Part shown: positions 1 through 64,000 of the stretch, piece by piece
How the letters are laid out: each line of letters begins with the position of its first letter
Position numbering within the stretch: the stretch's first letter is position 1
NCBI RefSeq assembly: GCF_001418325.1
Contig: NZ_LIPN01000258.1
Coordinates: 1-64,000, forward strand
DNA: 64,000 nt
Direction: 5' to 3'
Origin: Streptomyces atriruber
Lineage (GTDB): Bacteria > Actinomycetota > Actinomycetes > Streptomycetales > Streptomycetaceae
The notes under the pieces: generated by a model
What the model was told of the DNA's origin: nothing
The model's input: the letters and a program-made list of their open reading frames with translations, nothing else
Database searches by the model: none
Program-made: the position numbers and the translations under genes

Positions 1-2265
1 CGCTACTGGCTCGCCCCCACCACCCCCGCCGAAGCCCCGGTCGGCACCACCGCACCGGACACGCACGCCGACTTCTGGGCAGCCGTGGAGCGCGAGGACC
101 TGGAAGAACTGGGCCGGACCCTGGAGTGGGACGGCAACCGCACCGAGCTGACGGCAGTGCTGCCCGCCCTGTCGGCATGGCACCGGCGGCACAGCGCCGC
201 GTCCGCGCTGGACTCCTGGCGCTACCGGGAGGAGTGGACGCCGCTGCCCGGCGGAGCCCCCCGGCTCACCGGCACCTGGCTCGTGGCGGTCGCGCCCGAC
301 CAGGTCGGCGGTCCGGTGCACGAGGCGACCGTCGACGGTCTGCGCGAGCACGGGGCCACGGTGGAGACGCTCGTGGCGCCCGACGATCCACGGCAGTGGT
401 CCGACATGCTCGCGGCACGGTCCGCGGCGCAGCCCGCCGCGGACGGCGTGGTCTCACTGCTCGCTCTCGACGAGAGGCCCGTTCCGGGCGAGACGGCGTT
501 CCCGAGCGGACTCCGGCAGACGCTCCTGCTGCTGCAGGGGCTGGCATCGGCCCAGTCCGCCCAGTCCGCCCAGTCGACCCAGTCCGCCCGGCTCGCCCCG
601 CCCGTCTGGTGCGTCACCCAAGGAGCGGTGACCGTCGGCGACCACGACCCGCTGACCAGCCCGGCACAGGCGACGGTATGGGGTCTGGGGCGCGTCGCGG
701 CACAGGAACTCCCCACGCTGTGGGGCGGTTTGGTCGACCTGCCCGCGGACCCGGACCGGCGGACCATGAGCAGGCTGTGCGCGGTCCTGGCGGCCGAGGG
801 CCACGAGGACCAGGTCGCGCTGCGCCCCGCCGGGATCCTCGGACGGCGGATCGTCCGGGCCCCGCTCGGCGACGCGTCCGGCACCGACTGGAAGCCGGGC
901 AGCGGCACGGTACTGATCACCGGCGGCACCGGGGCGCTCGGCAGCCAGGTCGCCCGTCGGCTCGCGGCCCGGGGCGCCGAACACCTCCTGCTCGTCAGCC
1001 GCCGGGGGAGCGCCGCGCCGGGCGCGGCCGACCTGGAGGCCGAGCTCACCCGGGCCGGAGCCAGGGTGACGGTGGCGGCGTGCGACATCGCGGACGACGA
1101 CGCACTCCGGGGTCTCCTGGCATCGGTCCCGGCCGACTGCCCCCTCACCTCGGTGTTCCACACGGCGGCCGTACTGGACGACGCGGCCGTCGAGACCCTG
1201 ACGTCCGGGCAGGTGGCCGACGTACTGCGGGTCAAGGCCGGTGCCGCGTGGCGCCTGCACGAACTCACCCTCGGCCTGGAGCTGTCCGCCTTCGTCCTGT
1301 TCTCCTCCGTGGCCGGCGGCGTCGGCATGGCGGGCCAGGGCAACTACGCTCCGGCCAACGCGTACGTGGACGCGCTGGCCCGGTACCGCCGCTCGCAGGG
1401 GCTGACGGCGACCTCCGTCGCCTGGGGTCCCTGGGCGGAGGGCGGCATGGCCGACGCCGACGCGGTGGCCGGGCTGCGACTGCGGCACGGTCTGCCGCTG
1501 CTGCGTCCGGACGCGGCGGTGCTCGGCCTGGAAGCGGCCCTGGAACACGGCGAGACGAACGTCGTCGTGGCGGACGTCGACTGGGAGAGGTTCACCCACG
1601 CGTACACCGCCGTCAGGCCGAGCAGTCTGTTCGACGGGATCCCCGAGGCCCGGCGGGCGCTCGGCGAACCCGGCGCAGGACCGGGTGGCGGCGGAGCGGG
1701 CGCGGGCGGTGGAGCCGGTGGGAACGCCGGGGGTACGAGCACCACCCTCCGCGACCGGCTGGCGGACGCGGATCCAAGGGACCGCAAGCGGATGCTGCTC
1801 GACGCCGTACGCACCCAGGTGGCCGCCGTCCTCGGACACGACTCGGCCGAAGCCGTCGTCATCGACCGGCAGTTCCTGGACATGGGGCTCGACTCCGTCA
1901 CCGCTGTGGAGCTGCGCAACCGGCTGAACGGCGTCACCGGGCTCCGGCTGCCGGTCACCGTGATCTTCGACCATCCCACGGTGAACGGCCTCGTCGGCCA
2001 CCTCGGGGCGCAGCTGTTCGACGACGGCGCCGACGACGCGGAAACGGCGGGCGCCGCCGACCTGGACCGACTGGACAGCCTGCTGGCGGCGATGGCGGAC
2101 GACGACCCCGCCAGGAACGTGATCGCCGACAGGCTGAGCCGCCTGCTCCGGTCGGCCGTGGGCGCCGACCGGGCCGCGGACGGCTCCGCGAACGGCGAGG
2201 ACCTCGCAGCCGCCACCAACGACGAGCTCTTCGACTTCATCGAGAAGGAATTCGGAATCTCCTGA
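1..2265 (+). CDS. Modular type I polyketide synthase, 3' end (AT end, KR, ACP, C-terminal docking domain)
   Basis: The reading frame is open from the first base, where the RYWL signature that follows an AT domain is visible, so the gene starts upstream of the window. Reading on there is a structural half-KR, a catalytic KR (Rossmann TGGTGALG near nt 920; Lys, the FSS Ser, the GQGNY Tyr and an Asn all present) and an ACP with the GLDS phosphopantetheine serine near nt 1887. The KR has an LDD loop motif, which usually marks B-type reduction (inferred). KR and ACP are joined by an unusual glycine-rich linker (nt ~1670-1735). The C-terminus ends in a [12 protein letters not shown] helix, typical of a PKS docking domain that pairs with the coiled coil starting the next protein. 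No DH or ER lies between AT and KR, so this module leaves a hydroxyl. Confidence 0.93.
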
Positions 2266-2389
2266 CCTCCGGGAGCTCCTGATCACCGAAAGCGCGCCGC
2301 CCAGCCGTGGCACGCCTCCTGATCGACCGACAGACCCACAGTTCGACAGTTCGACCGACCGACTGCTGACTCACCGCATGGAGCAAGTA

Positions 2390-5300
2390 ATGGACGACGT
2401 CGAGAAGCTCCGCCATTTCCTGACGCGGGTCACCGCCGAACTCCAGGAGACGCGAGCACGACTCCGGGTGGTGGAATCGGCCGCCGACGAGCCGGTGGCG
2501 ATCGTCGGGATGAGCTGCCGCTACCCCGGTGGCGTGTCCTCGCCCGAAGGGCTGTGGGAACTGGTGGCGGAGGGCGGCGACGGCATCTCCGGGTTCCCCC
2601 GGGACCGAGGCTGGGACCTGGCCTCGCTCGTCGACCCCGACGGCGAACGGCCGGGCACCTCGTACACGGCCGAGGGCGGGTTCCTGCACGACGCGGGCGA
2701 GTTCGACGCGGGCTTCTTCGGGATCTCGCCGCGTGAGGCCCTCGCGATGGACCCGCAGCAGCGGCTTCTCCTGGAGACCTCCTGGGAGCTCTTCGAGCGG
2801 TCGGGTGTCGACCCGGCGTCGCTGCGGGGCAGCCGCACGGGTGTCTTCGTCGGCGCCAGCTTCCGCGACTACGGAAGCAGGCTGGCCGCGATCCCGGAGG
2901 AGGTCGAGGGCCACGCCATGACCGGCGTCGCCGGAAGCGTCGCGTCGGGTCGTATCGCCTACACCTTCGGCCTGACGGGTCCGGCCCTCACGGTGGACAC
3001 CGCATGCTCGTCGTCCCTGGTCGCGCTGCACCTCGCGGTGCAGTCGCTGCGCCGTGGCGAGTCCTCGCTCGCCCTGGCGGGCGGCGTCGCGGTGATGTCC
3101 ACCCCCGATCTCTTCACCGAGTTCAGCAGGCAGCAGGGCCTCGCCCGTGACGGCCGGTGCAAGGCGTTCGCGGCGGCGGCGGACGGCATGGGTGCCGCCG
3201 AGGGCGTCGGGATGCTGCTGGTGGAGCGGTTGTCGGACGCCCGGCGGAACGGGCACCAGGTCCTTGCGGTGATCCGGGGTTCGGCGGTGAACCAGGACGG
3301 CGCCTCCAGCGGCCTCACCGCGCCGAACGGTCCGGCTCAGGAGCGGGTGATTCGCGACGCGTTGGCGGATGCGGGTGTGGCGGCGTCCGGGGTGGACGTG
3401 GTCGAGGCGCACGGGACCGGTACGGCGCTCGGCGATCCGATCGAGGCGCAGGCGCTGCTGGCGACGTACGGCCAGGAGCGGCCGTCCGACGGCCGTCCGG
3501 TGCTGCTGGGTTCGGTGAAGTCGAACATCGGTCACACGCAGGCCGCGGCGGGTGTGGCCGGTGTCATCAAGATGGTGCTGGCCCTGCGCCACGGTGTCGT
3601 CCCGCGCACCCTGCACGTCGACGAGCCGAGCCCGCATGTGGACTGGTCGTCCGGTGCCGTGGAGCTGGCCACCCGGAACGCGGCGTGGCCGGAGTCGGAC
3701 CGGGCGCGGCGGGCGGCTGTGTCGTCGTTCGGCGTGAGCGGCACGAACGCGCACGTGATCGTCGAGGCGGCTCCGGTCGCCGAGACGGCCCCGGCGGCCG
3801 AGGGCGAGTCCGGTCCCGCGCTGCTGCACTCCGGCGGGAGCGTGGTGCCGTGGCTGGTGTCCGGGCGGTCCGCGGAGGGGTTGCGGGGGCAGGCGGCGCG
3901 GTTGCGTGAGTTCGCCGCCGACAGTGATGCCTCGGATGCGGAGGTCGGGTGGTCGCTGGCGATGCGGCGTGCGGCGCTTGAGCACCGTGCGGTGGTCGTG
4001 GCCGGGGATCGGGAGGAGCTTCTGGCGGGCCTGGACGCGATCGCCTCGGGCGAGCCGACGGGCGACGTGGTCAGCGGCACGGCCCGGAGCGGGGCGTCCG
4101 ACGAAGGCGTGGTGTTCGTCTTCCCGGGCCAGGGCTCCCAGTGGGCCGGTATGGCGGTCGAACTGCTCGATGCGGAACCGGTGTTCGCCGCGTCCATTGA
4201 CCGGTGTGCCGGGGTGTTGGCGCCGTACGTCGACTGGTCTCTGACGGATGTGCTGCGTTCGGCTCCGGGTGCGCCGTCGTTGGAGCGGGTCGATGTGGTG
4301 CAGCCGGTGTTGTGGGCGGTGATGGTGTCGCTGGCCGAGGTGTGGCGGGCGCGCGGCGTGGAGCCCGCGGCCGTGGTGGGGCACTCGCAGGGTGAGATCG
4401 CCGCGGCGTGCGTGGCCGGGGCATTGTCGCTGGAGGACGGCGCACGGCTGGTCGCGTTGCGCAGTGCGGTGATCGCGGAGGAGCTGGCGGGCCGCGGCGG
4501 AATGCTGTCGGTCGCGGCGTCGGCCGTGCGGGTGCGTGAACTTCTGGCGGGCCGGGACGGGGTGTGGGTCGCCACCGTGAACGGGCCCGCGGCGACGGTG
4601 GTGGCCGGTGGCCTGGCAGAGCTGGAGCGGGTGGCCGCCGACGCGGAGGCGGCCGGGCTGCGCACCCGGCTGATCCCGGTGGACTACGCCTCGCACACGC
4701 CTCATGTGGAGGCGGTGCGTGATCGGTTGATGGAGGTGGCGGCGCCGGTCGTGGCCGGTGCGGGCCAGGTGCCGGTGTACTCGACGGTGACGGGCGGGCT
4801 CGTCGCGGGCGAGGAGCTGAACGCCGAGTACTGGTACCGGAATCTGCGGGAGCAGGTGCGGTTCCAGGAGACCGTGGAGGCGCTCGTCGCCGAGGGTCAC
4901 ACGACCTTCGTGGAGGTCAGCGCGCACCCCGTCCTGACCGGTGCGATCGAGGAGGCCGGGCACGCGGCGGACAGGACGCTGACGGTCACCGGAACCCTGC
5001 GCCGCGACCACGGAGGCGACAGTCAGTTCCTCGCCTCCCTCGCCACGCTCTGGGTCCATGGTGTGGCCCCCGACTGGTCCACCGTGCTGCCCGCCCCGAG
5101 CGGCGACCCGGTCGACCTGCCCACCTACGCCTTCCAGCACCAGCACTACTGGCTCACGTCCGACGGCGTCGGCGACATGCGGGGCGCCGGTATGTCGGGC
5201 ACCGGGCATCCGCTGCTCGCGGCCGGGGTGAGCGTGGCCGAGGGCGGCGGTTTCCTGTTCACCGGCAGGCTGTCCACGGGGTCGCATCCGTGGCTCGCCG

Positions 5301-8300
5301 ATCACGCGGTGCTCGGCCGGATCGTGGTGCCGGGTGCCGCCCTCACGGAACTGGCGCTCCGGGCCGGGCAGTACGCGGGCGCGGACCGGCTGGACGAGCT
5401 CGTCCTGCACGCGCCGCTCGTCGTCCCGGCCGACGGCACCGCCGTCGACATACAGGTGGGCGTCGACGCCCCCGACGGCCACGGCATGCGGGCCGTACGC
5501 CTGCACTCCCGGCCGCACGTCCCCGACCTCGACGACGACGTGCACGCCTGGGACTGCCACGCCACGGGCTCCCTGACCGCGCTGCCGCCCCAGGACGAGC
5601 CGACTCCGACGGACGGCGAGCTCGCCGCCGCGGCCCAGTGGCCGCCCGCGGGCGCGGAGCCGGTCGGCCTCGACGGGTTCTACGAGCGTCTGGCCGGGCA
5701 CGGCTACGCCTACGGGCCGGTGTTCCAGGGCGTACGTGCCGTGTGGCGGCGCGGCGACGAGATGTTCGCCGAGGTCTCTCTTCCCGGGTCCGGCGGCGAC
5801 ACCGGCCGGTTCGGCGTGCACCCGGCGCTGCTCGACGCGGCCCTGCAGACCCGCCTCGTGGAGTTGCTCGACGGGTCGGCGGAACGGATGATGCCGTTCT
5901 CGTTCACCGGCGCACGGATCCACGCCACCGGTGCGACCTCCGCACGGGTGCGGGTGTCGCGGACCGGTCCGGACGCCTTCTCGCTGGTGCTGAGCGACCT
6001 CGCGGGCCTGCCGGTGGTCACGATCGAGGAGGTCGCCGTGCGACCGCCTGCCGTCGGCGCGGCGACGGCCGCTCTGCCGCCGGACTCGCTGTTCGAGCTG
6101 AACTGGGTTGCGTACAACGGCGGTTCGCCCGAGCCGGAGAGCGGTCGGCAGGAAGCCGCCGCGGCCCGCATCGCCGTGGTCGGCGAAGGCCTGCCGGGGT
6201 TCGACGACGCACCGGCGTACCCGGACGTCGCCTCGCTCGTCGCCGCCCTCCGCGCCGGCGCGGAGGCGCCGCGTGCGGTGCTGCTGCCGTGCCCGCCGAC
6301 CGGCCACGCATCCCCTTCCGGGCCGGGAGCCGACGTCCCGGGAGCGACCCGGGAGCGGCTGGCCGCGGCGCTGGGCCCGGTGCAGGAGTGGCTGGCCCGT
6401 GCCGAACTGGATTCCGTGAAGCTGGTGTTGGTGACCCGGGGCGCCGTCGCGGTGGCCCCCGGCGAGCAGGTCGACGTGGCGGTGGCCGCCGTACGCGGAC
6501 TGTGGCGGTCGGTGTGCTCGGAGCACCCGGAGCGGTTCGGGCAGCTCGACGTGGATGCCGCGTCGCCCGCGGCGGCGGTGCGGGCCGCGGCGCTGGTCGC
6601 CGGGGAGCCCGAGCTCGCCGTGCGCGCCGGGGCGCTCTCCGTGCCGCGGCTGGGCCGGATCTCGCCGTCGGACCCGAAGGTGCTCGCCGTGCCCGCAGGG
6701 AGCGGCGCATGGGGCCTGGACCTCGGCGCCGGTGACACCCCGGACGATCTGCGGCTGACCCCGCGCCCGGCTGCCGAGGAGCCGCTGGGCCCGGACGAGG
6801 TGCGGGTCGCGGTGCGCGCGACCGGCGTCAACTTCCGTGACGTACTGGTGTCGTTGGGGGTCGTCCCTGACCGGGAAGCGCTCTTCGGCAGCGAGGGCGC
6901 GGGCGTGGTGCTGGAGGTCGGCTCCGGCGTCACCGGCCTCGCGGTGGGCGACCGGGTCATGGGGCTGCTGTCCGGGTCGTACGCGGGACCGGTGGCGGTG
7001 GCCGACAGCCGCCTCGTCGTACCGATGCCGCACGGCTGGTCCTTCGCCCAGGCGGCCGGCGTGCCCGCGGTCTTCCTGACCGCCTCCTACGCGCTGACGG
7101 ACCTCGCCGGCCTCCAGGCCGGTGAATCGCTGCTGGTCCACGCCGCCGCCGGTGGCGTGGGCATGGCGGCCGTGCAGTTGGCGCGGCACCTCGGCGCGGA
7201 GGTCTATGCGACCGCCAGCGAGCCCAAGTGGCCCGTGGTGCGGGGGACCGGTGTCCCGGCCGCCCGCGTGGCGTCGTCGCGCACCCAGGAGTTCGCCGAG
7301 CGGTTCCTCGGGGAGAGCGGGGGCCGGGGCGTCGATGTCGTACTGAACTCCCTGGCCGGTGAGTTCGTGGACGCCTCGCTGAAGCTGCTGCCGCGCGGCG
7401 GCCGGTTCATCGAGATGGGCAAGACGGACATCCGCGACGCCGAGGACGTGGCCGCGCGCCGGCCGGGGGTGCGGTACCGGGCGTTCGACCTGGCCGAGGC
7501 CGGTGCGGAGCGTCTGGGGACCCTGCTCGCCGAGCTCGCGGAGCTCTTCGGGCGGGGCGTGCTGTCCCCGCTGCCGGTCACCGCGTGGGACACGCGTGCG
7601 GCGCCCGAGGCGTTCCGGCAGCTGAGCCAGGCCCGGCTCACGGGGAAGGCGGTGCTGACCACTCCGCCGGACGCCGTCGGGGGCACGGTGCTGATCACCG
7701 GCGGTACCGGTGTCATCGGCTCGGCGGTCGCCCGCCACCTGGTCGCCGACGGCGCGGCCACCGACCTCGTCCTGGCCGGACGCCGGGGCGACGAGGCCCC
7801 CGGAGCCGCGGAACTCGTCGCGGAGCTGACCGCGTCGGGCGCCTCGGTGCGGGTCGTGCGGTGCGACGTGTCCGACCGGGACGCGCTGGGCGCGCTGCTG
7901 GCCGGGCTGCCCGACCTGCGGGGCGTGGTGCACGCCGCGGGCACGGTGGACGACGGCGTGGTCTCCGCGCTGACCCCGGAACGCCTGGACACCGTGCTGC
8001 GGGCCAAGGCGGACGCGGCCTGGCACCTGCACGAGCTGACCCGGGACCGCGACCTGTCGCTCTTCGTCCTGTTCTCCTCCGCCGCCGGTGTGCTCGGCTC
8101 GGCCGGACAGGGCAACTACGCCGCGGCCAACGCGTTCCTGGACGCGCTCGCCCGGCACCGGCGCACCCAGGGGCTGCCCGCCCACTCGCTCGCGTGGGGC
8201 CTGTGGGCCGAACGCAGCGCGCTCACCGGTGACTTGACGGCCACCGACCTCGACCGGATGCGCCGCATCGGCGTGCGGCCGCTCACCGCGGACCAGGGCC

Positions 8301-11300
8301 TCGCCCTCTTCGACGCGGCGATACGCGCGCCGCGCGCCCTGAGCGTGCCCGCCGCCCTGGACGTGGCGGCCCTGCGCAGGCAGGAGGACCCCGCCGCGGT
8401 GCTGCGCGGCCTGGTGCGTACGCAGGTCAGGCGCTCGGCGGTGAACGCGGCCGTCGGCGGCGGACTGCGGGAGCGCCTCACCGGTCTTTCCCCGGCGGAC
8501 CGCGGCCGGACGCTGACCGAACTCGTGCGCGCCCAGGCCGCCGTGGTGCTCGGACACGAGCACGCCGACACCGTGGCCGCCGACCGGGCCTTCAAGGACC
8601 TGGGCTTCGACTCGCTGACGGCGGTCGAGCTGCGGAACCGCCTCAGCACCGCGACCGGACTGCGGCTCCCGGTGACCCTCGTCTTCGACCGTCCGACGCC
8701 GACCGCACTGGCGGCGGAGCTGCTCGCCCGGCTCGTGCCGGACGACGGCACGGACGGTGGCCGGGCCGCCGTCGCGGCCGCCGACGGCGCGCACGACGCG
8801 GTCGACGACGAACCGATCGCCGTCGTCGGGATGAGCTGCCGGTTCCCCGGCGGCGTGCGCTCGCCCGAGGACCTGTGGCAACTGCTGACCGACGGGCGGG
8901 ACGCCATGGGCGACTATCCCGACGACCGCGGCTGGCACGTCGAACTGGGCGACACCGCCGATCCGTCGGCCGACCGCTTCGCCCAGGTCGGCGGGTTCCT
9001 GCACGACATGGCCGACTTCGACCCGGAGTTCTTCGGGATCTCCCCGCGCGAGGCGCTCGCCACCGATCCGCAGCAGCGGCTGCTGCTGGAGTCCACCTGG
9101 GAGGCGTTCGAACGCGCCGGAATCGATCCCACCACGCTGCGTTCCACGCCGACCGGCGTCTTCGCCGGACTGATCTACAACGACTACGCCTCGCGCTTCC
9201 CCGACCTGCCCAGCGGGTTCGAGGGATACCTCGGCAACGGCAGCGCCCCCAGCGTGGCGTCCGGCCGGATCGCGTACACCCTCGGCCTGGAGGGACCGGC
9301 GATCACGGTGGACACCGCCTGCTCGTCGTCGCTCGTCGCACTGCACCTGGCCGCGCAGGCCCTGCGGCAGGGCGACTGCACGCTCGCGGTCGCCGGTGGG
9401 GCGACCGCGATGTCGACGCCGCGGCCCATGGTCGAGTTCAGCCGGGTCGGCGGCCTGGCCCCCGACGGGCGGTCCAAGGCGTTCTCCGCCGACGCCGACG
9501 GCATGGGATTCGCCGAGGGCGTCGGCATGCTGGTGGTGGAGCGGCTGTCCGACGCCCGGCGCAACGGGCACCGGGTGCTCGCGGTGCTCCGCGGCTCCGC
9601 GCTCAACCAGGACGGCGCGTCCAACGGCCTCACCGCGCCCAGCGGTCCCGCCCAGCAGCGGGTGATCACGCAGGCGCTGGCGAACGCGGGTGTGGCGGCG
9701 TCCGAGGTGGACGTGGTCGAGGCGCACGGCACCGGCACCCCGCTGGGCGATCCGATCGAGGCGCAGGCCCTCCAGGCGACGTACGGGCAGCACCGCCCCG
9801 CCGACCGTCCTGTGCTGCTCGGCTCGGTGAAGTCCAACATCGGTCACACGCAGGCCGCGGCGGGCGTGGCCGGTGTCATCAAGATGGTGCTGGCCCTGCG
9901 CCACGGTGTCGTGCCGCGCACCCTGCACGTCGAGCGGCCCGCCGAGCACATCGACTGGACGGCCGGGGCGGTGCGCCTGGCCGAGAAGGACGTGCCGTGG
10001 ACGCCGTCCGGCCGCCCGCGGCGCGGCGCCGTGTCGTCGTTCGGCATCAGCGGCACCAACGCACACGTGATCATCGAGGAGGCCCCGGCCGAACTGCCCG
10101 AGGAGCCTGCGGCGTCCGGCCGCCCGGTGCCCTGGGTGATCTCGGCGAAGAACGCCGACAGCCTGCGCGAGCAGGCTCGCCGCCTGCACGAGCGGGTGAG
10201 CGGGGACCCCGTCCTGGAACCGGCCGACGTCGCCCGCTCGCTGCTCTCCACCCGGGCGCTGTTCGACCACCGCGCCGTGGTGGTCGGACGGACCCGGGAG
10301 GAACTGCTGACCAGGCTGGCGGCGGTGAGCGGCGGCGAACCCGCCGCGGGCGTGGCCCGGGGCGTGTCCGCCGACCGGTCCGGGGGGACGGTGTTCGTCT
10401 TCCCGGGCCAGGGTTCGCAGTGGGCCGGTATGGCGGTCGAACTGCTCGATGCGGAACCGGTGTTCGCCGCGTCCGTCGACCGGTGTGGCGAGGCGTTGGC
10501 GCCGTACGTCGACTGGTCTCTGACGGATGTGCTGCGTTCGGCTCCGGGGGCGCCGTCGTTGGAGCGGGTCGATGTGGTGCAGCCGGTGTTGTGGGCGGTG
10601 ATGGTGTCGCTGGCCGAGGTGTGGCGGGCGCGCGGCGTGGTGCCTTCGGCCGCGGTGGGGCATTCGCAAGGTGAGATTGCTGCGGCGTGTGTGGCGGGTG
10701 TGTTGTCGCTGGAGGATGGTGCGCGGATCGTGGCTCTGCGGAGTCGGTTGATCGGCGGTGAGCTGTCGGGGCTGGGCGGCATGGTGTCGGTCGCTCGGCC
10801 GGTGGGTGAGGTGGTGGAGCTGCTGGTCCCGTGGGGCGAGCGGATCTCTGTCGCGGCGGTGAACGGGCCGGGTGCCACGGTGGTGGCCGGGGACGCGGCC
10901 GCGCTGGACGAGCTGATGGCGGCGTGCGAGCGCGAGGGGGTGCAGGCGCGCCGGGTCCCGGTGGACTACGCCTCGCACACGCCCCAGGTCGAGCGCCTGC
11001 GCACCGAACTGCTCGACCTGGCCGCGCCGGTCGTGCCCGGCCCCGGCGACGTACCGATGTACTCCGCGGTGACCGGAGAACTGCTGGACGGCAGCACGGC
11101 CGGAGCCGAGTACTGGTACCGCAACCTGCGGGAGCCCGTACGGTTCGACTCCGCGACGCGCGCCCTGGCCGCCGCGGGCCACCACGTGTTCGTCGAGGTC
11201 AGCCCGCACCCGGTGCTCACCAACGCGATCGAGCACACGCTTGAGAGCGACACGGACCGGGGCACGGACACCGTCGTCGCCGGGACGCTGCGGCGCGGTG

Positions 11301-13711
11301 AGGACGGGCAGGAGCGGATGCTCGCGGCCCTCGCGGACGTGTTCGTGAGCGGTACCGCGGTGGACTGGACGGACACCTTCCGGGGCGGCCGCGCGGTGGA
11401 CCTGCCGACCTACGCCTTCCGCAGGCAGCGGTACTGGCTGGACGCGCCCGAGCGCTCCGGCGACGCGAGCGGCGTCGGACTGACGGTGCCGGACCACCCG
11501 CTGCTGGCGGGCGCGGTCACCCCGGTCGGCAGCGACACGCTCGTCTGTACGGGCAGGCTGTCCCGTACGACCCACCCCTGGCTCGCCGACCACGAGGTGC
11601 TCGGCACGGTGATACTGCCCGGCAGCGTGTTCGTCGACTGGGCGCTGTTCGCGGGCGGCGAGTCCGGCTGCCCGCGGATCGTCGAACTCACCGTTGAGGA
11701 GCCGCTGTTCCTGGACGCCTCCGCCGCGGTGCACGTCCAGGTCGAGGTGGGGCGGCCCGACGGGACCGGGCAGCGCGTCCTGACCGTCCACTCCCGTGTC
11801 GAGACCACCGGTGCGGACACGGCGTCCGGCTGGACACGGCACGCCACGGCGACCGTGGCCCCCGCCGCGGCGGACACCGGCGCCAACGGCAACGGCAACG
11901 CCGATGCCGACGCCGTCGCCTTCGCGGAACTCTCGGGAGCCTGGCCGCCGCCGGACGCGTCGGCCGTTCGACTCCCGGATTTCTACGAAGGACTGGCCGA
12001 CCGCGGATTCGCGTACGGGCCCGCCTTCCGCGGCCTGCGTGCCGCCTGGCGGCGCGGTGCGGAGATCTTCGCCGAGGTGTCCCTGAGCGAAGAGGCCACC
12101 GCCTCCGCGGACGGCTTCGCCCTGCACCCCGCCCTCCTGGACGCGTCCCTGCACGCGGCGGGGGCGGCCGCGAGCGACGGCGACGGGGCGGAAGGGGGCG
12201 CGGGACAGGTCCGGATACCGTTCGCCTGGTCCGGGATCCGACTGCACTCGGCGCCCACCACCACCCTCCGCGTGCGGCTCTCCGCCACCGGCGGCGAGGC
12301 CATCGGCGTCCACCTCGCGGGCAGCATCGGTCAACCGGTCGCGTCCGTCGCGGAGTTGAGCCTGCGCGCCGTCGACCGCGCGCGGTTCGAGGGGGCCACC
12401 GCGGCCCGGCCCGTACCGGACGAGCGGCCCCGTCACGCGCCCGTGGACAGCGCCGCCGCCCGCCTCGTGCGGGACGCCGCGCCGGAGGAGCGCCCCGAAC
12501 TGCTGGCGCGCCTCGTCAGGGACCAACTCACCGCCGTACTGCGCCTGGACGCCACGGACATCGGCGGGGACGTCGCGTTCCTGGACCTCGGGATGGACTC
12601 GATCGGGGGCATCACCCTGCGGGACCGGCTCGGCACCCTGCTCGACCTGCGGCTCCCCGCGACGACGACGTTCGAGTACTCGACCACGTCCCTGCTCGCA
12701 GGACGCCTCGCCGAACTCCTGGGCGGCCGCACCGAGCCCGGGCGGAGCACGGCGACGGAACCGGCACCCGCGGAGGCGGAAGCAGCCCCCGCAGAGGTGG
12801 CAACGGAACCGGCGACAGAACCTGCGGCGGAAACAGAACCCGCCGCCACCACGCCCTCCGAACCCCTCGACAGCATCACGGCCCTCTACCACCAGGCCTA
12901 CGCCATGGGCAGGACCGGATCGTCCGGCATGGACCTCATCCAGGCCGCCGGATGGCTCCGCCCGTCCTTCACCATCGACAGCGCCGCCGATCAGGTCCTG
13001 CCACCGGTCCGGATGGCCACCGGTGACGGCAGCCGCGCCAAGCTGGTGTGCCTGCCCGCCATCACGGCCACCGCCGGGCCGATCCAGTACGCCATGATGG
13101 CGCAGCACTTCGAGGGCAAGAGGGACGTCCTGTCGCTGGTCAACCCCGGCTACGCCGAGGGCGAGCTGGTGGCGGACACCTTCGACGCGCTGGTCGAGAC
13201 GCACCTCGTGCAGCTGCGCGAGACCGCGGGGAGCGAGCCGTTCGTCCTGCTCGGGCACTCCATGGGCGGTCTCATCGCCCACACCCTGGCGATGCGGGCC
13301 GAGGAGGCGGGTCTTGCGCCCGACGCGGTGGTCCTGCTGGACACGTTCCAGGCGACCCACCAGTTCGCGGAGAAGACGACCCTCGCGATGAACGAGGGCC
13401 TCGACTCCCGTGAACGGCTACTCGGCCCCCTCGCCCTGAACGGCGTGAAGCTGACGGCCATGGGCCGCTACAACGCCCTCTTCATGCAGCAGTGCGTGCT
13501 GCGCCCGATCAAGGCACCGACGCTCTTCCTCAGCGCCGCCGACCCCATGCCCCACCAGGACGAGGGCTTCGAGGACGAGGGCTGGCGCGCGGTCTGGCCC
13601 CTGCCGCACACCGCTCAGGAGACCCCCGGAGACCACTTCACGATCATGGAGCACAACCTGCCGCTGACCACCGGCGCCATCGAGAGCTGGCTCACCGACC
13701 GTGGCCTGTGA
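2390..13711 (+). CDS. Terminal bimodular type I polyketide synthase: KS-AT-DH-ER-KR-ACP / KS-AT-DH-ACP-TE
   Basis: About 3773 residues. It begins with a coiled-coil docking segment (DVEKLRHFL). Module 1: KS (~36-460, Cys ~206 in TACSSS), AT (~573-870, GHSQG and YASH, methylmalonyl type), DH (~935-1220, HxxxGxxxxP at His ~972, later Asp in DAALQ), ER (~1434-1745), KR (~1764-1950, catalytic Tyr in GQGNY, VDD loop) and ACP (~2037-2110, GFDSL). Module 2: KS (~2142-2565, Cys ~2311), AT (~2666-2970, YASH), DH (~3030-3330, His ~3068, DASLH), ACP (~3370-3445, GMDSI), an Ala/Glu/Pro/Thr-rich linker, and a TE with GHSMGG (Ser ~3624) and a late GDH. Module 2 has a DH but no KR. I chose the ATG at 2390 over the one at 2378 because GGAG lies six bases before it. 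The protein extends the chain by two methylmalonyl units and releases it. Product not identified. Confidence 0.95.
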
Positions 13712-13720
13712 CCACCCGCC

Positions 13721-13780
13721 GAGCGCCGACACCCTGAGCGCCGACATCCCGAGCGCCGACGCCACGCGCGCCGACGCCCC
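13721..13780. repeat. 15-bp tandem repeat, four units, between PKS and first P450
   Basis: Four head-to-tail 15-base units begin at 13721, 13736, 13751 and 13766, each built on the core GCGCCGAC. They fill most of the 96-base gap between the PKS stop and the first P450 start. Function unknown. Confidence 0.8.
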
Positions 13781-13807
13781 GAACGACCATGCGAGAGGAA
13801 CCCCCTC

Positions 13808-15016
13808 ATGACCATGCCCGCCTTCGAAAAGGTCGCCCCGCCCGGCATCGACGCCGTGTCGGACCCGTACTCCGTCTACGCCCACCTGCGCGAGCAGAGA
13901 CCCGTTCACCGCGTCCCGACCCACGACGCAGGCGACGTCTGGCTGATCGTCGGACACGCCGAGGCCCGCGCCGCCCTCACGGACCCGCGCCTGCGCAACG
14001 ACATCCGCCACTCGTCCTCCTGGCAGGACGACGGCGGCAACGCCATCGGCCTGAACATGCTGCAGACCGACCCGCCGCACCACACCCGGCTGCGGCGCCT
14101 CGTGGCCAGGGAGTTCACCGCGCGCCGCATCGAGGCGCTGCGCCCGCGCATCGAGCAGCTCACGAACGAGCTCCTCGACGCCATGCTGCCGCTGGGCAAG
14201 GCCGACCTCGTCGAGGCGTTCGCGATGCCGCTGCCGATGGCGGTCATCTGCGAACTCCTCGGCGTGCCCGCGGCCGACAGGGACCAGTTCCGCATCTGGT
14301 CCGGAGAGATCGTCTTCCCCAGCAGCGCCGAGGCCGCGGGCGCCGCGGTCCACGGCATGACCGGCTATCTGGCCCAACTCATCGAGGGCAAGCGGAACTC
14401 GGCCGACGAGGACCTGCTCGGCGCCCTCGTGCGCACCATGGACGAGGACGGCGACAGCCTCTCGCCGGAAGAGATGCTCGGCATGGCCTTCCTGCTGCTC
14501 GTCGCGGGGCACGAGACCACCGTCAACCTCATCTCGAACGGCACGTGCGCGCTGCTGCGCCACCCCGAGCAGCTCGCCGCCCTGCGGGCCGACCCCGCGC
14601 TGATCGACGACGCCGTCGAGGAGATGCTCCGCTACGACGGCCCGTCGCACTCCACCGCGCACCGCTTCGCCGCCGAGGACGTGGAGATCGCGGGCACGGT
14701 GATCCCCGCCGGTGACCCCGTCCTCGTCCTCCTCGCGGCGGCGAACCGGGACCCGGACCGCTTCCCCGACCCCGACCGCTTCGACATCACCCGCGACGCC
14801 CGCGGCCACCTCGGCTTCAGCCACGGCGTCCACCACTGCCTGGGCGCGCCGCTCGCCCGGCTGGAAGCCACGATCGCCCTGCGCGCGCTGCTGGAGCGCT
14901 GCCCGGACCTGGCCCTCGACACGGATCCGGCCGCCCTGGCCTGGCGGCCCAGCCTGATGCGCGGCCTCCTGCACCTGCCGGTCCGCACAAGGAAGGACGA
15001 AGGGAACGCCGTATGA
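13808..15016 (+). CDS. Cytochrome P450 monooxygenase (first of three)
   Basis: 402-residue soluble bacterial class I P450. Visible motifs are the I-helix oxygen-activation motif AGHETT, the K-helix ExxR (EMLR) and the haem loop FSHGVHHCLG with the Cys ligand near residue 344. An ATG with GAGAGG upstream supports the start. It lies 96 bases after the thioesterase-ending PKS gene and overlaps the next P450 by ATGA, so it is probably cotranscribed and translationally coupled. It closely resembles the third P450 (16308-17498) across much of its length, including a shared WQDDGGN block, which suggests gene duplication within the cluster. The likely role is oxidation of the released polyketide; position and substrate cannot be read from sequence. 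It would need ferredoxin and reductase partners, and none lies in the window. Confidence 0.93.
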   Translation: MTMPAFEKVAPPGIDAVSDPYSVYAHLREQRPVHRVPTHDAGDVWLIVGHAEARAALTDPRLRNDIRHSSSWQDDGGNAIGLNMLQTDPPHHTRLRRLVAREFTARRIEALRPRIEQLTNELLDAMLPLGKADLVEAFAMPLPMAVICELLGVPAADRDQFRIWSGEIVFPSSAEAAGAAVHGMTGYLAQLIEGKRNSADEDLLGALVRTMDEDGDSLSPEEMLGMAFLLLVAGHETTVNLISNGTCALLRHPEQLAALRADPALIDDAVEEMLRYDGPSHSTAHRFAAEDVEIAGTVIPAGDPVLVLLAAANRDPDRFPDPDRFDITRDARGHLGFSHGVHHCLGAPLARLEATIALRALLERCPDLALDTDPAALAWRPSLMRGLLHLPVRTRKDEGNAV

Positions 15017-16272
15017 GTGAGCACCTCCGAGAACAGGGCGAGATCGACCCGGCGAAGCTGTTCGACCTCCTGAACCCGCAGTACATGGCGAGTCCGTACG
15101 ACGCCTATCGCGTCGCCCGCGAGAAGGCGCCCGTCTGCCCGATGGCGGCGGACGGCCCGTGGATCGTCACGGGCCGGGAGGAGATGGCCGCCGTCCTGCG
15201 GGATCCGACGCGGTTCACCAGCCGCACGAACACCCACGGGACGTACGGGTTCACCGACGAGTGCCGGGAACTGCTCTCCGGCTCGGTCTTCTACCGCATC
15301 GCGCCGTTCAACGCCGACCCCGAGGACCACGGCAGGTTCCGCTCGCTCGTCGACGAGGCGTTCTCGCCGACCGCCCTGCGGCGGCGCGAGCCCGCCGTCC
15401 GGGCGGCGGCAGGCGCGCTGGTGGCGGAGTTCAAGGACAGCGGCAGCGTCGACCTCCTCGCCGGGTTCGCGTACCCGCTGCCGCTGACCGTGCTCTGCGA
15501 CATCATCGGCGTACCCGCCGAGGACCGCGCCACGGTCAAGGGATGGCTGGGCGACTGGCTCCTCATGCAGGTGCTCCCGCTGCCCCCGGAGGACCAGCTC
15601 CGCTGTGCGAAGAGCGTGCTCGCGTACGAGGAGTACGTCCGCGGCCTGCTCGCGGAGCGGCGGCGGCAGCCGGCGGACGACCTGCTCACCGTGCTCGCCG
15701 ACGCGGCCGCCCAGCGCGATCCGGTGTGCACCGTCGACGACGCCGTGCTCGCCCTCCTGGTCCTGCTGGCCTCCGGTCACGAGACGACGACCCACCTCAT
15801 CACCAACACCGTCCACCGGCTGCTGGGGGACCGGAAGCAGTGGGAGAGGCTCGTCGCCGATCCCGGGCTGATCCCCGCGGCCGTTGAGGAGGGGCTCCGC
15901 TTCAACACCTCGGTGCAGGGCGCGCCCCGCGTGGTCACCGAGGACGTGACGCTGGGCGGGGTGGCCGTTCCCGCGGGCGCGAAGGTGCACGCGATGGTCG
16001 CGGCTGCGGGCCGGGACCCCGGCACGGCCGATGACCCGGAGACCTTCTCGCTCGACCGGACGGATCCGCCGCGGCACTTCGCGTTCGGCCACGGACCCCA
16101 TTCCTGCCTCGGCGCCGACCTGGCGCGGCTGCAGGGCCGGGTGGCGCTGGAAGCGCTGGTCGAAGCGGTGCCGGAGATGGAACTCGCGCCCGGCTTCGCA
16201 CCGCAGCACCTGCCGGGCGGCCTCGTCATCAACGGTCTGCTGGCCCTGCCGGTGACCTGGCCGACGAGCTGA
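15013..16272 (+). CDS. Cytochrome P450 monooxygenase (second of three)
   Basis: 419-residue P450 whose ATG overlaps the stop of the first P450 (ATGA). The haem loop is FGHGPHSCLG (Cys ~365) and the K-helix motif is EGLR. The I-helix motif reads SGHETT, with Ser where Ala is usual, but the Glu-Thr pair is kept. It is clearly more diverged from its two neighbours than they are from each other, so it probably acts at a different position or on a different intermediate. Position in the PKS operon points to tailoring of the polyketide. Substrate and product are not known. Confidence 0.92.
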   Translation: MSEHLREQGEIDPAKLFDLLNPQYMASPYDAYRVAREKAPVCPMAADGPWIVTGREEMAAVLRDPTRFTSRTNTHGTYGFTDECRELLSGSVFYRIAPFNADPEDHGRFRSLVDEAFSPTALRRREPAVRAAAGALVAEFKDSGSVDLLAGFAYPLPLTVLCDIIGVPAEDRATVKGWLGDWLLMQVLPLPPEDQLRCAKSVLAYEEYVRGLLAERRRQPADDLLTVLADAAAQRDPVCTVDDAVLALLVLLASGHETTTHLITNTVHRLLGDRKQWERLVADPGLIPAAVEEGLRFNTSVQGAPRVVTEDVTLGGVAVPAGAKVHAMVAAAGRDPGTADDPETFSLDRTDPPRHFAFGHGPHSCLGADLARLQGRVALEALVEAVPEMELAPGFAPQHLPGGLVINGLLALPVTWPTS

Positions 16273-16307
16273 CCCCCGCCCCCCCGTCTCTAAGTGAGGA
16301 AAACGCC

Positions 16308-17498
16308 TTGGCAGCAACAGACTTCGAGGACTTGACCGGGCTCGGCCAGGGCTTCGTCGACGATCCGTACCCGGTCTACGAGCGGATGCGTTCCCAGGGC
16401 CCGGTGCACCGGGTGCGGACCGCCGCTTCGGGCGAGTTCTGGCTCGTCGTGGGCCACGAGCAGGCCCGCGCCGCCCTGACCGACCCGCGCCTGTCCAACG
16501 ACATCCGGCACTCGGCCGCGTGGCAGGACGACGGCGGCAACTCCATCGGCCTGAACATGGTGCAGACGGACCCCCCGCAGCACACCCGGCTGCGCAAGCT
16601 GGTCGCCAAGGACTTCACCCCGCGCCGGATAGCGGAGCTGCGGCCCCGCATCCAGCGGATCGCGGACGAGCTGGTGGACGCCATGCTGCCGCTGGGCCGG
16701 GCCGACCTGCTGGAGGCGTTCGCGCTGCCGCTGCCCCTTGCGGTGATCTGCGAACTGCTCGGGGTGCCGGCCGGTGACCGCAAGATGTTCCACGACTGGT
16801 ATCTGGAGAGCACCGACTTCACCCGGCCCGAGGTGGCCGGGGCCGCGGCGCAGGCGATGACCGGCTATCTCGCCGAACTCATCGCCGCCAAGCGGCAGGA
16901 GCCGGGCGCCGACCTGCTCAGCGCGCTCGCCGGCGACCTGCACGCCGACGACGACCGGCTCTCCTCCGAGGAGATGCTGGGCATGGCCTTCCTGCTGCTG
17001 GTGGCCGGTTACGAGACGGCGGCCAACCTGCTCTCCAGCGGCACGCTCGCGCTGCTGCGCCACCCCGAGCAGCTGGCGGCCCTGCGCGCCGACTGGTCGC
17101 TGCTGGAGAACGCCGTGGAGGAGATGCTCCGCTACGAGGGCGCGGTGGAGACGACCGCGTTCCGCTACACCAAGGAGCCGGTGGAGATCGGCGGGGTGAC
17201 CGTGGACCGCGGCGAGTCGGTGGCCGTGGTGCTGGCCGCCGCCTCGCGCGACCCCAGGAAGTTCGCCGAGCCCGACCGCTTCGACATCCGCAGGGACGCC
17301 CGCGGCCACATGGCGTTCGGCTACGGCATCCACCACTGCCTGGGCGCGCCCCTGGCCCGCATGCAGGGCGCGGTGGCCTTCCGCACCCTCCTGGAGCGCT
17401 GCCCCGGCCTCGCGCTGGACGCCGACCCCGACAGCCTCTCCTGGCGCCCCAGCCTGATGCTGCGCGGCCTGCACCAGCTGCCGGTCACCTTCGGCTGA
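16308..17498 (+). CDS. Cytochrome P450 monooxygenase (third of three, paralogue of the first)
   Basis: 396-residue P450 starting at TTG 16308, with a GAGGA ribosome-binding site eight bases upstream. The haem loop is FGYGIHHCLG (Cys ~344) and the K-helix motif is EMLR. The I-helix reads AGYETA: Tyr replaces the more usual His or Asp, and Ala replaces the second Thr of AGHETT in the first P450, while the Thr needed for proton delivery is kept. Much of the protein is nearly collinear with the first P450, so the two probably arose by duplication. A strong hairpin 30 bases after the stop ends the operon and marks the visible right edge of the polyketide cluster. Confidence 0.92.
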   Translation: MAATDFEDLTGLGQGFVDDPYPVYERMRSQGPVHRVRTAASGEFWLVVGHEQARAALTDPRLSNDIRHSAAWQDDGGNSIGLNMVQTDPPQHTRLRKLVAKDFTPRRIAELRPRIQRIADELVDAMLPLGRADLLEAFALPLPLAVICELLGVPAGDRKMFHDWYLESTDFTRPEVAGAAAQAMTGYLAELIAAKRQEPGADLLSALAGDLHADDDRLSSEEMLGMAFLLLVAGYETAANLLSSGTLALLRHPEQLAALRADWSLLENAVEEMLRYEGAVETTAFRYTKEPVEIGGVTVDRGESVAVVLAAASRDPRKFAEPDRFDIRRDARGHMAFGYGIHHCLGAPLARMQGAVAFRTLLERCPGLALDADPDSLSWRPSLMLRGLHQLPVTFG

Positions 17499-17527
17499 CG
17501 GGCGGGCGGCGGCGTCCCGGCCGCCCA

Positions 17528-17569
17528 CGCGGAACGCCCGGCCGGGAGAACCCGGCCGGGCGTTCCGCG
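17528..17569. terminator. Bidirectional hairpin terminator, 19-bp perfect stem
   Basis: Arms 17528-17546 and 17551-17569 are perfectly complementary over 19 bp around an AGAA loop. It lies between the convergent P450 operon and the ABC permease gene, so it can end transcription from both sides. There is no clear U-tract, as is common in Streptomyces. Confidence 0.9.
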
Positions 17570-17583
17570 GTTCCCCGAAGGGG

Positions 17584-20103
17584 CTACTCGCTCTTGATCG
17601 CCATCAGCGGGTTCAGCCGCGCCGCGCTGCGGGCCGGCCACACCGCGGCCATGACACCGACCACGGCCGCGATGACCAGGAAGATCACGATCCGGCCGAC
17701 CGGGATCTCCATGGAGTACGTGGCGACCTTCTCGGCGATGCTGCCGCCCACGGCCCAGCCCATGAAGAGGCCGAGACCGATGCCGAGCACCGCGCCGAAC
17801 AGCGAGATCACGACCGACTCCAGGCGCACCATCTGCTTGACCTTCGCACGGTCCAGACCGATGGCCCGCAGCATGCCGATCTCGTGCTTGCGCTCGAAGA
17901 CCGACATCGCGAGGGTGTTGATGACGCCGAGCACCGCGATCAGGACGGCCATGCCGAGGAGGCCGTACAGCATGTTCAGGAGCATGTTGATGCCGCCCGC
18001 CACCGCGTTGCTGACGTCGTCCTTGTCCTGGACGGTGATGGCCGGGTTGTCGCCGAGGGCCTTGATGATGGCGTCCTCGGCCCGGTCCGACGTGCCGCCC
18101 TTCATCTTCACCAGGACCTGCTTGTCGACCAGCTTGGAGAGGTGCGGGTCGACGACGGACGTCGGCGCGAAGAGGCCGTTGAGCATCTCGTTGCCCTCGT
18201 AGACGCCCGCGACCTTCAGCTGGACGGTCTTGTCGTCGGCGTCGAACTTCAGCGGGAAGGTGTCGCCGGCCTTGAGGCCCTTGTCCTTTGCCGTGTCCGC
18301 GTCGACCAGCGCGGTGCCGGCCTTCAGGCCGTCGATCGAGCCGCTGGTGAAGCGGGGGCTGACCAGCTTGCCGAACGTCTTCGGGTCGACGCCGTTGACG
18401 ACGGAGTAGCTGCCGTCCACCTCGCCGTAGGCGGTGCGCAGCGGGGTGCTCGCCTCGACGTCGGGAACCTTGTCCAGCTTCTCGCGGACCTCGGGGGTCA
18501 GCGCCTCGAAGTTCGCCATGGAGACGCTGTAGTCGGCCTTCATGGAGTCCGCGGCCATCTTGTTGATGGCGCTGCCCATGGACACCGCGATGACCGTCAT
18601 CGCGGTGATGAGGGTGAGGCCGATCATCAGGGCCGAGGCGGTGGAGGCGGTGCGGCGCGGGTTGCGCACCGAGTTGAGGCGCGACAGCTTGCCGGTGACG
18701 CCGAACGGCTTCAGGAGCGGCGCGGAGGCGGCGATGAAGGGCCGGGAGAGCAGCGGGGTGAGGACGATGACGCCGACGAGGATGGTGGCCGCGCCACCCG
18801 CCATCACGTAGTTGTCGTCCATGAACATCATGACCGCGCCGAGCGCCACGATGAGCGAGCCGAGGGTGTTGCGGACGACCAGGCCGCGCGTGGTGGGCGT
18901 CGCGTGGACGCTGTTCATCGCGGCGACCGGCGGGATCTTCGCGGCGCGGCGGCCCGGCAGCCAGGCGGCCAGCATGGTCACGACCACGCCGATCAGGAGC
19001 GCCGCCACGATCGTCGTCGGGGCGATGACGAGGGGACCGTCCGGCAGCGAGGCGCCGCCGGCGTTCATCAGGGACTCCAGGCCGACGGAGACACCGAGGC
19101 CGAGCCCGAATCCGGCCACGGCGGCGACCAGGCCGACGAGGAACGCTTCGATGAGCACGGAGCGCGTCACCTGGCGGCGCGAGGCGCCGACGGCGCGCAT
19201 GAGCGCGAGCTCCTTGGTGCGCTGGGCGACCAGCATGGTGAAGGTGTTGGCGATGATGAAGATGCCGACGAAGAGCGCGATCCCGGCGAAGATCAGCAGG
19301 ACCTGGCTCATGGAGCTGGTCTGCTGTTCGATCATCCGGTCCTGGTCGGCCGAGAGCTGACCGCCCGTGACGGCGTCCGTGTCCTTCGGCAGGATCTTCT
19401 CGACCGAGCTCTTCAGCGCCGACTCGGAGGTGCCCGCGGCGGCCTTGACGTCGATCTCGTCGTACTCGGTCTTGTTCAGCGCCTTCAGCGCGGTCTTGTT
19501 GTCGAGGACGACCAGGCTGCCGCCCGCGACGACGCTGCCGTCGTCGGTGTCGAAGACGCCGCTGACCTTGGCGGTGCGCACGGGGCCGTCGGTGGAGTAG
19601 CGGACGGTGTCGCCCACCTCGAAGCCGGTGCGCTCGGCGGTGCGGGAGTCCAGCGCGATGTCGGCGGCGGACTTCGGGGCGCTGCCCTTCACGAAGTCGT
19701 ACCGGGGGTCCTTGCCGTCCTTGGCCGGGTAGAAGTTGGTGCCGGTGGTGCCCCACTCGCCGCCGACCAGCTTCCCCTTCTTGTCGGCGAGCGCGGTGAA
19801 CCCGTTGACGGAGCCGATGGCGGACTCGGCGCCGGGCAGGGACTCGGCCTTCTTCAGGAGGCCGTCGGTGAGGCGGGCGGGCTCCTTGCGTTCACCGTCC
19901 TCGGTGGAGGAGCCGCCGTCGGACCGGATGGCGACGGAGACGTGGTCGAAGCTCTTCGCCGACTTGTTCTTGTAGGCGTTGCCGAAGGTGTCGGTGAAGA
20001 CCAGGGTGCCGGAGACGAAGGCGACGCCGAGCATGACGGCGAGCACGGTCATCAGCAGTCTGGCCTTGTGCGCGAGCACGTTGCGCAGGGCGGTACGGAA
20101 CAT
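17584..20103 (-). CDS. ABC transporter permease, FtsX/MacB-like
   Basis: 839-residue membrane protein with an N-terminal membrane segment (LMTVLAVMLGVAFVSGTLV), a large extracytoplasmic domain (about residues 45-255), a cluster of FtsX-type membrane segments in the middle, a second extracytoplasmic domain, and three C-terminal membrane segments. The two FtsX halves follow the usual plan of actinobacterial permeases of this class. It lies downstream of its ATPase (20260-21030) in the same direction. Such pairs are often linked to antibiotic or envelope-stress responses, or to lipid and lipoprotein handling, but the substrate cannot be told here. It faces the PKS cluster convergently, so it is more likely a core gene than the cluster's exporter. 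Confidence 0.93.
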   Translation of the reverse strand: MFRTALRNVLAHKARLLMTVLAVMLGVAFVSGTLVFTDTFGNAYKNKSAKSFDHVSVAIRSDGGSSTEDGERKEPARLTDGLLKKAESLPGAESAIGSVNGFTALADKKGKLVGGEWGTTGTNFYPAKDGKDPRYDFVKGSAPKSAADIALDSRTAERTGFEVGDTVRYSTDGPVRTAKVSGVFDTDDGSVVAGGSLVVLDNKTALKALNKTEYDEIDVKAAAGTSESALKSSVEKILPKDTDAVTGGQLSADQDRMIEQQTSSMSQVLLIFAGIALFVGIFIIANTFTMLVAQRTKELALMRAVGASRRQVTRSVLIEAFLVGLVAAVAGFGLGLGVSVGLESLMNAGGASLPDGPLVIAPTTIVAALLIGVVVTMLAAWLPGRRAAKIPPVAAMNSVHATPTTRGLVVRNTLGSLIVALGAVMMFMDDNYVMAGGAATILVGVIVLTPLLSRPFIAASAPLLKPFGVTGKLSRLNSVRNPRRTASTASALMIGLTLITAMTVIAVSMGSAINKMAADSMKADYSVSMANFEALTPEVREKLDKVPDVEASTPLRTAYGEVDGSYSVVNGVDPKTFGKLVSPRFTSGSIDGLKAGTALVDADTAKDKGLKAGDTFPLKFDADDKTVQLKVAGVYEGNEMLNGLFAPTSVVDPHLSKLVDKQVLVKMKGGTSDRAEDAIIKALGDNPAITVQDKDDVSNAVAGGINMLLNMLYGLLGMAVLIAVLGVINTLAMSVFERKHEIGMLRAIGLDRAKVKQMVRLESVVISLFGAVLGIGLGLFMGWAVGGSIAEKVATYSMEIPVGRIVIFLVIAAVVGVMAAVWPARSAARLNPLMAIKSE

Positions 20104-20156
20104 GGGTGTGAGTCCTGGGTCAAGTGAGTGGGGGGAGGGCCCCGCAGGGGCCTCCC

Positions 20157-20185
20157 AGGGGCGCGGGGAACTGCGCGACGAGCCA
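20157..20185 (+). repeat. Dispersed hairpin repeat, family A copy 1
   Basis: Copy of the element with core GCGCGGGGAACTGCGCGA, in the gap between the ABC ATPase and permease genes. The GCGC blocks around GGGGAACT can fold back. Seven copies occur in the window. Confidence 0.8.
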
Positions 20186-20259
20186 CGGACGGCCCGCAGT
20201 CCCGACGAAAGCCCGGCCTCGACGGCGGTAGGGAGGAACCGCCCGAGGCCAAGCGGCCA

Positions 20260-21030
<771 letters not shown>

Positions 21031-21441
21031 GGGACGGTGCTCCTGTCGGACGACGAGTGGGGACGTACTCCATCGTCCTGGCCGATCACTGCCCTGTAGT
21101 CAGCCGCTGTTCCGGTTCCCGGGGCCCTCTCCAGTCGGACTTGAGGTCGGCCTGTCATACCTGGGGATGACACGTATCCCTGATGCGGGGAGGAGGAGAA
21201 GCAGAAGAAGAGGGAGAAAGCGGGACCGTGAGCGTCCGGGCGGCTAAATTCCGTCATTCCGTGCAGAGGCCCACGAGACCGGCTGGGCCCGGGGAAAGGC
21301 CTCCGGCATGTACCAACAGACCGTGACCGCGACTGATGCACCCTCAGACGTCAATAAAATAAGACAACATCGGGCTGCCCTTCCGCTGTTCGGGGGATGC
21401 CTCCCGATAGGGTCGAAGCCTCGACGCGGAGCCCATGGCCT
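21031..21441. other. Intergenic region upstream of bldA
   Basis: 411 bases between the divergent ABC ATPase gene and the tRNA. I see no convincing protein-coding gene. It must hold promoters for both. A TAGGGT at 21408-21413 is a possible -10 for the tRNA, but I could not pair it with a good -35. Confidence 0.5.
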
Positions 21442-21524
21442 GCCCGGATGGTGGAATGCAGACACGGCGAGCTTAAACCTCGCTGCCCCTCGGGGGCGTG
21501 CCGGTTCGAGTCCGGCTCCGGGCA
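21442..21524 (+). tRNA. bldA: tRNA-Leu, anticodon UAA (reads UUA); bldA
   Basis: An 83-base class II tRNA. The acceptor stem GCCCGGA (21442-21448) pairs with TCCGGGC (21517-21523), followed by discriminator A. The anticodon arm is GCGAG, loop CTTAAAC, CTCGC, giving anticodon TAA. A long variable arm (TGCCCCTCGGGGGCG) and the GGTTCGAGTCC T-arm complete the fold. CCA is not encoded (CAT follows). In Streptomyces the only tRNA for the rare UUA codon is bldA, which controls development and antibiotic production through TTA-containing genes. Sequence and anticodon fit that gene. Reading by eye, I found no in-frame TTA codon in the protein genes of this window. Confidence 0.95.
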
Positions 21525-21945
21525 CATCCGCTGCACTGCCGTTGACCTTCGCGTGCGGCTTTGTGGGTGCTTTGTGAAGGTTCTGGGCGCCCCCTCGATC
21601 ATGATCGTCCACCCTTCTGCGCCGAAGATCGTCCGGATCCTTCTGATGGCACGTCACTTCAAGTGGTGCGCAACGGTGTTGACGGCCACGGTGCGGGTCT
21701 GCGATCGGCGCGGCCGCGGTGGACCGTGGCGGCATCAATACGGACGGTTACTGCGCGCGGACCGCCATGTGCGGCACGTGGAGTCACCCGAGCGGCGTAA
21801 CGGTACCGATCCGGGAACAGTGGGCCCCTCGTCGAGCGTTCTCCGTCACAGTGAGGGAAAGATCCTCCCCAAGCACTAGGCTCATCCCTTTGCCTACGCA
21901 TTACTCTTGAGGCAAAGCCACACACGGTGGCCATGGAGGAGTGAA
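21525..21945. other. Intergenic region between bldA and the BI-1 family gene
   Basis: 421 bases with no gene I can support. A TTGACG near 21679 is a possible -35. Close to the downstream gene, a 7-bp inverted repeat TTTGCCT / AGGCAAA (21889-21895, 21910-21916) surrounds 14 bases, ending about 30 bases before the start codon, a plausible operator position. Confidence 0.45.
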
Positions 21946-22875
21946 ATGAGGAGCAGTAACCCGGTCTTCTCGCGACGGGGGTTCAGCCGCGACAACGGCT
22001 TCGCCGGCTTCGGCCAGCAGCCGCAGGCCGGGGGACCCGCGGGCGCGACCCAGACCCAACAGGGCAACCCGTACGCGCAGGGCAATCCGTACGCCGGCCA
22101 GCAGGCCCCCGCGGGCAACCCCTACGCCACCAACCCGTACGCCCAGCAGGACCTGCAGCACGGCGCGCCCCAGGCGCCCGTGACCACCGCGGGCCGCATG
22201 ACGATGGACGACGTCGTCATGCGTACCGCGACCACGCTCGGCACCCTCGTGGTGACGGCCGCGCTCGCCTGGGCGCTGCTGCCGGTGGACGACGCCAACA
22301 TCAGCAAGTCGTACGGCATCGCCATCGGCGCCGGTCTCATCGCGATGGTCCTGGGCCTCGTCCAGGCCTTCAAGCGCAAGGCCTCGCCCGCGCTGATCCT
22401 GACGTACGCCGCCCTGGAAGGCGTCTTCCTCGGCGTCGTCTCCAGCGTCGTCGACAACCGCATCGCCAGCGGTGCGGCCATGCAGGCCGTGCTCGGCACG
22501 ATGGCCGTCTTCATCGGCGTCCTCGTGGCGTACAAGGCGGGCTGGATCCGCGTCAACCGTCGCTTCTACGGCTTCGTGATGGCCGCCGCGATGGGCTTCC
22601 TGCTGCTGACCGCCGTGAACCTGCTGTTCATGGTCTTCGGCGGCGGTGACGGGCTCGGCTTCCGCAGCGGTGGCCTCGGCATCGTGTTCGGCATCGTCGG
22701 CATCCTGCTCGGCGCCTGCTTCCTCGCCCTGGACTTCAAGCAGGTCGAGGACGGCATCGCCTATGGCGCGCCGAAGGAAGAGGCCTGGCTCGCCGCGTTC
22801 GGTCTGACGATGACGCTCGTCTGGATCTACATGGAGTTCCTGCGCCTGATCGCGATCTTCTCGGGCAACGACTAG
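21946..22875 (+). CDS. Bax inhibitor-1/YccA family membrane protein
   Basis: 309 residues. The first 90 are polar and rich in Gly, Gln, Asn and Pro, with repeated NPYA units. Seven hydrophobic segments follow, matching the BI-1/YccA (UPF0005) fold, and the family's aspartates appear near the end (LDFKQVEDG). It should be a cytoplasmic-membrane protein; bacterial members have been linked to calcium leak and stress, but no role is certain. The start is the ATG at 21946 with GGAGGA five bases upstream, not the longer TTG at 21907. A perfect hairpin follows the stop, so it is monocistronic. Confidence 0.92.
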   Translation: MRSSNPVFSRRGFSRDNGFAGFGQQPQAGGPAGATQTQQGNPYAQGNPYAGQQAPAGNPYATNPYAQQDLQHGAPQAPVTTAGRMTMDDVVMRTATTLGTLVVTAALAWALLPVDDANISKSYGIAIGAGLIAMVLGLVQAFKRKASPALILTYAALEGVFLGVVSSVVDNRIASGAAMQAVLGTMAVFIGVLVAYKAGWIRVNRRFYGFVMAAAMGFLLLTAVNLLFMVFGGGDGLGFRSGGLGIVFGIVGILLGACFLALDFKQVEDGIAYGAPKEEAWLAAFGLTMTLVWIYMEFLRLIAIFSGND

Positions 22876-22916
22876 ACGCATGGCTGAGGCGCCCCATCAC
22901 TGAGGCGCACAGCACC

Positions 22917-22954
22917 GAAGGGCCCGCGGACCGGAGACGGTCCGCGGGCCCTTC
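22917..22954 (+). terminator. Hairpin terminator, 16-bp perfect stem
   Basis: Arms 22917-22932 and 22939-22954 pair perfectly around loop GGAGAC, 42 bases after the stop of the BI-1 family gene. It can also serve the convergent DUF4287 gene. Confidence 0.88.
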
Positions 22955-23007
22955 GCCGTGTGCTCGTGAGGGTGTGAGCAGTGGAGTCGTGTCTTCTGGG
23001 GAGCCGG

Positions 23008-23238
23008 TCAGAGGAGTTTGCGGGCAGCCCGCCTGAGGTCGTACTCGTGGATGATTGCCTTCGCGTGCCCGTACGCGAGGTTGTGTTCGGTGCGGAGCCA
23101 GCTGACCTTCTCCTCGAAGCGGAAGAGAGAGGGGCCTTCGTCCACGGCGCGCAGCCAGTCGGAGATTTCACGACCGGTGCAGTGGGGGATTCGGGCGAGC
23201 AGGTTGCGGTGGGTCTCCTCGGAGAAGACTTGGGACAT
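23008..23238 (-). CDS. DUF4287 domain-containing protein
   Basis: 76-residue soluble protein. The block GREISDWLRAVDE, followed by a WLRTEHNLAYGHAKAIIHE helix, is typical of the DUF4287 family; function unknown. The ATG is preceded by GGAGG at good spacing. It is divergent from the 103-residue protein at 23341, with a 102-base shared promoter region. It resembles the N-terminal part of larger DUF4287/DUF5655 proteins, and stand-alone short forms are common in actinobacteria. Confidence 0.82.
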   Translation of the reverse strand: MSQVFSEETHRNLLARIPHCTGREISDWLRAVDEGPSLFRFEEKVSWLRTEHNLAYGHAKAIIHEYDLRRAARKLL

Positions 23239-23340
23239 CGGCGCCTCCGGACGCGTCGCGATGTGTTCCGTCCTTCACGCCACCGTGCCTGAGGGTTGGG
23301 GCGTTGGCAACAGTCCCGGGAAGGCGCATAAGGTCGCTGG

Positions 23341-23652
23341 GTGCTCGATACGACGCCTTTGACAGCCGCAGTGGACCATTTCGCCGACCGTCTGCGGGCC
23401 GCCCCGCAGAGCCGCCTGCAGCGGGGAGCGGCGGCCGAAGCGCTCGCTCTGGCCAGGGAGTTGGCGGCCCGCACCCAGCGCATCGAGGAACCGGAGGCGC
23501 GGCCGCGGGAGATGCCGGACGCGGGGATGTTCGCCGCGGCCGACCAGATCACCGTCGCGGGGCGTGATCTCGCCCTTGTCCTGACGGACCCCGATGAGCT
23601 CGCGCGGGCGCTGGAGCTCGTGGAGGAGGCGCAGAAACGGGCCGGGGTCTAG
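23341..23652 (+). CDS. Conserved hypothetical protein, 103 residues
   Basis: Small, alpha-helical, Ala- and Glu-rich acidic protein starting at GTG 23341. No signal peptide or membrane segment. Helices predicted around ADHFADRLRAA, AEALALARELAARTQRIEE and DELARALELVEEAQKR suggest a helical bundle. I do not recognise a family with a known function. Coding is supported by strong third-position GC and by fit between the divergent DUF4287 gene and the convergent gene at 23672, whose stop is 19 bases away. Confidence 0.7.
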   Translation: MLDTTPLTAAVDHFADRLRAAPQSRLQRGAAAEALALARELAARTQRIEEPEARPREMPDAGMFAAADQITVAGRDLALVLTDPDELARALELVEEAQKRAGV

Positions 23653-23671
23653 GGCCCGGCCCGGTGGGTGG

Positions 23672-24520
23672 TCAGACCGAGGCGATGACGCGGTCGGCCA
23701 GGATGTAGATGTTCTCGGCGCCGCACTCGAAGGTCAGGGCGTACGCACCGGAGATGCCGGAGCCGCCGAGCAGGAACGGGGTCCTGCCCTCCCGCAGCGC
23801 GGTCGCCAGGAGCTCCGCGGTCTCGCGGTGTCCGGGCGTCATGCACAGCGTCGTGCCGTCCGCGAAGACGTACACGTCCAGCGTGCCCAGCGGGCCGGGG
23901 CGGACGTCGGCGAGGGCGGTGCGGGCGTCGGCGAGCTCCTCTAGGCACGCCACCGTGCGCTCGTGGTCGCCGTGCCCCTCGGGCGTCGGCGTCTGCACCG
24001 GCACGAAGTCCGGGTGCGAGGGGTGGCGGCGGCGGGCGGCGGCCAGCTCGGGGGAGTCCGCGGCGTACTCGTCGGTGCCCGCGGAGTCGGCGAACGGCTC
24101 CGTCACCGGCTCCAGGCTGTCGGACTCGATGCCCGCGAAGTCGGCCTGGCGGGGCAGGAACAGCTCGTCGGCGATGCCGTCCGGAATGCCGGGCAGCCCG
24201 CTGAGCAGCGAGGGCCCGTCGGAGCCCTCGCGGGCCTCCTGGGCGGCCCAGAAGGCGCGGGCCTCGGCGAGCTCCCGCTCGCGCTCCTCGGCGAGCGCCT
24301 CGGTCACCGCCGCGCGTATCTCGTCGGTGTCCACCGTGGTGCGGGCGCCCGGCACCGTGGGGTGCGGGGCGCTCGTGGCACGGCTGTCGGCCAGTTCGGT
24401 GTGCAGGGCTGTGATCTCGGCGAGCTGCTTCCGCAGGCCGTGCACCGCGTGCAGGGCAGCGACGCCCACGGCCGTGGCAGCGGCCGTGGAGAGCAGCAGG
24501 GCAAGAGGCAAGGCGCTCAC
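23672..24520 (-). CDS. Membrane-anchored hypothetical protein with coiled coil
   Basis: 282 residues, GTG start. Residues ~4-26 form an uncleaved hydrophobic anchor (LALLLSTAAATAVGVAAL). A short coiled coil follows (LRKQLAEITALHTEL), then a charged helical stretch rich in Glu and Arg, an acidic linker, and a compact C-terminal domain (~200-282) containing CMTPGHRETAELLATALREG and a final NIYILADRVIASV strand. No enzyme motif is visible. Convergent with the 103-residue gene and divergent from nothing close; a 245-base gap separates it from the thiolase. Confidence 0.75.
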   Translation of the reverse strand: MSALPLALLLSTAAATAVGVAALHAVHGLRKQLAEITALHTELADSRATSAPHPTVPGARTTVDTDEIRAAVTEALAEERERELAEARAFWAAQEAREGSDGPSLLSGLPGIPDGIADELFLPRQADFAGIESDSLEPVTEPFADSAGTDEYAADSPELAAARRRHPSHPDFVPVQTPTPEGHGDHERTVACLEELADARTALADVRPGPLGTLDVYVFADGTTLCMTPGHRETAELLATALREGRTPFLLGGSGISGAYALTFECGAENIYILADRVIASV

Positions 24521-24669
24521 TGACGTACTCCCGGTTTCAAGTCGACCCCCGACTTCCTACATCAGCTTGAAGCCTGCACGATCCACCTGTCAGTGCATTA
24601 CGTCACGAATGGGACAGGACTTTGGGCCCGAGGTTTACCTCTGGATCCGCTCTGAGCTGGGCATATCCA

Positions 24670-24704
24670 TCTCCCCCAGGAGATAGGTCACATCCTGGGG
24701 GAGA
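24670..24704 (-). terminator. Hairpin terminator downstream of thiolase
   Basis: Arms 24670-24681 and 24693-24704 form a perfect 12-bp stem around an 11-base loop, 62 bases after the thiolase stop in the minus direction. The sequence is symmetrical, so it could also act as an attenuator, but termination fits the position best. Confidence 0.75.
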
Positions 24705-24765
24705 TTGGGTCACGAAGTGATGCAGGGACTGAGCGTCAGCACTGCGAACTCTGCGTCAGCAGTTA

Positions 24766-25986
24766 TTAGCTGAGGCGTTCGATAACCATCGCCATGCCCT
24801 GGCCGCCGCCGACGCACATCGTCTCCAGGCCGAACTGCTTGTCGTGGAACTGGAGGGAGTTGATGAGCGTGCCGGTGATGCGGGCGCCGGTCATGCCGAA
24901 GGGGTGGCCGACGGCGATGCCGCCGCCGTTGACGTTGAGCTTGTCGATGTCGATGCCCAGGTCGCGGTAGCTCGGGATCACCTGGGCGGCGAACGCCTCG
25001 TTGATCTCGACCAGGTCGATGTCGTCGATGGTGAGACCGGCACGCCGCAGCGCCTGCTTGCTCGCCTCGACCGGGCCGAGGCCCATGATCTCGGGGGAGA
25101 GGCCGGTGACGCCGGTGGAGACGATGCGGGCGAGCGGGGTCAGGCCGAGCTCGCGCGCCTTGGTGTCGCTCATGATCACGAGGGCGGCGGCGCCGTCGTT
25201 GAGCGGGCAGCAGTTGCCGGCGGTGACCAGGCCGTCGGGGCGGAAGACGGGCTTCAGGCCCTGGACGCCCTCCAGGGTGACCCCGGCGCGCGGCCCGTCG
25301 TCCTTGCTGACGACGGTGCCGTCGGGGGTGGTGACGGGGGTGATCTCCCGCTCCCAGAAGCCGTTCTTGATGGCTTCCTCGGCGAGGTTCTGCGAGCGGA
25401 CGCCGAACTCGTCCATGTCCTGACGGGTGACGCCCTTGGCGCGGGCCAGGTTCTCGGCGGTCTGGCCCATCGCGATGTACGCGTCCGGGACCAGGCCGTC
25501 CTCGCGCGGGTCGTGCCAGGTGGAGCCCTCGGTCTTGGCGACGGCCTCGGTGCGGGCCTCCGCGTCGGCGAAGAGGGGGTTGTGGGTGTCGGGCAGGCCG
25601 TCGGACGTGCCCTTGACGGACCGCGACACCATCTCGACGCCCGCCGAGATGAAGACGTCGCCCTCGCCCGCCTTGATGGCGTGCAGGGCCATGCGGCTCG
25701 TCTGCAGGGACGAGGAGCAGTACCGGGTGATGGTGCAGCCCGGGAGGTGGTCCATGCCCATCTGCACGGCCACGATGCGGCCCAGGTTGTGCCCCTGCTC
25801 GCCGCCGGGCAGACCACAGCCCAGCATCAGGTCGTCGATGTCCTTCGGGTCCAGCTCGGGGACCTTGGCGAGGGCGGCCTCGATGATGGTGGCGGTCAGG
25901 TCGTCCGGCCGCAGATCCTTCAGCGACCCCTTGAAGGCGCGGCCGATCGGGGTGCGGGCGGCAGAGACGATCACGGCTTCGGGCAT
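24766..25986 (-). CDS. Acetyl-CoA C-acetyltransferase (thiolase)
   Basis: 406 residues, the normal length for thiolase I/II. The nucleophilic Cys sits in RYCSSSLQT (about residue 88), the GHPFGMTGAR motif gives the catalytic His, and CVGGGQGMA near the C-terminus gives the second Cys. These mark a degradative or acetoacetyl-CoA-type thiolase catalysing reversible Claisen condensation/cleavage of 3-ketoacyl-CoA in the cytoplasm. No beta-oxidation partner lies beside it. ATG 25986 is the start. It ends in a double stop (TAATAA) and is followed by a clear hairpin. Whether its main role is fatty-acid breakdown or acetoacetyl-CoA supply cannot be decided from sequence. Confidence 0.95.
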   Translation of the reverse strand: MPEAVIVSAARTPIGRAFKGSLKDLRPDDLTATIIEAALAKVPELDPKDIDDLMLGCGLPGGEQGHNLGRIVAVQMGMDHLPGCTITRYCSSSLQTSRMALHAIKAGEGDVFISAGVEMVSRSVKGTSDGLPDTHNPLFADAEARTEAVAKTEGSTWHDPREDGLVPDAYIAMGQTAENLARAKGVTRQDMDEFGVRSQNLAEEAIKNGFWEREITPVTTPDGTVVSKDDGPRAGVTLEGVQGLKPVFRPDGLVTAGNCCPLNDGAAALVIMSDTKARELGLTPLARIVSTGVTGLSPEIMGLGPVEASKQALRRAGLTIDDIDLVEINEAFAAQVIPSYRDLGIDIDKLNVNGGGIAVGHPFGMTGARITGTLINSLQFHDKQFGLETMCVGGGQGMAMVIERLS

Positions 25987-26171
25987 CAGGACGCTCCAGT
26001 GGCGAAGGGGCAGGACTCACTGGGAAGTTACCTGCACGTATTGCTATCGGTCATCGGCTGGAGGATGTGACTCCGACCGCATTTCTAAGCGGGCGCTCAG
26101 GCCGCGGGGCCCTGGGCGGAAGCGGGTGCGGCCTCGGCGGGCGGGGTCCGTTTCCGGCCGCGGGTCCGTCG

Positions 26172-26200
26172 TGGCTGGTCGCGCAGTTCCCCGCGCCCCT
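26172..26200 (-). repeat. Dispersed hairpin repeat, family A copy 2
   Basis: Reverse-oriented copy (GCGCAGTTCCCCGCGC core) in the 233-base gap between the DinB-like gene and the thiolase. Confidence 0.8.
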
Positions 26201-26219
26201 GAAGGCGCCCGGCACCGTC

Positions 26220-26894
26220 TCAGCCCCTGGCCTCCCTCGGCTCCCCGTGCCAGCGCCACGTGGTGAGCCGGGCGCGCCCCGGGAGCTCGCCGCGCCCTGT
26301 CGCCCACAGGAGGGTCGGCCAGGGGACCGTGTCGGTGGGGGCGTCCGGGAAGAGGCGGTGCAGGACGCGTGCGCAGAGGTCGGCGGGCGGGTGCCAGGTG
26401 GCGTCGATGCCGAGGCCGCCCGCGATGTCGTACGTGTGGACGAGGGTCTCCACGATTCCCATCGCGGCGAAGCCCTCCGGGTCGGAGGCGCCCCACGTGT
26501 GGTGGGCCCGGACCGTGGGCGCGGTGGTGGCGACCATGCCGGTCAGGAGGGCTCCGCAGGACTCCAGGACCTGGAGCAGCCCGGCGATGCCGGAGCCGCG
26601 GTCGGCGAAGGTGACGTTGGAGGGGCCTCCGTCCCTGCGCCGGTACCAGAGGAACGGCACCTCGGTGTGCTGGGGCGGGTGCTCCGGGCCCAGCTGGGCG
26701 GCGTAGGCGAAGAGGTCGTCGGCGAGGTGCTCGACGGTTTCCCAGCAGTCCCAGTCGATGCCGCCCGCCTTGACGCTCCAGTCGGCGTCGGGCGGGGCCT
26801 GGCGGAGTGCGGCTACGGCGAGGCGGACGGCGCGGGTGACGTCTGCGGGGGTGACGGGTTGGACGGGTGCAACGGGTTCTCTGGGTCCGGACAT
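26220..26894 (-). CDS. DinB / mycothiol maleylpyruvate isomerase-like protein
   Basis: 224 residues with the four-helix DinB-like layout. The first metal-ligand His is in WETVEHLADDLFAYA (~50-60) and further His positions are in MGIVETLVHTYDIAGGLG (~145-160), as in mycothiol-dependent maleylpyruvate isomerase N-terminal domains. Members often act as thiol-dependent transferases or isomerases using mycothiol, the actinobacterial thiol; the substrate here is unknown. ATG 26894 is the start. It is upstream of the thiolase but separated by a repeat-bearing 233-base gap, so cotranscription is uncertain. Confidence 0.8.
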   Translation of the reverse strand: MSGPREPVAPVQPVTPADVTRAVRLAVAALRQAPPDADWSVKAGGIDWDCWETVEHLADDLFAYAAQLGPEHPPQHTEVPFLWYRRRDGGPSNVTFADRGSGIAGLLQVLESCGALLTGMVATTAPTVRAHHTWGASDPEGFAAMGIVETLVHTYDIAGGLGIDATWHPPADLCARVLHRLFPDAPTDTVPWPTLLWATGRGELPGRARLTTWRWHGEPREARG

Positions 26895-26948
26895 GACGGG
26901 ACCGTAGCAGTGGGTGTGCGGGGGACCGGTACTGGTTTTCCGTAGCGG

Positions 26949-27191
26949 TCAGTGGTCCTCCGCGCCTTCTACGAAGTGATCGAACTCGCCTGCCTGCGCG
27001 CCGAGCACGAAGGCGTCCCACTTCTTGCGGGTGGTCGTGACGATGTTGTCCGGGTCGCTGGTCTCGCGGAGGTAGACGGCGTCGTCGTCCGTGCCGAAGG
27101 CGATCTCGATCCAGGGGCCCGGGCCGTGGTCGTCCTCGGGGGCGGCGCGGGTCCAGTCGAGGTCGGTGGGGATGCGGGGCGTCTCGGTCAT
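26949..27191 (-). CDS. DUF397 domain protein
   Basis: 80 residues when started at the ATG 27191. The pattern DLDWTRAA followed by WIEIAFGTDDDAVYLRETSDP and a KKWDAFVLGAQAGEFD end is that of DUF397, the small acidic partner of whiJ-type helix-turn-helix regulators in Streptomyces. The tryptophan before the first variable loop and the RETSDP turn are kept, but the usual KSS after W is replaced by RAA, so it is a divergent member. It lies 142 bases downstream of a second, classical DUF397 gene in the same direction, with an inverted repeat between them. Confidence 0.75.
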   Translation of the reverse strand: MTETPRIPTDLDWTRAAPEDDHGPGPWIEIAFGTDDDAVYLRETSDPDNIVTTTRKKWDAFVLGAQAGEFDHFVEGAEDH

Positions 27192-27234
27192 GGCTGGGGT
27201 CTGCGCCTCTTCTCCGTCTGCGGGGCGGGGCCGC

Positions 27235-27325
27235 GGAGGTATGTACGTCCTCGCCATCCCGGTGCGGGGCCTCGGTCCGGGCACCTCGGAGCGTGGCTCA
27301 CCGTGCTCCGGGCGCACATACCTCC
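27235..27325. repeat. Widely spaced 13-bp inverted repeat
   Basis: GGAGGTATGTACG (27235-27247) is matched in reverse complement by 27313-27325 with a single mismatch, 65 bases apart. A smaller hairpin (GAGC...GCTC) lies inside. It sits between two DUF397 genes and could be paired operator sites or a composite terminator. Confidence 0.5.
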
Positions 27326-27333
27326 ACGTCCCC

Positions 27334-27531
27334 TCAGGCCGTCTCGGCGCCTGCGGGCCGCTTCGTGGCGCGCAGCAGCGCGGCGAAGGCCGTGGGGGTG
27401 GTGCTGAGTATCGCGGCGGTGGGGTCGCTGCTCTCGGTGAGGTGAACTGTGCCGGTGGGCTCGGTGGCGATGTGTATGCAGGAGTTGCCTTCTTGGCAGT
27501 AGGAGGACTTCTGCCAGGTGAGCTCGGGCAT
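27334..27531 (-). CDS. DUF397 domain protein (whiJ-locus small partner)
   Basis: 65 residues with the full DUF397 signature: LTWQKSSYC, then NSCIHIA, then VHLTESSDPTAA and the closing FAALLRATK. The start ATG follows the regulator's stop by 12 bases, so it is an operon with the XRE gene. In Streptomyces, such small proteins sit beside whiJ-type regulators and modulate their activity, probably by direct binding; this is known for the family, not shown here. Confidence 0.92.
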   Translation of the reverse strand: MPELTWQKSSYCQEGNSCIHIATEPTGTVHLTESSDPTAAILSTTPTAFAALLRATKRPAGAETA

Positions 27532-27543
27532 CGTGGGATTCCT

Positions 27544-28389
27544 TCACAGATCCTGGATGATGTTGTGGATGAAGTCGCGTGACTTCGTGGGTGGGAGTGC
27601 GATGGCTTCCATGCGGTCGAGGAGGACGCGGTACTTGTCGAGTTGGGCTTCGGCGTCCAGGAACACCGGGCCGTGCGACTGGTCGAGGTTGACCGTGTCG
27701 AGCTGGGGCACGGGACCTGCGGAGTAGTAGATCGACTGGCCCGAGCCCGGAAAGGTTCCGGCGGCGAACGGGATCACGTGGACGGAGATGTGCTCCCGCT
27801 CGCTCATGTCGACGAGGTGCTTGAGCTGCGCCCGGGCCACGGTGACGCCGCCGAACCGCATCCGCAGGGCGGCCTCGTGGACGGTTGCCCGGTGGGGTGT
27901 CGGCGACTCCCGGAAGAGCACGGCCTGCCGCTTGATGCGGTACGAGATGCGGTGCTCGATGTCCGGTGGCGACAGCTCGGGAACGCTTTGACGGAAGATC
28001 TCGCGGGCGTAGTCCGTGGTCTGGAGGAGGCCGGGGATGTGCACCGTCACAGCGGTGCGCAGCGATGTGGCGTGGTGTTCGATCTCGGCGAGGTCCAGCA
28101 GTCCTGCGGACAGGATCTCGCGATAGTCCTCCCACCATCCGCGCGTACGTTCGCCGGTCATGCCGGACAGCGCGTCGACGAGGGGCTTGTCGGAGCAGTC
28201 GTAGTGGCAGGCCAGTGCGCGCACCCGCGCCGAGCTCACGCCGAGCCGCCCGGACTCTATGTTGCTGATCTGGTTCTGCTTGACGCCGAGGAGCTTCCCG
28301 GCCTCCGTCGATGTCAGGCCGGCACGTTCACGGAGCTTGCGCAGCTCGTTGCCCAACCGGAGTTGGCGTCCCGTCGGATTGCTTCTCAC
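27544..28389 (-). CDS. XRE-family regulator, WhiJ type (HTH plus DUF5753)
   Basis: 281 residues, GTG start. An N-terminal helix-turn-helix (~10-65, LRERAGLTSTEAGKLLGVKQNQISNIE) is followed by the DUF5753 domain (~95-270), recognisable from HIPGLLQTTDYARE and RQAVLF. This is the architecture of WhiJ and its many Streptomyces paralogues, which usually repress developmental genes and work with an adjacent DUF397 protein and a divergent ATP-binding protein, exactly the layout here. Two TGAGTGG-centred palindromes in the upstream region are candidate operators, suggesting autoregulation and control of the divergent gene. Confidence 0.93.
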   Translation of the reverse strand: MRSNPTGRQLRLGNELRKLRERAGLTSTEAGKLLGVKQNQISNIESGRLGVSSARVRALACHYDCSDKPLVDALSGMTGERTRGWWEDYREILSAGLLDLAEIEHHATSLRTAVTVHIPGLLQTTDYAREIFRQSVPELSPPDIEHRISYRIKRQAVLFRESPTPHRATVHEAALRMRFGGVTVARAQLKHLVDMSEREHISVHVIPFAAGTFPGSGQSIYYSAGPVPQLDTVNLDQSHGPVFLDAEAQLDKYRVLLDRMEAIALPPTKSRDFIHNIIQDL

Positions 28390-28418
28390 GGGCGCGTTCG
28401 CCTCTCCTCATATCCCGT

Positions 28419-28432
28419 CACTCACATGAGTG
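28419..28432. promoter_or_regulatory. Palindrome CACTCA-CA-TGAGTG, candidate operator
   Basis: Perfect 6-bp half-sites with a 2-base spacer, 30 bases upstream of the XRE start. It shares TGAGTGG with the second palindrome 60 bases away. Candidate binding site for the neighbouring regulator (inference). Confidence 0.5.
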
Positions 28433-28492
28433 GTTGTGTAGGGCTTTATTGAGTTTCGGTTAACACCTTAACTCTGCATCGCTACCTTCTGA

Positions 28493-28504
28493 GTGGCGCC
28501 ACTG
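28493..28504. promoter_or_regulatory. 12-bp perfect palindrome, candidate operator
   Basis: AGTGGCGCCACT is perfectly self-complementary and lies 79 bases before the ATP-binding protein start. The preceding TG extends it to the TGAGTGG also present at the other site. Confidence 0.5.
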
Positions 28505-28582
28505 CCCAGAAGAACCTCGCTCGACGGAGCGACAACGTCACTGGGTCCAATCGGCAACTACCCACTCGCGACGGAGACTTCC

Positions 28583-29023
28583 ATGCACGCAACCGTATCC
28601 CCGCCCTGGACGTACACCCTCCAACTCCCGCACGACCCCCGCGCCCCGGGGGTCGCCCGAGCCACCCTCCGCGCGGTGCTCAAGACGTACGGTCTCGGGG
28701 AACTCGCCCCCACCGCGGAGCTCCTCGCAGGCGAACTGCTCAACAACGCGCACTGCCACACAGGCGGCCCCTACGCGCTCCGCCTCCACTCGTCGTCCCC
28801 GGAGGGGATCCGCGTGGCCGTGTGGGACTCCGATCCGCAGATCCCGCACGGGTTCGGGGAGGACGGCCGTGACGTCGACCTCCGGCCGCCGGGGACGGCG
28901 GAGAGCGGGCGGGGGCTGCACATCGTGCGGGAGTGCGCGGACAGGTGGGGGTCCTGTTCGATGGGGACGGGGCAGGCGGGGAAGCTGTTGTGGGCCGAGG
29001 TGACGCCGGGCTCCGGCCGGTAG
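28583..29023 (+). CDS. ATP-binding protein, RsbW/SpoIIAB-like (HATPase_c)
   Basis: 146 residues. The N-box is ELLNNAHCHTG (Asn pair near residue 55), the G1 box is VWDSDPQIP, and the G2 box is ESGRGLHIVRECADRWG, the layout of anti-sigma-type GHKL kinases. The start is ATG 28583, preceded by GGAG; the longer frame from 28493 begins in the palindrome and has no ribosome site. Divergent from the XRE/DUF397 pair, it completes a whiJ/abaA-type locus. Such proteins may bind an unknown partner rather than a sigma factor. Confidence 0.92.
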   Translation: MHATVSPPWTYTLQLPHDPRAPGVARATLRAVLKTYGLGELAPTAELLAGELLNNAHCHTGGPYALRLHSSSPEGIRVAVWDSDPQIPHGFGEDGRDVDLRPPGTAESGRGLHIVRECADRWGSCSMGTGQAGKLLWAEVTPGSGR

Positions 29024-29036
29024 AGGGCCCGGCAGG

Positions 29037-29921
29037 CTACGCGACGGACGGATCTCCTGGCCGGGGCCCGGTTCGTTCGCCCGTCTCGTCCATCAAGTTG
29101 ACGGCCATGTCGAAGCACCCGGCCGCGAACTTGGACGGCGAGCGAACCTCCATCAGGACGGTGCCGCTCGGCAGCATGGCGTACGTCGGGGGATACGGCC
29201 TCTTCGGCATCGCGGCGCAGAAGCGGGCCGCTTCCTGCCGCTGACCTGGGGTGAGCGCGTTCGCCGACAGCATGCGCACCATTCCGTCGTGCATTTGCTC
29301 AAGGCGCTCGGCGCTGTTGCGGGCGCCGGTGAAGAGCCGTACCCAGGACCGGTCCGCGAAGGTCAGCCGGACATCCGCTTCGAGCCTGCTGAACTTCATG
29401 TGACGGACGTCGGTGAGGGCGTCGAGCGGGAGCTCGCAGAGCACGTCGGCGTGTTCCAGCAGGCCGAGCTCCGAACCGACGAAGAGGAGGCGGCGATTGG
29501 TGATGACCAGGTCCGTGGTGCAGCCCTTGGGGCGGCGTGCGGGGTCCAGTTGCCACGGCAGGGTGCGGGCGAGGGTACCGGGGGCGGCCCACATGACGGG
29601 GAAGTCGTCGACCTCGTTCTCCGGATCCTCGGGTTTGCCGTCACCCGAGCCGACGTTGTTCTCGTTGAGGACGAGGTTCGTGACCAGGGCGAGGGCGGAG
29701 GTCAGTGCGCTGCCGACGCGACGGGATGCCTTGTTCCCGGCGGTGCGAGGCGCGTAGGCGGGCCCGGACGGCCAGCCCGCGCTCACCAACTCTCCTTGAA
29801 TGTCGTTGCGTTCGGCGTCGCGGAACCAACGGTGTCCGGAGACGGAGGGGGCCGTGCCGGTGGCGAAGGTGGCTGCGGAATGGGTGAGGACGTCTTCTTC
29901 GGGGTCGGTGAGCCAGTGCAT
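29037..29921 (-). CDS. Hypothetical protein, tandem paralogue 1
   Basis: 294 residues, first of a three-copy local family. The shared N-terminal block is W-x-TDPEED...FATGTAP...RWFRDAERNDIQGEL. A weakly hydrophobic segment (~75-90) is followed by the shared DFPVMWAAPGTLARTLPWQLDP block and a strand-rich core with NRRLLFVG and VRLTFADRSWVRLF, reminiscent of a small PH-like beta domain (inference). The C-terminal part (about residues 205-260) is not shared with paralogue 2. ATG 29921 with AGGAG upstream. Function unknown; convergent with the ATP-binding protein 13 bases away. Confidence 0.8.
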   Translation of the reverse strand: MHWLTDPEEDVLTHSAATFATGTAPSVSGHRWFRDAERNDIQGELVSAGWPSGPAYAPRTAGNKASRRVGSALTSALALVTNLVLNENNVGSGDGKPEDPENEVDDFPVMWAAPGTLARTLPWQLDPARRPKGCTTDLVITNRRLLFVGSELGLLEHADVLCELPLDALTDVRHMKFSRLEADVRLTFADRSWVRLFTGARNSAERLEQMHDGMVRMLSANALTPGQRQEAARFCAAMPKRPYPPTYAMLPSGTVLMEVRSPSKFAAGCFDMAVNLMDETGERTGPRPGDPSVA

Positions 29922-30038
29922 CAGTACGTCATTTCTCCTTGAGTGCCTTCGTCCGGTTCGGGAAGAGGCCCTCTGGGGCGAGGAACCACATGGGGGCTGT
30001 CCTGGTCGGCTTCGCGTTCGGGTGCGGGATCAGGTGAA

Positions 30039-30959
30039 TCAGCTGGCGAAGTCTTCTGGGTGGTACGCGACCGGCTCGACCTCCACGCCGTCGGCGTCCA
30101 TGGTCATGTCCCATTCGGTGGTGCCGAAGTCCGCGTCGACCGTGAGCTGGTCCACCACGAGGACCCGGTAGCAGCCACAGGCGTTCCGCGTGACCAGTGG
30201 AGGCTCGACGTCCGGGTGCCTGGTGGCGACGAAGGCCTCGACGGTGGCCCGCTGGGCCGACGTGAGCGAGTCCAGGGGGATGTAGTCGCGGGGCGCTATC
30301 AGAGGCCAGGTGAGTTCCTCCCGGGTGAGGGAGCGGAGCCTGCACCAAGAGCCGTCCGTGAACACGATCCGTACATCGTTTCCGTACTTGAAGTCACGGC
30401 GCTCGACCGTGTCGATCGCGGAGCGTGGGACCTCCCAGAGGACCTCGTCCTCGATCCGCGACTCATTTTTCTTGGAAAGGGGAAAGCCCACGACGACCAA
30501 TCGGCGGTCGGTCACGATCGCATGCGTGCGGTAACGCTTGTCGTCCGAGCGCCCCGGGTCCAGCTGCCAGGGCAGCGTGCGGGCGAGCGTGCCCGGAGCG
30601 GCCCACATGACGGGGAAGTCCTCGACCTCGTCGGCGGGGTCGTCCGGCGTGTCTGAACCGGAGCCCGGGCCAGAGCTGCCGCCACTGAGGTTGCCGCCGG
30701 CGGCACTGAGAACAACCATGACCGCCACACCGAGCCCGACAACAACGCCCTTTCCGGCTTTCCGCGCGAGTGAGCCACTCACGGAATTCGGGGTGTCGAC
30801 CGGCCGTGCGGGCCAGCCCGGAAGCTCCCCCTGGATGTCCGCGCGCTCGGTGTCACGAAACCAGCGTTTGTCTTTGACGTGCCCGGCGGCGCCGGTGGCG
30901 AATGCGACCGGACCACGGGCGAGGAACGTCTCGTCCGGGTCGGTGAGCCAGATGTCCAT
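30039..30959 (-). CDS. Hypothetical membrane protein, tandem paralogue 2
   Basis: 306 residues from ATG 30959, which has a strong AGGAGGGG upstream; the longer open frame upstream is not the gene. Same N-terminal block as paralogue 1 (WLTDPDE, FATGAAG, RWFRDTERADIQGEL), a clear membrane segment (~72-90, VVVGLGVAVMVVLSAAGG), the FPVMWAAPGTLARTLPWQLDP block, and the strand-rich core DRRLVVVG...VRIVFTDGSWCRL. The last 80 residues are unique. Orientation of the core is uncertain. The three copies lie head to tail, suggesting local duplication. Confidence 0.8.
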   Translation of the reverse strand: MDIWLTDPDETFLARGPVAFATGAAGHVKDKRWFRDTERADIQGELPGWPARPVDTPNSVSGSLARKAGKGVVVGLGVAVMVVLSAAGGNLSGGSSGPGSGSDTPDDPADEVEDFPVMWAAPGTLARTLPWQLDPGRSDDKRYRTHAIVTDRRLVVVGFPLSKKNESRIEDEVLWEVPRSAIDTVERRDFKYGNDVRIVFTDGSWCRLRSLTREELTWPLIAPRDYIPLDSLTSAQRATVEAFVATRHPDVEPPLVTRNACGCYRVLVVDQLTVDADFGTTEWDMTMDADGVEVEPVAYHPEDFAS

Positions 30960-31034
30960 ATGCGTGCCCCTCCTACGTGGCGAAGGCCCCGGAACCAGCC
31001 GACCGAGGCCTGGCGGCTGCGACCCGTTCGTACG

Positions 31035-31073
31035 CCCTGTCAGCGAGGCGGACGTCATGCCTCGCTGACAGGG
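31035..31073. terminator. Hairpin terminator, 15-bp perfect stem
   Basis: Arms 31035-31049 and 31059-31073 pair perfectly around a 9-base loop that contains the ancestral stop codon (31055-31057) of the pseudogene on the minus strand. Confidence 0.8.
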
Positions 31074-31606
31074 AGTCTCGGCCCGCTCAGCTTGGCGGCG
31101 TCGCTGACTTTCAAGCGGGCCCAGGAGCCATCCGCGAAACGGAGCCTGACATCGGCTGTGCCTTCGGAGAACTTCATCCGCTCGGCGCCGACCACGTCCT
31201 TCCTCGGCAAGGACCAGAGCTCCTCGGCGGGTGCCAGCCCCCGGCCCTGGCCTCAACACCGAGGATGACGAGACGGCGATCGGTCAGTACGAGATCGGTT
31301 CGGTATCCCTTGGAACGCCGTGCGGGATCCAACTTCCAGGGGAGAGTTCGCGATCATGTTGAGCAGTCGCGGGATCCCCAGCAGAACCACGTCTAAAGCG
31401 CGCACTCCTGCCCTGTCCGTCTGCCCGCGTGGTGTGAAGCCGGGGCCCTGCGGCCAGCCCGAGGCAGTGGTCAACTCGCCCTCGATGTCATGCCTGTCGG
31501 TGTCCCGGAAAGAGCGCAACCCTGCGACCTTCGGGGCGCTCCCTGTGGCGAAAGACGCGTTGCCCCGCATCAACAATTCCTCGTCCCGAGGCGGATACCA
31601 GTCCAC
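31055..31606 (-). pseudogene. Frameshifted third paralogue of the tandem family
   Basis: The N-terminus (VDWYPPRDEE, FATGSAPKV, RSFRDTDRHDIEGEL) matches the two upstream-numbered paralogues. After about residue 80 the expected FPVMWAAPGTLA segment is missing, and RTLPWKLDPARRSKGYRTD continues in another frame (around 31350). Further on, LWSLPRKD, MKFSEGTADVRLRFADGSWARL continues in yet another frame (around 31240), ending at a TGA at 31055-31057. So one deletion and two frameshifts separate three readable pieces. The GTG at 31606 aligns with the paralogues' starts; an upstream ATG at 31657 is possible. Confidence 0.8.
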
Positions 31607-31732
31607 ACTCCTCAAGCCCTTCTCGGTGTGCTGCCGCGGATTCTTGGAGACGATCACCGGGACATGTCATCTTCCCGATGCGGTTGGGAAGGGGGAGCTT
31701 GCCGGTGCAGACTGTGTGGCCGTGGCCGTGGT

Positions 31733-32770
31733 TCAGCGGTTGACGGACTGGATCTCGCGTACGACGACGTCCTGCGTCGCACCGAACTCGCCGGGGGGCA
31801 GCTCGCCGCCCGGTTCCGTGGTGCTCTTCCAGGTGACCCGCCACGTGATGGTGGCCCCGAGCTCGTACGAGGCGTCGCCGGAAGAGCGCAGGTAGCGCAC
31901 GCCGCACGGCGGGTCCGTGTCCGCCGGGGTTCCCTTGGCGCGGGGCTTGCCGATCCGGCCGTCGTCCCCGATCGGGCACTCGCCGGACGACGGGTACGTC
32001 TCGGCGTCCGACGTTCCCGGTTCGAGCTTCAGGGAGACGGGCTCGGCGGTCGTCGTCGCGGAGAGGCCCGTTCCCGGCAGGCTCGCGGTCACCGAGATCT
32101 TCTTGAACTTGGCCTTGTCCAACCACATCCAGGTCGGCAGATTGACCTTCGTCTCGCCCTCGGGCGCCATCTTGATCTCCGTGTCGGGGACCGGGATCTG
32201 GCCGTAGGCGTACTCGGCGAGGATCCTGGGGGAGACCGCGAGGCGCTCCTTGGGCGGCTCGCCCTTGGCCACCCAGAACGGCATCTTGTCGCAGGCCTGG
32301 GCCTCTGGTTCGTCCTTGCGCTTCTCGTCGACCGCCGCCGCCCAGAACTGTCCCTCGCCCTGCTTGTCGAGGTTGTAGTTCTTGTAGGGGTGGCCCTCCT
32401 TGAAGTACGAGTCGAAGACTCCGCCCACGAGGTCGCCGATGCTGAAGGCCTTGAACGACCGGATGGCCTTGACCGTGGCCTCGATCTGCTTGGGGGAGTA
32501 CGCGGGCTCGTACCAGCAGGCCGGGGGGTCCCAGTTGCTGTTGGCCGGGGTGAGCGTGCCCGTCTTCGTTGACTTCGGACTGCCCTCGACGGTCGTCTGG
32601 ACCTTCGTCTGCACGCCCAGGTTGTTGTCCTGGCGGGTGGCCGTGGTCTGCTGCGCCTCCTTCCGCTCACCCGTCGTCTTGCCTCCGGCGGCGTACGCGG
32701 CGCAGGGAGTCGAGGCGATGGCCAGGGCCAGGGACGTGGTCACCCAGCGACTCAGATGCAGCCGAGTCAC
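31733..32770 (-). CDS. Secreted protein of unknown function
   Basis: About 345 residues. The likely start is the GTG at 32770, whose GTGA overlaps the stop of the lipoprotein gene; GTG 32779 is an alternative. A signal peptide (LSRWVTTSLALAIASTPCAAYA) is followed by a Thr/Gln/Lys-rich low-complexity stretch and a folded domain containing WDPPACWYEPAYSP, four or more cysteines (disulphides likely outside the cell), and a beta-rich C-terminus (ATITWRVTWKS). I do not recognise a family. Translational coupling to the lipoprotein upstream argues that the two work together at the cell surface. Confidence 0.85.
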   Translation of the reverse strand: MTRLHLSRWVTTSLALAIASTPCAAYAAGGKTTGERKEAQQTTATRQDNNLGVQTKVQTTVEGSPKSTKTGTLTPANSNWDPPACWYEPAYSPKQIEATVKAIRSFKAFSIGDLVGGVFDSYFKEGHPYKNYNLDKQGEGQFWAAAVDEKRKDEPEAQACDKMPFWVAKGEPPKERLAVSPRILAEYAYGQIPVPDTEIKMAPEGETKVNLPTWMWLDKAKFKKISVTASLPGTGLSATTTAEPVSLKLEPGTSDAETYPSSGECPIGDDGRIGKPRAKGTPADTDPPCGVRYLRSSGDASYELGATITWRVTWKSTTEPGGELPPGEFGATQDVVVREIQSVNR

Positions 32771-33435
32771 TTCATGCACTTCTTGGTCGCGTCTTCCACG
32801 TACGTGACGGATTCTGTCTGCCAGACGCCCTTGGAGTTCTTCCTCAACCGTGTGTTGTAGAAGCCGTAATCGTCCGCCGACTCCGGGATGGACCGGTCGA
32901 CCTTCCCGGTCTTGAGGTCCTTGGGATAAGTCTTGGTGCCGTCTTGGCAGTACGCGACTGCTGCGACGCCTTCCTTGAGGAAGGTGACCTTACGGTCGTA
33001 GTAGCGGGTGGTCCCGATGAAGCTCTTGCCCTCCTTGCGGAAGCCCTGGATGTAGTCGGCAGCCGTGAGCAGGGCTTCGCCGGACGAGTAGAACTTCAGT
33101 GCCCGGTGCGTCTTCGCGTCGACCGTGATCGCTTCGTCGATCGAGTTGATCCGACGCTCGTTGTCGGCGAGCACCGCATCCTTCTTCGGATCCCCGGTCC
33201 CGCCCCCCTCGAAGACGTTCTTCACGTCCTTCGGCAGCTTGATCTCCGGACGGTCGACCCCGTCCTCCGACGCCTTCGGAGCCGGCGACTCCTTCTTGCC
33301 GCCCGAGTCCGTGTCGGCGCCCGCGATCTTGTCCTTGGAGGAGTCGCCGTCGCCTCCTCCGCACGCCGAGAGCGAGAGGGCCGCGGCGGCAGTCATGGCT
33401 GCTGCTGCGAGCAGGGTGGGGCGGCGGCGGTTCAC
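32767..33435 (-). CDS. Secreted lipoprotein of unknown function
   Basis: 222 residues from GTG 33435, with AGGAG seven bases upstream; the much longer open frame is not coding. The signal peptide ends in the lipobox LSAC (Cys ~25), followed by a Gly/Asp/Lys linker and a folded domain rich in Tyr and Lys (YIQGFRKEGKSFIG, VAAVAYCQDGTKTY). Two late cysteines could pair. The domain resembles a cystatin/NTF2-like secreted fold only vaguely. It overlaps the secreted-protein gene downstream and probably forms an operon with it. Confidence 0.85.
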   Translation of the reverse strand: MNRRRPTLLAAAAMTAAAALSLSACGGGDGDSSKDKIAGADTDSGGKKESPAPKASEDGVDRPEIKLPKDVKNVFEGGGTGDPKKDAVLADNERRINSIDEAITVDAKTHRALKFYSSGEALLTAADYIQGFRKEGKSFIGTTRYYDRKVTFLKEGVAAVAYCQDGTKTYPKDLKTGKVDRSIPESADDYGFYNTRLRKNSKGVWQTESVTYVEDATKKCMK

Positions 33436-33734
33436 GGTCAGCTCCTGGGGGCGAGGGTTCTCTGGAGTGAACCAAGCTATCCAGGAGGGGTGGGGGACAC
33501 CAGCGGCAGGGTCGCTGGTCAACGGCATATATAGGCGCATACCAGCAGAGTTTGAGTCACCTCTGATCACTCTTGGCTCGTATGCGTCGCGCACCGCCAC
33601 GACTCGAGAAGCGGGCGACCGTCCCGGAGAGCAAATCCGGGCGTGTTTCGGCTCCCTCTGGCCTGCTGCGCAGTTCGTTCCGCCGGGAACAAGGCGGCCC
33701 GCCGCACCGGACGCGCCATTTCCGCGCCGCGGCC

Positions 33735-34754
33735 TCAGTGGGGCAGCGGGGACGGGTCCGGAGTGTGGATGCGGCGGCGGCGTCGGCGTTTGAGGAGTGC
33801 CCACGGTCCCCGGGGGCCCGTGGGCATCGCCGCGGTGACCTCCGTGCCGCCCTCCGAAGCCGCTCGCGCCGCCGCCCGCGCCACCGGCAGGAAGCCCTCG
33901 CGCCGCGAGACGTCGGGGCGCTCCTCCTCCGGCCACAGGCCGAGCGCCGCGCACAGCGTGGGGAGTACCGCCATCGCCGCCGTCGCGTACCCCTCCGCGG
34001 ACGGGTGGTAGCGGTCGGGGCCGAACAGTTCGCGCGGGTGTGCCGCGAACTCGGGGCCGAGCAGATCGCCCAGTGACACCGTCCGCCCGCCCTGCTCGAC
34101 CACGCCGATCGTCTGGGCCGCGGCCAGCTGCCGCGAGACGCGGCGGGCCAGCCAGCGCAGCGGCTGGTAGACGTTCTCGACCGTGCCCAGGTCGGGACAG
34201 GTGCCGACCACCACCTCCGAACCGGCCGTACGCAGCCTGCGTACCGCGGCGGAGAGATGGCGCACCGACCGGGTCGGCGGCATCCGGTGCGTCACGTCGT
34301 TCGCGCCGATCATGACGACGCAGACGTCCGGCACCCAGGAGGGGTCGGACAGGATCAGCGTCACCTGGCGGTCCAGGTCGTCCGACTGCGCGCCCGGCAG
34401 CGCCACGTTCCGCAGGTCCACGGGCCGCTCGGCGACCGCGGCCAGCCCGGAGGCGAGCAGCGCCGCCGGGGTCTGCCTGGCCCGGTGGACGCCCTGCCCC
34501 GCGGCCGTGGAGTCCCCGAGCATCGCGAACCGCACCGGTTCGGCGTGCGTGGGACGGGCGGCCGCCGCGGCGAACGCCCCGCCGTAGCGCCCGTCGGCCC
34601 GCGGTGGATCCACGTGCCCGTTGCCCACGTTCCGCTTCGCCAGCTGTACCTCGGCGAGCACCACGCCCACCGTGGCAGCCCCGAGCAGCCCGATGCCTCC
34701 GCCGCCGTACGCCGCGCCCGCGGCGATCCGCCGCGCCACCCTCGCCCTCGACAT
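33735..34754 (-). CDS. SGNH/GDSL-family hydrolase, membrane-anchored
   Basis: 339 residues from ATG 34754 (GGAGGTGG upstream). An N-terminal hydrophobic segment (~12-35) serves as signal anchor. SGNH block I is MLGDSTAAGQG, block III GANDVTH, and block V DRYHPS, with the catalytic Ser, Asn and Asp-x-x-His in order. It should hydrolyse an ester outside the membrane; the substrate is unknown. The C-terminus is Arg-rich (LLKRRRRRRIH). Divergent from the cystathionine beta-synthase gene with a 164-base promoter region. Confidence 0.9.
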   Translation of the reverse strand: MSRARVARRIAAGAAYGGGGIGLLGAATVGVVLAEVQLAKRNVGNGHVDPPRADGRYGGAFAAAAARPTHAEPVRFAMLGDSTAAGQGVHRARQTPAALLASGLAAVAERPVDLRNVALPGAQSDDLDRQVTLILSDPSWVPDVCVVMIGANDVTHRMPPTRSVRHLSAAVRRLRTAGSEVVVGTCPDLGTVENVYQPLRWLARRVSRQLAAAQTIGVVEQGGRTVSLGDLLGPEFAAHPRELFGPDRYHPSAEGYATAAMAVLPTLCAALGLWPEEERPDVSRREGFLPVARAAARAASEGGTEVTAAMPTGPRGPWALLKRRRRRRIHTPDPSPLPH

Positions 34755-34918
34755 GCCCTGCAGCCACCTCCTCGTGCCGTACCGCTGCGTACGGCCGCAC
34801 ATCCACTCATTGCCCCGTAAGCACGGTCGGCCAATCGCAAGCAGAGGTGAACGGATGAGCCGGACCCTTAGGCTGACCGCACCAATTCGTCGCACTACAT
34901 CGCAGCCCGGAGACAACG

Positions 34919-36310
34919 GTGCAATTCCACGACTCGATGATCAGTCTCGTCGGCAATACCCCGCTGGTGAGGCTCAACAACGTGACCGCGGGCATCCAGG
35001 CGACCGTCCTGGCCAAGGTCGAGTACTTCAACCCCGGCGGTTCCGTGAAGGACCGCATCGCGCTGCGCATGATCGAGGCGGCCGAGCAGAGCGGGGAGCT
35101 GAAGCCCGGCGGCACCATCGTCGAGCCCACCTCCGGCAACACCGGGGTCGGCCTCGCCATCGTGGCCCAGCAGAAGGGCTATAAGTGCATCTTCGTCTGC
35201 CCCGACAAGGTGTCCCTCGACAAGATCAATGTGCTGCGCGCGTACGGCGCCGATGTGGTGGTCTGCCCGACCGCCGTCGACCCGGAGCACCCGGATTCGT
35301 ACTACAACGTCTCCGACCGGCTCGTGCGCGAGACGCCCGGCGCCTGGAAGCCCGACCAGTACAGCAACCCGAACAACCCCCTTTCGCACTACCACTCCAC
35401 GGGCCCCGAGCTCTGGGAGCAGACGGAAGGGAAGATCACCCATTTCGTGGCGGGCATCGGGACCGGCGGCACGATCTCCGGGACGGGCGGCTATCTGAAG
35501 GAGATCTCCAAGGGCTCCGTGACCGTCGTCGGCGCCGACCCCGAGGGGTCCGTGTACTCCGGCGGGTCCGGGCGGCCCTACCTCGTCGAGGGCGTCGGTG
35601 AGGACTTCTGGCCGACCGCGTACGACCGCAACGTGACCGACGAGATCGTCGCGGTGTCCGACAAGGACTCCTTCCAGATGACGCGGCGGCTCGCCAAGGA
35701 GGAGGGCCTCCTCGTCGGCGGCTCCTGCGGCATGGCCGTCGTGGCGGCGCTGCGGGTCGCGGAGCGGCTCGGTCCGGACGATGTGGTGGTCGTGCTGCTG
35801 CCGGACAGCGGGCGCGGCTACATGAGCAAGATCTTCAGCGACGAGTGGATGAACGACTACGGCTTCCTGGAGGAGGCCGGTGACCAGCCGCGCGTCGGCG
35901 ACGTGCTGAGCCGCAAGGAGGGCGGCGAGCTGCCCTCGCTGGTCCACATGCACCCCGAGGAGACGGTGGGGGAGGCGATCGAGGTCCTGCGGGAGTACGG
36001 CGTCTCGCAGATGCCGATCGTCAAGCCGGGCGCGGGGCATCCCGACGTCATGGCCGCGGAGGTCATCGGCTCGGTCGTCGAACGCGAGCTCCTGGACGCC
36101 CTGTTCGCGCAGCGCGCCTCGCTCTCCGACCCGCTGGAGAAGCACATGTCGGACCCGCTGCCGCAGGTCGGCTCCGGTGAGCCGGTGGCGGACCTGATGT
36201 CGGTGCTCGGCGGTGCGGATGCGGCGATCGTGCTGGTCGAGGGCAAGCCGACGGGTGTCGTGAGCCGGCAGGACCTCCTGGCCTTCCTCGCGGAGCAGCA
36301 GTCCCAGTGA
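34919..36310 (+). CDS. cbs: Cystathionine beta-synthase
   Basis: 463 residues, GTG start with GGAG upstream. The PLP-dependent catalytic domain (~1-310) has the lysine in NPGGSVKDRIA, the substrate loop TSGNTG and the phosphate loop GIGTGGTISG. Two CBS domains follow (~335-460, recognisable from GVSQMPIVK and GVVSRQDLLAFL). There is no N-terminal haem domain, as usual in bacteria. It condenses serine and homocysteine to cystathionine in transsulphuration. The O-acetylserine sulphhydrylase branch is less likely because of the paired CBS domains. Monocistronic. Confidence 0.95.
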   Translation: MQFHDSMISLVGNTPLVRLNNVTAGIQATVLAKVEYFNPGGSVKDRIALRMIEAAEQSGELKPGGTIVEPTSGNTGVGLAIVAQQKGYKCIFVCPDKVSLDKINVLRAYGADVVVCPTAVDPEHPDSYYNVSDRLVRETPGAWKPDQYSNPNNPLSHYHSTGPELWEQTEGKITHFVAGIGTGGTISGTGGYLKEISKGSVTVVGADPEGSVYSGGSGRPYLVEGVGEDFWPTAYDRNVTDEIVAVSDKDSFQMTRRLAKEEGLLVGGSCGMAVVAALRVAERLGPDDVVVVLLPDSGRGYMSKIFSDEWMNDYGFLEEAGDQPRVGDVLSRKEGGELPSLVHMHPEETVGEAIEVLREYGVSQMPIVKPGAGHPDVMAAEVIGSVVERELLDALFAQRASLSDPLEKHMSDPLPQVGSGEPVADLMSVLGGADAAIVLVEGKPTGVVSRQDLLAFLAEQQSQ

Positions 36311-36506
36311 CCTCCGCGGTCCGGGTCCCGTGGCAAGCGTGCCGCGAGGGAACTTCGCGGAAGCGGTACGAGCACGACATGTGTACGCAGCACACGCTTA
36401 ACACGGCTCGGGCACATTGGTGGTTGTCGGCGTCAGGAACTCCGGAGCGGCTCCCGGATCCGTGGACGCCTGGACGCGGACGGCTCTGACCCGTCAGGCG
36501 TCCTGC

Positions 36507-36564
36507 GCGAGGACCGCCGTCGTCCCGCCCCCTGGGGGATCCCCGGGGGTGCGGCGGTCCTCGC
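36507..36564. terminator. Long hairpin, 13-bp perfect stem
   Basis: Arms 36507-36519 and 36552-36564 pair perfectly; the 32-base loop holds a second small hairpin centred on GGGGATCCCC. It lies about 200 bases after the cystathionine beta-synthase stop, a late but plausible terminator. Confidence 0.6.
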
Positions 36565-36616
36565 GATGGCGCGCCCTGCGCTCCGCTGGGTCGGGCGGTT
36601 CTCGGCTGCGGGCCGG

Positions 36617-36648
36617 TGGGGGCTGATCGCGCAGTTCCCCGCGCCCCT
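36617..36648 (-). repeat. Dispersed hairpin repeat, family A copy 3
   Basis: Reverse-oriented copy with the core GCGCAGTTCCCCGCGC, preceded by GGGGGCTGAT. Confidence 0.8.
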
Positions 36649-36714
36649 GACTCGACCCCCGCACCCGGCACGGAGAAGCCCCCCGCAAGCGGCTCGGGAC
36701 GAGGTGGACCAGTC

Positions 36715-36743
36715 AGGGGCGCGGGGAACTGCGCGACAAGCCA
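36715..36743 (+). repeat. Dispersed hairpin repeat, family A copy 4
   Basis: Forward copy, inverted relative to copy 3 and 66 bases away, so the two can form a long imperfect hairpin. Confidence 0.8.
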
Positions 36744-36820
36744 CGACGGGCCCGCGGTCGAGAAGAGACACCCGACGCTGCAGCCCTTGGGCGTCCGGGG
36801 AAGGGTGCGGGGGACGTTTT

Positions 36821-36852
36821 AGGGGCGCGGGGAACTGCGCGACAAGCCCCCA
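36821..36852 (+). repeat. Dispersed hairpin repeat, family A copy 5
   Basis: Forward copy identical in its core to copy 4 and ending in ACAAGCCCCC, 78 bases after copy 4. Confidence 0.8.
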
Positions 36853-36888
36853 CCGCCCGCAGGCGAGAAGGGATGAGGCCCCGCACGG

Positions 36889-37740
36889 TCAGGAGGTCGT
36901 GGGGCTCGGCTTCGCCGCGGGGGCCGTCCAACTGCCCAGGAGAGCCAGGCGGTCCGCGCTTTCGGTGCCGGGTTCCGCCGTGTAGACGACCAGGAGCTGG
37001 TCCGGGTCGCCGGGCAGGGTCAGCGTCTCGTACGGCAGGACCAGTTCCCCCACGACCGCGTGGTTGATGCGCTTGACGCCGTGCGTCTTCTCCTTGACCT
37101 GGTGGTCCGCCCACAGACGGCGGAAGTCCTCGCTCTTGACGGACAACTCGCCGACCAGCGCGCACAGTTCGGCGTCCGAGGGGAAGCGCGCGGCGTCCAG
37201 GCGCAGATACGCGACCGTCTCCGCGGCCACCGACTCCCACTCCGGATAGCAGTCCCGGCCGGGGCCTTCGAGGAAGACCTGGCGGGGGATGTTGCGCTCG
37301 GCGGGGGAGAGGCGGGAGAAGCCGTTGAGGGCGTCGGCGAGGGCGTTCCAGGCGAGGACGTCCATGCGGCGGCCGAAGATGAACGCCGGGGCCCGGTCGA
37401 TGCTGTCGAGCAGCAGCCGCAGCCCGGGGCGGACCTGCTGCGCCGTGGTCCCGGCCCTGCGGGGGCGGGGCCTGGGACGGGCCACCGTGCGCAGGTAGGC
37501 GTGCTCGGTCTCGTCCAGGCGCAGCACGCGGGCGACGGCGTCGAGCACGGCGTCGGACACCGAGGGGCCGCGGCCCTGTTCGAGGCGGATGTAGTAGTCC
37601 ACGCTCACGCCCGCCAGCTGTGCGACCTCCTCGCGGCGCAGGCCGGGCACGCGGCGCCGGCCGTAGGCGGTGAGGCCCACGTCGGCGGGTTGTATGCGGG
37701 CACGCCGTGAGCGCAGGAAGTCTCCGAGGTCGCCGTCCAT
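36889..37740 (-). CDS. MmyB-type transcriptional regulator (XRE HTH plus MmyB ligand-binding domain)
   Basis: 283 residues from ATG 37740. The HTH (~5-75) contains the family hallmark RVPGLRREEVAQLAGVS followed by YYIRLEQGR. The C-terminal MmyB/PAS-like domain (~100-270) has the markers VLAWNALADAL and a late LLVVYTAEPGTES. Proteins of this class bind acyl-type ligands in their C-terminal domain and are often encoded divergently from the short-chain dehydrogenase they control. That is the case here (SDR at 37890, 149-base gap). A second regulator/SDR pair occurs at 57.9-59.6 kb. Confidence 0.92.
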   Translation of the reverse strand: MDGDLGDFLRSRRARIQPADVGLTAYGRRRVPGLRREEVAQLAGVSVDYYIRLEQGRGPSVSDAVLDAVARVLRLDETEHAYLRTVARPRPRPRRAGTTAQQVRPGLRLLLDSIDRAPAFIFGRRMDVLAWNALADALNGFSRLSPAERNIPRQVFLEGPGRDCYPEWESVAAETVAYLRLDAARFPSDAELCALVGELSVKSEDFRRLWADHQVKEKTHGVKRINHAVVGELVLPYETLTLPGDPDQLLVVYTAEPGTESADRLALLGSWTAPAAKPSPTTS

Positions 37741-37889
37741 GCGTTCGATCCTAGGCGGGCGGACCGATTCCATCCTGGTACTGCCGGACCCAGGAAAAGC
37801 ACAGCCCTGGGTGGCGTGGAGCGGGCCGATGAGAGTGGTTCTCGCCGCCGGGGAGCCCGGGACGGCAAGGATCGTCAGGGAGTTCACTC

Positions 37890-38651
37890 ATGTCGTACGA
37901 GACGCTTCAGGACCGCACCGCCCTCGTCACCGGCGCGGCCAGCGGCATCGGAGAGGCCACGGCCCGGCTGCTCGCCGCCCGCGGGGCGCGGGTCGTCCTC
38001 CTCGCCCGCCGCACGGACCGGCTCGAAGAGCTGGCCGCCAAGATCGGGGCGGACGGCGGCCGGGCGCTCGCCGTCACCGCCGACGTCACCGACCAGGCGT
38101 CGGTGGACGCCGCCGCCGAGCGGGTCCGCGCCGCCTACGGGCGCGTGGACCTGGTGGTGAACTCGGCGGGTGTGATGCTGCCCAACCCGGTCACCGAGGC
38201 CCGCACCGACGAGTGGCAGCGGATGCTGGACACGAACGTGGCGGGGGCGCTGCGCATCATCGGCGCCTTCACGCCGGACCTGATCGAGGCGGCCGCGGCG
38301 GGCGGGGCGGCGGACCTGGTCAACATCTCCTCGATCGGCGCGCACCTCGCGTTCACCAACTACGCGGTGTACGGGGCGACGAAGGCCGCGCTGACACACC
38401 TGTCGGAGTCCCTGCGCACCGAGCTCGGCCCGCGTGACGTGCGCGTCACCAACGTCGAGCCGGGCTTCACGGACACCGAGCTGCGCGGGCACATCGACAA
38501 CGGTGAGCTGAGCGGGCAGCTGGAAGGCATGTTCGGCGCGGTCGGCTCACTGGAATCGGAGGACGTCGCGGACCTGATCGCCTACGCGACGAGCCGTCCG
38601 CGCCACGTCAACCTGCGCCAGCTCATCGTGCTGCCCACGCGCCAGGCGTGA
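37890..38651 (+). CDS. Short-chain dehydrogenase/reductase
   Basis: 253 residues, the classical SDR length. NAD(P)-binding TGAASGIGEA, NSAGV, catalytic Ser in NISSIG and YGATK (Tyr-x-x-x-Lys) are all present. An Arg after the second strand (LLARRTDRLE) suggests NADP(H) preference (inference). Substrate unknown. It is divergent from an MmyB-type regulator, a pairing that points to induction by a small hydrophobic carbonyl compound or acyl ligand. Confidence 0.93.
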   Translation: MSYETLQDRTALVTGAASGIGEATARLLAARGARVVLLARRTDRLEELAAKIGADGGRALAVTADVTDQASVDAAAERVRAAYGRVDLVVNSAGVMLPNPVTEARTDEWQRMLDTNVAGALRIIGAFTPDLIEAAAAGGAADLVNISSIGAHLAFTNYAVYGATKAALTHLSESLRTELGPRDVRVTNVEPGFTDTELRGHIDNGELSGQLEGMFGAVGSLESEDVADLIAYATSRPRHVNLRQLIVLPTRQA

Positions 38652-38673
38652 GCCGCCCCGGAGGGGGACGGGG

Positions 38674-39093
38674 TCAGTCGTCCCACTCCGACCTGCGCTC
38701 GTCGCGCCGCCGCCCGAAGGGCGACCCGCGGTGGGCGGCCGCCACGTTCACGCCGACGATGCCCGCCCAGGACACGAAGAGCCCGGTCAGGCCCGCGTTG
38801 ACCACGGCGATGGCGGAGAGCGGGACCGCGAGGATCAGCGAGACGACGCCGAACCCGAAGCGCTCGCCCCAGGAGTCGACCCCGCTCGCGGGGGAGCGGG
38901 CGCCGCGGGCGACCACCATCTGCTGCTCGGCGAGGTGGCGGCGCATGCGGCGGTCGATCGTGCCGTCCAGGCGCTGCTCGATCTTCCCGAGGAACGAGTC
39001 GACCAAGGCGGAGTCGTACTCTTCGCCGAGTTCTCTGCGGGCGTGCAGAGTGGCGTCGAGTTCCTTCTTGAGTTCGGCGTCACGGGCTTCCAT
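38674..39093 (-). CDS. Conserved hypothetical membrane protein
   Basis: 139 residues. The first 60 are charged and helical, beginning EARDAELKKELDATLHARRELGEE, probably a coiled coil. Two membrane segments follow (~82-100 VVSLILAVPLSAIAVVNAG and ~103-120 LFVSWAGIVGVNVAAAH), then a very basic tail. Both ends are predicted inside. Family not recognised beyond wide actinobacterial occurrence of this plan. It lies 11 bases after the NCS1 permease stop in the same direction, so could be its operon partner. Confidence 0.75.
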   Translation of the reverse strand: MEARDAELKKELDATLHARRELGEEYDSALVDSFLGKIEQRLDGTIDRRMRRHLAEQQMVVARGARSPASGVDSWGERFGFGVVSLILAVPLSAIAVVNAGLTGLFVSWAGIVGVNVAAAHRGSPFGRRRDERRSEWDD

Positions 39094-39104
39094 ACCCGTG
39101 TACG

Positions 39105-40532
39105 TTACGGTGCCGGCGCCTCTTCGGCGGTGGGGCTAACCCCCCTTTCCGCCCGGGGCCCATCCCCAGGGCCGGGCGGGTTCCGGCGGGCCAGCGCCCA
39201 GTACAGCACCGCGGGCACCACGAGCCCCACGATCCAGGAGATGTCGGCGCCGCCCAGCGGATCGACCAGCGGGCCCGTGTAGAAGTGGGTGACCAGGAAG
39301 GGCAGCTGGGCGAGGAGTCCCACGCCGTAGACGACCAGGGCGTCCCAGCGCCAGGCGCCGTAGCGGCCGTGCGGGTCGAAGAGCGCGGGGATGTCGTAGC
39401 GCTCGCGGGAGATCAGGTAGTAGTCGACCAGGTTGATGGCCGACCAGGGCGTGAAGAACGTCAGCAGGAACAGCAGGAAGTCCTTGAAGGACGACAGGAA
39501 GCTGTCCTTGCCGAGCAGCGCGACCGCCGTGCCCGCCACCATGATCACGGCGATGTACGCGGCCCGCCCGCGCGGCCCGAGCACCTTCTGGCCGCGGAAG
39601 CCGCTGATGCTCGTGACCATCGACATGAAGCCGCCGTAGGTGTTGAGGACGTTGATGGTCAGCTTGCCGAGCGCGATCACGAAGTACAGGAAGGAGGCGA
39701 TCAGGCCGGTGCCGCCGAGGCCCACGACGTAGCCGACCTGGTTGGCGAGGAAGGCGTCCCCCGCGCTCGCCGCCACGAGCACCCCGAACGTCATCGACCA
39801 CTGCGAGCCGATCGCCGACCCCGACAGCGTCCACCAGAACGTGGCCTTCGCCGACGTGGTGCGCGGCAGATAGCGCGAGTAGTCGGCGACGTACGGACCG
39901 AAGGCGAGCTGCCAGGACGCCGACAGGGAGACGGCGAGCAGGAACATCGGCAGGTCGAAGCGGGCGTCGCCGAGCAGCGCCGACAGATCCACGCGGTCCA
40001 GGAGCCGGATGCCCAGATAGACGAAGGCGAGCGCGCAGATCACGCTGGCCACCCGGCCGAGCACATGGATGACGCGGTAGCCGACCGCCGCCATGACCGC
40101 CGTGACGACGGCGAAGACGACGATGCCGGTGGTGTCGTTCGTGTGCGTCAGCTCGGCCGTGGCCTGTCCGGCAAGGACGCTGCCGCTCGCGAAGAAGCCG
40201 ACGTACATGAGGATGACGAGGAGCAGCGGGACGACCGCACCCTTCACCCCGAACTGGGCCCGCGACTGGATCATCTGCGGCAGCCCCAGCTTCGGCCCCT
40301 GCGCCGAGTGCAGCGCCATGACGGCGCCGCCGAGGAGGTTGCCGAGGACGAGGCCGACCAGCGACCACACCACGTCGCCGCCGAAGACGACGGCGAGCGC
40401 GCCCGTCACGACCGCGGTGATCTGCAGATTGGCGCCGAGCCAGAGCGTGAACTGGCTGAACGCCGTGCCGTGCCGTTCGTCGTCCGGGACGACGTCGATG
40501 GAGCGCCGCTCCACCAGGTCTTCAGCTGCCAT
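39105..40532 (-). CDS. NCS1-family nucleobase permease (cytosine/purine type)
   Basis: 475 residues with about twelve membrane segments. The first segments show the NCS1 marks WLGANLQITAV and GPKLGLPQMIQSRAQFG, the second being the nucleobase-cation-symport signature. The protein should import a nucleobase or related compound with a cation across the cytoplasmic membrane; cytosine, purines, allantoin and hydantoin are all possible. No catabolic partner lies beside it. ATG 40532; an unrelated ABC operon follows upstream. Confidence 0.9.
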   Translation of the reverse strand: MAAEDLVERRSIDVVPDDERHGTAFSQFTLWLGANLQITAVVTGALAVVFGGDVVWSLVGLVLGNLLGGAVMALHSAQGPKLGLPQMIQSRAQFGVKGAVVPLLLVILMYVGFFASGSVLAGQATAELTHTNDTTGIVVFAVVTAVMAAVGYRVIHVLGRVASVICALAFVYLGIRLLDRVDLSALLGDARFDLPMFLLAVSLSASWQLAFGPYVADYSRYLPRTTSAKATFWWTLSGSAIGSQWSMTFGVLVAASAGDAFLANQVGYVVGLGGTGLIASFLYFVIALGKLTINVLNTYGGFMSMVTSISGFRGQKVLGPRGRAAYIAVIMVAGTAVALLGKDSFLSSFKDFLLFLLTFFTPWSAINLVDYYLISRERYDIPALFDPHGRYGAWRWDALVVYGVGLLAQLPFLVTHFYTGPLVDPLGGADISWIVGLVVPAVLYWALARRNPPGPGDGPRAERGVSPTAEEAPAP

Positions 40533-40565
40533 GCCGATCGAAACCCCCTCTTGTCACACGTCTTG

Positions 40566-41507
40566 TTACGCGTCCTTCTTCGCCAGTCCGTGCTGTTCCG
40601 CCCAGTCCTGCGCGACGTCCTCCGGGTCCTTCTTGTCCTTGTCCACCAGGCGGTTGAGCTCGGTGAGCTGGGCCGTCGTCAGGAGCGCGCCCAGGCGGGC
40701 GAGCGCCTTGCGCACCGTCGAGTCGGCCTTGCGGTCGGCGATGAGCGGGACGACGTGCTGGCCGGGGACGAGGTTCTTGGGGTCGGTGAGGACGACCCAG
40801 CCCTCGGCGGCGATGTCGGTGTCGGTGGTGAAGAGGTTCGCGACGTCGACGTCGCCCTTGCGCAGGGCGCCCTTGACCAGCGGCCCGGACGAGTCGAGCG
40901 ACTTGAACTCCTTGAACTCGACTCCGTAGACGTCCTTGAGGCCGACCGCTCCCACCGTGCGCTTCTTCACCTCGGCGGCGGCGCCGATGACCAGCTTGCC
41001 GTTGTGCTTCGCCAGGTCGGCGAGGGACTTGAGGCCGTACTCCTCGGCGGTGTCGCGCGTGACGACGAACGCGTCGGAGTCCTCGGCCCGCCCGTACGGC
41101 AGGATCTGCAGCCCGCGCGGGAGCGCCACGGCGAGGGCGTTCTGCATCTCGCCCTCCTCCGTGGCCTTCGCCTTGGGGTCCAGGTAGTGCAGGAGCGCGC
41201 CCTGGTACTCGGGGAGCAGGTCGATGTCGCCGCCCTTGAGCGCGGGGATGAGGATCTCGCGGGTGCCGAGGTTGGGCCGGACGCTCGTCTTCACGCCTGC
41301 CGCCTCCAGGGCGGCCGCGTACAGGTATCCGAGGACCTGGTTCTCGGTGAAGTTGGCGGTGCCGATGGTGACGCCGTTCTTGCTGGAGCCCCCTCCACCG
41401 CCGCCGGAGCCCCCGCCGTCGAGGGAGGTGATGCCGCCGCTGCAGGCGGCGAGCGTGGGCACGGACGCGGTGGCGAGGAGTCCGCCGAGGAGAGTTCTGC
41501 GGTTCAT
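40566..41507 (-). CDS. Osmoprotectant-type ABC transporter substrate-binding lipoprotein
   Basis: 313 residues from ATG 41507. The signal peptide ends in lipobox LAAC, followed by a Gly/Ser linker. The binding domain starts VTIGTANFTENQVLGYLYA, typical of the OpuAC/OsmF/ProX group, and includes the hinge LPEYQGALLHY. It captures a quaternary amine such as glycine betaine, choline or carnitine for the permeases encoded just upstream. Last gene of the four-gene operon running from 44038. Confidence 0.93.
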   Translation of the reverse strand: MNRRTLLGGLLATASVPTLAACSGGITSLDGGGSGGGGGGSSKNGVTIGTANFTENQVLGYLYAAALEAAGVKTSVRPNLGTREILIPALKGGDIDLLPEYQGALLHYLDPKAKATEEGEMQNALAVALPRGLQILPYGRAEDSDAFVVTRDTAEEYGLKSLADLAKHNGKLVIGAAAEVKKRTVGAVGLKDVYGVEFKEFKSLDSSGPLVKGALRKGDVDVANLFTTDTDIAAEGWVVLTDPKNLVPGQHVVPLIADRKADSTVRKALARLGALLTTAQLTELNRLVDKDKKDPEDVAQDWAEQHGLAKKDA

Positions 41508-41518
41508 GGGGATCGCTC

Positions 41519-42190
41519 CTAGGCCTGCTTGGCCGGACGGTGGCTGAAGAGGGCGCGCTGGAGGCCGGACAGCGCCAGGTCGAGGACGACGGCGACGACG
41601 GCCACGAGCACGGCGCCGCCGAGCACCTGGACGAGGTCGCGCTGGGCGAGTCCGTCGAAGACGTACCGGCCGAGGCCGCCGAACGAGACGTAGGCGGCGA
41701 TGGTCGCCGTCGCGACGACCTGGATCAGCGCGAGCCGGAGCCCGGTCATGATCAGCGGCAGCGCGAGCGGCAACTCGACCTGGAGGAGCACCTGGTGGGC
41801 CCGCATGCCCTGGCCGCGCGCCGCGTCCCGCACCTCGGGGTCGACGGCGGTCATGCCCGCGTACGTGTTGGTGACGATGGAGGGCACGGCGAGCGCGACG
41901 AGCGCGATGTAGACGGGCCACATCGACAGGCCGCTGGCCAGGAAGACCAGCACGACGAGTCCGACGGTGGGCAGCGCCCGGCCGAAGGAGGAGAGGTTGA
42001 TCGCGACGAAGGCGCCGCGTCCGGTGTGCCCGATGAGCAGGCCGACCGGCAGCGCGATGACGGCGGCGATGAGCGTCGCGAGCAGCGAGTACTGGAGGTG
42101 CTCGACGAGGCGGTGCCCGATGCCGTCGGGCCCGGTCCACTGTTCGCCGCTGACCAGCCAGGCGCCGAGGTCCTTGAAGAGTTCGTACAT
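41519..42190 (-). CDS. Osmoprotectant-type ABC transporter permease 2
   Basis: 223 residues, about six membrane segments, with the permease EAA-like loop EVRDAARGQGMRAHQVLLQVELPLALP that contacts the ATPase. Family: ProW/OpuBB. It follows the other permease by one base and precedes the binding protein, so the transporter has two different membrane subunits, as in OpuB/OsmYW-type systems. Confidence 0.93.
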   Translation of the reverse strand: MYELFKDLGAWLVSGEQWTGPDGIGHRLVEHLQYSLLATLIAAVIALPVGLLIGHTGRGAFVAINLSSFGRALPTVGLVVLVFLASGLSMWPVYIALVALAVPSIVTNTYAGMTAVDPEVRDAARGQGMRAHQVLLQVELPLALPLIMTGLRLALIQVVATATIAAYVSFGGLGRYVFDGLAQRDLVQVLGGAVLVAVVAVVLDLALSGLQRALFSHRPAKQA

Positions 42191-42191
42191 G

Positions 42192-42839
42192 TCAGGCGCT
42201 CCTTTGGCGACGGGTCCAGGGCGTCAGGACGTACTGGAGCGTGACGAGCAGCGCGTCCGCGACGAGCGCGAGGAGCAGCGTGAGGACCACGCCGACGATC
42301 ACGGGGGTGGGGAAGTTGCGCTGGAAGCCGTCGGTGAAGAGCTGTCCCAGACCGCCGTCGCCGATGTACGTCGCGACGGAGACCAGGGAGATCGACATGA
42401 CCGTCGCGATCCGTACGCCCGCCATGATCACCGGCAGGGCGAGGGGGAGTTCGACGGTGAGCAGCGTGCGCAGCGGCCGGGTGCCCATGGCCTTGGCCGC
42501 TTCCTTCGTCTTCGCGGGCACGGAGTCCAGGCCCTCGACGGTGTTCCGCAGGAGCACCACGAGCGTGTAGATCGTCAGGCCGATGACGGTGGTGGTGCGG
42601 GTGAGCCCGCTGACCGGCAGGAGCAGCACGAAGACGGCGATGGAAGGAATGGTGAAGAGGACGTTCGACAGCCCGAGGAGGAGCCCGCGCAGGGGCCGGA
42701 CGCGGTGCGCGACGACGGCCAGCGGCAGTGAGATCAGCAGTCCCAGGGCGACGGCGGAGAGGGCGGCCTGGAGGTGGGAGAGGGTGAGGCGGGTGAGATC
42801 GTCGGTGTGGTCGCCGATCCACGACCAGTCGACGGTCAT
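42192..42839 (-). CDS. Osmoprotectant-type ABC transporter permease 1
   Basis: 215 residues, six membrane segments, EAA loop KEAAKAMGTRPLRTLLTVELPLALP. Its ATG overlaps the ATPase stop (ATGA), giving translational coupling. Partner of permease 2 in a heteromeric channel. Family members carry glycine betaine, choline or related compounds. Confidence 0.93.
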   Translation of the reverse strand: MTVDWSWIGDHTDDLTRLTLSHLQAALSAVALGLLISLPLAVVAHRVRPLRGLLLGLSNVLFTIPSIAVFVLLLPVSGLTRTTTVIGLTIYTLVVLLRNTVEGLDSVPAKTKEAAKAMGTRPLRTLLTVELPLALPVIMAGVRIATVMSISLVSVATYIGDGGLGQLFTDGFQRNFPTPVIVGVVLTLLLALVADALLVTLQYVLTPWTRRQRSA

Positions 42840-44038
42840 GAGGTGCGCTCCGCGGGGCCGGTGAGGTCGTCCTGTGCCCGCGGCCCGGTGGGGGCTTGTC
42901 GCGCGGTTCCCCGCGCCCCTTCCGGGGACGCCTCGGTGCGGGTCGAGGTGGACGACTCAGGGGCGCGCGGAACCGCGCGATCAGCCCCCACCGGCCCGCG
43001 GACGGAACGGCCTCTCTCGTGGGCGGCGCCCGCGCCGTCGTGGATGTCCTCCCGGGACGAGACCCCCGTCAGGCGGCCCTCCGCGTCGACGCGGACCACC
43101 AGCCCCGTCGGAGCGGATATCGACTCGTTGAGGGCGGAAAGCAGCGAGTCGGAGTCGCGCAGCGGCCGTACGGGGACGTCCGCGGACTCCCCGTCCTTGT
43201 GCCGCCAGGCCAGGGGAGCCCCCGCCGCGTCCAGGCGGAGCGTCCACGCGCCGCCCTCCGGCGCGGGCCCCAGCGGAACGCCCGAGAGCGTGGCAAGGGA
43301 AAGCAGCTTCAGGCCGCGCTCCGCGCCCAGGAAGTCCGCGACGAAGTCGTCCGCGGGGCGGGCGAGGAGTTCGGCGGGCTCGGCGCACTGCACGAGATGC
43401 CCGCCGGTGCGGAAGACGGCTATCCGGTCGCCGAGCCGCACCGCCTCGTCGATGTCGTGCGTGACGAAGACGATGGTCTTGCTCAACTCCCTTTGCAGTC
43501 GCAGCAGTTCGTCCTGCAGTTGGGTGCGGACCACCGGGTCGACCGCGCCGAACGGCTCGTCCATGAGGAGGACCGGCGGGTCCGCGGCGAGCGCGCGGGC
43601 CACGCCGACGCGCTGCTGCTGACCGCCGGAGAGCTGGTGGGGATAGCGGCGTCCCGCGTCCGGGGCGAGGCCGACCGTCTCCAGGAGCTCCGCCGCCCGC
43701 GCCCGCGCCTTCCTGCGGCCCCAGCCGAGCAGCAGCGGCACCGTGGCGACGTTGTCGAGGACCGTGCGGTGCGGGAAGAGACCGGCCTGCTGGATCACGT
43801 AGCCGATGGAGCGGCGCAGTTCCGCCGCGTCCTGCTCCAGGATGTCGCGGCCGCCGACCCGGATGGTTCCCGAGCTCGGGTCGACCATCCGGTTGATCAT
43901 GCGGAGGGTCGTCGTCTTGCCACAACCGGAAGATCCGACGAGGACGGTCACGCCGCCTTCGGGCATCTCCAGGGTGAGGTCGTGGACTGCTGTCGTGCCG
44001 TTCGGGAAGCGTTTGTGGACCGTGTCGAACTGGATCAT
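42836..44038 (-). CDS. Osmoprotectant-type ABC transporter ATPase with repeat-derived C-terminal tail
   Basis: 400 residues. Walker A GSSGCGKTT, signature LSGGQQQRVGVARA, Walker B VLLMDEPFGAVD. A C-terminal regulatory domain (~240-340) ends in a CBS-like strand pair (GLVVRVDAEGRLTGVSSREDI). The last ~60 residues are odd: they are encoded by two inverted copies of dispersed repeat A and read VGADRAVPRAP ... ARGTARQAPTG, so the natural C-terminus was probably extended by repeat insertion. Family ProV/OpuA. First gene of the operon, immediately upstream of two permeases and the binding protein. Confidence 0.93.
   Translation of the reverse strand: MIQFDTVHKRFPNGTTAVHDLTLEMPEGGVTVLVGSSGCGKTTTLRMINRMVDPSSGTIRVGGRDILEQDAAELRRSIGYVIQQAGLFPHRTVLDNVATVPLLLGWGRRKARARAAELLETVGLAPDAGRRYPHQLSGGQQQRVGVARALAADPPVLLMDEPFGAVDPVVRTQLQDELLRLQRELSKTIVFVTHDIDEAVRLGDRIAVFRTGGHLVQCAEPAELLARPADDFVADFLGAERGLKLLSLATLSGVPLGPAPEGGAWTLRLDAAGAPLAWRHKDGESADVPVRPLRDSDSLLSALNESISAPTGLVVRVDAEGRLTGVSSREDIHDGAGAAHERGRSVRGPVGADRAVPRAPESSTSTRTEASPEGARGTARQAPTGPRAQDDLTGPAERTS
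42889..42920 (-). repeat. Dispersed hairpin repeat, family A copy 6, inside the ABC ATPase gene
   Basis: Reverse copy with GCGCGGTTCCCCGCGC core. It lies within the 3' end of the ABC ATPase coding sequence and is inverted relative to copy 7, 38 bases away. Confidence 0.85.
42959..42993 (+). repeat. Dispersed hairpin repeat, family A copy 7, inside the ABC ATPase gene
   Basis: Forward copy with GCGCGCGGAACCGCGCGA core, itself a perfect small hairpin (GCGCGG-AA-CCGCGC). With copy 6 it can form a long stem. Confidence 0.85.
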
Positions 44039-44185
44039 GAGGAGTCCCTTGCCCGGCTGTATATCGTCATGCAGAGTTCTCGTTGTCTGAATAGGTTGTC
44101 AATAGTTGGTCGCCGCTTCAGTGGAAATCGCTCGCGATTACCGGCCGACAGGCAAGACAGGGCGTCCGATTGAGGAGGAATGCGA

Positions 44186-45739
44186 GTGAAGTCGTCTCGT
44201 ATCGCGGACAGGGCGACCGGCGACAGGAAATCGGTCGTCGTCCTCGACGGCCGGGGACTGATGGTCGCAGACGTCGTACGGTTGGCCGAATCGCATGCCC
44301 GGCCGGTGCCCGCGACCGACGGAATGAAGCGCGCCGAGGACTCCTGGAACGCCGCCAGGGAGATCGCCGCCTGGGGCCGCGTGTACGGCCGCTCCACCGG
44401 CGTCGGCGCCAACCGGAACGAGAACGTGCCCACCGAGGCCGCCGCCGACCACGGCCTCAGACTGCTGCGCTCGCACGCCGGAGCCATCGGCGCCGAACTC
44501 CCCGCCACCCAGGTCCGCGCGATGCTCGCGGTCCGCGCCAACCAGCTCCTCGCGGGCGGCGCCGGACTGCGCCCCACCGTCGTCACCGCGCTCTGCGAGG
44601 CCCTGGAGACCGGCGCGTACCCCACCGTCAACGAATTCGGCTCGGTCGGCACCGGCGACATCGCCGCCCTCTCCCAGATGGGCCTCGCGCTCGCCGGTGA
44701 ACACCCCTGGCAGGGCCCCGGTCGCCCGCCCGAGTCGCAGCCCCTCGACAACAACGACGCCCTCGCCCTGATCAGCAGCAACGCCCTCACCCTTGGCCAG
44801 TCCGCGCTCGCCCTGCACGAGCTGCGCGGACTGATCGGCGCCACGCAGGTGGTCGCCGCGCTGTCACTGATGGCGGTCGACGGTTCGTACGAGGCGTACG
44901 CGCTGCCCGTGCACGAGGCGCGGCGCCACCCGGGCTCGTACGCGGTCGCCGAGCGCATGCGCCGTCTGCTGGGCGCCCCCGACCGCCCCACCCCGCCCCT
45001 CGGCCGCATCCAGGACCCCTACGGCTTCCGCTGCGTGCCGCAGATCCACGGTCCCGCGCACGACGCGGCGGACGCCCTGGAAGGGGTCCTCGCCGTCGAG
45101 ATCAACGCGGCCGCCGAGAACCCCCTGATCTCGCCCGACGATCTGGCCGCGTACCACCACGGCGGCTTCTACCTGGCTCAACTCGCCCTGGCGCTCGACC
45201 ACTTCAGGCTGGCCGTGACCCAGGCGGCGCGGCTGTCCACCTCCCGCCTCTCCACCCTCAACGAACCGGCCTTCACCCGCCTGCGGCCCTTCCTCGCGGA
45301 CGGCGAACCCGCCTCGTCCGGCGTCATGATCCTCGAATACGCCGCCGGGGCCGCCCTGGGTGACCTGCGGGCCTTCTCCGCGCCCGCCTCCCTCGGCCAC
45401 GCGGTGCTCTCCCGCGGCGTCGAGGAACAGGCCAGCTTCGCCTCGCTCGCCGCCCGCCAGACCCTGCGCGCCTGCGAGGCGTTCCGCATGGTGGTCGGAT
45501 GCGAACTGGTCGCCGCGGTCAGGGCGTTGCGGCAGCGGGACATGCGTCTCGATCCGGACACACCGCTCGCGCGGGCCTTCGAACTCGCCGACTCCGTCCT
45601 CGAAGCGGAGCTCGCGGACCGGCCGCTGACGGATGATGTGACGGCGGCGGCGGGGCTGCTCGACCGGTTCACCATCCTGTGGTCGGAGCTCGGCGCCGGA
45701 ACGACAGCGGGTACGGACATCCTGAGGGGGACGGCATGA
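44186..45739 (+). CDS. Aromatic amino acid ammonia-lyase-fold protein lacking the canonical Ala-Ser-Gly (MIO) triad
   Basis: About 517 residues, matching the histidine/phenylalanine ammonia-lyase family in length and order of motifs: YGRSTGVG with the catalytic Tyr (~63-70), QDPYGFRCVPQIHG (~280), EINAAAENPLI (~315) and SSGVMILEYAAGAAL (~390). The segment that normally reads GSVGASGDLAPL reads GSVGTGDIAAL, one residue shorter, so the Ala-Ser-Gly that cyclises to the MIO group is replaced by Gly-Thr-Gly (~155-157). The Asn-Gly-Thr seen after ALI in histidine lyases is Ser-Ser-Asn. It may be a lyase with altered chemistry, a different enzyme, or a binding protein. I prefer GTG 44186 (AGGAGG seven bases upstream) over ATG 44180. 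Its stop overlaps the RpiR gene. Confidence 0.85.
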   Translation: MKSSRIADRATGDRKSVVVLDGRGLMVADVVRLAESHARPVPATDGMKRAEDSWNAAREIAAWGRVYGRSTGVGANRNENVPTEAAADHGLRLLRSHAGAIGAELPATQVRAMLAVRANQLLAGGAGLRPTVVTALCEALETGAYPTVNEFGSVGTGDIAALSQMGLALAGEHPWQGPGRPPESQPLDNNDALALISSNALTLGQSALALHELRGLIGATQVVAALSLMAVDGSYEAYALPVHEARRHPGSYAVAERMRRLLGAPDRPTPPLGRIQDPYGFRCVPQIHGPAHDAADALEGVLAVEINAAAENPLISPDDLAAYHHGGFYLAQLALALDHFRLAVTQAARLSTSRLSTLNEPAFTRLRPFLADGEPASSGVMILEYAAGAALGDLRAFSAPASLGHAVLSRGVEEQASFASLAARQTLRACEAFRMVVGCELVAAVRALRQRDMRLDPDTPLARAFELADSVLEAELADRPLTDDVTAAAGLLDRFTILWSELGAGTTAGTDILRGTA

Positions 45740-46569
45740 GTGACAGCCCTGCCGCGCGACTGCAAGTGCTCTTCGAGGGCCACCGGCTCACGCCCACCCA
45801 GCGGCGCATCGCGCACTGCATGGTGCGCAGGGCCGCCGACGCGCCCTTCCTCTCCAGCGTGGAGCTGGCCGAACTCGCCGGCGTCAGCCAGCCCTCGGTC
45901 ACCCGTTTCGCGGTCGCCCTCGGCTTCGACGGCTATCCGGCGCTGCGCAGGCACCTGCGGGACGTGGCGCCCGCCGAGGAGTCGGGGGCGACGGCCGCCA
46001 ACGAGTACCAGCAGGCGGTCGACGCGGAGATCGAGAACCTCCGGCACCTGGCGGAGGTCCTCGCCGACCCGGCGCCGGTCGAGCGCGCGGGACGGGTCCT
46101 CGCCGCGTCCCGGCCCCTCCCCGTCCTCGGACTGCGGGCCGCCGCCTCCCAGGCGTACGGCTTCTCGTACTTCGCCGCGAAGGTCCATCCCGACGTACGC
46201 CTCCTCGACGAGGGCGGCACCATGCTGGCCGACCGCGTCGACGCCGCGGTCCGGGCCGGTGCCACGGCCCTCCTCTGCTTCGCGCTGCCCCGCCACCCCC
46301 GCGAGGTCGTCGACGCCCTCGCCTACGCGCAGTCGGCGGGCCTGACCGTGGTCACCGTCGCCGACTCGGCCTTCGCCCCGGTCGCCGCCCACTCCGACCT
46401 CCTCCTCCCGGCGGCCGTCGGCACCGGCCTCGCCTTCGACACGGCCTGCGCCCCGATGCTGCTCGGCCGTGTCCTCCTGGAGGCCATGTGCGACAACCTG
46501 CCGGACGCCCAGGCCCGCCTGGAGGAGTTCGACGTGCGGGCGGCGGCGCGGGGGCTGTTCGTGGAGTAG
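45736..46569 (+). CDS. MurR/RpiR-family transcriptional regulator (HTH plus SIS)
   Basis: 277 residues. The N-terminal RpiR helix-turn-helix (~1-75) includes LTPTQRRIAHCMV and AELAGVSQPSVTRFAVALGFDGY. The SIS sugar-isomerase domain (~110-260) has PLPVLGLRAAASQAYGFSYFAAK and the ALLCFALPRHPREVVDALAYAQ helix. Such regulators sense phosphosugars or other small ligands. The ATG overlaps the stop of the ammonia-lyase-fold gene (ATGA), so it probably controls or responds to the substrate of that protein. Confidence 0.93.
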   Translation: MSDSPAARLQVLFEGHRLTPTQRRIAHCMVRRAADAPFLSSVELAELAGVSQPSVTRFAVALGFDGYPALRRHLRDVAPAEESGATAANEYQQAVDAEIENLRHLAEVLADPAPVERAGRVLAASRPLPVLGLRAAASQAYGFSYFAAKVHPDVRLLDEGGTMLADRVDAAVRAGATALLCFALPRHPREVVDALAYAQSAGLTVVTVADSAFAPVAAHSDLLLPAAVGTGLAFDTACAPMLLGRVLLEAMCDNLPDAQARLEEFDVRAAARGLFVE

Positions 46570-46649
46570 GCCGGTGCCCGGAGCGGACGGACACGAAGGC
46601 GACGCCACGCCCGGGGGGAGCGCGGCGCCGCCGGTCGGTCGGCCGGACG

Positions 46650-47024
46650 TCAGACGTCCAGGCCCGTCTCGATGCGTTTCAGCTGGTGGCGGGCCATCGC
46701 CAGATTGGCGCGGTCCTTGTCGAGGGCCAGGTAGAGGAAGAGGCCGTTGTTGTTGCGCCCCTTCATCAGCCGGATCAGGTGGTACTGCGAGCCCAGCGAG
46801 ATCAGGATGTCCTCGATCTCGTCCTTGAGCCCGAGCATCTCCATCGTGCGCAGCTTGGCGCGCACGACGTCCGTGTTCCCGGCCGCCGCCACCGACAGGT
46901 CCAGGTCCTTCCCGCCCCCGATGGTGCCGAGGGCCATTCCGCTCGTGTAGTCGACCAGAGCGGCGCCGATGACGCCCTCGATCGTGGTGGTGGCTTCCTT
47001 GAGTGCGGTCTCCGTGTCGGTCAT
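46650..47024 (-). CDS. Roadblock/LC7-like protein
   Basis: 124 residues from ATG 47024. The fold order [15 protein letters not shown] ... [15 protein letters not shown] ... [19 protein letters not shown] ... [23 protein letters not shown] follows roadblock proteins (helix, strands, helix, strands). Roadblock proteins usually regulate small GTPases of the MglA/CvnD kind. It closely resembles the 48396 protein in layout (CxxTGxH versus SQYHLIR; same FLYLxLD end). Last gene in the four-gene operon; a 75-base gap precedes it. Confidence 0.85.
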
Positions 47025-47099
47025 GTGCTTCGTGCTTCCTTTCCGTCTGCCGGGCGTCCGTGCTGAAGAGGACGACGAGGGTGTGGTGGGGGGCATGGG

Positions 47100-47537
47100 T
47101 CAGGTTTCCTCCGCTCGATCGACGGCGGCGTCGACCAGCTGTCCGATGAGCGCGCTGGAACGGCGGGCCTCCAGGTGCAGCCGGCCCACGTTGATGCGGG
47201 GCTCGGCGAGCAGCGTGAGCACGGCGGACGAGCCGGCCGCATAGGTGGCCACATAGCCCTGTTCGCCGCGGATGAGCAGTTCGCGGAAGCCGCCCTGGTG
47301 CGTGGCGTCGGAGAGCCGCAGGGCCACGCCGAGCGCCGCCGCGGTGAGCGCGCAGACGCCCTCCGCCTCCACGTCCGTGGCGTCCTGCGCCAGCAGGAGC
47401 CCGTCGACGCTGGCCGTCAGGGCGCCGCGGAGCTGGGGCATCCGGGTCCGCAGCCGTTTCAGTTCGCCGAGTACGTCGGCTTCGGCAGCCACCAGCTCTC
47501 TCCTCCCTGCGCGCCTCCAGGGCGCGAAGAACTTCAT
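47100..47537 (-). CDS. Roadblock/LC7 domain protein, MglB-like
   Basis: 145 residues. After a basic N-terminus there is a helix (EADVLGELKRLRTRMPQLRG), then the roadblock core ALTASVDGLLLAQDATDVEAEGVCALTAAALGVALRLS and a [32 protein letters not shown] sheet. The DGLLLA turn and the length are typical of MglB/CvnB-type GTPase-regulating proteins, but no GTPase gene lies in the window. Third gene of the operon, 37 bases after the DUF4388-like gene. Confidence 0.85.
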   Translation of the reverse strand: MKFFAPWRRAGRRELVAAEADVLGELKRLRTRMPQLRGALTASVDGLLLAQDATDVEAEGVCALTAAALGVALRLSDATHQGGFRELLIRGEQGYVATYAAGSSAVLTLLAEPRINVGRLHLEARRSSALIGQLVDAAVDRAEET

Positions 47538-47574
47538 GTGGACGAGGTCCCGGCCCAGGGGGCGGCAGGGAGAT

Positions 47575-48399
47575 TCACAGCGCCTCCAGCGCGTCGCGGA
47601 CCCGGCGCAGCAGGGCGATGTCGGGCTCGGCGCAGTCCGCCGGGTCCGGAAAGGGAAGGGCTGTCGGTCTGGTGGATGACCCCGGTTCCCCTTCCGGTGT
47701 CCCGGGGGCCTCCACGAGACCGGCGGCCGCCAGCCGCCTGACCTCGATCAGGGTGTGGAACGACGGGCGGCCCAGCGCCCAGGCGATGGCCGTCGGCGTC
47801 CGGACGCCGTCCGCGAGCCGCAGCAGCGCGCGCTGGCGCACGGTGACCGCCTGCCCCCGCGCGGGCTGCCGGGGCACGACCGGTGCGGTGTCGACCTCCG
47901 GGCGGGGCCAGATGCTGTCCAGGAGGGCCCGGCGGCGCAGGGTCTCGCGCTCGACCGCCGCGGCGGGCACCGGGCGGACCCGGCCGAGCCAGTGCGCGAC
48001 GCCGTAGCGGAACCGGGTGGGTCCGCTGGCCGCCCCGAGGACGAAGAACGCGGCGTCGAAGAGCGCGCCGAGGTGGCACATCTCCAGCTCGCCCGTGGTG
48101 ACCCGGCCGGTGGCGACCAGCTCCCGCCCCACCTCGTGGCGCCTCCCCGCCGACGAGAGGGCGTCCTGCCAGCCCTGCGCGGCCAGGGCGCCGCCCGCCG
48201 TGAGCAGGACGTCGATGCCGGGCGCCGCGGGACTCTCGGCGTGCACGACGCGCCCCTCCACGAGGTAGAGGGTGCCCTGGGCGCGCAGGAAGGCGCCGGT
48301 GGCCCGCTCGGTGGCGAGCCGCGTGAGCAGGGGCGAGATGGCGGGCGCGCTGATGGCCTGCGGGACGACGGCGGGCTCCGCGGCCCGCAGGGTGTTCAC
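47575..48399 (-). CDS. DUF4388-like protein with winged-helix-like C-terminal domain
   Basis: 274 residues. The N-terminal ~115 residues (SPLLTRLATERATGAFLRAQGTLYLVEGRVVHAES) have the pattern of DUF4388/PatA-N domains, seen beside roadblock and response-regulator genes. A C-terminal part (~200-250, LLRLADGVRTPTAIAWALGRPSFHTLIEVRRLAAAGLVE) resembles a winged helix. Its start overlaps the upstream roadblock gene (ATG-TGA). It may link the roadblock proteins to gene control (inference). Confidence 0.8.
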   Translation of the reverse strand: MNTLRAAEPAVVPQAISAPAISPLLTRLATERATGAFLRAQGTLYLVEGRVVHAESPAAPGIDVLLTAGGALAAQGWQDALSSAGRRHEVGRELVATGRVTTGELEMCHLGALFDAAFFVLGAASGPTRFRYGVAHWLGRVRPVPAAAVERETLRRRALLDSIWPRPEVDTAPVVPRQPARGQAVTVRQRALLRLADGVRTPTAIAWALGRPSFHTLIEVRRLAAAGLVEAPGTPEGEPGSSTRPTALPFPDPADCAEPDIALLRRVRDALEAL

Positions 48400-48854
48400 A
48401 CCAGCACCAGACGTTCGGCCAGGCTGCGCAGCCGTATTCGCGCCATGGCGAGGTTCCCGGAGTGCCGGTCGAGCCAGAGATAGAGGAAGACGCTGCTGTC
48501 GAAGGTCGTCTCCACGTACCGGATCAGATGGAATCCGGTGCGCGTGGTGAGCATGAGGTCCTCGACGGGGAGCCCTTTGTGGTCCAGGCCCTCGGCGTCT
48601 TCGTCGGCGTCGGCGGCTCCGTCGAGGCCGAGGCCGAGGCCGTCGGCGTCCGGATCCTCTACCGGGGCGAAGGCCTGGTACTCGGCGGCTGCGCGGGCCA
48701 CCTCGGCGGTCTCGGCGGCGGTCGCTTCGTAGTCACCGTTGGGGGAATCGCCGACCGAGCCGAGGGCGAGCCCGCTGGTCCAGTCGACGATCGCGGCTCC
48801 ACGGGCACCGGGCAGTGTCATGGCTTCGTACAGACACTCGTCGATTCCGGGCAC
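48396..48854 (-). CDS. Roadblock-like protein with acidic insertion
   Basis: 152 residues. The roadblock pattern GAAIVDWTSGLALGSVGD ... FHLIRYV ... SVFLYLWLDRHSGNLAMARIRL is interrupted by a very acidic, repetitive insertion (DPDADGLGLG ... ADADEDAEG, ~68-92). Its end resembles the 46650 protein. First gene of the operon; ATG 48854. Confidence 0.83.
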   Translation of the reverse strand: MPGIDECLYEAMTLPGARGAAIVDWTSGLALGSVGDSPNGDYEATAAETAEVARAAAEYQAFAPVEDPDADGLGLGLDGAADADEDAEGLDHKGLPVEDLMLTTRTGFHLIRYVETTFDSSVFLYLWLDRHSGNLAMARIRLRSLAERLVLV

Positions 48855-49107
48855 GCGGCCTCCCCTTCCCCAAGGTGGAACCGGGTGGTCCCCACCACCC
48901 GACCGGGCGGCTCACGCCACCTGGTGCAGAGGAAAGTACGCAGGGAAGCCGGAGTTCCGCGGTGAATGGGCATATTCCGCGGGAAGGCGTCCGAGGTCGA
49001 CGGGACGCGTTCGGTCATGGCCGGGGGCGGCCCATCGCTGACCGAATGTGCCGGTCACGCGATCGAGGCATCCCCCGGGAAGGTGTCAGCCGCGGTGTCA
49101 GGCGGTG

Positions 49108-50472
49108 TCAGTCCTCGGAGCGGGCCTTGAGTGCCACCTTGTTCACGCCCCAGAGCGCGATGCCGATGGCGATGAGTACGCCGGCGCGGATGTACACCTC
49201 GGCGGGGCGGTCCGCGAGCGGGCTCGCGAGGATCAGGGCGCTGATCGCGCCGAGCACCGGGAGGACGGTCGGCGCGCGGAAGTGCCGGTGCTCGACGGGG
49301 TCGCGGCGCAGCACCAGGACCGCCACGTTGACCACCGCGAACACGCACAGCAGCAGGAACGCCGTGGTGTCGCCGAGGCCCTCGATCTCGCCCGTGGAGA
49401 CCAGGCCGATCGCGAGGAGCGAGACGAAGACGATGCCGACGACCGGGGTGCGGCGTCCGGCGAGGACCCGGCCCATGGCGCGCGGCAGGATGCGTTCGTT
49501 GGCCATGCCGTAACAGAGCCGGGAGGCCATCATGATGTTGATCAGCGCCGAGTTGGTGACCGCGAACAGGGCGATGAGGGCGAAGAGTTCGTGCGGGAAG
49601 TCGACGCCGCCCGCCTTGACGACCTCCAGGAGCGGGCCGCTCGAACCCTCCAGGGTCCGGTGGTCGACGAGGAGCGACGAGACGAGCGCGACCAGGACGT
49701 AGATCGTGCCGGTCACCGCGACGCCGATGAAGATCGCGCGGGGGAAGGTGCGCACCGGATCCTTCGTCTCCTCGGCCATGTTGACCGAGTCCTCGAAGCC
49801 GACGAAGGCGAAGAAGCCGAGGGCCGTGGCCCCCAGCACCCCGGTCATCAGGGCGTATCCCGTGCCGTCGGACTCGAACTGGGTGAGCCGCGAGGGTTCG
49901 CCGTCCCCGGTCAGCACGGCGTACGCACCGATCGCGAGGATGATCGCGAGACCGGTGAGCTCGACCAGCGTGAGCACCACGTTCGTCTTCACCGACTCCG
50001 AGACGCCCCGCATGTTCAGCGCCGCGAGCAGCACGATGAAGGTGATGGCGATCAGGGTGGGCGGCAGCGCGTCGTCCGTCAGCTCGGCGAGGTAGTCGCC
50101 GCTGAAGGCGCGGGCGGCGGCGCTGGCGGACGAGAGCCCGGAGCACATCACCATGAAGGCGATGATGAAGGTCAGGAACGGCGTCTTGAACGCCTTCTGG
50201 GTGTAGAGCGCGGCACCGGCCGCCTTCGGGTACTTGCCGACCAGTTCGACGTACGACGCCGCCGTCAGGATCGCCACCACGAAGCCGATCGCGAACGGCA
50301 CCCACAGCGCGCCGCCGACCTTCCCCGCGACCTTGCCGGTGGTGGCGTAGATGCCGGTGCCGAGGATGTCGCCGATCACGAAGAGGATCAGCAGCCTGGG
50401 ACCGATGGCGCGGTGCAGCGCGCCCTCTTCGACGGGTGGTGATGTGGTGGTGGACGTGTCGGACGTCGTCAC
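49108..50472 (-). CDS. APC-superfamily amino acid permease
   Basis: 454 residues from GTG 50472 (GGGGGAGG upstream). About twelve to fourteen membrane segments; the first contains GDILGTGIYATTG, the APC signature with the substrate-binding GxG break, and a later loop FAFVGFEDSVNMAEETKDP is typical of cationic and neutral amino acid transporters. It should import or exchange an amino acid at the cytoplasmic membrane. It lies between a roadblock operon and a DapDC-like gene, close to hut genes, so histidine or a basic amino acid is possible, but not shown. Confidence 0.92.
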   Translation of the reverse strand: MTTSDTSTTTSPPVEEGALHRAIGPRLLILFVIGDILGTGIYATTGKVAGKVGGALWVPFAIGFVVAILTAASYVELVGKYPKAAGAALYTQKAFKTPFLTFIIAFMVMCSGLSSASAAARAFSGDYLAELTDDALPPTLIAITFIVLLAALNMRGVSESVKTNVVLTLVELTGLAIILAIGAYAVLTGDGEPSRLTQFESDGTGYALMTGVLGATALGFFAFVGFEDSVNMAEETKDPVRTFPRAIFIGVAVTGTIYVLVALVSSLLVDHRTLEGSSGPLLEVVKAGGVDFPHELFALIALFAVTNSALINIMMASRLCYGMANERILPRAMGRVLAGRRTPVVGIVFVSLLAIGLVSTGEIEGLGDTTAFLLLCVFAVVNVAVLVLRRDPVEHRHFRAPTVLPVLGAISALILASPLADRPAEVYIRAGVLIAIGIALWGVNKVALKARSED

Positions 50473-50564
50473 AGGTGCCTCCCCCGAGACCGGGTACGGG
50501 TCGAGGGATGGTCTGCCCGTGATCCAGGTCACTATGCGGGAGTTGAGGAAGGTCAGAGCATCCG

Positions 50565-50618
50565 GCAGTCGCAGTCGCAGTCGCAGTCGCAGTCGCAGTC
50601 GCAGTCGCAGTGGCAGTG
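50565..50618. repeat. Hexanucleotide tandem repeat, nine units
   Basis: GCAGTC repeated seven times without error (50565-50606), then two GCAGTG units. It lies just after the stop of the DapDC-like gene and about 90 bases upstream of the permease start. Confidence 0.9.
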
Positions 50619-50620
50619 GC

Positions 50621-52057
50621 TCACAGGCTGCGCAGCGCGTCGCGTTCCGCGCCGCCGCCCGCCTCCGCCACGATCTCGTCCAGCGTCTGCGGCTCGCGCA
50701 CCACCGCGAAGCGCATCTCGTCACCGTGCGCGGCGAAGCCGTGGACGCCCGGCCTGATCAGGCTGTTGTACGAGTAGTGCTGGGCGAAGTAGTAGGCGCC
50801 GGTGTCCAGCGCGGCGACGTGGTCGCCCGGTTCGAGCAGCGGCAGCGGGCGGTTCTCGGCGAGCAGGTCGCCCGCGAAGCAGGCGGGGCCCGCGATGTCC
50901 TGGCCGACGGTGGGCCCGCTCTTGGGCCGGCCCTTCGCGTCGAACGCGGCGATCCGCAGCGGCCATGACGCGGGCGCGTACACGGTCCTGGTCGCCACCT
51001 GGACGCCCGCGTGCGTCACGGCGATGGGCCGCCCGCCCGCCCGCTTCGCGTACTCGACGCGGGCGAGGATCGTGCCGTGCTTGGCGAGCAGCGAGCGGCC
51101 GAACTCGGTGACGATGCCGTACCGCCCGTCGAGCAGTCCAGGCACCCGGGCCTTGAGGCGGCGCGCGTACTGCGCGTGGGTCGGGGTCTCGTCGTCCGAG
51201 CCGAAGTTCACGGGCAGGCCGCCGCCGATGTCGACGGTGTCGACCTGGTGCCGCCCGGCGCGTTCGTTGATCTCCTCGGCCAGTTCGTACGTCGCCGCGA
51301 CGCCCCGCACCATCATCTCCAGGGGCATGCCCTGCGACCCGGAGTGCGCGTGCAGGCGGGTCAGCCACGGGCGGTCGAGGAAGGCCCGGACCACCCACTC
51401 CCTGGCGTCCTCGTCGCGCAGCGGCACCCCGAACTTGGAGGTGGCCGTCGCCGTCGAGAGGGCGCCGATCGCGCCGCCGCCGATCTGCGGGTTCACACGG
51501 ATGCCGATGGGGGAGCCGGTCAGCGCCGACCGGGTCATGGCGTCGATGCGGGCCAGCTCCTGCGGGTTGTCCGCGTTCACGGCGATGCCGAGGGCCAGGG
51601 CCTCGCGCAGCTCGGCCGGGGTCTTGGCGGGCGAGTCGAGGACGGTCTCGGCGGGCGGCATCCCGGCGGCCCGCGCCAGGGCCAGCTCGCCGGGGCTCGC
51701 CACCTCGGCGCCGATCCCCGCCCCGCGCAGCAGCCGCAGGACCGGGACGAGCGGGGTGGCCTTCACCGCGAAGGCGTGCAGGACGGGGGTGCCGGGCGGG
51801 GTCACGGCGTGGAAGGCGGCGTGCAGGGCGGCGCAGCTCGCGCGGATGCCGTCGACGTCGAGCAGGCCCGCGACGGGGGCGGCGGGGCCGACGACGCCCT
51901 GCTCGACGGCGGCGGCGACGGCCCGGTCGCGGCGGGCGGCGGCGTCGGCGCCCGGGGTGACGCTCGGGGTGGTGCCGGGCACGGTGTCGTGGGGGGAGCC
52001 CGGTACCGCGTTCCCGTGGAGCACCTGGGTCTTGTCGTTGTCCTCGTCGTGGCCCAT
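50621..52057 (-). CDS. Diaminopimelate/ornithine-decarboxylase-like PLP enzyme (fold III)
   Basis: 478 residues. The PLP lysine is in HAFAVKATP (~100); the glycine-rich GGGLPVNFG phosphate loop, HSGSQG and EFGRSL follow in family order, and the C-terminal Cys in GPACFAGD aligns with the catalytic Cys of the partner subunit. The usual GPxCESxD carries FAG instead of ESx, so substrate preference may differ from true LysA. The N-terminal ~40 residues (Asp/Thr/Pro-rich) are an extension not found in LysA. Divergent from hutU. It could act on meso-diaminopimelate, ornithine or another diamino acid. Confidence 0.88.
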   Translation of the reverse strand: MGHDEDNDKTQVLHGNAVPGSPHDTVPGTTPSVTPGADAAARRDRAVAAAVEQGVVGPAAPVAGLLDVDGIRASCAALHAAFHAVTPPGTPVLHAFAVKATPLVPVLRLLRGAGIGAEVASPGELALARAAGMPPAETVLDSPAKTPAELREALALGIAVNADNPQELARIDAMTRSALTGSPIGIRVNPQIGGGAIGALSTATATSKFGVPLRDEDAREWVVRAFLDRPWLTRLHAHSGSQGMPLEMMVRGVAATYELAEEINERAGRHQVDTVDIGGGLPVNFGSDDETPTHAQYARRLKARVPGLLDGRYGIVTEFGRSLLAKHGTILARVEYAKRAGGRPIAVTHAGVQVATRTVYAPASWPLRIAAFDAKGRPKSGPTVGQDIAGPACFAGDLLAENRPLPLLEPGDHVAALDTGAYYFAQHYSYNSLIRPGVHGFAAHGDEMRFAVVREPQTLDEIVAEAGGGAERDALRSL

Positions 52058-52156
52058 GCGATCCAGCCAATCATCCGAGGCGGGACCCCGCTGGCGTACT
52101 CGTGCATTCGTTCGCTATTGACTAGCTCTATTCAGGCCTCCAGGATGTGAATAACA

Positions 52157-52184
52157 AGGTCACAGCAACGAGGTCACAGCAACG
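52157..52184 (+). repeat. Tandem 14-bp direct repeat in the hutU leader
   Basis: AGGTCACAGCAACG occurs at 52157-52170 and again at 52171-52184, directly before AGGAGG and the ATG of hutU. Confidence 0.75.
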
Positions 52185-52197
52185 AGGAGGCATCGCC

Positions 52198-53859
52198 ATG
52201 TCAGGACCCCGCCCCGTACGGGCACCGCGCGGTACGGAACTGAGCGCCCTGGGATGGCAGCAGGAAGCCGCCCTCCGCATGCTGCAGAACAACCTCGACC
52301 CCGAGGTCGCCGAGCACCCCGACAAGCTCGTCGTCTACGGCGGCACGGGCAAGGCGGCCCGCGACTGGCGCTCCTTCGACGCGATGGTCCGCACGCTGAA
52401 GACCCTCAAGCAGGACGAGACGATGCTCGTCCAGTCCGGTCGCCCCGTCGGCGTCATGCAGACCCACGAGTGGGCGCCGCGTGTCCTGATCGCCAACTCC
52501 AACCTGGTGGGCGACTGGGCGAACTGGGAGGAGTTCCGCCGCCTGGAGCAGCTCGGCCTCACCATGTACGGGCAGATGACCGCGGGCTCCTGGATCTACA
52601 TCGGCACGCAGGGCATCCTCCAGGGCACGTACGAGACGTTCGCCGCCGTCGCCGCGAAGCGGTTCAACGGCACGCTCGCCGGGACGATCACCCTCACCGC
52701 CGGGCTCGGCGGCATGGGCGGCGCCCAGCCGCTCGCCGTCACCATGAACGACGGCGTCGCGATCTGTATCGACGTCGATCCGCGCGCCATCGAGCGCCGC
52801 ATCGAGCACAAGTACCTGGACGTGAAGGCGGACTCCCTGGAGCACGCGCTCCGGCTGGCGGTCGAGGCCCGCGACGCGAGGAAGCCCCTCTCCATCGGCC
52901 TCCTCGGCAACGCCGCCGACCTGCTCCCGCGCATGCTCGCCGAGGGCGCGCCCATCGACATCGTGACGGACCAGACCTCCGCCCACGACCCGCTGTCGTA
53001 CCTGCCGACGGGCGTCGACTTCGACGACATGCAGACGTACGCGACGAAGGACCCGGCGGGCTTCACCACCCGCGCCCGCGAGTCGATGGCCCAGCACGTC
53101 GAGGCCATGGTCGGCTTCATGGACGCGGGCGCCGAGGTCTTCGACTACGGCAACTCGATCCGCGGCGAGGCCCAACTCGCGGGCTACGACCGCGCCTTCG
53201 CCTTCCCTGGCTTCGTCCCCGCCTACATCCGCCCGCTTTTCTGCGAGGGCAAGGGCCCGTTCCGCTGGGCGGCGCTCTCCGGCGAGGCCTCCGACATCCA
53301 CAAGACGGACAAGGCGCTCCTGGAGCTCTTCCCGGAGAACGAGTCCCTGCGCCGCTGGATCAAGATGGCGGGCGAGCGCGTCCACTTCCAGGGCCTGCCC
53401 GCCCGCATCTGCTGGCTCGGCCAGGGCGAGCGCGACAAGGCGGGCGACATGTTCAACGACATGGTCGGCAACGGCACCCTCGCCGCCCCGCTCGCGATCG
53501 GCCGCGACCACCTGGACTGCGGTTCCGTCGCCTCCCCGTACCGCGAGACGGAGGCCATGCTCGACGGCTCCGACGCGATCGCCGACTGGCCGCTCCTGAA
53601 CGCCATGGTCAACGTGGCGTCGGGCGCCTCCTGGGTCTCCATCCACCACGGCGGCGGCGTCGGCATGGGCCGCTCCATCCACGCGGGCCAGGTCTCGGTC
53701 GCCGACGGCACGCAGCTCGCGGGCGAGAAGATCCGCCGCGTCCTCACGAACGACCCCGGCATGGGCGTCATCCGGCACGTCGACGCCGGGTACGACATCG
53801 CGGAGTCGGTGGCGGACGAGAAGGGTGTGCGGGTTCCCATGCGAGAGGGCGAGGCGTGA
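52198..53859 (+). CDS. hutU: Urocanate hydratase
   Basis: 553 residues, normal for urocanase. N-terminus [24 protein letters not shown], the NAD-binding [11 protein letters not shown] region, the conserved [10 protein letters not shown] and the late [12 protein letters not shown] with the active-site Cys are all visible. It hydrates urocanate to imidazolone-5-propionate using tightly bound NAD in the cytoplasm, the second step of histidine breakdown. ATG 52198 with GAGGAGG upstream. It overlaps the M20 gene (GTGA) and starts the translationally coupled hut operon. No true hutH lies in the window. Confidence 0.96.
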
Positions 53860-55181
53860 GCAATCCAGCTTCTCCCGGTACAGGTTCAGTTTCTCCGGGT
53901 ACAGATTCAGCCCCTCCGGCGTTCGAGGAGCGGGGTCCGGGGCGGAGCCCCGAGCCCTCGGCCCCGTCCTTCCAGGAGATGTGGCGCGACCTGGCCCCCA
54001 TCGGGCGGGACGCCAGTTCTCGCGGATACCGCCGCTACGCCTGGACGGGCGCCGACACGGACTGCCGCGCCTGGTTCAAGGCGCAGGCGGAGACCCGCGG
54101 GCTCGCCTACGAACTGGACCGCAACGGCAACCAGTGGGCCTGGCTCGGCGACCCCGCGGCCGGTGACGCCGTCGTCACCGGCTCCCACCTGGACTCGGTC
54201 CCGGACGGCGGCGCGTTCGACGGCCCGCTAGGCGTCGTCTCCTCCTTCGCCGCCCTGGACGAACTCCGGGCGCGCAAGGCGAAGTTCACCCGCCCCCTCG
54301 CCATCGTCAACTTCGGCGACGAGGAGGGCGCCCGGTTCGGCCTGGCCTGCGTCGGCTCCCGGCTCACCGCGGGACAGCTGACCGTCGAGGCCGCGCACCG
54401 GCTCACGGACGGCGACGGCGTGACGCTGCCGCGGGCGATGGAGGCGGCGGGCTACGACCCGTACGGCATCGGCCCCGACCCCGAACGCCTGGCCCGCATC
54501 GGCGCGTTCGTCGAGCTGCACGTGGAACAGGGCCGGGCCCTGGACCTGTCCGGCGACCCCGTCGGCATCGCGTCCGCCATCTGGCCGCACGGCCGCTGGC
54601 GCTTCGACTTCCGCGGCGAGGCCAACCACGCGGGCACCACGCGTCTCGTCGACCGCCGCGACCCGATGCTGTCGTACGCGGAGACGGTCCTCGCGGCGCG
54701 CCGCGAGGCCGAACTCGCGGGCGCGGTGGCCACCTTCGGCAAGATCTCCGTCGAACCGAACGGCGTCAACGCGATCCCGTCGCTGGTGCGCGGCTGGCTG
54801 GACTCGCGGGCGGCCGACCAGGCCACCCTCGACACGGTCGTCACGGGCATCGAGAAGGCGGCCCGCGAGTACGCGGAGCGGCACGGCATCGACCTCGACG
54901 TGGTCCGCGAGTCGTTCACGCCGGTGGTCGAGTTCGAGGACGCGCTCCGGGACGAGCTGGGCGCGATCCTCGGCGCGGGCAAGGAGAGGAGCCTGCCCGT
55001 CCTCGGTACGGGTGCCGGACACGACGCGGGTATTTTGTCCGGCTCGATCCCCACCGCCATGCTGTTCGTACGGAACCCCACGGGCGTCTCGCACTCCCCG
55101 GCCGAGTACGCCGCCGAGGACGACTGCCTGGCCGGGGTGACCGCACTGGCCGACGTACTGGAAGGGCTGGCGTGCAGGTGA
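53856..55181 (+). CDS. M20-family amidohydrolase in the hut operon
   Basis: 441 residues from GTG 53856. The peptidase M20 (allantoate amidohydrolase/N-carbamoyl amino acid hydrolase) motifs are [19 protein letters not shown] (zinc His and Asp), [20 protein letters not shown] and GTGAGHDA. It sits between hutU and hutF and overlaps both. HutF makes N-formylglutamate, which needs a deformylase (HutG), and none is present, so this protein is the likely N-formylglutamate hydrolase (inference); annotation as allantoate amidohydrolase would be by similarity only. The first ~35 residues are low-complexity and encoded by a family B repeat, so the natural N-terminus may be near residue 35. Confidence 0.92.
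53908..53952 (+). repeat. Dispersed 45-bp repeat, family B copy 1, inside the M20 gene
   Basis: 44 of 45 bases equal the copy at 56580. Here it is translated as part of the N-terminal extension ([15 protein letters not shown]). Preceded by two short TCTCC(C)GGTACAG-type units. Confidence 0.88.
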
Positions 55182-56530
55182 CGACGGAGACCTACTGGCT
55201 GGAGCAGGCCTGGCTGGACACGAACGTCGAGCCGGGGGTCGCGGTCGACGTGGCGGGCGACCGGATCACGGCCGTCCGCAAGGGCGTCGACGCGCCCCCG
55301 CCGGGCGCGACGGTCCTGCGCGGCCTGACGCTCCCCGGCCTCGCGAACGCCCACTCGCACGCCTTCCACCGCGCGCTGCGCGGCACCGTCCAGGTCGGCT
55401 CCGGCACGTTCTGGACGTGGCGCGAGGTCATGTACTCGGTGGCGGACCGTTTGACGCCGGAGTCGTACCACGCGCTGGCGCGGGCGGTGTACGCGGAGAT
55501 GGCCCTCGCGGGCATCACCACGGTGGGCGAGTTCCACTACCTCCACCACGGCCCCGGCGGCACCCCGTACGCCGACCCGAACGCGATGGGCGAGGCGCTG
55601 ATCCAGGCGGCGGCGGACGCGGGCGTGCGCATCACGCTCCTCGACACGGCGTACGTCGCCGCCGGGTTGCTCGACGCCGAGCGCGGCAAGCAGCCCGACC
55701 GCCATCAGCTGCGCTTCTCCGACGGCACGACGGAGGCGTGGGCGGAGCGGGCCTCGCTCCTCAAGGACCGCCCGCACGCCCGGATCGGGGCGGCGATCCA
55801 CTCCGTACGAGCGGTCCCGGCACGGCAACTGGGCACGGTGGTGGAATGGGCGACGGCCCGCCGTTCCCCCCTCCACGTGCACCTCTCCGAGCAGACGGCG
55901 GAGAACGACGCGTGCCGGGCGGTCCACGGCCGCACACCGACGCAGCTCCTCTCGGACCACGGAGTCCTCGGCCCACGCACGACAGGCGTCCACAACACGC
56001 ACCTCACGGACCAGGACATCGCGCTGCTCGGCGGCACGACGACGGGCACGTGCATGTGCCCGACCACGGAACGCGACCTGGCGGACGGCATCGGTCCCGC
56101 GGTCCGCCTCCAGCGCGCGGGCAGCCCCCTCTCGCTGGGCAGCGACAGCCACGCGGTGATCGACATCCTCGAAGAGGCGCGCGCGATGGAGCTGAACGAA
56201 CGCCTCCGCTCCCACACACGCGGCCACTGGACCGCGGCGGCGCTGCTGCGCGCGGCGACGGCGGACGGCCACGCGGCACTGGGCTGGCCCGACGCGGGCG
56301 TCATCGAGCCGGGGGCCCTGGCGGACCTCACCACGATCGCCCTGGACTCCGTCCGCACGGCGGGCCCGGTCCCGCGCCTGGCGGCGGAGACGGCGGTGTT
56401 CGCGGCGACGGCGGCGGACGTGCGCCATACGGTGGCCGGGGGCGTACACGTCGTACGAGACGGAGAACACGCCCTGGTCCCGGACGTCCCCGCGGCGCTG
56501 ACGGAGGCGGTGGCGGCGCTAAGAGACTGA
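55178..56530 (+). CDS. hutF: Formimidoylglutamate deiminase
   Basis: About 450 residues of the amidohydrolase superfamily. Metal ligands appear in [14 protein letters not shown], the HVHLSEQ His and the SDSHAVID Asp. It converts N-formimino-L-glutamate to N-formyl-L-glutamate and ammonia, as part of the HutF route of histidine use. GTG 55178 overlaps the M20 stop (GTGA); GTG 55172 is possible. Downstream, HutI follows after 172 bases containing a family B repeat. Confidence 0.94.
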
Positions 56531-56579
56531 CTCTTTCCCCGCCCCCGCCCATCTGTTTCAGCCCTTCCGGCAACAGATC

Positions 56580-56624
56580 CAGCCCCTCCGGCGTTTGAGG
56601 AGCGGGGTCCGGGGCGGAGCCCCG
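56580..56624 (+). repeat. Dispersed 45-bp repeat, family B copy 2
   Basis: Between hutF and hutI, preceded by a degenerate half-unit (CAGCCCTTCCGG at 56559), just as copy 1 is preceded by short related units. Confidence 0.88.
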
Positions 56625-56702
56625 GCTTCGGGAAGGGGCGGGATCGGGGAAGGAACCGCCGGAGGCAAGACGCTCACCCCCCACTCACTCGCAGAGGACC
56701 CC

Positions 56703-57875
56703 ATGCCCACCACCCTCATCACCAACATCACCAGCCTCGTCACGAACGACCCGGAACAGGGCGACGGCACCCCGCTGGGCCTCCTGACGGACGCCGCCGT
56801 CGTCCTGGACGGCGAGACCATCGCCTGGGTGGGCCCGGCAGCCAAGGCCCCGTCGGCGGACGAGACCCACGACGCGCAGGGCCGCGCCGCGATCCCCGGC
56901 TTCGTCGACTCCCACTCCCACCTCGTCTTCGCGGGCGACCGCACCCAGGAGTTCAACGCCCGCATGTCGGGCCGCGCCTACTCCGCGGGAGGCATCCGTA
57001 CAACGGTCGCGGCGACCCGGGCCGCCACGGACGAGGCCCTCGAAGCGAACCTCACCCACTACCTCGCAGAGGCCCTCCGCCAGGGCACGACCACGTTCGA
57101 GACGAAGTCGGGCTACGGCCTGAACACCGAGGACGAGTCCCGCGCCCTGCGCATCGCGGCACGCCACACCGACGAGGTCACCTTCCTCGGCGCGCACATC
57201 GTCTCCCCGGACTACGCGGAGGACCCGGCGGCGTACGTGGACCTGGTGACGGGCGAGATGCTGGAGGCCTGCGCGCCCCACGCCCGCTGGATCGACGTCT
57301 TCTGCGAGAAGGGCGCGTTCGACGGCGACCAGGCCCGCGCGATCCTGACGGCGGGCAAGGCGAAGGGCCTGCACCCCCGCATCCACGCGAACCAGCTGTC
57401 CTACGGCCCGGGAGTGCAACTCGCGGTAGAACTGGACGCCGCATCGGCGGACCACTGCACGCACCTGACGGACGCGGACGTCGACGCCCTCGCGAACGGC
57501 AACACGGTCGCGACGCTCCTCCCCGGCGCGGAGTTCTCGACCCGCGCCGAGTGGCCCGACGCCCGCCGCCTCCTGGACGCGGGCGCGACGGTGGCCCTCT
57601 CCACGGACTGCAACCCGGGCTCGTCCTTCACGTCCTCGGTGCCGTTCTGCATCGCCCTGGCCGTACGGGACATGGGGATGACCCCGGACGAGGCGATCTG
57701 GTCGGCGACGGCGGGCGGCGCGGCGGCGCTGCGCAGGGACGACATCGGCAGGATCACCGTGGGGGCCCGGGCGGACCTGGCCTTCCTGGACGCCCCGAGC
57801 CACGTCCACCTCGCCTACCGGCCGGGCGTGCCTCTGGTCGGCGAGGTGTGGCGACGGGGCGCACGGGTGGCCTGA
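56703..57875 (+). CDS. hutI: Imidazolonepropionase
   Basis: 390 residues. [12 protein letters not shown] (metal His-x-His), HIHANQL, ADHCTHL and STDCNPGSS are the conserved metal and substrate-binding positions. It opens the imidazolone ring of imidazolone-5-propionate to give N-formimino-L-glutamate, the substrate of HutF. ATG 56703, preceded by GCAGAGGACC. Last gene of the hut operon, separated from hutF by a repeat-containing gap. Confidence 0.96.
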
Positions 57876-57914
57876 GCAGGCCCTGGACCGAGCAGGCCCT
57901 GGACCGAGCAGACC

Positions 57915-58703
57915 CTAGGCCGCCCACATTCCGCCGTCGACCCGAAGCACCGTGCCGGTGACGTACGAGGCCCGGTCGCTGAGGAGCCACGCGGCGGCCT
58001 GGGCGATCTCCTCCGGATCGGCGGCACGCCCCAGCGGGGTCTGCGAGTTGAGGTGGTCGATGGTGCCGGGGGAGTTCGCGTCCCACTCGCGGAGCATCTC
58101 GGTCAGCGTGGTGCCGGGCGCGACGGCGTTGACGCGGATGTTCTCGGGCCCGTACGTGACGGCGGCGGACGCGGTGAGGCTGTTGACGGCGCGCTTCGTC
58201 GCCGCGTACGCGGGCAGGGCGGGGTTGGCCACGAGGCTGCCGACGCTGGAGGTGTTGACGATGGCGCCGCGCCGCGACGTGGCGCGGATGGCGGCGACCT
58301 CGGCGTTCATGGCGAGCCAGGTCCCCTTGAGGTTGACGCCGGTCACGTGGTCGAAGTCGTCCTCCGACAGCTCGTCCATGGGGCCGGGCGGCTGCCCGGC
58401 CGCCCCGTTGTTGAAGGCGACGTCGAGCCGCCCGTACAACTGGACGGCCCGCTCGACGGCGCCGCGTACGCTGTCGCCGTCACCGAGGTCGCACACGACG
58501 TGATCGGCGACGCCCCCGTCGTCCCGTATCCCCTCGACCACGCCTGCCAACTGCGCCTCGGTCCGGGAGGCGAGAAGAACCCGGGCCCCTTCCCGGGCGA
58601 AGAGCCGGGCGGCGGCGGCACCGATGCCGCGCCCGGCGCCGGTGACGAGGGCGACCTTGCCGGAGAGCAGACCAGCACCGTACGAATGCGTCATGTCGTT
58701 CAT
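57915..58703 (-). CDS. Short-chain dehydrogenase/reductase (second SDR/MmyB pair)
   Basis: 262 residues from ATG 58703. TGAGRGIGAA, NNGAAG, NTSSVGS and YAATK give nucleotide binding, NNAG-type and catalytic Ser-Tyr-Lys positions. An Arg after beta-2 (LLASRTEAQ) suggests NADPH. Divergent from the MmyB-type regulator at 58791, with an 87-base shared promoter region. Substrate unknown. It resembles the 37890 SDR only at family level, so the two pairs need not be recent duplicates. Confidence 0.92.
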   Translation of the reverse strand: MNDMTHSYGAGLLSGKVALVTGAGRGIGAAAARLFAREGARVLLASRTEAQLAGVVEGIRDDGGVADHVVCDLGDGDSVRGAVERAVQLYGRLDVAFNNGAAGQPPGPMDELSEDDFDHVTGVNLKGTWLAMNAEVAAIRATSRRGAIVNTSSVGSLVANPALPAYAATKRAVNSLTASAAVTYGPENIRVNAVAPGTTLTEMLREWDANSPGTIDHLNSQTPLGRAADPEEIAQAAAWLLSDRASYVTGTVLRVDGGMWAA

Positions 58704-58790
58704 ACCGAGGAGCCTGCGCCGCCCCGCGCCCCGCATCCAGGACCCACCAGTACCTGGCTGACCAGCGGCGACGTCCCGCACACTTGACCG

Positions 58791-59642
58791 GTGAACCGAC
58801 AAGAACGGGAACTGGCGGGCTTCCTGCGCAGCAGGCGCGAACGCATCACGCCCGCGGACGTGGGGCTGCCCGCGGGCCCGCGCCGCCGCACGCCGGGCCT
58901 GCGCCGCGAGGAGGTGGCGCAGCTGGCGTACATCTCGACGGAGTACTACACGCGCCTGGAACAGGCCCGCGCCCCGCACCCGTCCCGGGAGGTCCTGGCC
59001 CAACTGGCCAGGGCCCTGCGCCTGACGGACCCGGAGCGGGACCACCTCCACCACCTGGCAGGCGTCCCGCCCGCCCCGCCGCGGGGCCCGTCGAGGGAGG
59101 TGCGCCAGAGCATCGTCGACCTCCTCGACCGCCTCCCGGAGGCGGCGGCGATCGTCCTGTCGGCGACGTACGAGGTCATCGCCTGGAACGACCTGGCGGC
59201 GGCGCTGATGGAGGACTTCTCCCTCCTGCCCCGCCGGGACCGCAACCTGGCCCGCCGCACGTTCCTGCCTCACCGCGAGGAGGGCTGCTCCCTGTACGGG
59301 GTCTCGGACACGGAGGAGTTCTCCCGGACGATGGCCCAACACCTCCGCACGACGGCGGCGCGCTACCCGGACGACCCGGAGGTCAAGTCTTTGATGACCG
59401 AACTCCGCACCAGGAGCCCGGAGTTCGCCGAGCTCTGGGCCACGCACGACATATCCGCCCGCCCCACCCTGTGCAAGACCTTCCAGCACCCCGTGGTCGG
59501 TTTCGTGGCCGTGCACTGCGACGTCCTGGACATCACGGACCGGGACCAGCGCGTCTTCATCTACACGGCGGCACCGGGCTCGGAGGAGGCGATGCGGCTG
59601 CTGTCGGTGGTGGGCACGCAACGCATGGACGTACCGGGCTGA
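58791..59642 (+). CDS. MmyB-type transcriptional regulator (second copy)
   Basis: 283 residues, GTG start. The HTH includes RTPGLRREEVAQLAYIS and YYTRLEQAR; the MmyB domain has YEVIAWNDLAAAL and the late RVFIYTAAPGSEE. Same order and length as the 36889 protein. It probably represses the divergent SDR until an acyl-type or other small ligand binds. Confidence 0.92.
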   Translation: MNRQERELAGFLRSRRERITPADVGLPAGPRRRTPGLRREEVAQLAYISTEYYTRLEQARAPHPSREVLAQLARALRLTDPERDHLHHLAGVPPAPPRGPSREVRQSIVDLLDRLPEAAAIVLSATYEVIAWNDLAAALMEDFSLLPRRDRNLARRTFLPHREEGCSLYGVSDTEEFSRTMAQHLRTTAARYPDDPEVKSLMTELRTRSPEFAELWATHDISARPTLCKTFQHPVVGFVAVHCDVLDITDRDQRVFIYTAAPGSEEAMRLLSVVGTQRMDVPG

Positions 59643-59778
59643 GTGCCGCGAGTGCTCTGACCGGGAAGGTTGGCCGGGTCGCGGACCCGGGCCCTGCACG
59701 CCTACCTGCGCTGGCGCAACGCGAACGCCCGCCACTCCCACGTACTTGCCCGAGTGCCGGAGGGGACAGAAGGACGAC

Positions 59779-60156
59779 TCAGGAGGCGGACGGCTCGATC
59801 TCCCCCGCAAAGACGATGACCTGGTCGATGAGGCTTCGCCGCAGATGGACGACGTCCGTTCCCGCCAGGCGGGGGCCTCCATCCGGAGTGGTGAAGACCC
59901 ACTGGTACCGGGCCCACTCGTCAGGCATGTCCACCGCTGAGCAGCGCACCATCGTGCCGGTCCCCGCCGGGTGGCTCCGGATGTCCAGCACGAACCGCTC
60001 GACCGCCGCGATTCCTTCGCTGCGACCCAACGGCCCCCAAAGGACCACGTCTGAGGTCAGGGCCTGGGAGAGCAGGGCAGTCACATAGCTGTCGTCCGAG
60101 GCGTTAAACGCGGAGATGAACGTATCGATCGCGGAGCGTGCCGTCTCTTCCTGCAT
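59779..60156 (-). CDS. SnoaL/NTF2-like protein
   Basis: 125 residues. An N-terminal helix (ETARSAIDTFISAFNASDDSYVTALL) and a curved sheet ending in WARYQWVFTTPDGGPRLAGTDVVHLRRSLIDQVIVFAGEIEP give the cone-shaped NTF2-like layout. Members include polyketide cyclases, steroid isomerases and many unknown proteins; catalytic residues cannot be assigned. Isolated, 81 bases from the lipoprotein gene in the same direction. Confidence 0.83.
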   Translation of the reverse strand: MQEETARSAIDTFISAFNASDDSYVTALLSQALTSDVVLWGPLGRSEGIAAVERFVLDIRSHPAGTGTMVRCSAVDMPDEWARYQWVFTTPDGGPRLAGTDVVHLRRSLIDQVIVFAGEIEPSAS

Positions 60157-60237
60157 GCCCCAGTAATACCAGCCGTTGCGGGTGCGCTCGTCGCGCGAGC
60201 CGCCTTCCGATCACGGTGGACCATCCCGGCCACAGCA

Positions 60238-60834
60238 CTAGCCGACCGTGAGGTTCGTGAACCGGATCGTGACGCTCTGGGCGTTGCCGGTCTGAGGGTC
60301 GTCGACCTTGATGGCCCTGGGCTCTTGCAGGGTGTACTGCTTCGTCGCATTGCCCGTGGTGTCCAACATGCTGAGGGATGCCGTCCCGGGCTGGATGTTG
60401 CCGTTGATCAGGTCGGTGAGCTGCTGGGACTGTTCGGCGCCGCGGACCACGGTCACCGTGCCCGTCTGCTGCTGGCCGGGGATGAGCTTGTTGGAGGGCG
60501 ACTGCTCCGTGGGCTGGTCCACCTTCAGTTCGGTGACTCCGCCGAGGGTCTCGGTGCCGCCGTCGACGCTCAACTGGAAGGTGTGGTTGGCGGTGGTGTC
60601 GCCCTGCAGGAAGTTCGACTCCCCGCCTTCGGCCCGGGAGGACAGATCCGAGTTGCCCTTCGCGCCGTTGTCGGACGACTTGGCGTGCGACTCGGCCTTC
60701 TGGGACGAGCTGGCGCTCGACGCGTCGGTGTCCGAGGACTCGGAGCCGCACGCGGTCAGCAGCCCCAGGGACAGCAGGGCGGCGGTGGCTACCCCGGCCA
60801 TGCGGCGGCGCGAGCTGATGGTGGAACGGGTCAT
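60238..60834 (-). CDS. Lipoprotein with phage-tail-tube-like (gp19) domain
   Basis: 198 residues. The signal peptide ends in LLTAC (lipobox, Cys ~29), followed by a Ser/Asp/Lys linker to about residue 70. The C-terminal domain reads HTFQLSVDGG, GGVTELKVDQPTEQ, KLIPGQQQTGTVTVVRG, LTDLINGNIQPGTASLSMLDTTGNATKQYTLQEPRAIKVD. This is the order of the T4 gp19/Hcp-type tail-tube family: strand with DG, G-hT-EV, K-h-PG, G-hTh-RG, short helix, hhLLD--G, then the A-P-K end. Anchored to the outer face of the membrane, it would be an exported relative of tail-tube proteins (inference). Confidence 0.78.
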   Translation of the reverse strand: MTRSTISSRRRMAGVATAALLSLGLLTACGSESSDTDASSASSSQKAESHAKSSDNGAKGNSDLSSRAEGGESNFLQGDTTANHTFQLSVDGGTETLGGVTELKVDQPTEQSPSNKLIPGQQQTGTVTVVRGAEQSQQLTDLINGNIQPGTASLSMLDTTGNATKQYTLQEPRAIKVDDPQTGNAQSVTIRFTNLTVG

Positions 60835-61112
60835 GGCGAGACTCCCTGAGCTGTCGAGGCTTGAGCCGTCGACGGCGCGCCGGGACCATTTCCCTGACGC
60901 TCACCGGTCAACGACCGCTTGTGCTGGACGACTTGAGTCTGTGAGTCGACCGGTCCCAGCCACCACAAGTAGCGGCCAGAACGGGAAGCTGGAACGCACG
61001 GCCCCCGCTGACCAGGCGAAACAAACCACGGATGGAACGCTGGAACGGGACGCCCACGGTGGGAGTGCGGGAGACCCTGGTAGCTCCTGGGCTCCGTTCC
61101 TGTGCTTGTGTC

Positions 61113-61643
61113 TCAGGTTCGATCGGCGCTGAACGGTACGGCGCTTGCCAGGGCTAGATCCCGCCAGGCGAGGTACTTGCCCATATCGGGGTGCTGAATC
61201 AGCTCGCGGTCGATCTGCGTACCGTCGGGCCGGTAGTTGAGGTGCCCGACCGTCGTCTCGTCGAACAGCCAGAAGTCCTGCTCAGGAAGCCCCGGGTTCG
61301 GCCGGTCCGTCACATCAACGATCTGGTAGTCCTCCCCGGCCGCGACATTTCCGGGAACGCACCACTCGAACAGGTACCGGCTGTACGGCGTGAGCGGTCG
61401 GCGTACGACCTTGGCGCGTGTCATCGTCCGCCCGGCCGCCGCATGGTCTCTGATCACCCGATGCCATGAGGCGTTGAAGTCGCCGGGCTTCTCGGCCCCG
61501 GCAAGGAAGTCGCGTACCGTCTCGGCCTCGGCGGGCATGGTGTACGTCTGGTGCACTTCGAGCCGGAAGGCGGAACGCTCGAAGTCGCGGAAGTACGCCT
61601 GCCAGGTGTCGCCATCCAGCAGGACGGGGCCAGAGCCATCCAT
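61113..61643 (-). CDS. DUF6879 family protein
   Basis: 176 residues from ATG 61643 (AGGAGAG eleven bases upstream). The block WQAYFRDFERSAFRLEVHQTYTMPAEAE and the TRAKVVRRPLTPYSRYLFEW centre are typical of DUF6879, a family found beside XRE regulators and ATP-binding proteins in Streptomyces. Function unknown. Its 5' end lies over an opposite-strand remnant of an ATP-binding protein, suggesting a decayed whiJ-type locus. Confidence 0.85.
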   Translation of the reverse strand: MDGSGPVLLDGDTWQAYFRDFERSAFRLEVHQTYTMPAEAETVRDFLAGAEKPGDFNASWHRVIRDHAAAGRTMTRAKVVRRPLTPYSRYLFEWCVPGNVAAGEDYQIVDVTDRPNPGLPEQDFWLFDETTVGHLNYRPDGTQIDRELIQHPDMGKYLAWRDLALASAVPFSADRT

Positions 61644-61675
61644 GGGCACGGGTTCTCTCCTCATGGTTCGTCCAG

Positions 61676-61812
61676 AGTCCCGAGCTCGCAGCGCGGGCGG
61701 CGACGACGAGACGGGACGCGGGCTCGCCCTGCTCGACGCGGTCTCACTGCGGTGGGGCGTCGAGCAGGTACCCAACAGCAAGACCGTCTGGTGCGAACTG
61801 GGGGAGGGGTAG
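61676..61812 (+). pseudogene. C-terminal remnant of an RsbW-like ATP-binding protein
   Basis: The frame reads DDETGRGLALLDAVSLRWGVEQ ... KTVWCELGEG then stop, which is the G2 box (GRGLALL) and closing strand of GHKL anti-sigma-type proteins. Nothing upstream encodes the N-box or G1 box; the opposite strand carries the DUF6879 gene there. So this is a truncated remnant. Confidence 0.7.
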
Positions 61813-62135
61813 ATGCTGCGCCGGATTCTCGCCCGGCTGCTGCCGGGGACCGGCGCGCGACGGGCGGTCGCTAGCGGTCGCGCCGTCGAGGCGCCGGACC
61901 AGGTCACTCGCCCGCGCCCCGAGAGCGGCGGCCCCGCCTCCCGCGCAGCCCTTACGCACGTGAGGCCGCCGAGGGCCGCACCATCGACGTCAGCGAAGTC
62001 CCCCTCGCCCGCCCCTGCTACCGCGCCGCCGAGCTCCGCCTCCTCCAGGCCGAACGGCGACTCGCGCTCGCCCGCGCGCTGGAGGGCGTGGACTACGGGC
62101 CCGCGGTCATCCACGGGCTGCCCGTGCCCGCCTGA
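61813..62135 (+). pseudogene. Small gene with a frameshift
   Basis: ATG 61813 overlaps the stop of the remnant above (GTAGATG) and opens with MLRRILARLLPGTGARRA. From about 61940 a protein-like frame continues in a different phase: SPYAREAAEGRTIDVSEVPL ... YRAAELRLLQAERRLALARALEG ... VIHGLPVPA, stop 62133-62135. The two frames overlap, and neither is convincing alone over the whole length. A frameshift (or a sequencing error) separates them. Confidence 0.5.
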
Positions 62136-62167
62136 AGGCGCCCCGCCAGGTACGGCATCCTGGCCCC

Positions 62168-62875
62168 ATGAAGACCATCGGCCTCATCGGCGGCATGAGC
62201 TGGGAGTCCAGCGCCGAGTACTACCGGCTGCTCAACGAGGGCGTGCGGGAGCGGCTCGGGGGGCTGCATTCCGCCCGCTGCGTGCTGTACTCCGTCGACT
62301 TCGCGGAGATCGAGCAGTTGCAGGTGAACGGGGAGTGGGAGCGGGCCGGGGACGTACTCGCCGCTGCCGCCGAGGGAGTTGAGGCCGCCGGCGCCGATCT
62401 CGTCCTCATCTGCACCAACACCATGCACAAGGTCGCCGATCAGGTGGCGGCCGCCCTCTCCGTGCCGCTGCTGCACCTCGCGGACGCCACCGCCGAGGCC
62501 GTGCGCGCGGCGGGCGTCACGCGCGTGGGGCTGCTCGGCACCGCGTTCACCATGGAGCAGGACTTCTACCGGGAGCGGCTCACGGGGCATGGGCTGGACG
62601 TGCTCGTGCCGGACGACGGCGGACGGGACGTCGTCCATCGCGTGATCTACGAGGAGTTGTGCCTCGGTGTGGTGCGGGAGGAGTCGCGTGCCGCGTATCA
62701 GGAGGTCATCCGAGGCCTTGTGCGCCGCGGCGCCGAGGGCGTGATCCTCGGGTGCACGGAGATCGAGCTGCTCATCGGGCAGGCGCACAGCCCGGTGCCG
62801 GTGTTTCCCACGACCCGGCTGCACGCGGAGGCAGCCGTTGACGCGGCGCTGGCCGCCCCGGCCGATCGCGGGTGA
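62168..62875 (+). CDS. Aspartate/glutamate racemase family protein
   Basis: 235 residues. The two catalytic cysteines sit in ICTNTMHK (~83) and GCTEIELL (~196), and the N-terminus GLIGGMSWESSAEYY is typical of aspartate-racemase-type enzymes (cofactor-independent, two-base mechanism). It should interconvert L- and D-aspartate or another acidic amino acid. A 13-bp hairpin follows. Not in an obvious operon. Confidence 0.9.
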   Translation: MKTIGLIGGMSWESSAEYYRLLNEGVRERLGGLHSARCVLYSVDFAEIEQLQVNGEWERAGDVLAAAAEGVEAAGADLVLICTNTMHKVADQVAAALSVPLLHLADATAEAVRAAGVTRVGLLGTAFTMEQDFYRERLTGHGLDVLVPDDGGRDVVHRVIYEELCLGVVREESRAAYQEVIRGLVRRGAEGVILGCTEIELLIGQAHSPVPVFPTTRLHAEAAVDAALAAPADRG

Positions 62876-62885
62876 GGAAACAGCC

Positions 62886-62924
62886 GTGGGGCCCGCCCGT
62901 CGAAGTTCAAGGGGCGGGCCCCAC
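62886..62924. terminator. Hairpin terminator, 13-bp perfect stem
   Basis: Arms 62886-62898 and 62912-62924 pair perfectly around a 13-base loop, between the convergent racemase and sigma-factor genes. Confidence 0.85.
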
Positions 62925-62983
62925 AGGGCCGTTCATGCGCTCAGCGGAGTCGTGCATGCGCCGAAGTGCAGCGCGGCGACACC

Positions 62984-63934
62984 TCATTCCTCGACCGTCA
63001 GTCCCTTGCGGAGCTTGACGAGAGTGCGCGACAACAGGCGCGAGACGTGCATCTGCGAGATGCCCAGCTCTTCGCCGATCTCCGACTGCGTCATGTTGGC
63101 GACGAAGCGGAGGGAGAGGATCTTGCGGTCACGCGGCGGCAGTTCGGCGATCAGCGGCTTCAGCGACTCGACGTACTCGATGCCTTCGAGGCCGTGGTCC
63201 TCGTAGCCGATCCGGTCCGCGAGGGCGCCTTCGGAGTCGTCCTCCTCGGGCTGCGCGTCCAGGGAGCTCGCCGTGTAGGCGTTGGAGGCGGCCATGCCCT
63301 CGACGACCTCGTCGTTGGAGATGCCCAGGCGCTCGGCGAGCTCGCCCACCGTGGGGGCGCGATCGAACTGCTGGGCGAGTTCGTCGCCCGCCTTGGCGAG
63401 GTCCAGTCGGAGCTCCTGCAGGCGGCGCGGGACCCGCACCGACCAGCTGGTGTCGCGGAAGAAGCGCTTGATCTCGCCGACGATCGTCGGCATCGCGAAG
63501 GTGGGGAACTCGACGCCGCGGCTGAGTTCGAAGCGGTCGATCGCCTTGATGAGGCCGATCGTGCCGACCTGGATGATGTCCTCCATGGGCTCGCTGCGGG
63601 AGCGGAACCGGGAGGCCGCGAACTTCACCAGGGCGAGGTTCAGTTCGACCAGGGTGTTGCGGACGTACGCGTATTCGTGCGTGCCTTCTTCGAGGGATTC
63701 GAGGCGCTCGAAGAGGGTCTTGGACAGGGCCCTCGCGTCCAGCGGCGCCACCTCGTCGTACGGCGGGATCTCGGGAAGGCCCTCGAGGACTTCGTGGGTG
63801 TCCTGAGCGACTTCCTGGGCATGCTGAGCCGGGACGGGCTCGTGGGCAGGACCCGGGATCTCGGTGGCGGAGCGGTGCGGCGGGAGTGTCGACGTCGCCT
63901 GGTCAGTATGCGATTCGTCGAGCCGGGGTGACAT
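62984..63934 (-). CDS. RNA polymerase sigma factor, SigB/SigF subfamily
   Basis: About 316 residues. Region 2 (EDIIQVGTIGLIKAIDRFE) with core binding and -10 recognition, region 3 (FPTFAMPTIVGEIKRFFRD ... RVPRRLQEL) and region 4 (MTQSEIGEELGISQMHVSRLL) follow in order. An N-terminal ~70 residues is Asp/Pro/Thr-rich and not conserved. This is the stress/sporulation sigma subfamily controlled by RsbW-like anti-sigma factors in Streptomyces; which paralogue cannot be said. I chose ATG 63934 because GGAGG lies five to six bases before it; ATGs at 63946 and 63958 lack one. Confidence 0.93.
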   Translation of the reverse strand: MSPRLDESHTDQATSTLPPHRSATEIPGPAHEPVPAQHAQEVAQDTHEVLEGLPEIPPYDEVAPLDARALSKTLFERLESLEEGTHEYAYVRNTLVELNLALVKFAASRFRSRSEPMEDIIQVGTIGLIKAIDRFELSRGVEFPTFAMPTIVGEIKRFFRDTSWSVRVPRRLQELRLDLAKAGDELAQQFDRAPTVGELAERLGISNDEVVEGMAASNAYTASSLDAQPEEDDSEGALADRIGYEDHGLEGIEYVESLKPLIAELPPRDRKILSLRFVANMTQSEIGEELGISQMHVSRLLSRTLVKLRKGLTVEE

Positions 63935-64000
63935 GGTGTCCTCCATCGTTCTCGGCATATGGCTGCCGATGCCAATACGTGCACTGCGGTGTGCGGCGCC

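Follow-up and report, generated by a model that had tools for sequence, protein, structure and literature searches.

The terminal module of the pikromycin synthase has the domain order KS-AT-ACP-TE. It is described as unreduced (PMC3962154). In polyoxypeptin biosynthesis, PlyTUVW is reported to make the side chain by a logic of ketone plus delta-hydroxyl that serves as a precedent for the assembly line considered here, and the same account assigns the YASH motif to methylmalonyl-CoA ATs and a Gln-type KS to decarboxylating loaders (PMC3943440). Among domains with a dehydratase (DH) fold, AmbDH3 of the ambruticin pathway is described as dehydrating its substrate and then closing a pyran, and the pyran synthase (PS) domains of trans-AT systems as carrying His or Asn in place of the catalytic acid (PMC4979870). 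The product-template domain of AviM, which has the order KS-AT-PT-ACP, reportedly closes a ring on an unreduced chain and so provides a precedent for such chemistry by a DH fold (PMC9135731).

We analyzed a 64,000-nucleotide stretch of the Streptomyces atriruber genome (hereafter, the window) that contains the end of a modular polyketide synthase (PKS). Position 1 of the window is position 1 of contig C177, which begins inside PKS gene 1, so that the dimerization element, the ketoreductase KR2 with an LDD motif, ACP2, and the C-terminus of that protein lie in positions 1-2265. PKS gene 2 is an open reading frame for a protein of 3777 residues (2378-13711, + strand). In its product Pfam recognizes two stretches each of KS, AT, PKS_DH_N, PS-DH, and PP-binding, together with a single KR (residues 1769-1945), located in the first module of the protein, and a single TE (residues 3555-3771). 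The features are as follows.

1-2265, + strand: 3' portion of PKS gene 1, with the last part of module 2 (Pfam PKS_DE, KR 302-480, PP-binding)
2378-13711, + strand: PKS gene 2, with module 3 (KS-AT-DH-ER-KR-ACP) and module 4 (KS-AT-DH-ACP-TE) (open reading frame, Pfam)
5207-6052, + strand: DH3, a conventional DH used as internal control (His motif at 976, DAALQ at 1153)
6728-8347, + strand: module 3 domains ER3 and KR3, the latter at 7670-8347 (Pfam)
10391-11359, + strand: AT4, methylmalonyl-type, GHSQG/YASH (Pfam, motifs)
11495-12385, + strand: DH4, the DH without a KR (Pfam PKS_DH_N/PS-DH, motifs, AlphaFold2 model)
12386-12478, + strand: DH-ACP linker of ~31 residues (~3337-3367), without a KR (Pfam, motifs, model)
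12479-12697, + strand: ACP4, divergent, LGMDS at 3404 (motif, identity comparison)
13013-13708, + strand: terminal thioesterase, GHSMGG at 3626 (Pfam Thioesterase)
13808-15016, + strand: cytochrome P450 'a', 82-84% identical to the post-PKS P450 in L010, L012, and L013
15013-16272, + strand: cytochrome P450 'b', 74% identical to the post-PKS P450 in S. phaeofaciens (L014)
16308-17498, + strand: cytochrome P450 'c'
17584-21030, - strand: ABC transporter permease and ATPase, putative exporter

The ABC transporter genes could possibly serve as the exporter of the PKS cluster; the permease had no match near the PKS of relatives in the stretches examined (E<=1e-20).

Module 4 closes the line as KS-AT-DH-ACP-TE; its DH is intact and maintained by selection, and a KR is lacking. 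Pfam and motif searches bore out this domain order, which a sequence-only reading of the window had proposed. KS4 starts at residue 2150, AT4 covers residues 2672-2994, and DH4 spans residues ~3040-3336, with ACP4 following after the linker. The same reading had regarded the HxxxGxxxxP and DASLH motifs of DH4 as preserved; they are, with the His at residue 3072 and not at ~3068. Together with GFAYGPAF at 3210, these motifs (the first starting at 3072, DASLH at 3255) contain an intact catalytic dyad of His3072 (nt 11591-11593) and Asp3255 (nt 12140-12142). It had further noted the absence of a KR between AT and ACP, and had called for structure prediction of the DH-ACP interval. The resulting AlphaFold2 model of DH, linker, and ACP (440 aa, alignment of 52 sequences, mean pLDDT 81) scored >90 in most DH blocks and contained no KR fold, the DH running directly into the helices of the ACP. 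A KR hidden in this interval is thus ruled out by Pfam, by the ~31-residue linker, and by the model, which leave no space for one. ACP4 is divergent: its 14 best non-ortholog matches in the fetched loci reached 42-50% identity, versus 63-70% for ACP3. The best PDB match of TE4 was the FluC TE (9cfj, E 6e-49).

By fold and sequence DH4 is a modular type I PKS dehydratase, with a double-hotdog fold and PKS_DH_N/PS-DH matches. A Foldseek search with the model returned 151 matches at E<=0.001, the best 50 of which were all DH domains or DH-containing structures, and none of these 50 was a product-template domain. At the top of the 50 stood the DH of fluvirucin module 1 (6obv) and that of the rifamycin terminal module (4ln9), both at 40-41% identity; across the best fold matches, identity to modular DHs was 35-41%. 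AmbDH3 (5o15/5o16) resembles DH4 in its cis-AT DH fold (39-40% Foldseek identity among the best 50 of 151) and ranked 11th-15th among those 50, behind the higher-scoring 6obv and 4ln9, so that by our own yardstick, closest similarity to AmbDH3 among solved DHs, DH4 does not belong to that type. The two also differ in substrate, which for AmbDH3 is described as a 3-hydroxy thioester, a compound that module 4, lacking a KR, is not equipped to produce. Nor is DH4 a pyran synthase of the trans-AT kind with His or Asn as the catalytic residue, the Asp being present in nine of nine copies.

At the level of the module, a canonical reducing module carries a KR between DH and ACP, and module 4 has none there; a keto-forming terminal module has nothing between AT and ACP and ends in a TE, and module 4 has a DH. 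With the pikromycin type it shares an unreduced last module, a methylmalonyl-type AT, and a related TE (PikAIV TE, E ~1e-35), but differs in the complete DH with intact motifs between AT and ACP. As here, the polyoxypeptin and aurantimycin lines (PlyTUVW and ArtOPQR) are reported to load from methylmalonyl with a KSQ module and to use one module that forms a hydroxyl, one with DH-ER-KR, and a last one without reduction (PMC3943440, PMC5031334). Their last module, however, is given as KS-AT-ACP, lacks both DH and TE, and passes its chain to an NRPS, and their extender units differ. Despite the similar carbon logic, assignment to a polyoxypeptin-type cluster was rejected on account of this last module and because Pfam and NCBIfam scans of chosen window genes found no NRPS beside the PKS.

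The end of the module recurs in other genomes. A query spanning DH, ACP, and TE matched whole in 7 of 67 related loci (59-72% identity in the best segment), from S. violaceusniger, S. antioxidans, S. endocoffeicus, S. iranensis, S. samsunensis, S. phaeofaciens, and S. rugosispiralis. Searches of same-genus genomes added two orthologs, G099 (the same as locus L086) and G168, which may overlap with the seven named species. The search that added G099 scored 20 candidates per genome, the one that added G168 scored seven, and other genome searches scored up to 150, so that weaker matches can escape them. This recurrence, including a G099 line with two open frames (3674 and 3812 codons), ruled out an assembly or sequencing artifact. 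The DH-ACP segments of the orthologs are 58-71% identical to that of the window. In all nine DH4 copies aligned (window, L009-L015, and L086), the His, the final P, YGP, D, H, and PFxW are present and the F of YGPxF is also kept; L014 has D in place of the G of HxxxG, and I or M replaces the L of LPFxW. With G168, which has HAVLGGVVLP and DTALH, the dyad is kept in all ten copies examined.

DH modules without a KR are, by rough counts, rare yet not unique. The 67 loci, a biased set fetched with pieces of the PKS protein itself, contain 149 DH domains on the plus strand, six of which are cut by a locus end. Of the 143 DHs with complete context, nine have no KR between them and the KS or TE that follows: seven orthologs of module 4 and two DHs of internal DH-ACP-KS modules, which leaves 2 of 136 outside the orthologs. 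Uninterrupted DH-to-ACP matches occurred in 2 of 120 other same-genus genomes, as one ortholog and two internal modules, in a search confined to strong matches (20 best candidates scored per genome, E<=1e-40). Here, too, domains were listed for the plus strand alone, and this probably explains why several of these loci show no domains. Within the 67 loci and the 120 genomes, the terminal DH-ACP-TE end was restricted to module-4 orthologs. These base rates agree with the earlier remark that a DH without a KR is uncommon in a terminal module. In the literature, no bacterial modular KS-AT-DH-ACP-TE terminal module appeared in the titles and abstract openings searched, a scope that most subscription journals fall outside. 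Papers on the order KS-AT-DH-ACP were mostly fungal by title among the matches listed, the non-fungal ones being a web-server paper and a yeast-host review. We regard module 4 as real, conserved, and unusual, a variant of known systems and not a new system.

The upstream part of the line was reconstructed from the same genome and from relatives. The closest match in the window genome to a relative's KSQ loading module lies on contig C160, which carries KSQ-AT-ACP, KS-AT-ACP, and, at the contig edge, a KS with the first part of an AT (20,000 of 27,229 bases examined). No exact overlap between C160 and C177 was found; the stretch missing between them falls in module 2. A single chromosome of S. 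violaceusniger NBRC 13459 carries the line in full, in the order KSQ-AT-ACP / KS-AT-ACP / KS-AT-KR-ACP / KS-AT-DH-ER-KR-ACP / KS-AT-DH-ACP-TE, and G168 and G099 have the same module order (the ACP4 of G099 is missing from one domain listing and present in another, as L086). All five ATs of S. violaceusniger and all five of G168 carry GHSQG/YASH, and the KSQ-type GQSS motif is found in S. violaceusniger and in the window genome. By collinearity, the line would make a C15 chain from five methylmalonyl units. Its predicted product is a 3,9-diketo-7-hydroxy acid, with the C9 ketone expected because module 1 has no reductive domain and the C3 ketone because module 4 has no KR; the C7 hydroxyl would come from KR2, and the C4-C5 region would be saturated by module 3.

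We tentatively prefer the reading that DH4 acts on a cyclized, unreduced chain, most simply by dehydrating a hemiketal at C3. The C7 hydroxyl has the right spacing to add to the C3 ketone and could give a six-membered cyclic hemiketal which, with a hydroxyl on the beta-carbon, would formally be a beta-hydroxyacyl-ACP. Ring closure would thereby supply the beta-hydroxyl, and DH4 would have a substrate without any KR. The His3072/Asp3255 dyad would then take the C2 proton as the C3 hydroxyl departs, and the resulting tetrahydropyran-2-ylidene (enol-ether) thioester would be released by the TE. In a looser version, DH4 would promote closure of the ring on the unreduced chain. The hemiketal is preferred as the substrate because it already bears the beta-hydroxyl that DHs remove. 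The specific proposal that DH4 needs no KR and dehydrates, or helps to close, the C7-OH/C3 cyclic hemiketal, giving an exocyclic enol ether before TE release, is itself rather doubtful. Counting against the preferred reading, DH4 is an ordinary modular DH by sequence and fold, with no special closeness to AmbDH3.

The strongest alternative, nearly as probable, is that DH4 is idle: C3 would stay a ketone, the chain would be released as a beta-keto acid, a lactone, or a hemiketal, and the DH fold would be kept for packing or by descent. It has a described parallel in NftD1 DH7 of the NFAT-133 pathway, a DH with an intact His in a ketone-making module that was reportedly mutated (H964Y) without effect and thus shown to be dispensable (PMC10265476). 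NftD1 differs from module 4 in that a dead KR7 is still present (PMC10265476).

Retention of the dyad despite the divergence of the DH-ACP segments speaks against an idle domain. In a quick tree of 129 DHs, in which 52 of 126 inner branches were weak, the nine DH4 copies formed one group (SH-aLRT 100); short or interrupted DHs, including the KR-less DH of L056, were left out of the tree. A common origin of all KR-less DHs was unsupported, since the internal ones of L020, L087, and L095 fell outside the nine-row group and four label changes were required. As a control among the compared DHs, 121 of 122 uncut ones with a KR or ER after them keep both His and Asp, and so do four of four internal KR-less DHs (L020, L056, L087, and L095), which agrees with an idle DH4; the comparison set was, however, partly fetched with a peptide containing the catalytic His. 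Of five DHs flagged as lacking His or Asp, four are cut at the start of their stretch and one is a real case (L063). One DH comparison drew on eight orthologs plus 44 of the 100 other DHs that were left after removal of duplicates. Intact motifs thus decide little on whether DH4 is used, because nearly all compared DHs keep them, and motif retention was dropped as sole proof of use. This control brings the preferred and the idle reading nearer to each other.

Selection on the domain was estimated in four pairs. DH4 gave dN/dS values of 0.46, 0.47, 0.53, and 0.46, with 95% bootstrap intervals (0.32-0.63, 0.36-0.61, 0.39-0.72, and 0.30-0.75) that all exclude 1, versus 0.39, 0.35, 0.35, and 0.46 for DH3 in the same pairs. 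Constraint on DH4 was therefore weaker than on DH3 in three pairs and the same in the fourth, with overlapping intervals in every pair and bootstrap shares with DH4 above DH3 of 0.78, 0.91, 0.96, and 0.52. In the same four-pair set, KS4, AT4, ER3, KR3, and TE4 ranged from 0.11 to 0.35, and ACP4 from 0.16 to 0.59, its intervals crossing 1 in two pairs. A separate count, which omits L013 because its upstream modules are missing, gave 0.50 for DH4 vs 0.37 for DH3 in far pairs, 0.44 vs 0.39 between the window and L014, and, in the opposite direction, 0.41 vs 0.47 in near pairs. DH4 is under purifying selection, overall somewhat weaker than that on DH3. The values clearly below 1 and the low ratio in near pairs argue against an idle DH, and the weaker constraint in three of four pairs argues for one; the pattern fits a mildly relaxed but used domain and equally a domain that is idle but kept. 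The sequence-only reading had considered that the DH might be idle: in the form of a neutral relic this is ruled out by the dN/dS below 1 in four pairs and by the kept dyad, and in the form of an idle but retained domain it stays live.

The near pairs fall in what we call the S. violaceusniger group (L009-L013, L015, G099, and G168) and weigh less because of the broken frames and lost P450s found there. P450 'a' is absent or a fragment in five of the eight members: the match covers 393 of 402 residues in L010, L012, and L013, a fragment is present in G099 and G168, and none was found behind the PKS in L009, L011, and L015. Two of the three lines checked have broken frames, S. violaceusniger in modules 2 and 3 and G168 in module 2, possibly through sequencing error. 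In S. samsunensis a single frame of 1713 codons encodes KSQ-AT-DH-ACP-TE, and the top ER-KR match in that genome is 65% (150 of 294 candidates scored); modules 1-3 are therefore either deleted or absent from the assembly. The group thus shows signs of decay, which count against the preferred reading.

A sister module also bears on the idle reading. A TE search of 343 genomes, the window genome included, found matches at E<=1e-65 in the window genome, G099, G168, and a further genome, G033, with seven candidates scored in each listed genome. The G033 TE is 61% identical to that of the window and ends a KS-AT-ACP-TE module with neither DH nor KR, that is, a keto-forming terminal module. Identity to module 4 is 59% across 658 aligned columns running from the KS into the AT and 53% across the 442 columns that connect the pre-ACP linker with the TE; the DH is absent where the post-AT linker (YWLDAPE) gives way to the pre-ACP linker. 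In the three genomes compared, nothing outside the orthologs came closer to ACP4 than the G033 linker and ACP (E 1.8e-23, vs 1.2e-17 for the next match). The G033 AT is shortened and lacks the GHSxG serine. Downstream of the G033 PKS lie a carbamoyltransferase gene and, on the opposite strand, an NRPS gene. Since the KR is absent from both modules, the simplest history would be a KR-less terminal module that gained or lost a DH as a block; the DH would then be an optional block on a keto-forming terminal module. The existence of a terminal module of this kind without a DH makes structural need a weaker reason for keeping DH4, and this, with the selection on DH4, is why we prefer action on the cyclized chain to an idle domain.

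It is unlikely that DH4 works on a chain reduced by a borrowed KR, most simply KR3, which would reduce the ACP4-bound ketone and allow DH4 to form a 2-methyl-2-enoyl chain. KR3 is the KR nearest to module 4, a part of the same protein, and well conserved (dN/dS 0.21-0.33), and both the motifs and the closest structures of DH4 are those of ordinary DHs. Reaching ACP4 would, however, take KR3 outside normal module behavior. A trans-acting KR, the other source of reduction named in the sequence-only reading, found no support as a clustered gene: with the window SDR and KR3 as queries (E<=1e-3), the 120 kb surrounding the S. violaceusniger PKS and the L010-L015 stretches yielded PKS KRs and no other SDR or KR. 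Within the window, an SDR gene (37890-38651) and a further SDR-like match (58095-58667) lie >24 kb downstream of the PKS, and a clustered trans-KR is not conserved in the relatives' stretches examined. KR3 or a distantly encoded KR is a possible reductase for ACP4.

It is more improbable still that DH4 epimerizes the C2 methyl group carried by the beta-keto thioester or works, in the manner of a product-template domain, as an aldol cyclase joining C4-C9 or C8-C3: C3 and C9 ketones are predicted for the line, the AviM PT domain is reported to close C2 to C7 with a DH fold and a His-Asp dyad (PMC9135731), and unreduced modules with inverted methyl groups are described as carrying defective KRs proposed to epimerize by a mechanism called unclear (PMC3962154), but DH4 retains the usual dehydratase YGP and Asp, is 35-41% identical to modular DHs with no PT among the best 50 of 151 fold matches, and differs from AviM PT, which is described as performing aldol chemistry in an orsellinic acid synthase and is reportedly <20% identical to earlier structures (PMC9135731).

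Prediction of polyketide structures reads the domains of a module as a recipe, and a DH without a KR is readily dismissed as inactive. The line described here is a conserved and selectively maintained case of such a DH that, with one loading and four extension modules and its own TE, is small enough for direct testing. Should DH4 act on an unreduced chain, an extra case would be needed in the rules by which terminal modules are read; if it is idle, module 4 would offer a clean example of a domain that is maintained yet unused.

The ACP of the KR-less terminal module (ACP4, window 12479-12697) is unusually divergent compared with the ordinary ACP3 of module 3 in the same protein, perhaps reflecting tuning to the DH and TE domains. 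In S. samsunensis, the PKS line appears to have collapsed to KSQ-AT-DH-ACP-TE, encoded by one open frame of 1713 codons (L013:7271-12412). Among the 150 of 294 candidates scored elsewhere in that genome, none closely resembled the ER-KR region of module 3; the short line reflects either loss of DNA between similar modules in nature or their collapse during assembly. The sister terminal module of genome G033 is organized as KS-AT-ACP-TE (L108:937-9918). Its AT is shortened and has lost the GHSxG serine, so that an AT from elsewhere would be needed.

The genes flanking the PKS include several P450s:

L084:8763-13657, contig C160 of the window genome, upstream of the PKS: polyprenyl diphosphate synthase, terpene-synthase-like frame and two related P450s
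window 13808-15016 (+), downstream of the TE: P450 'a'
window 15013-16272 (+): P450 'b'
window 16308-17498 (+): P450 'c'

The upstream genes likely constitute a terpene cluster, and the frame carries a terpene-synthase-like DDMD motif. Neither the synthase nor the P450 from this region was found in the relatives' DNA searched. Among the three consecutive downstream genes, 'a' matches the P450 of L010, L012 and L013 and 'b' that of S. phaeofaciens, indicating that tailoring varies among relatives; P450 'a' is missing or broken in several of them.

Other KR-less DHs occur in internal modules, where the DH is followed directly by an ACP and then a KS:

L095:1099-2292
L087:1111-2271
L020:1199-2002
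L056:6590-7234

All four retain the DH His and Asp, and represent further cases deserving the same question as the DH of the terminal module.
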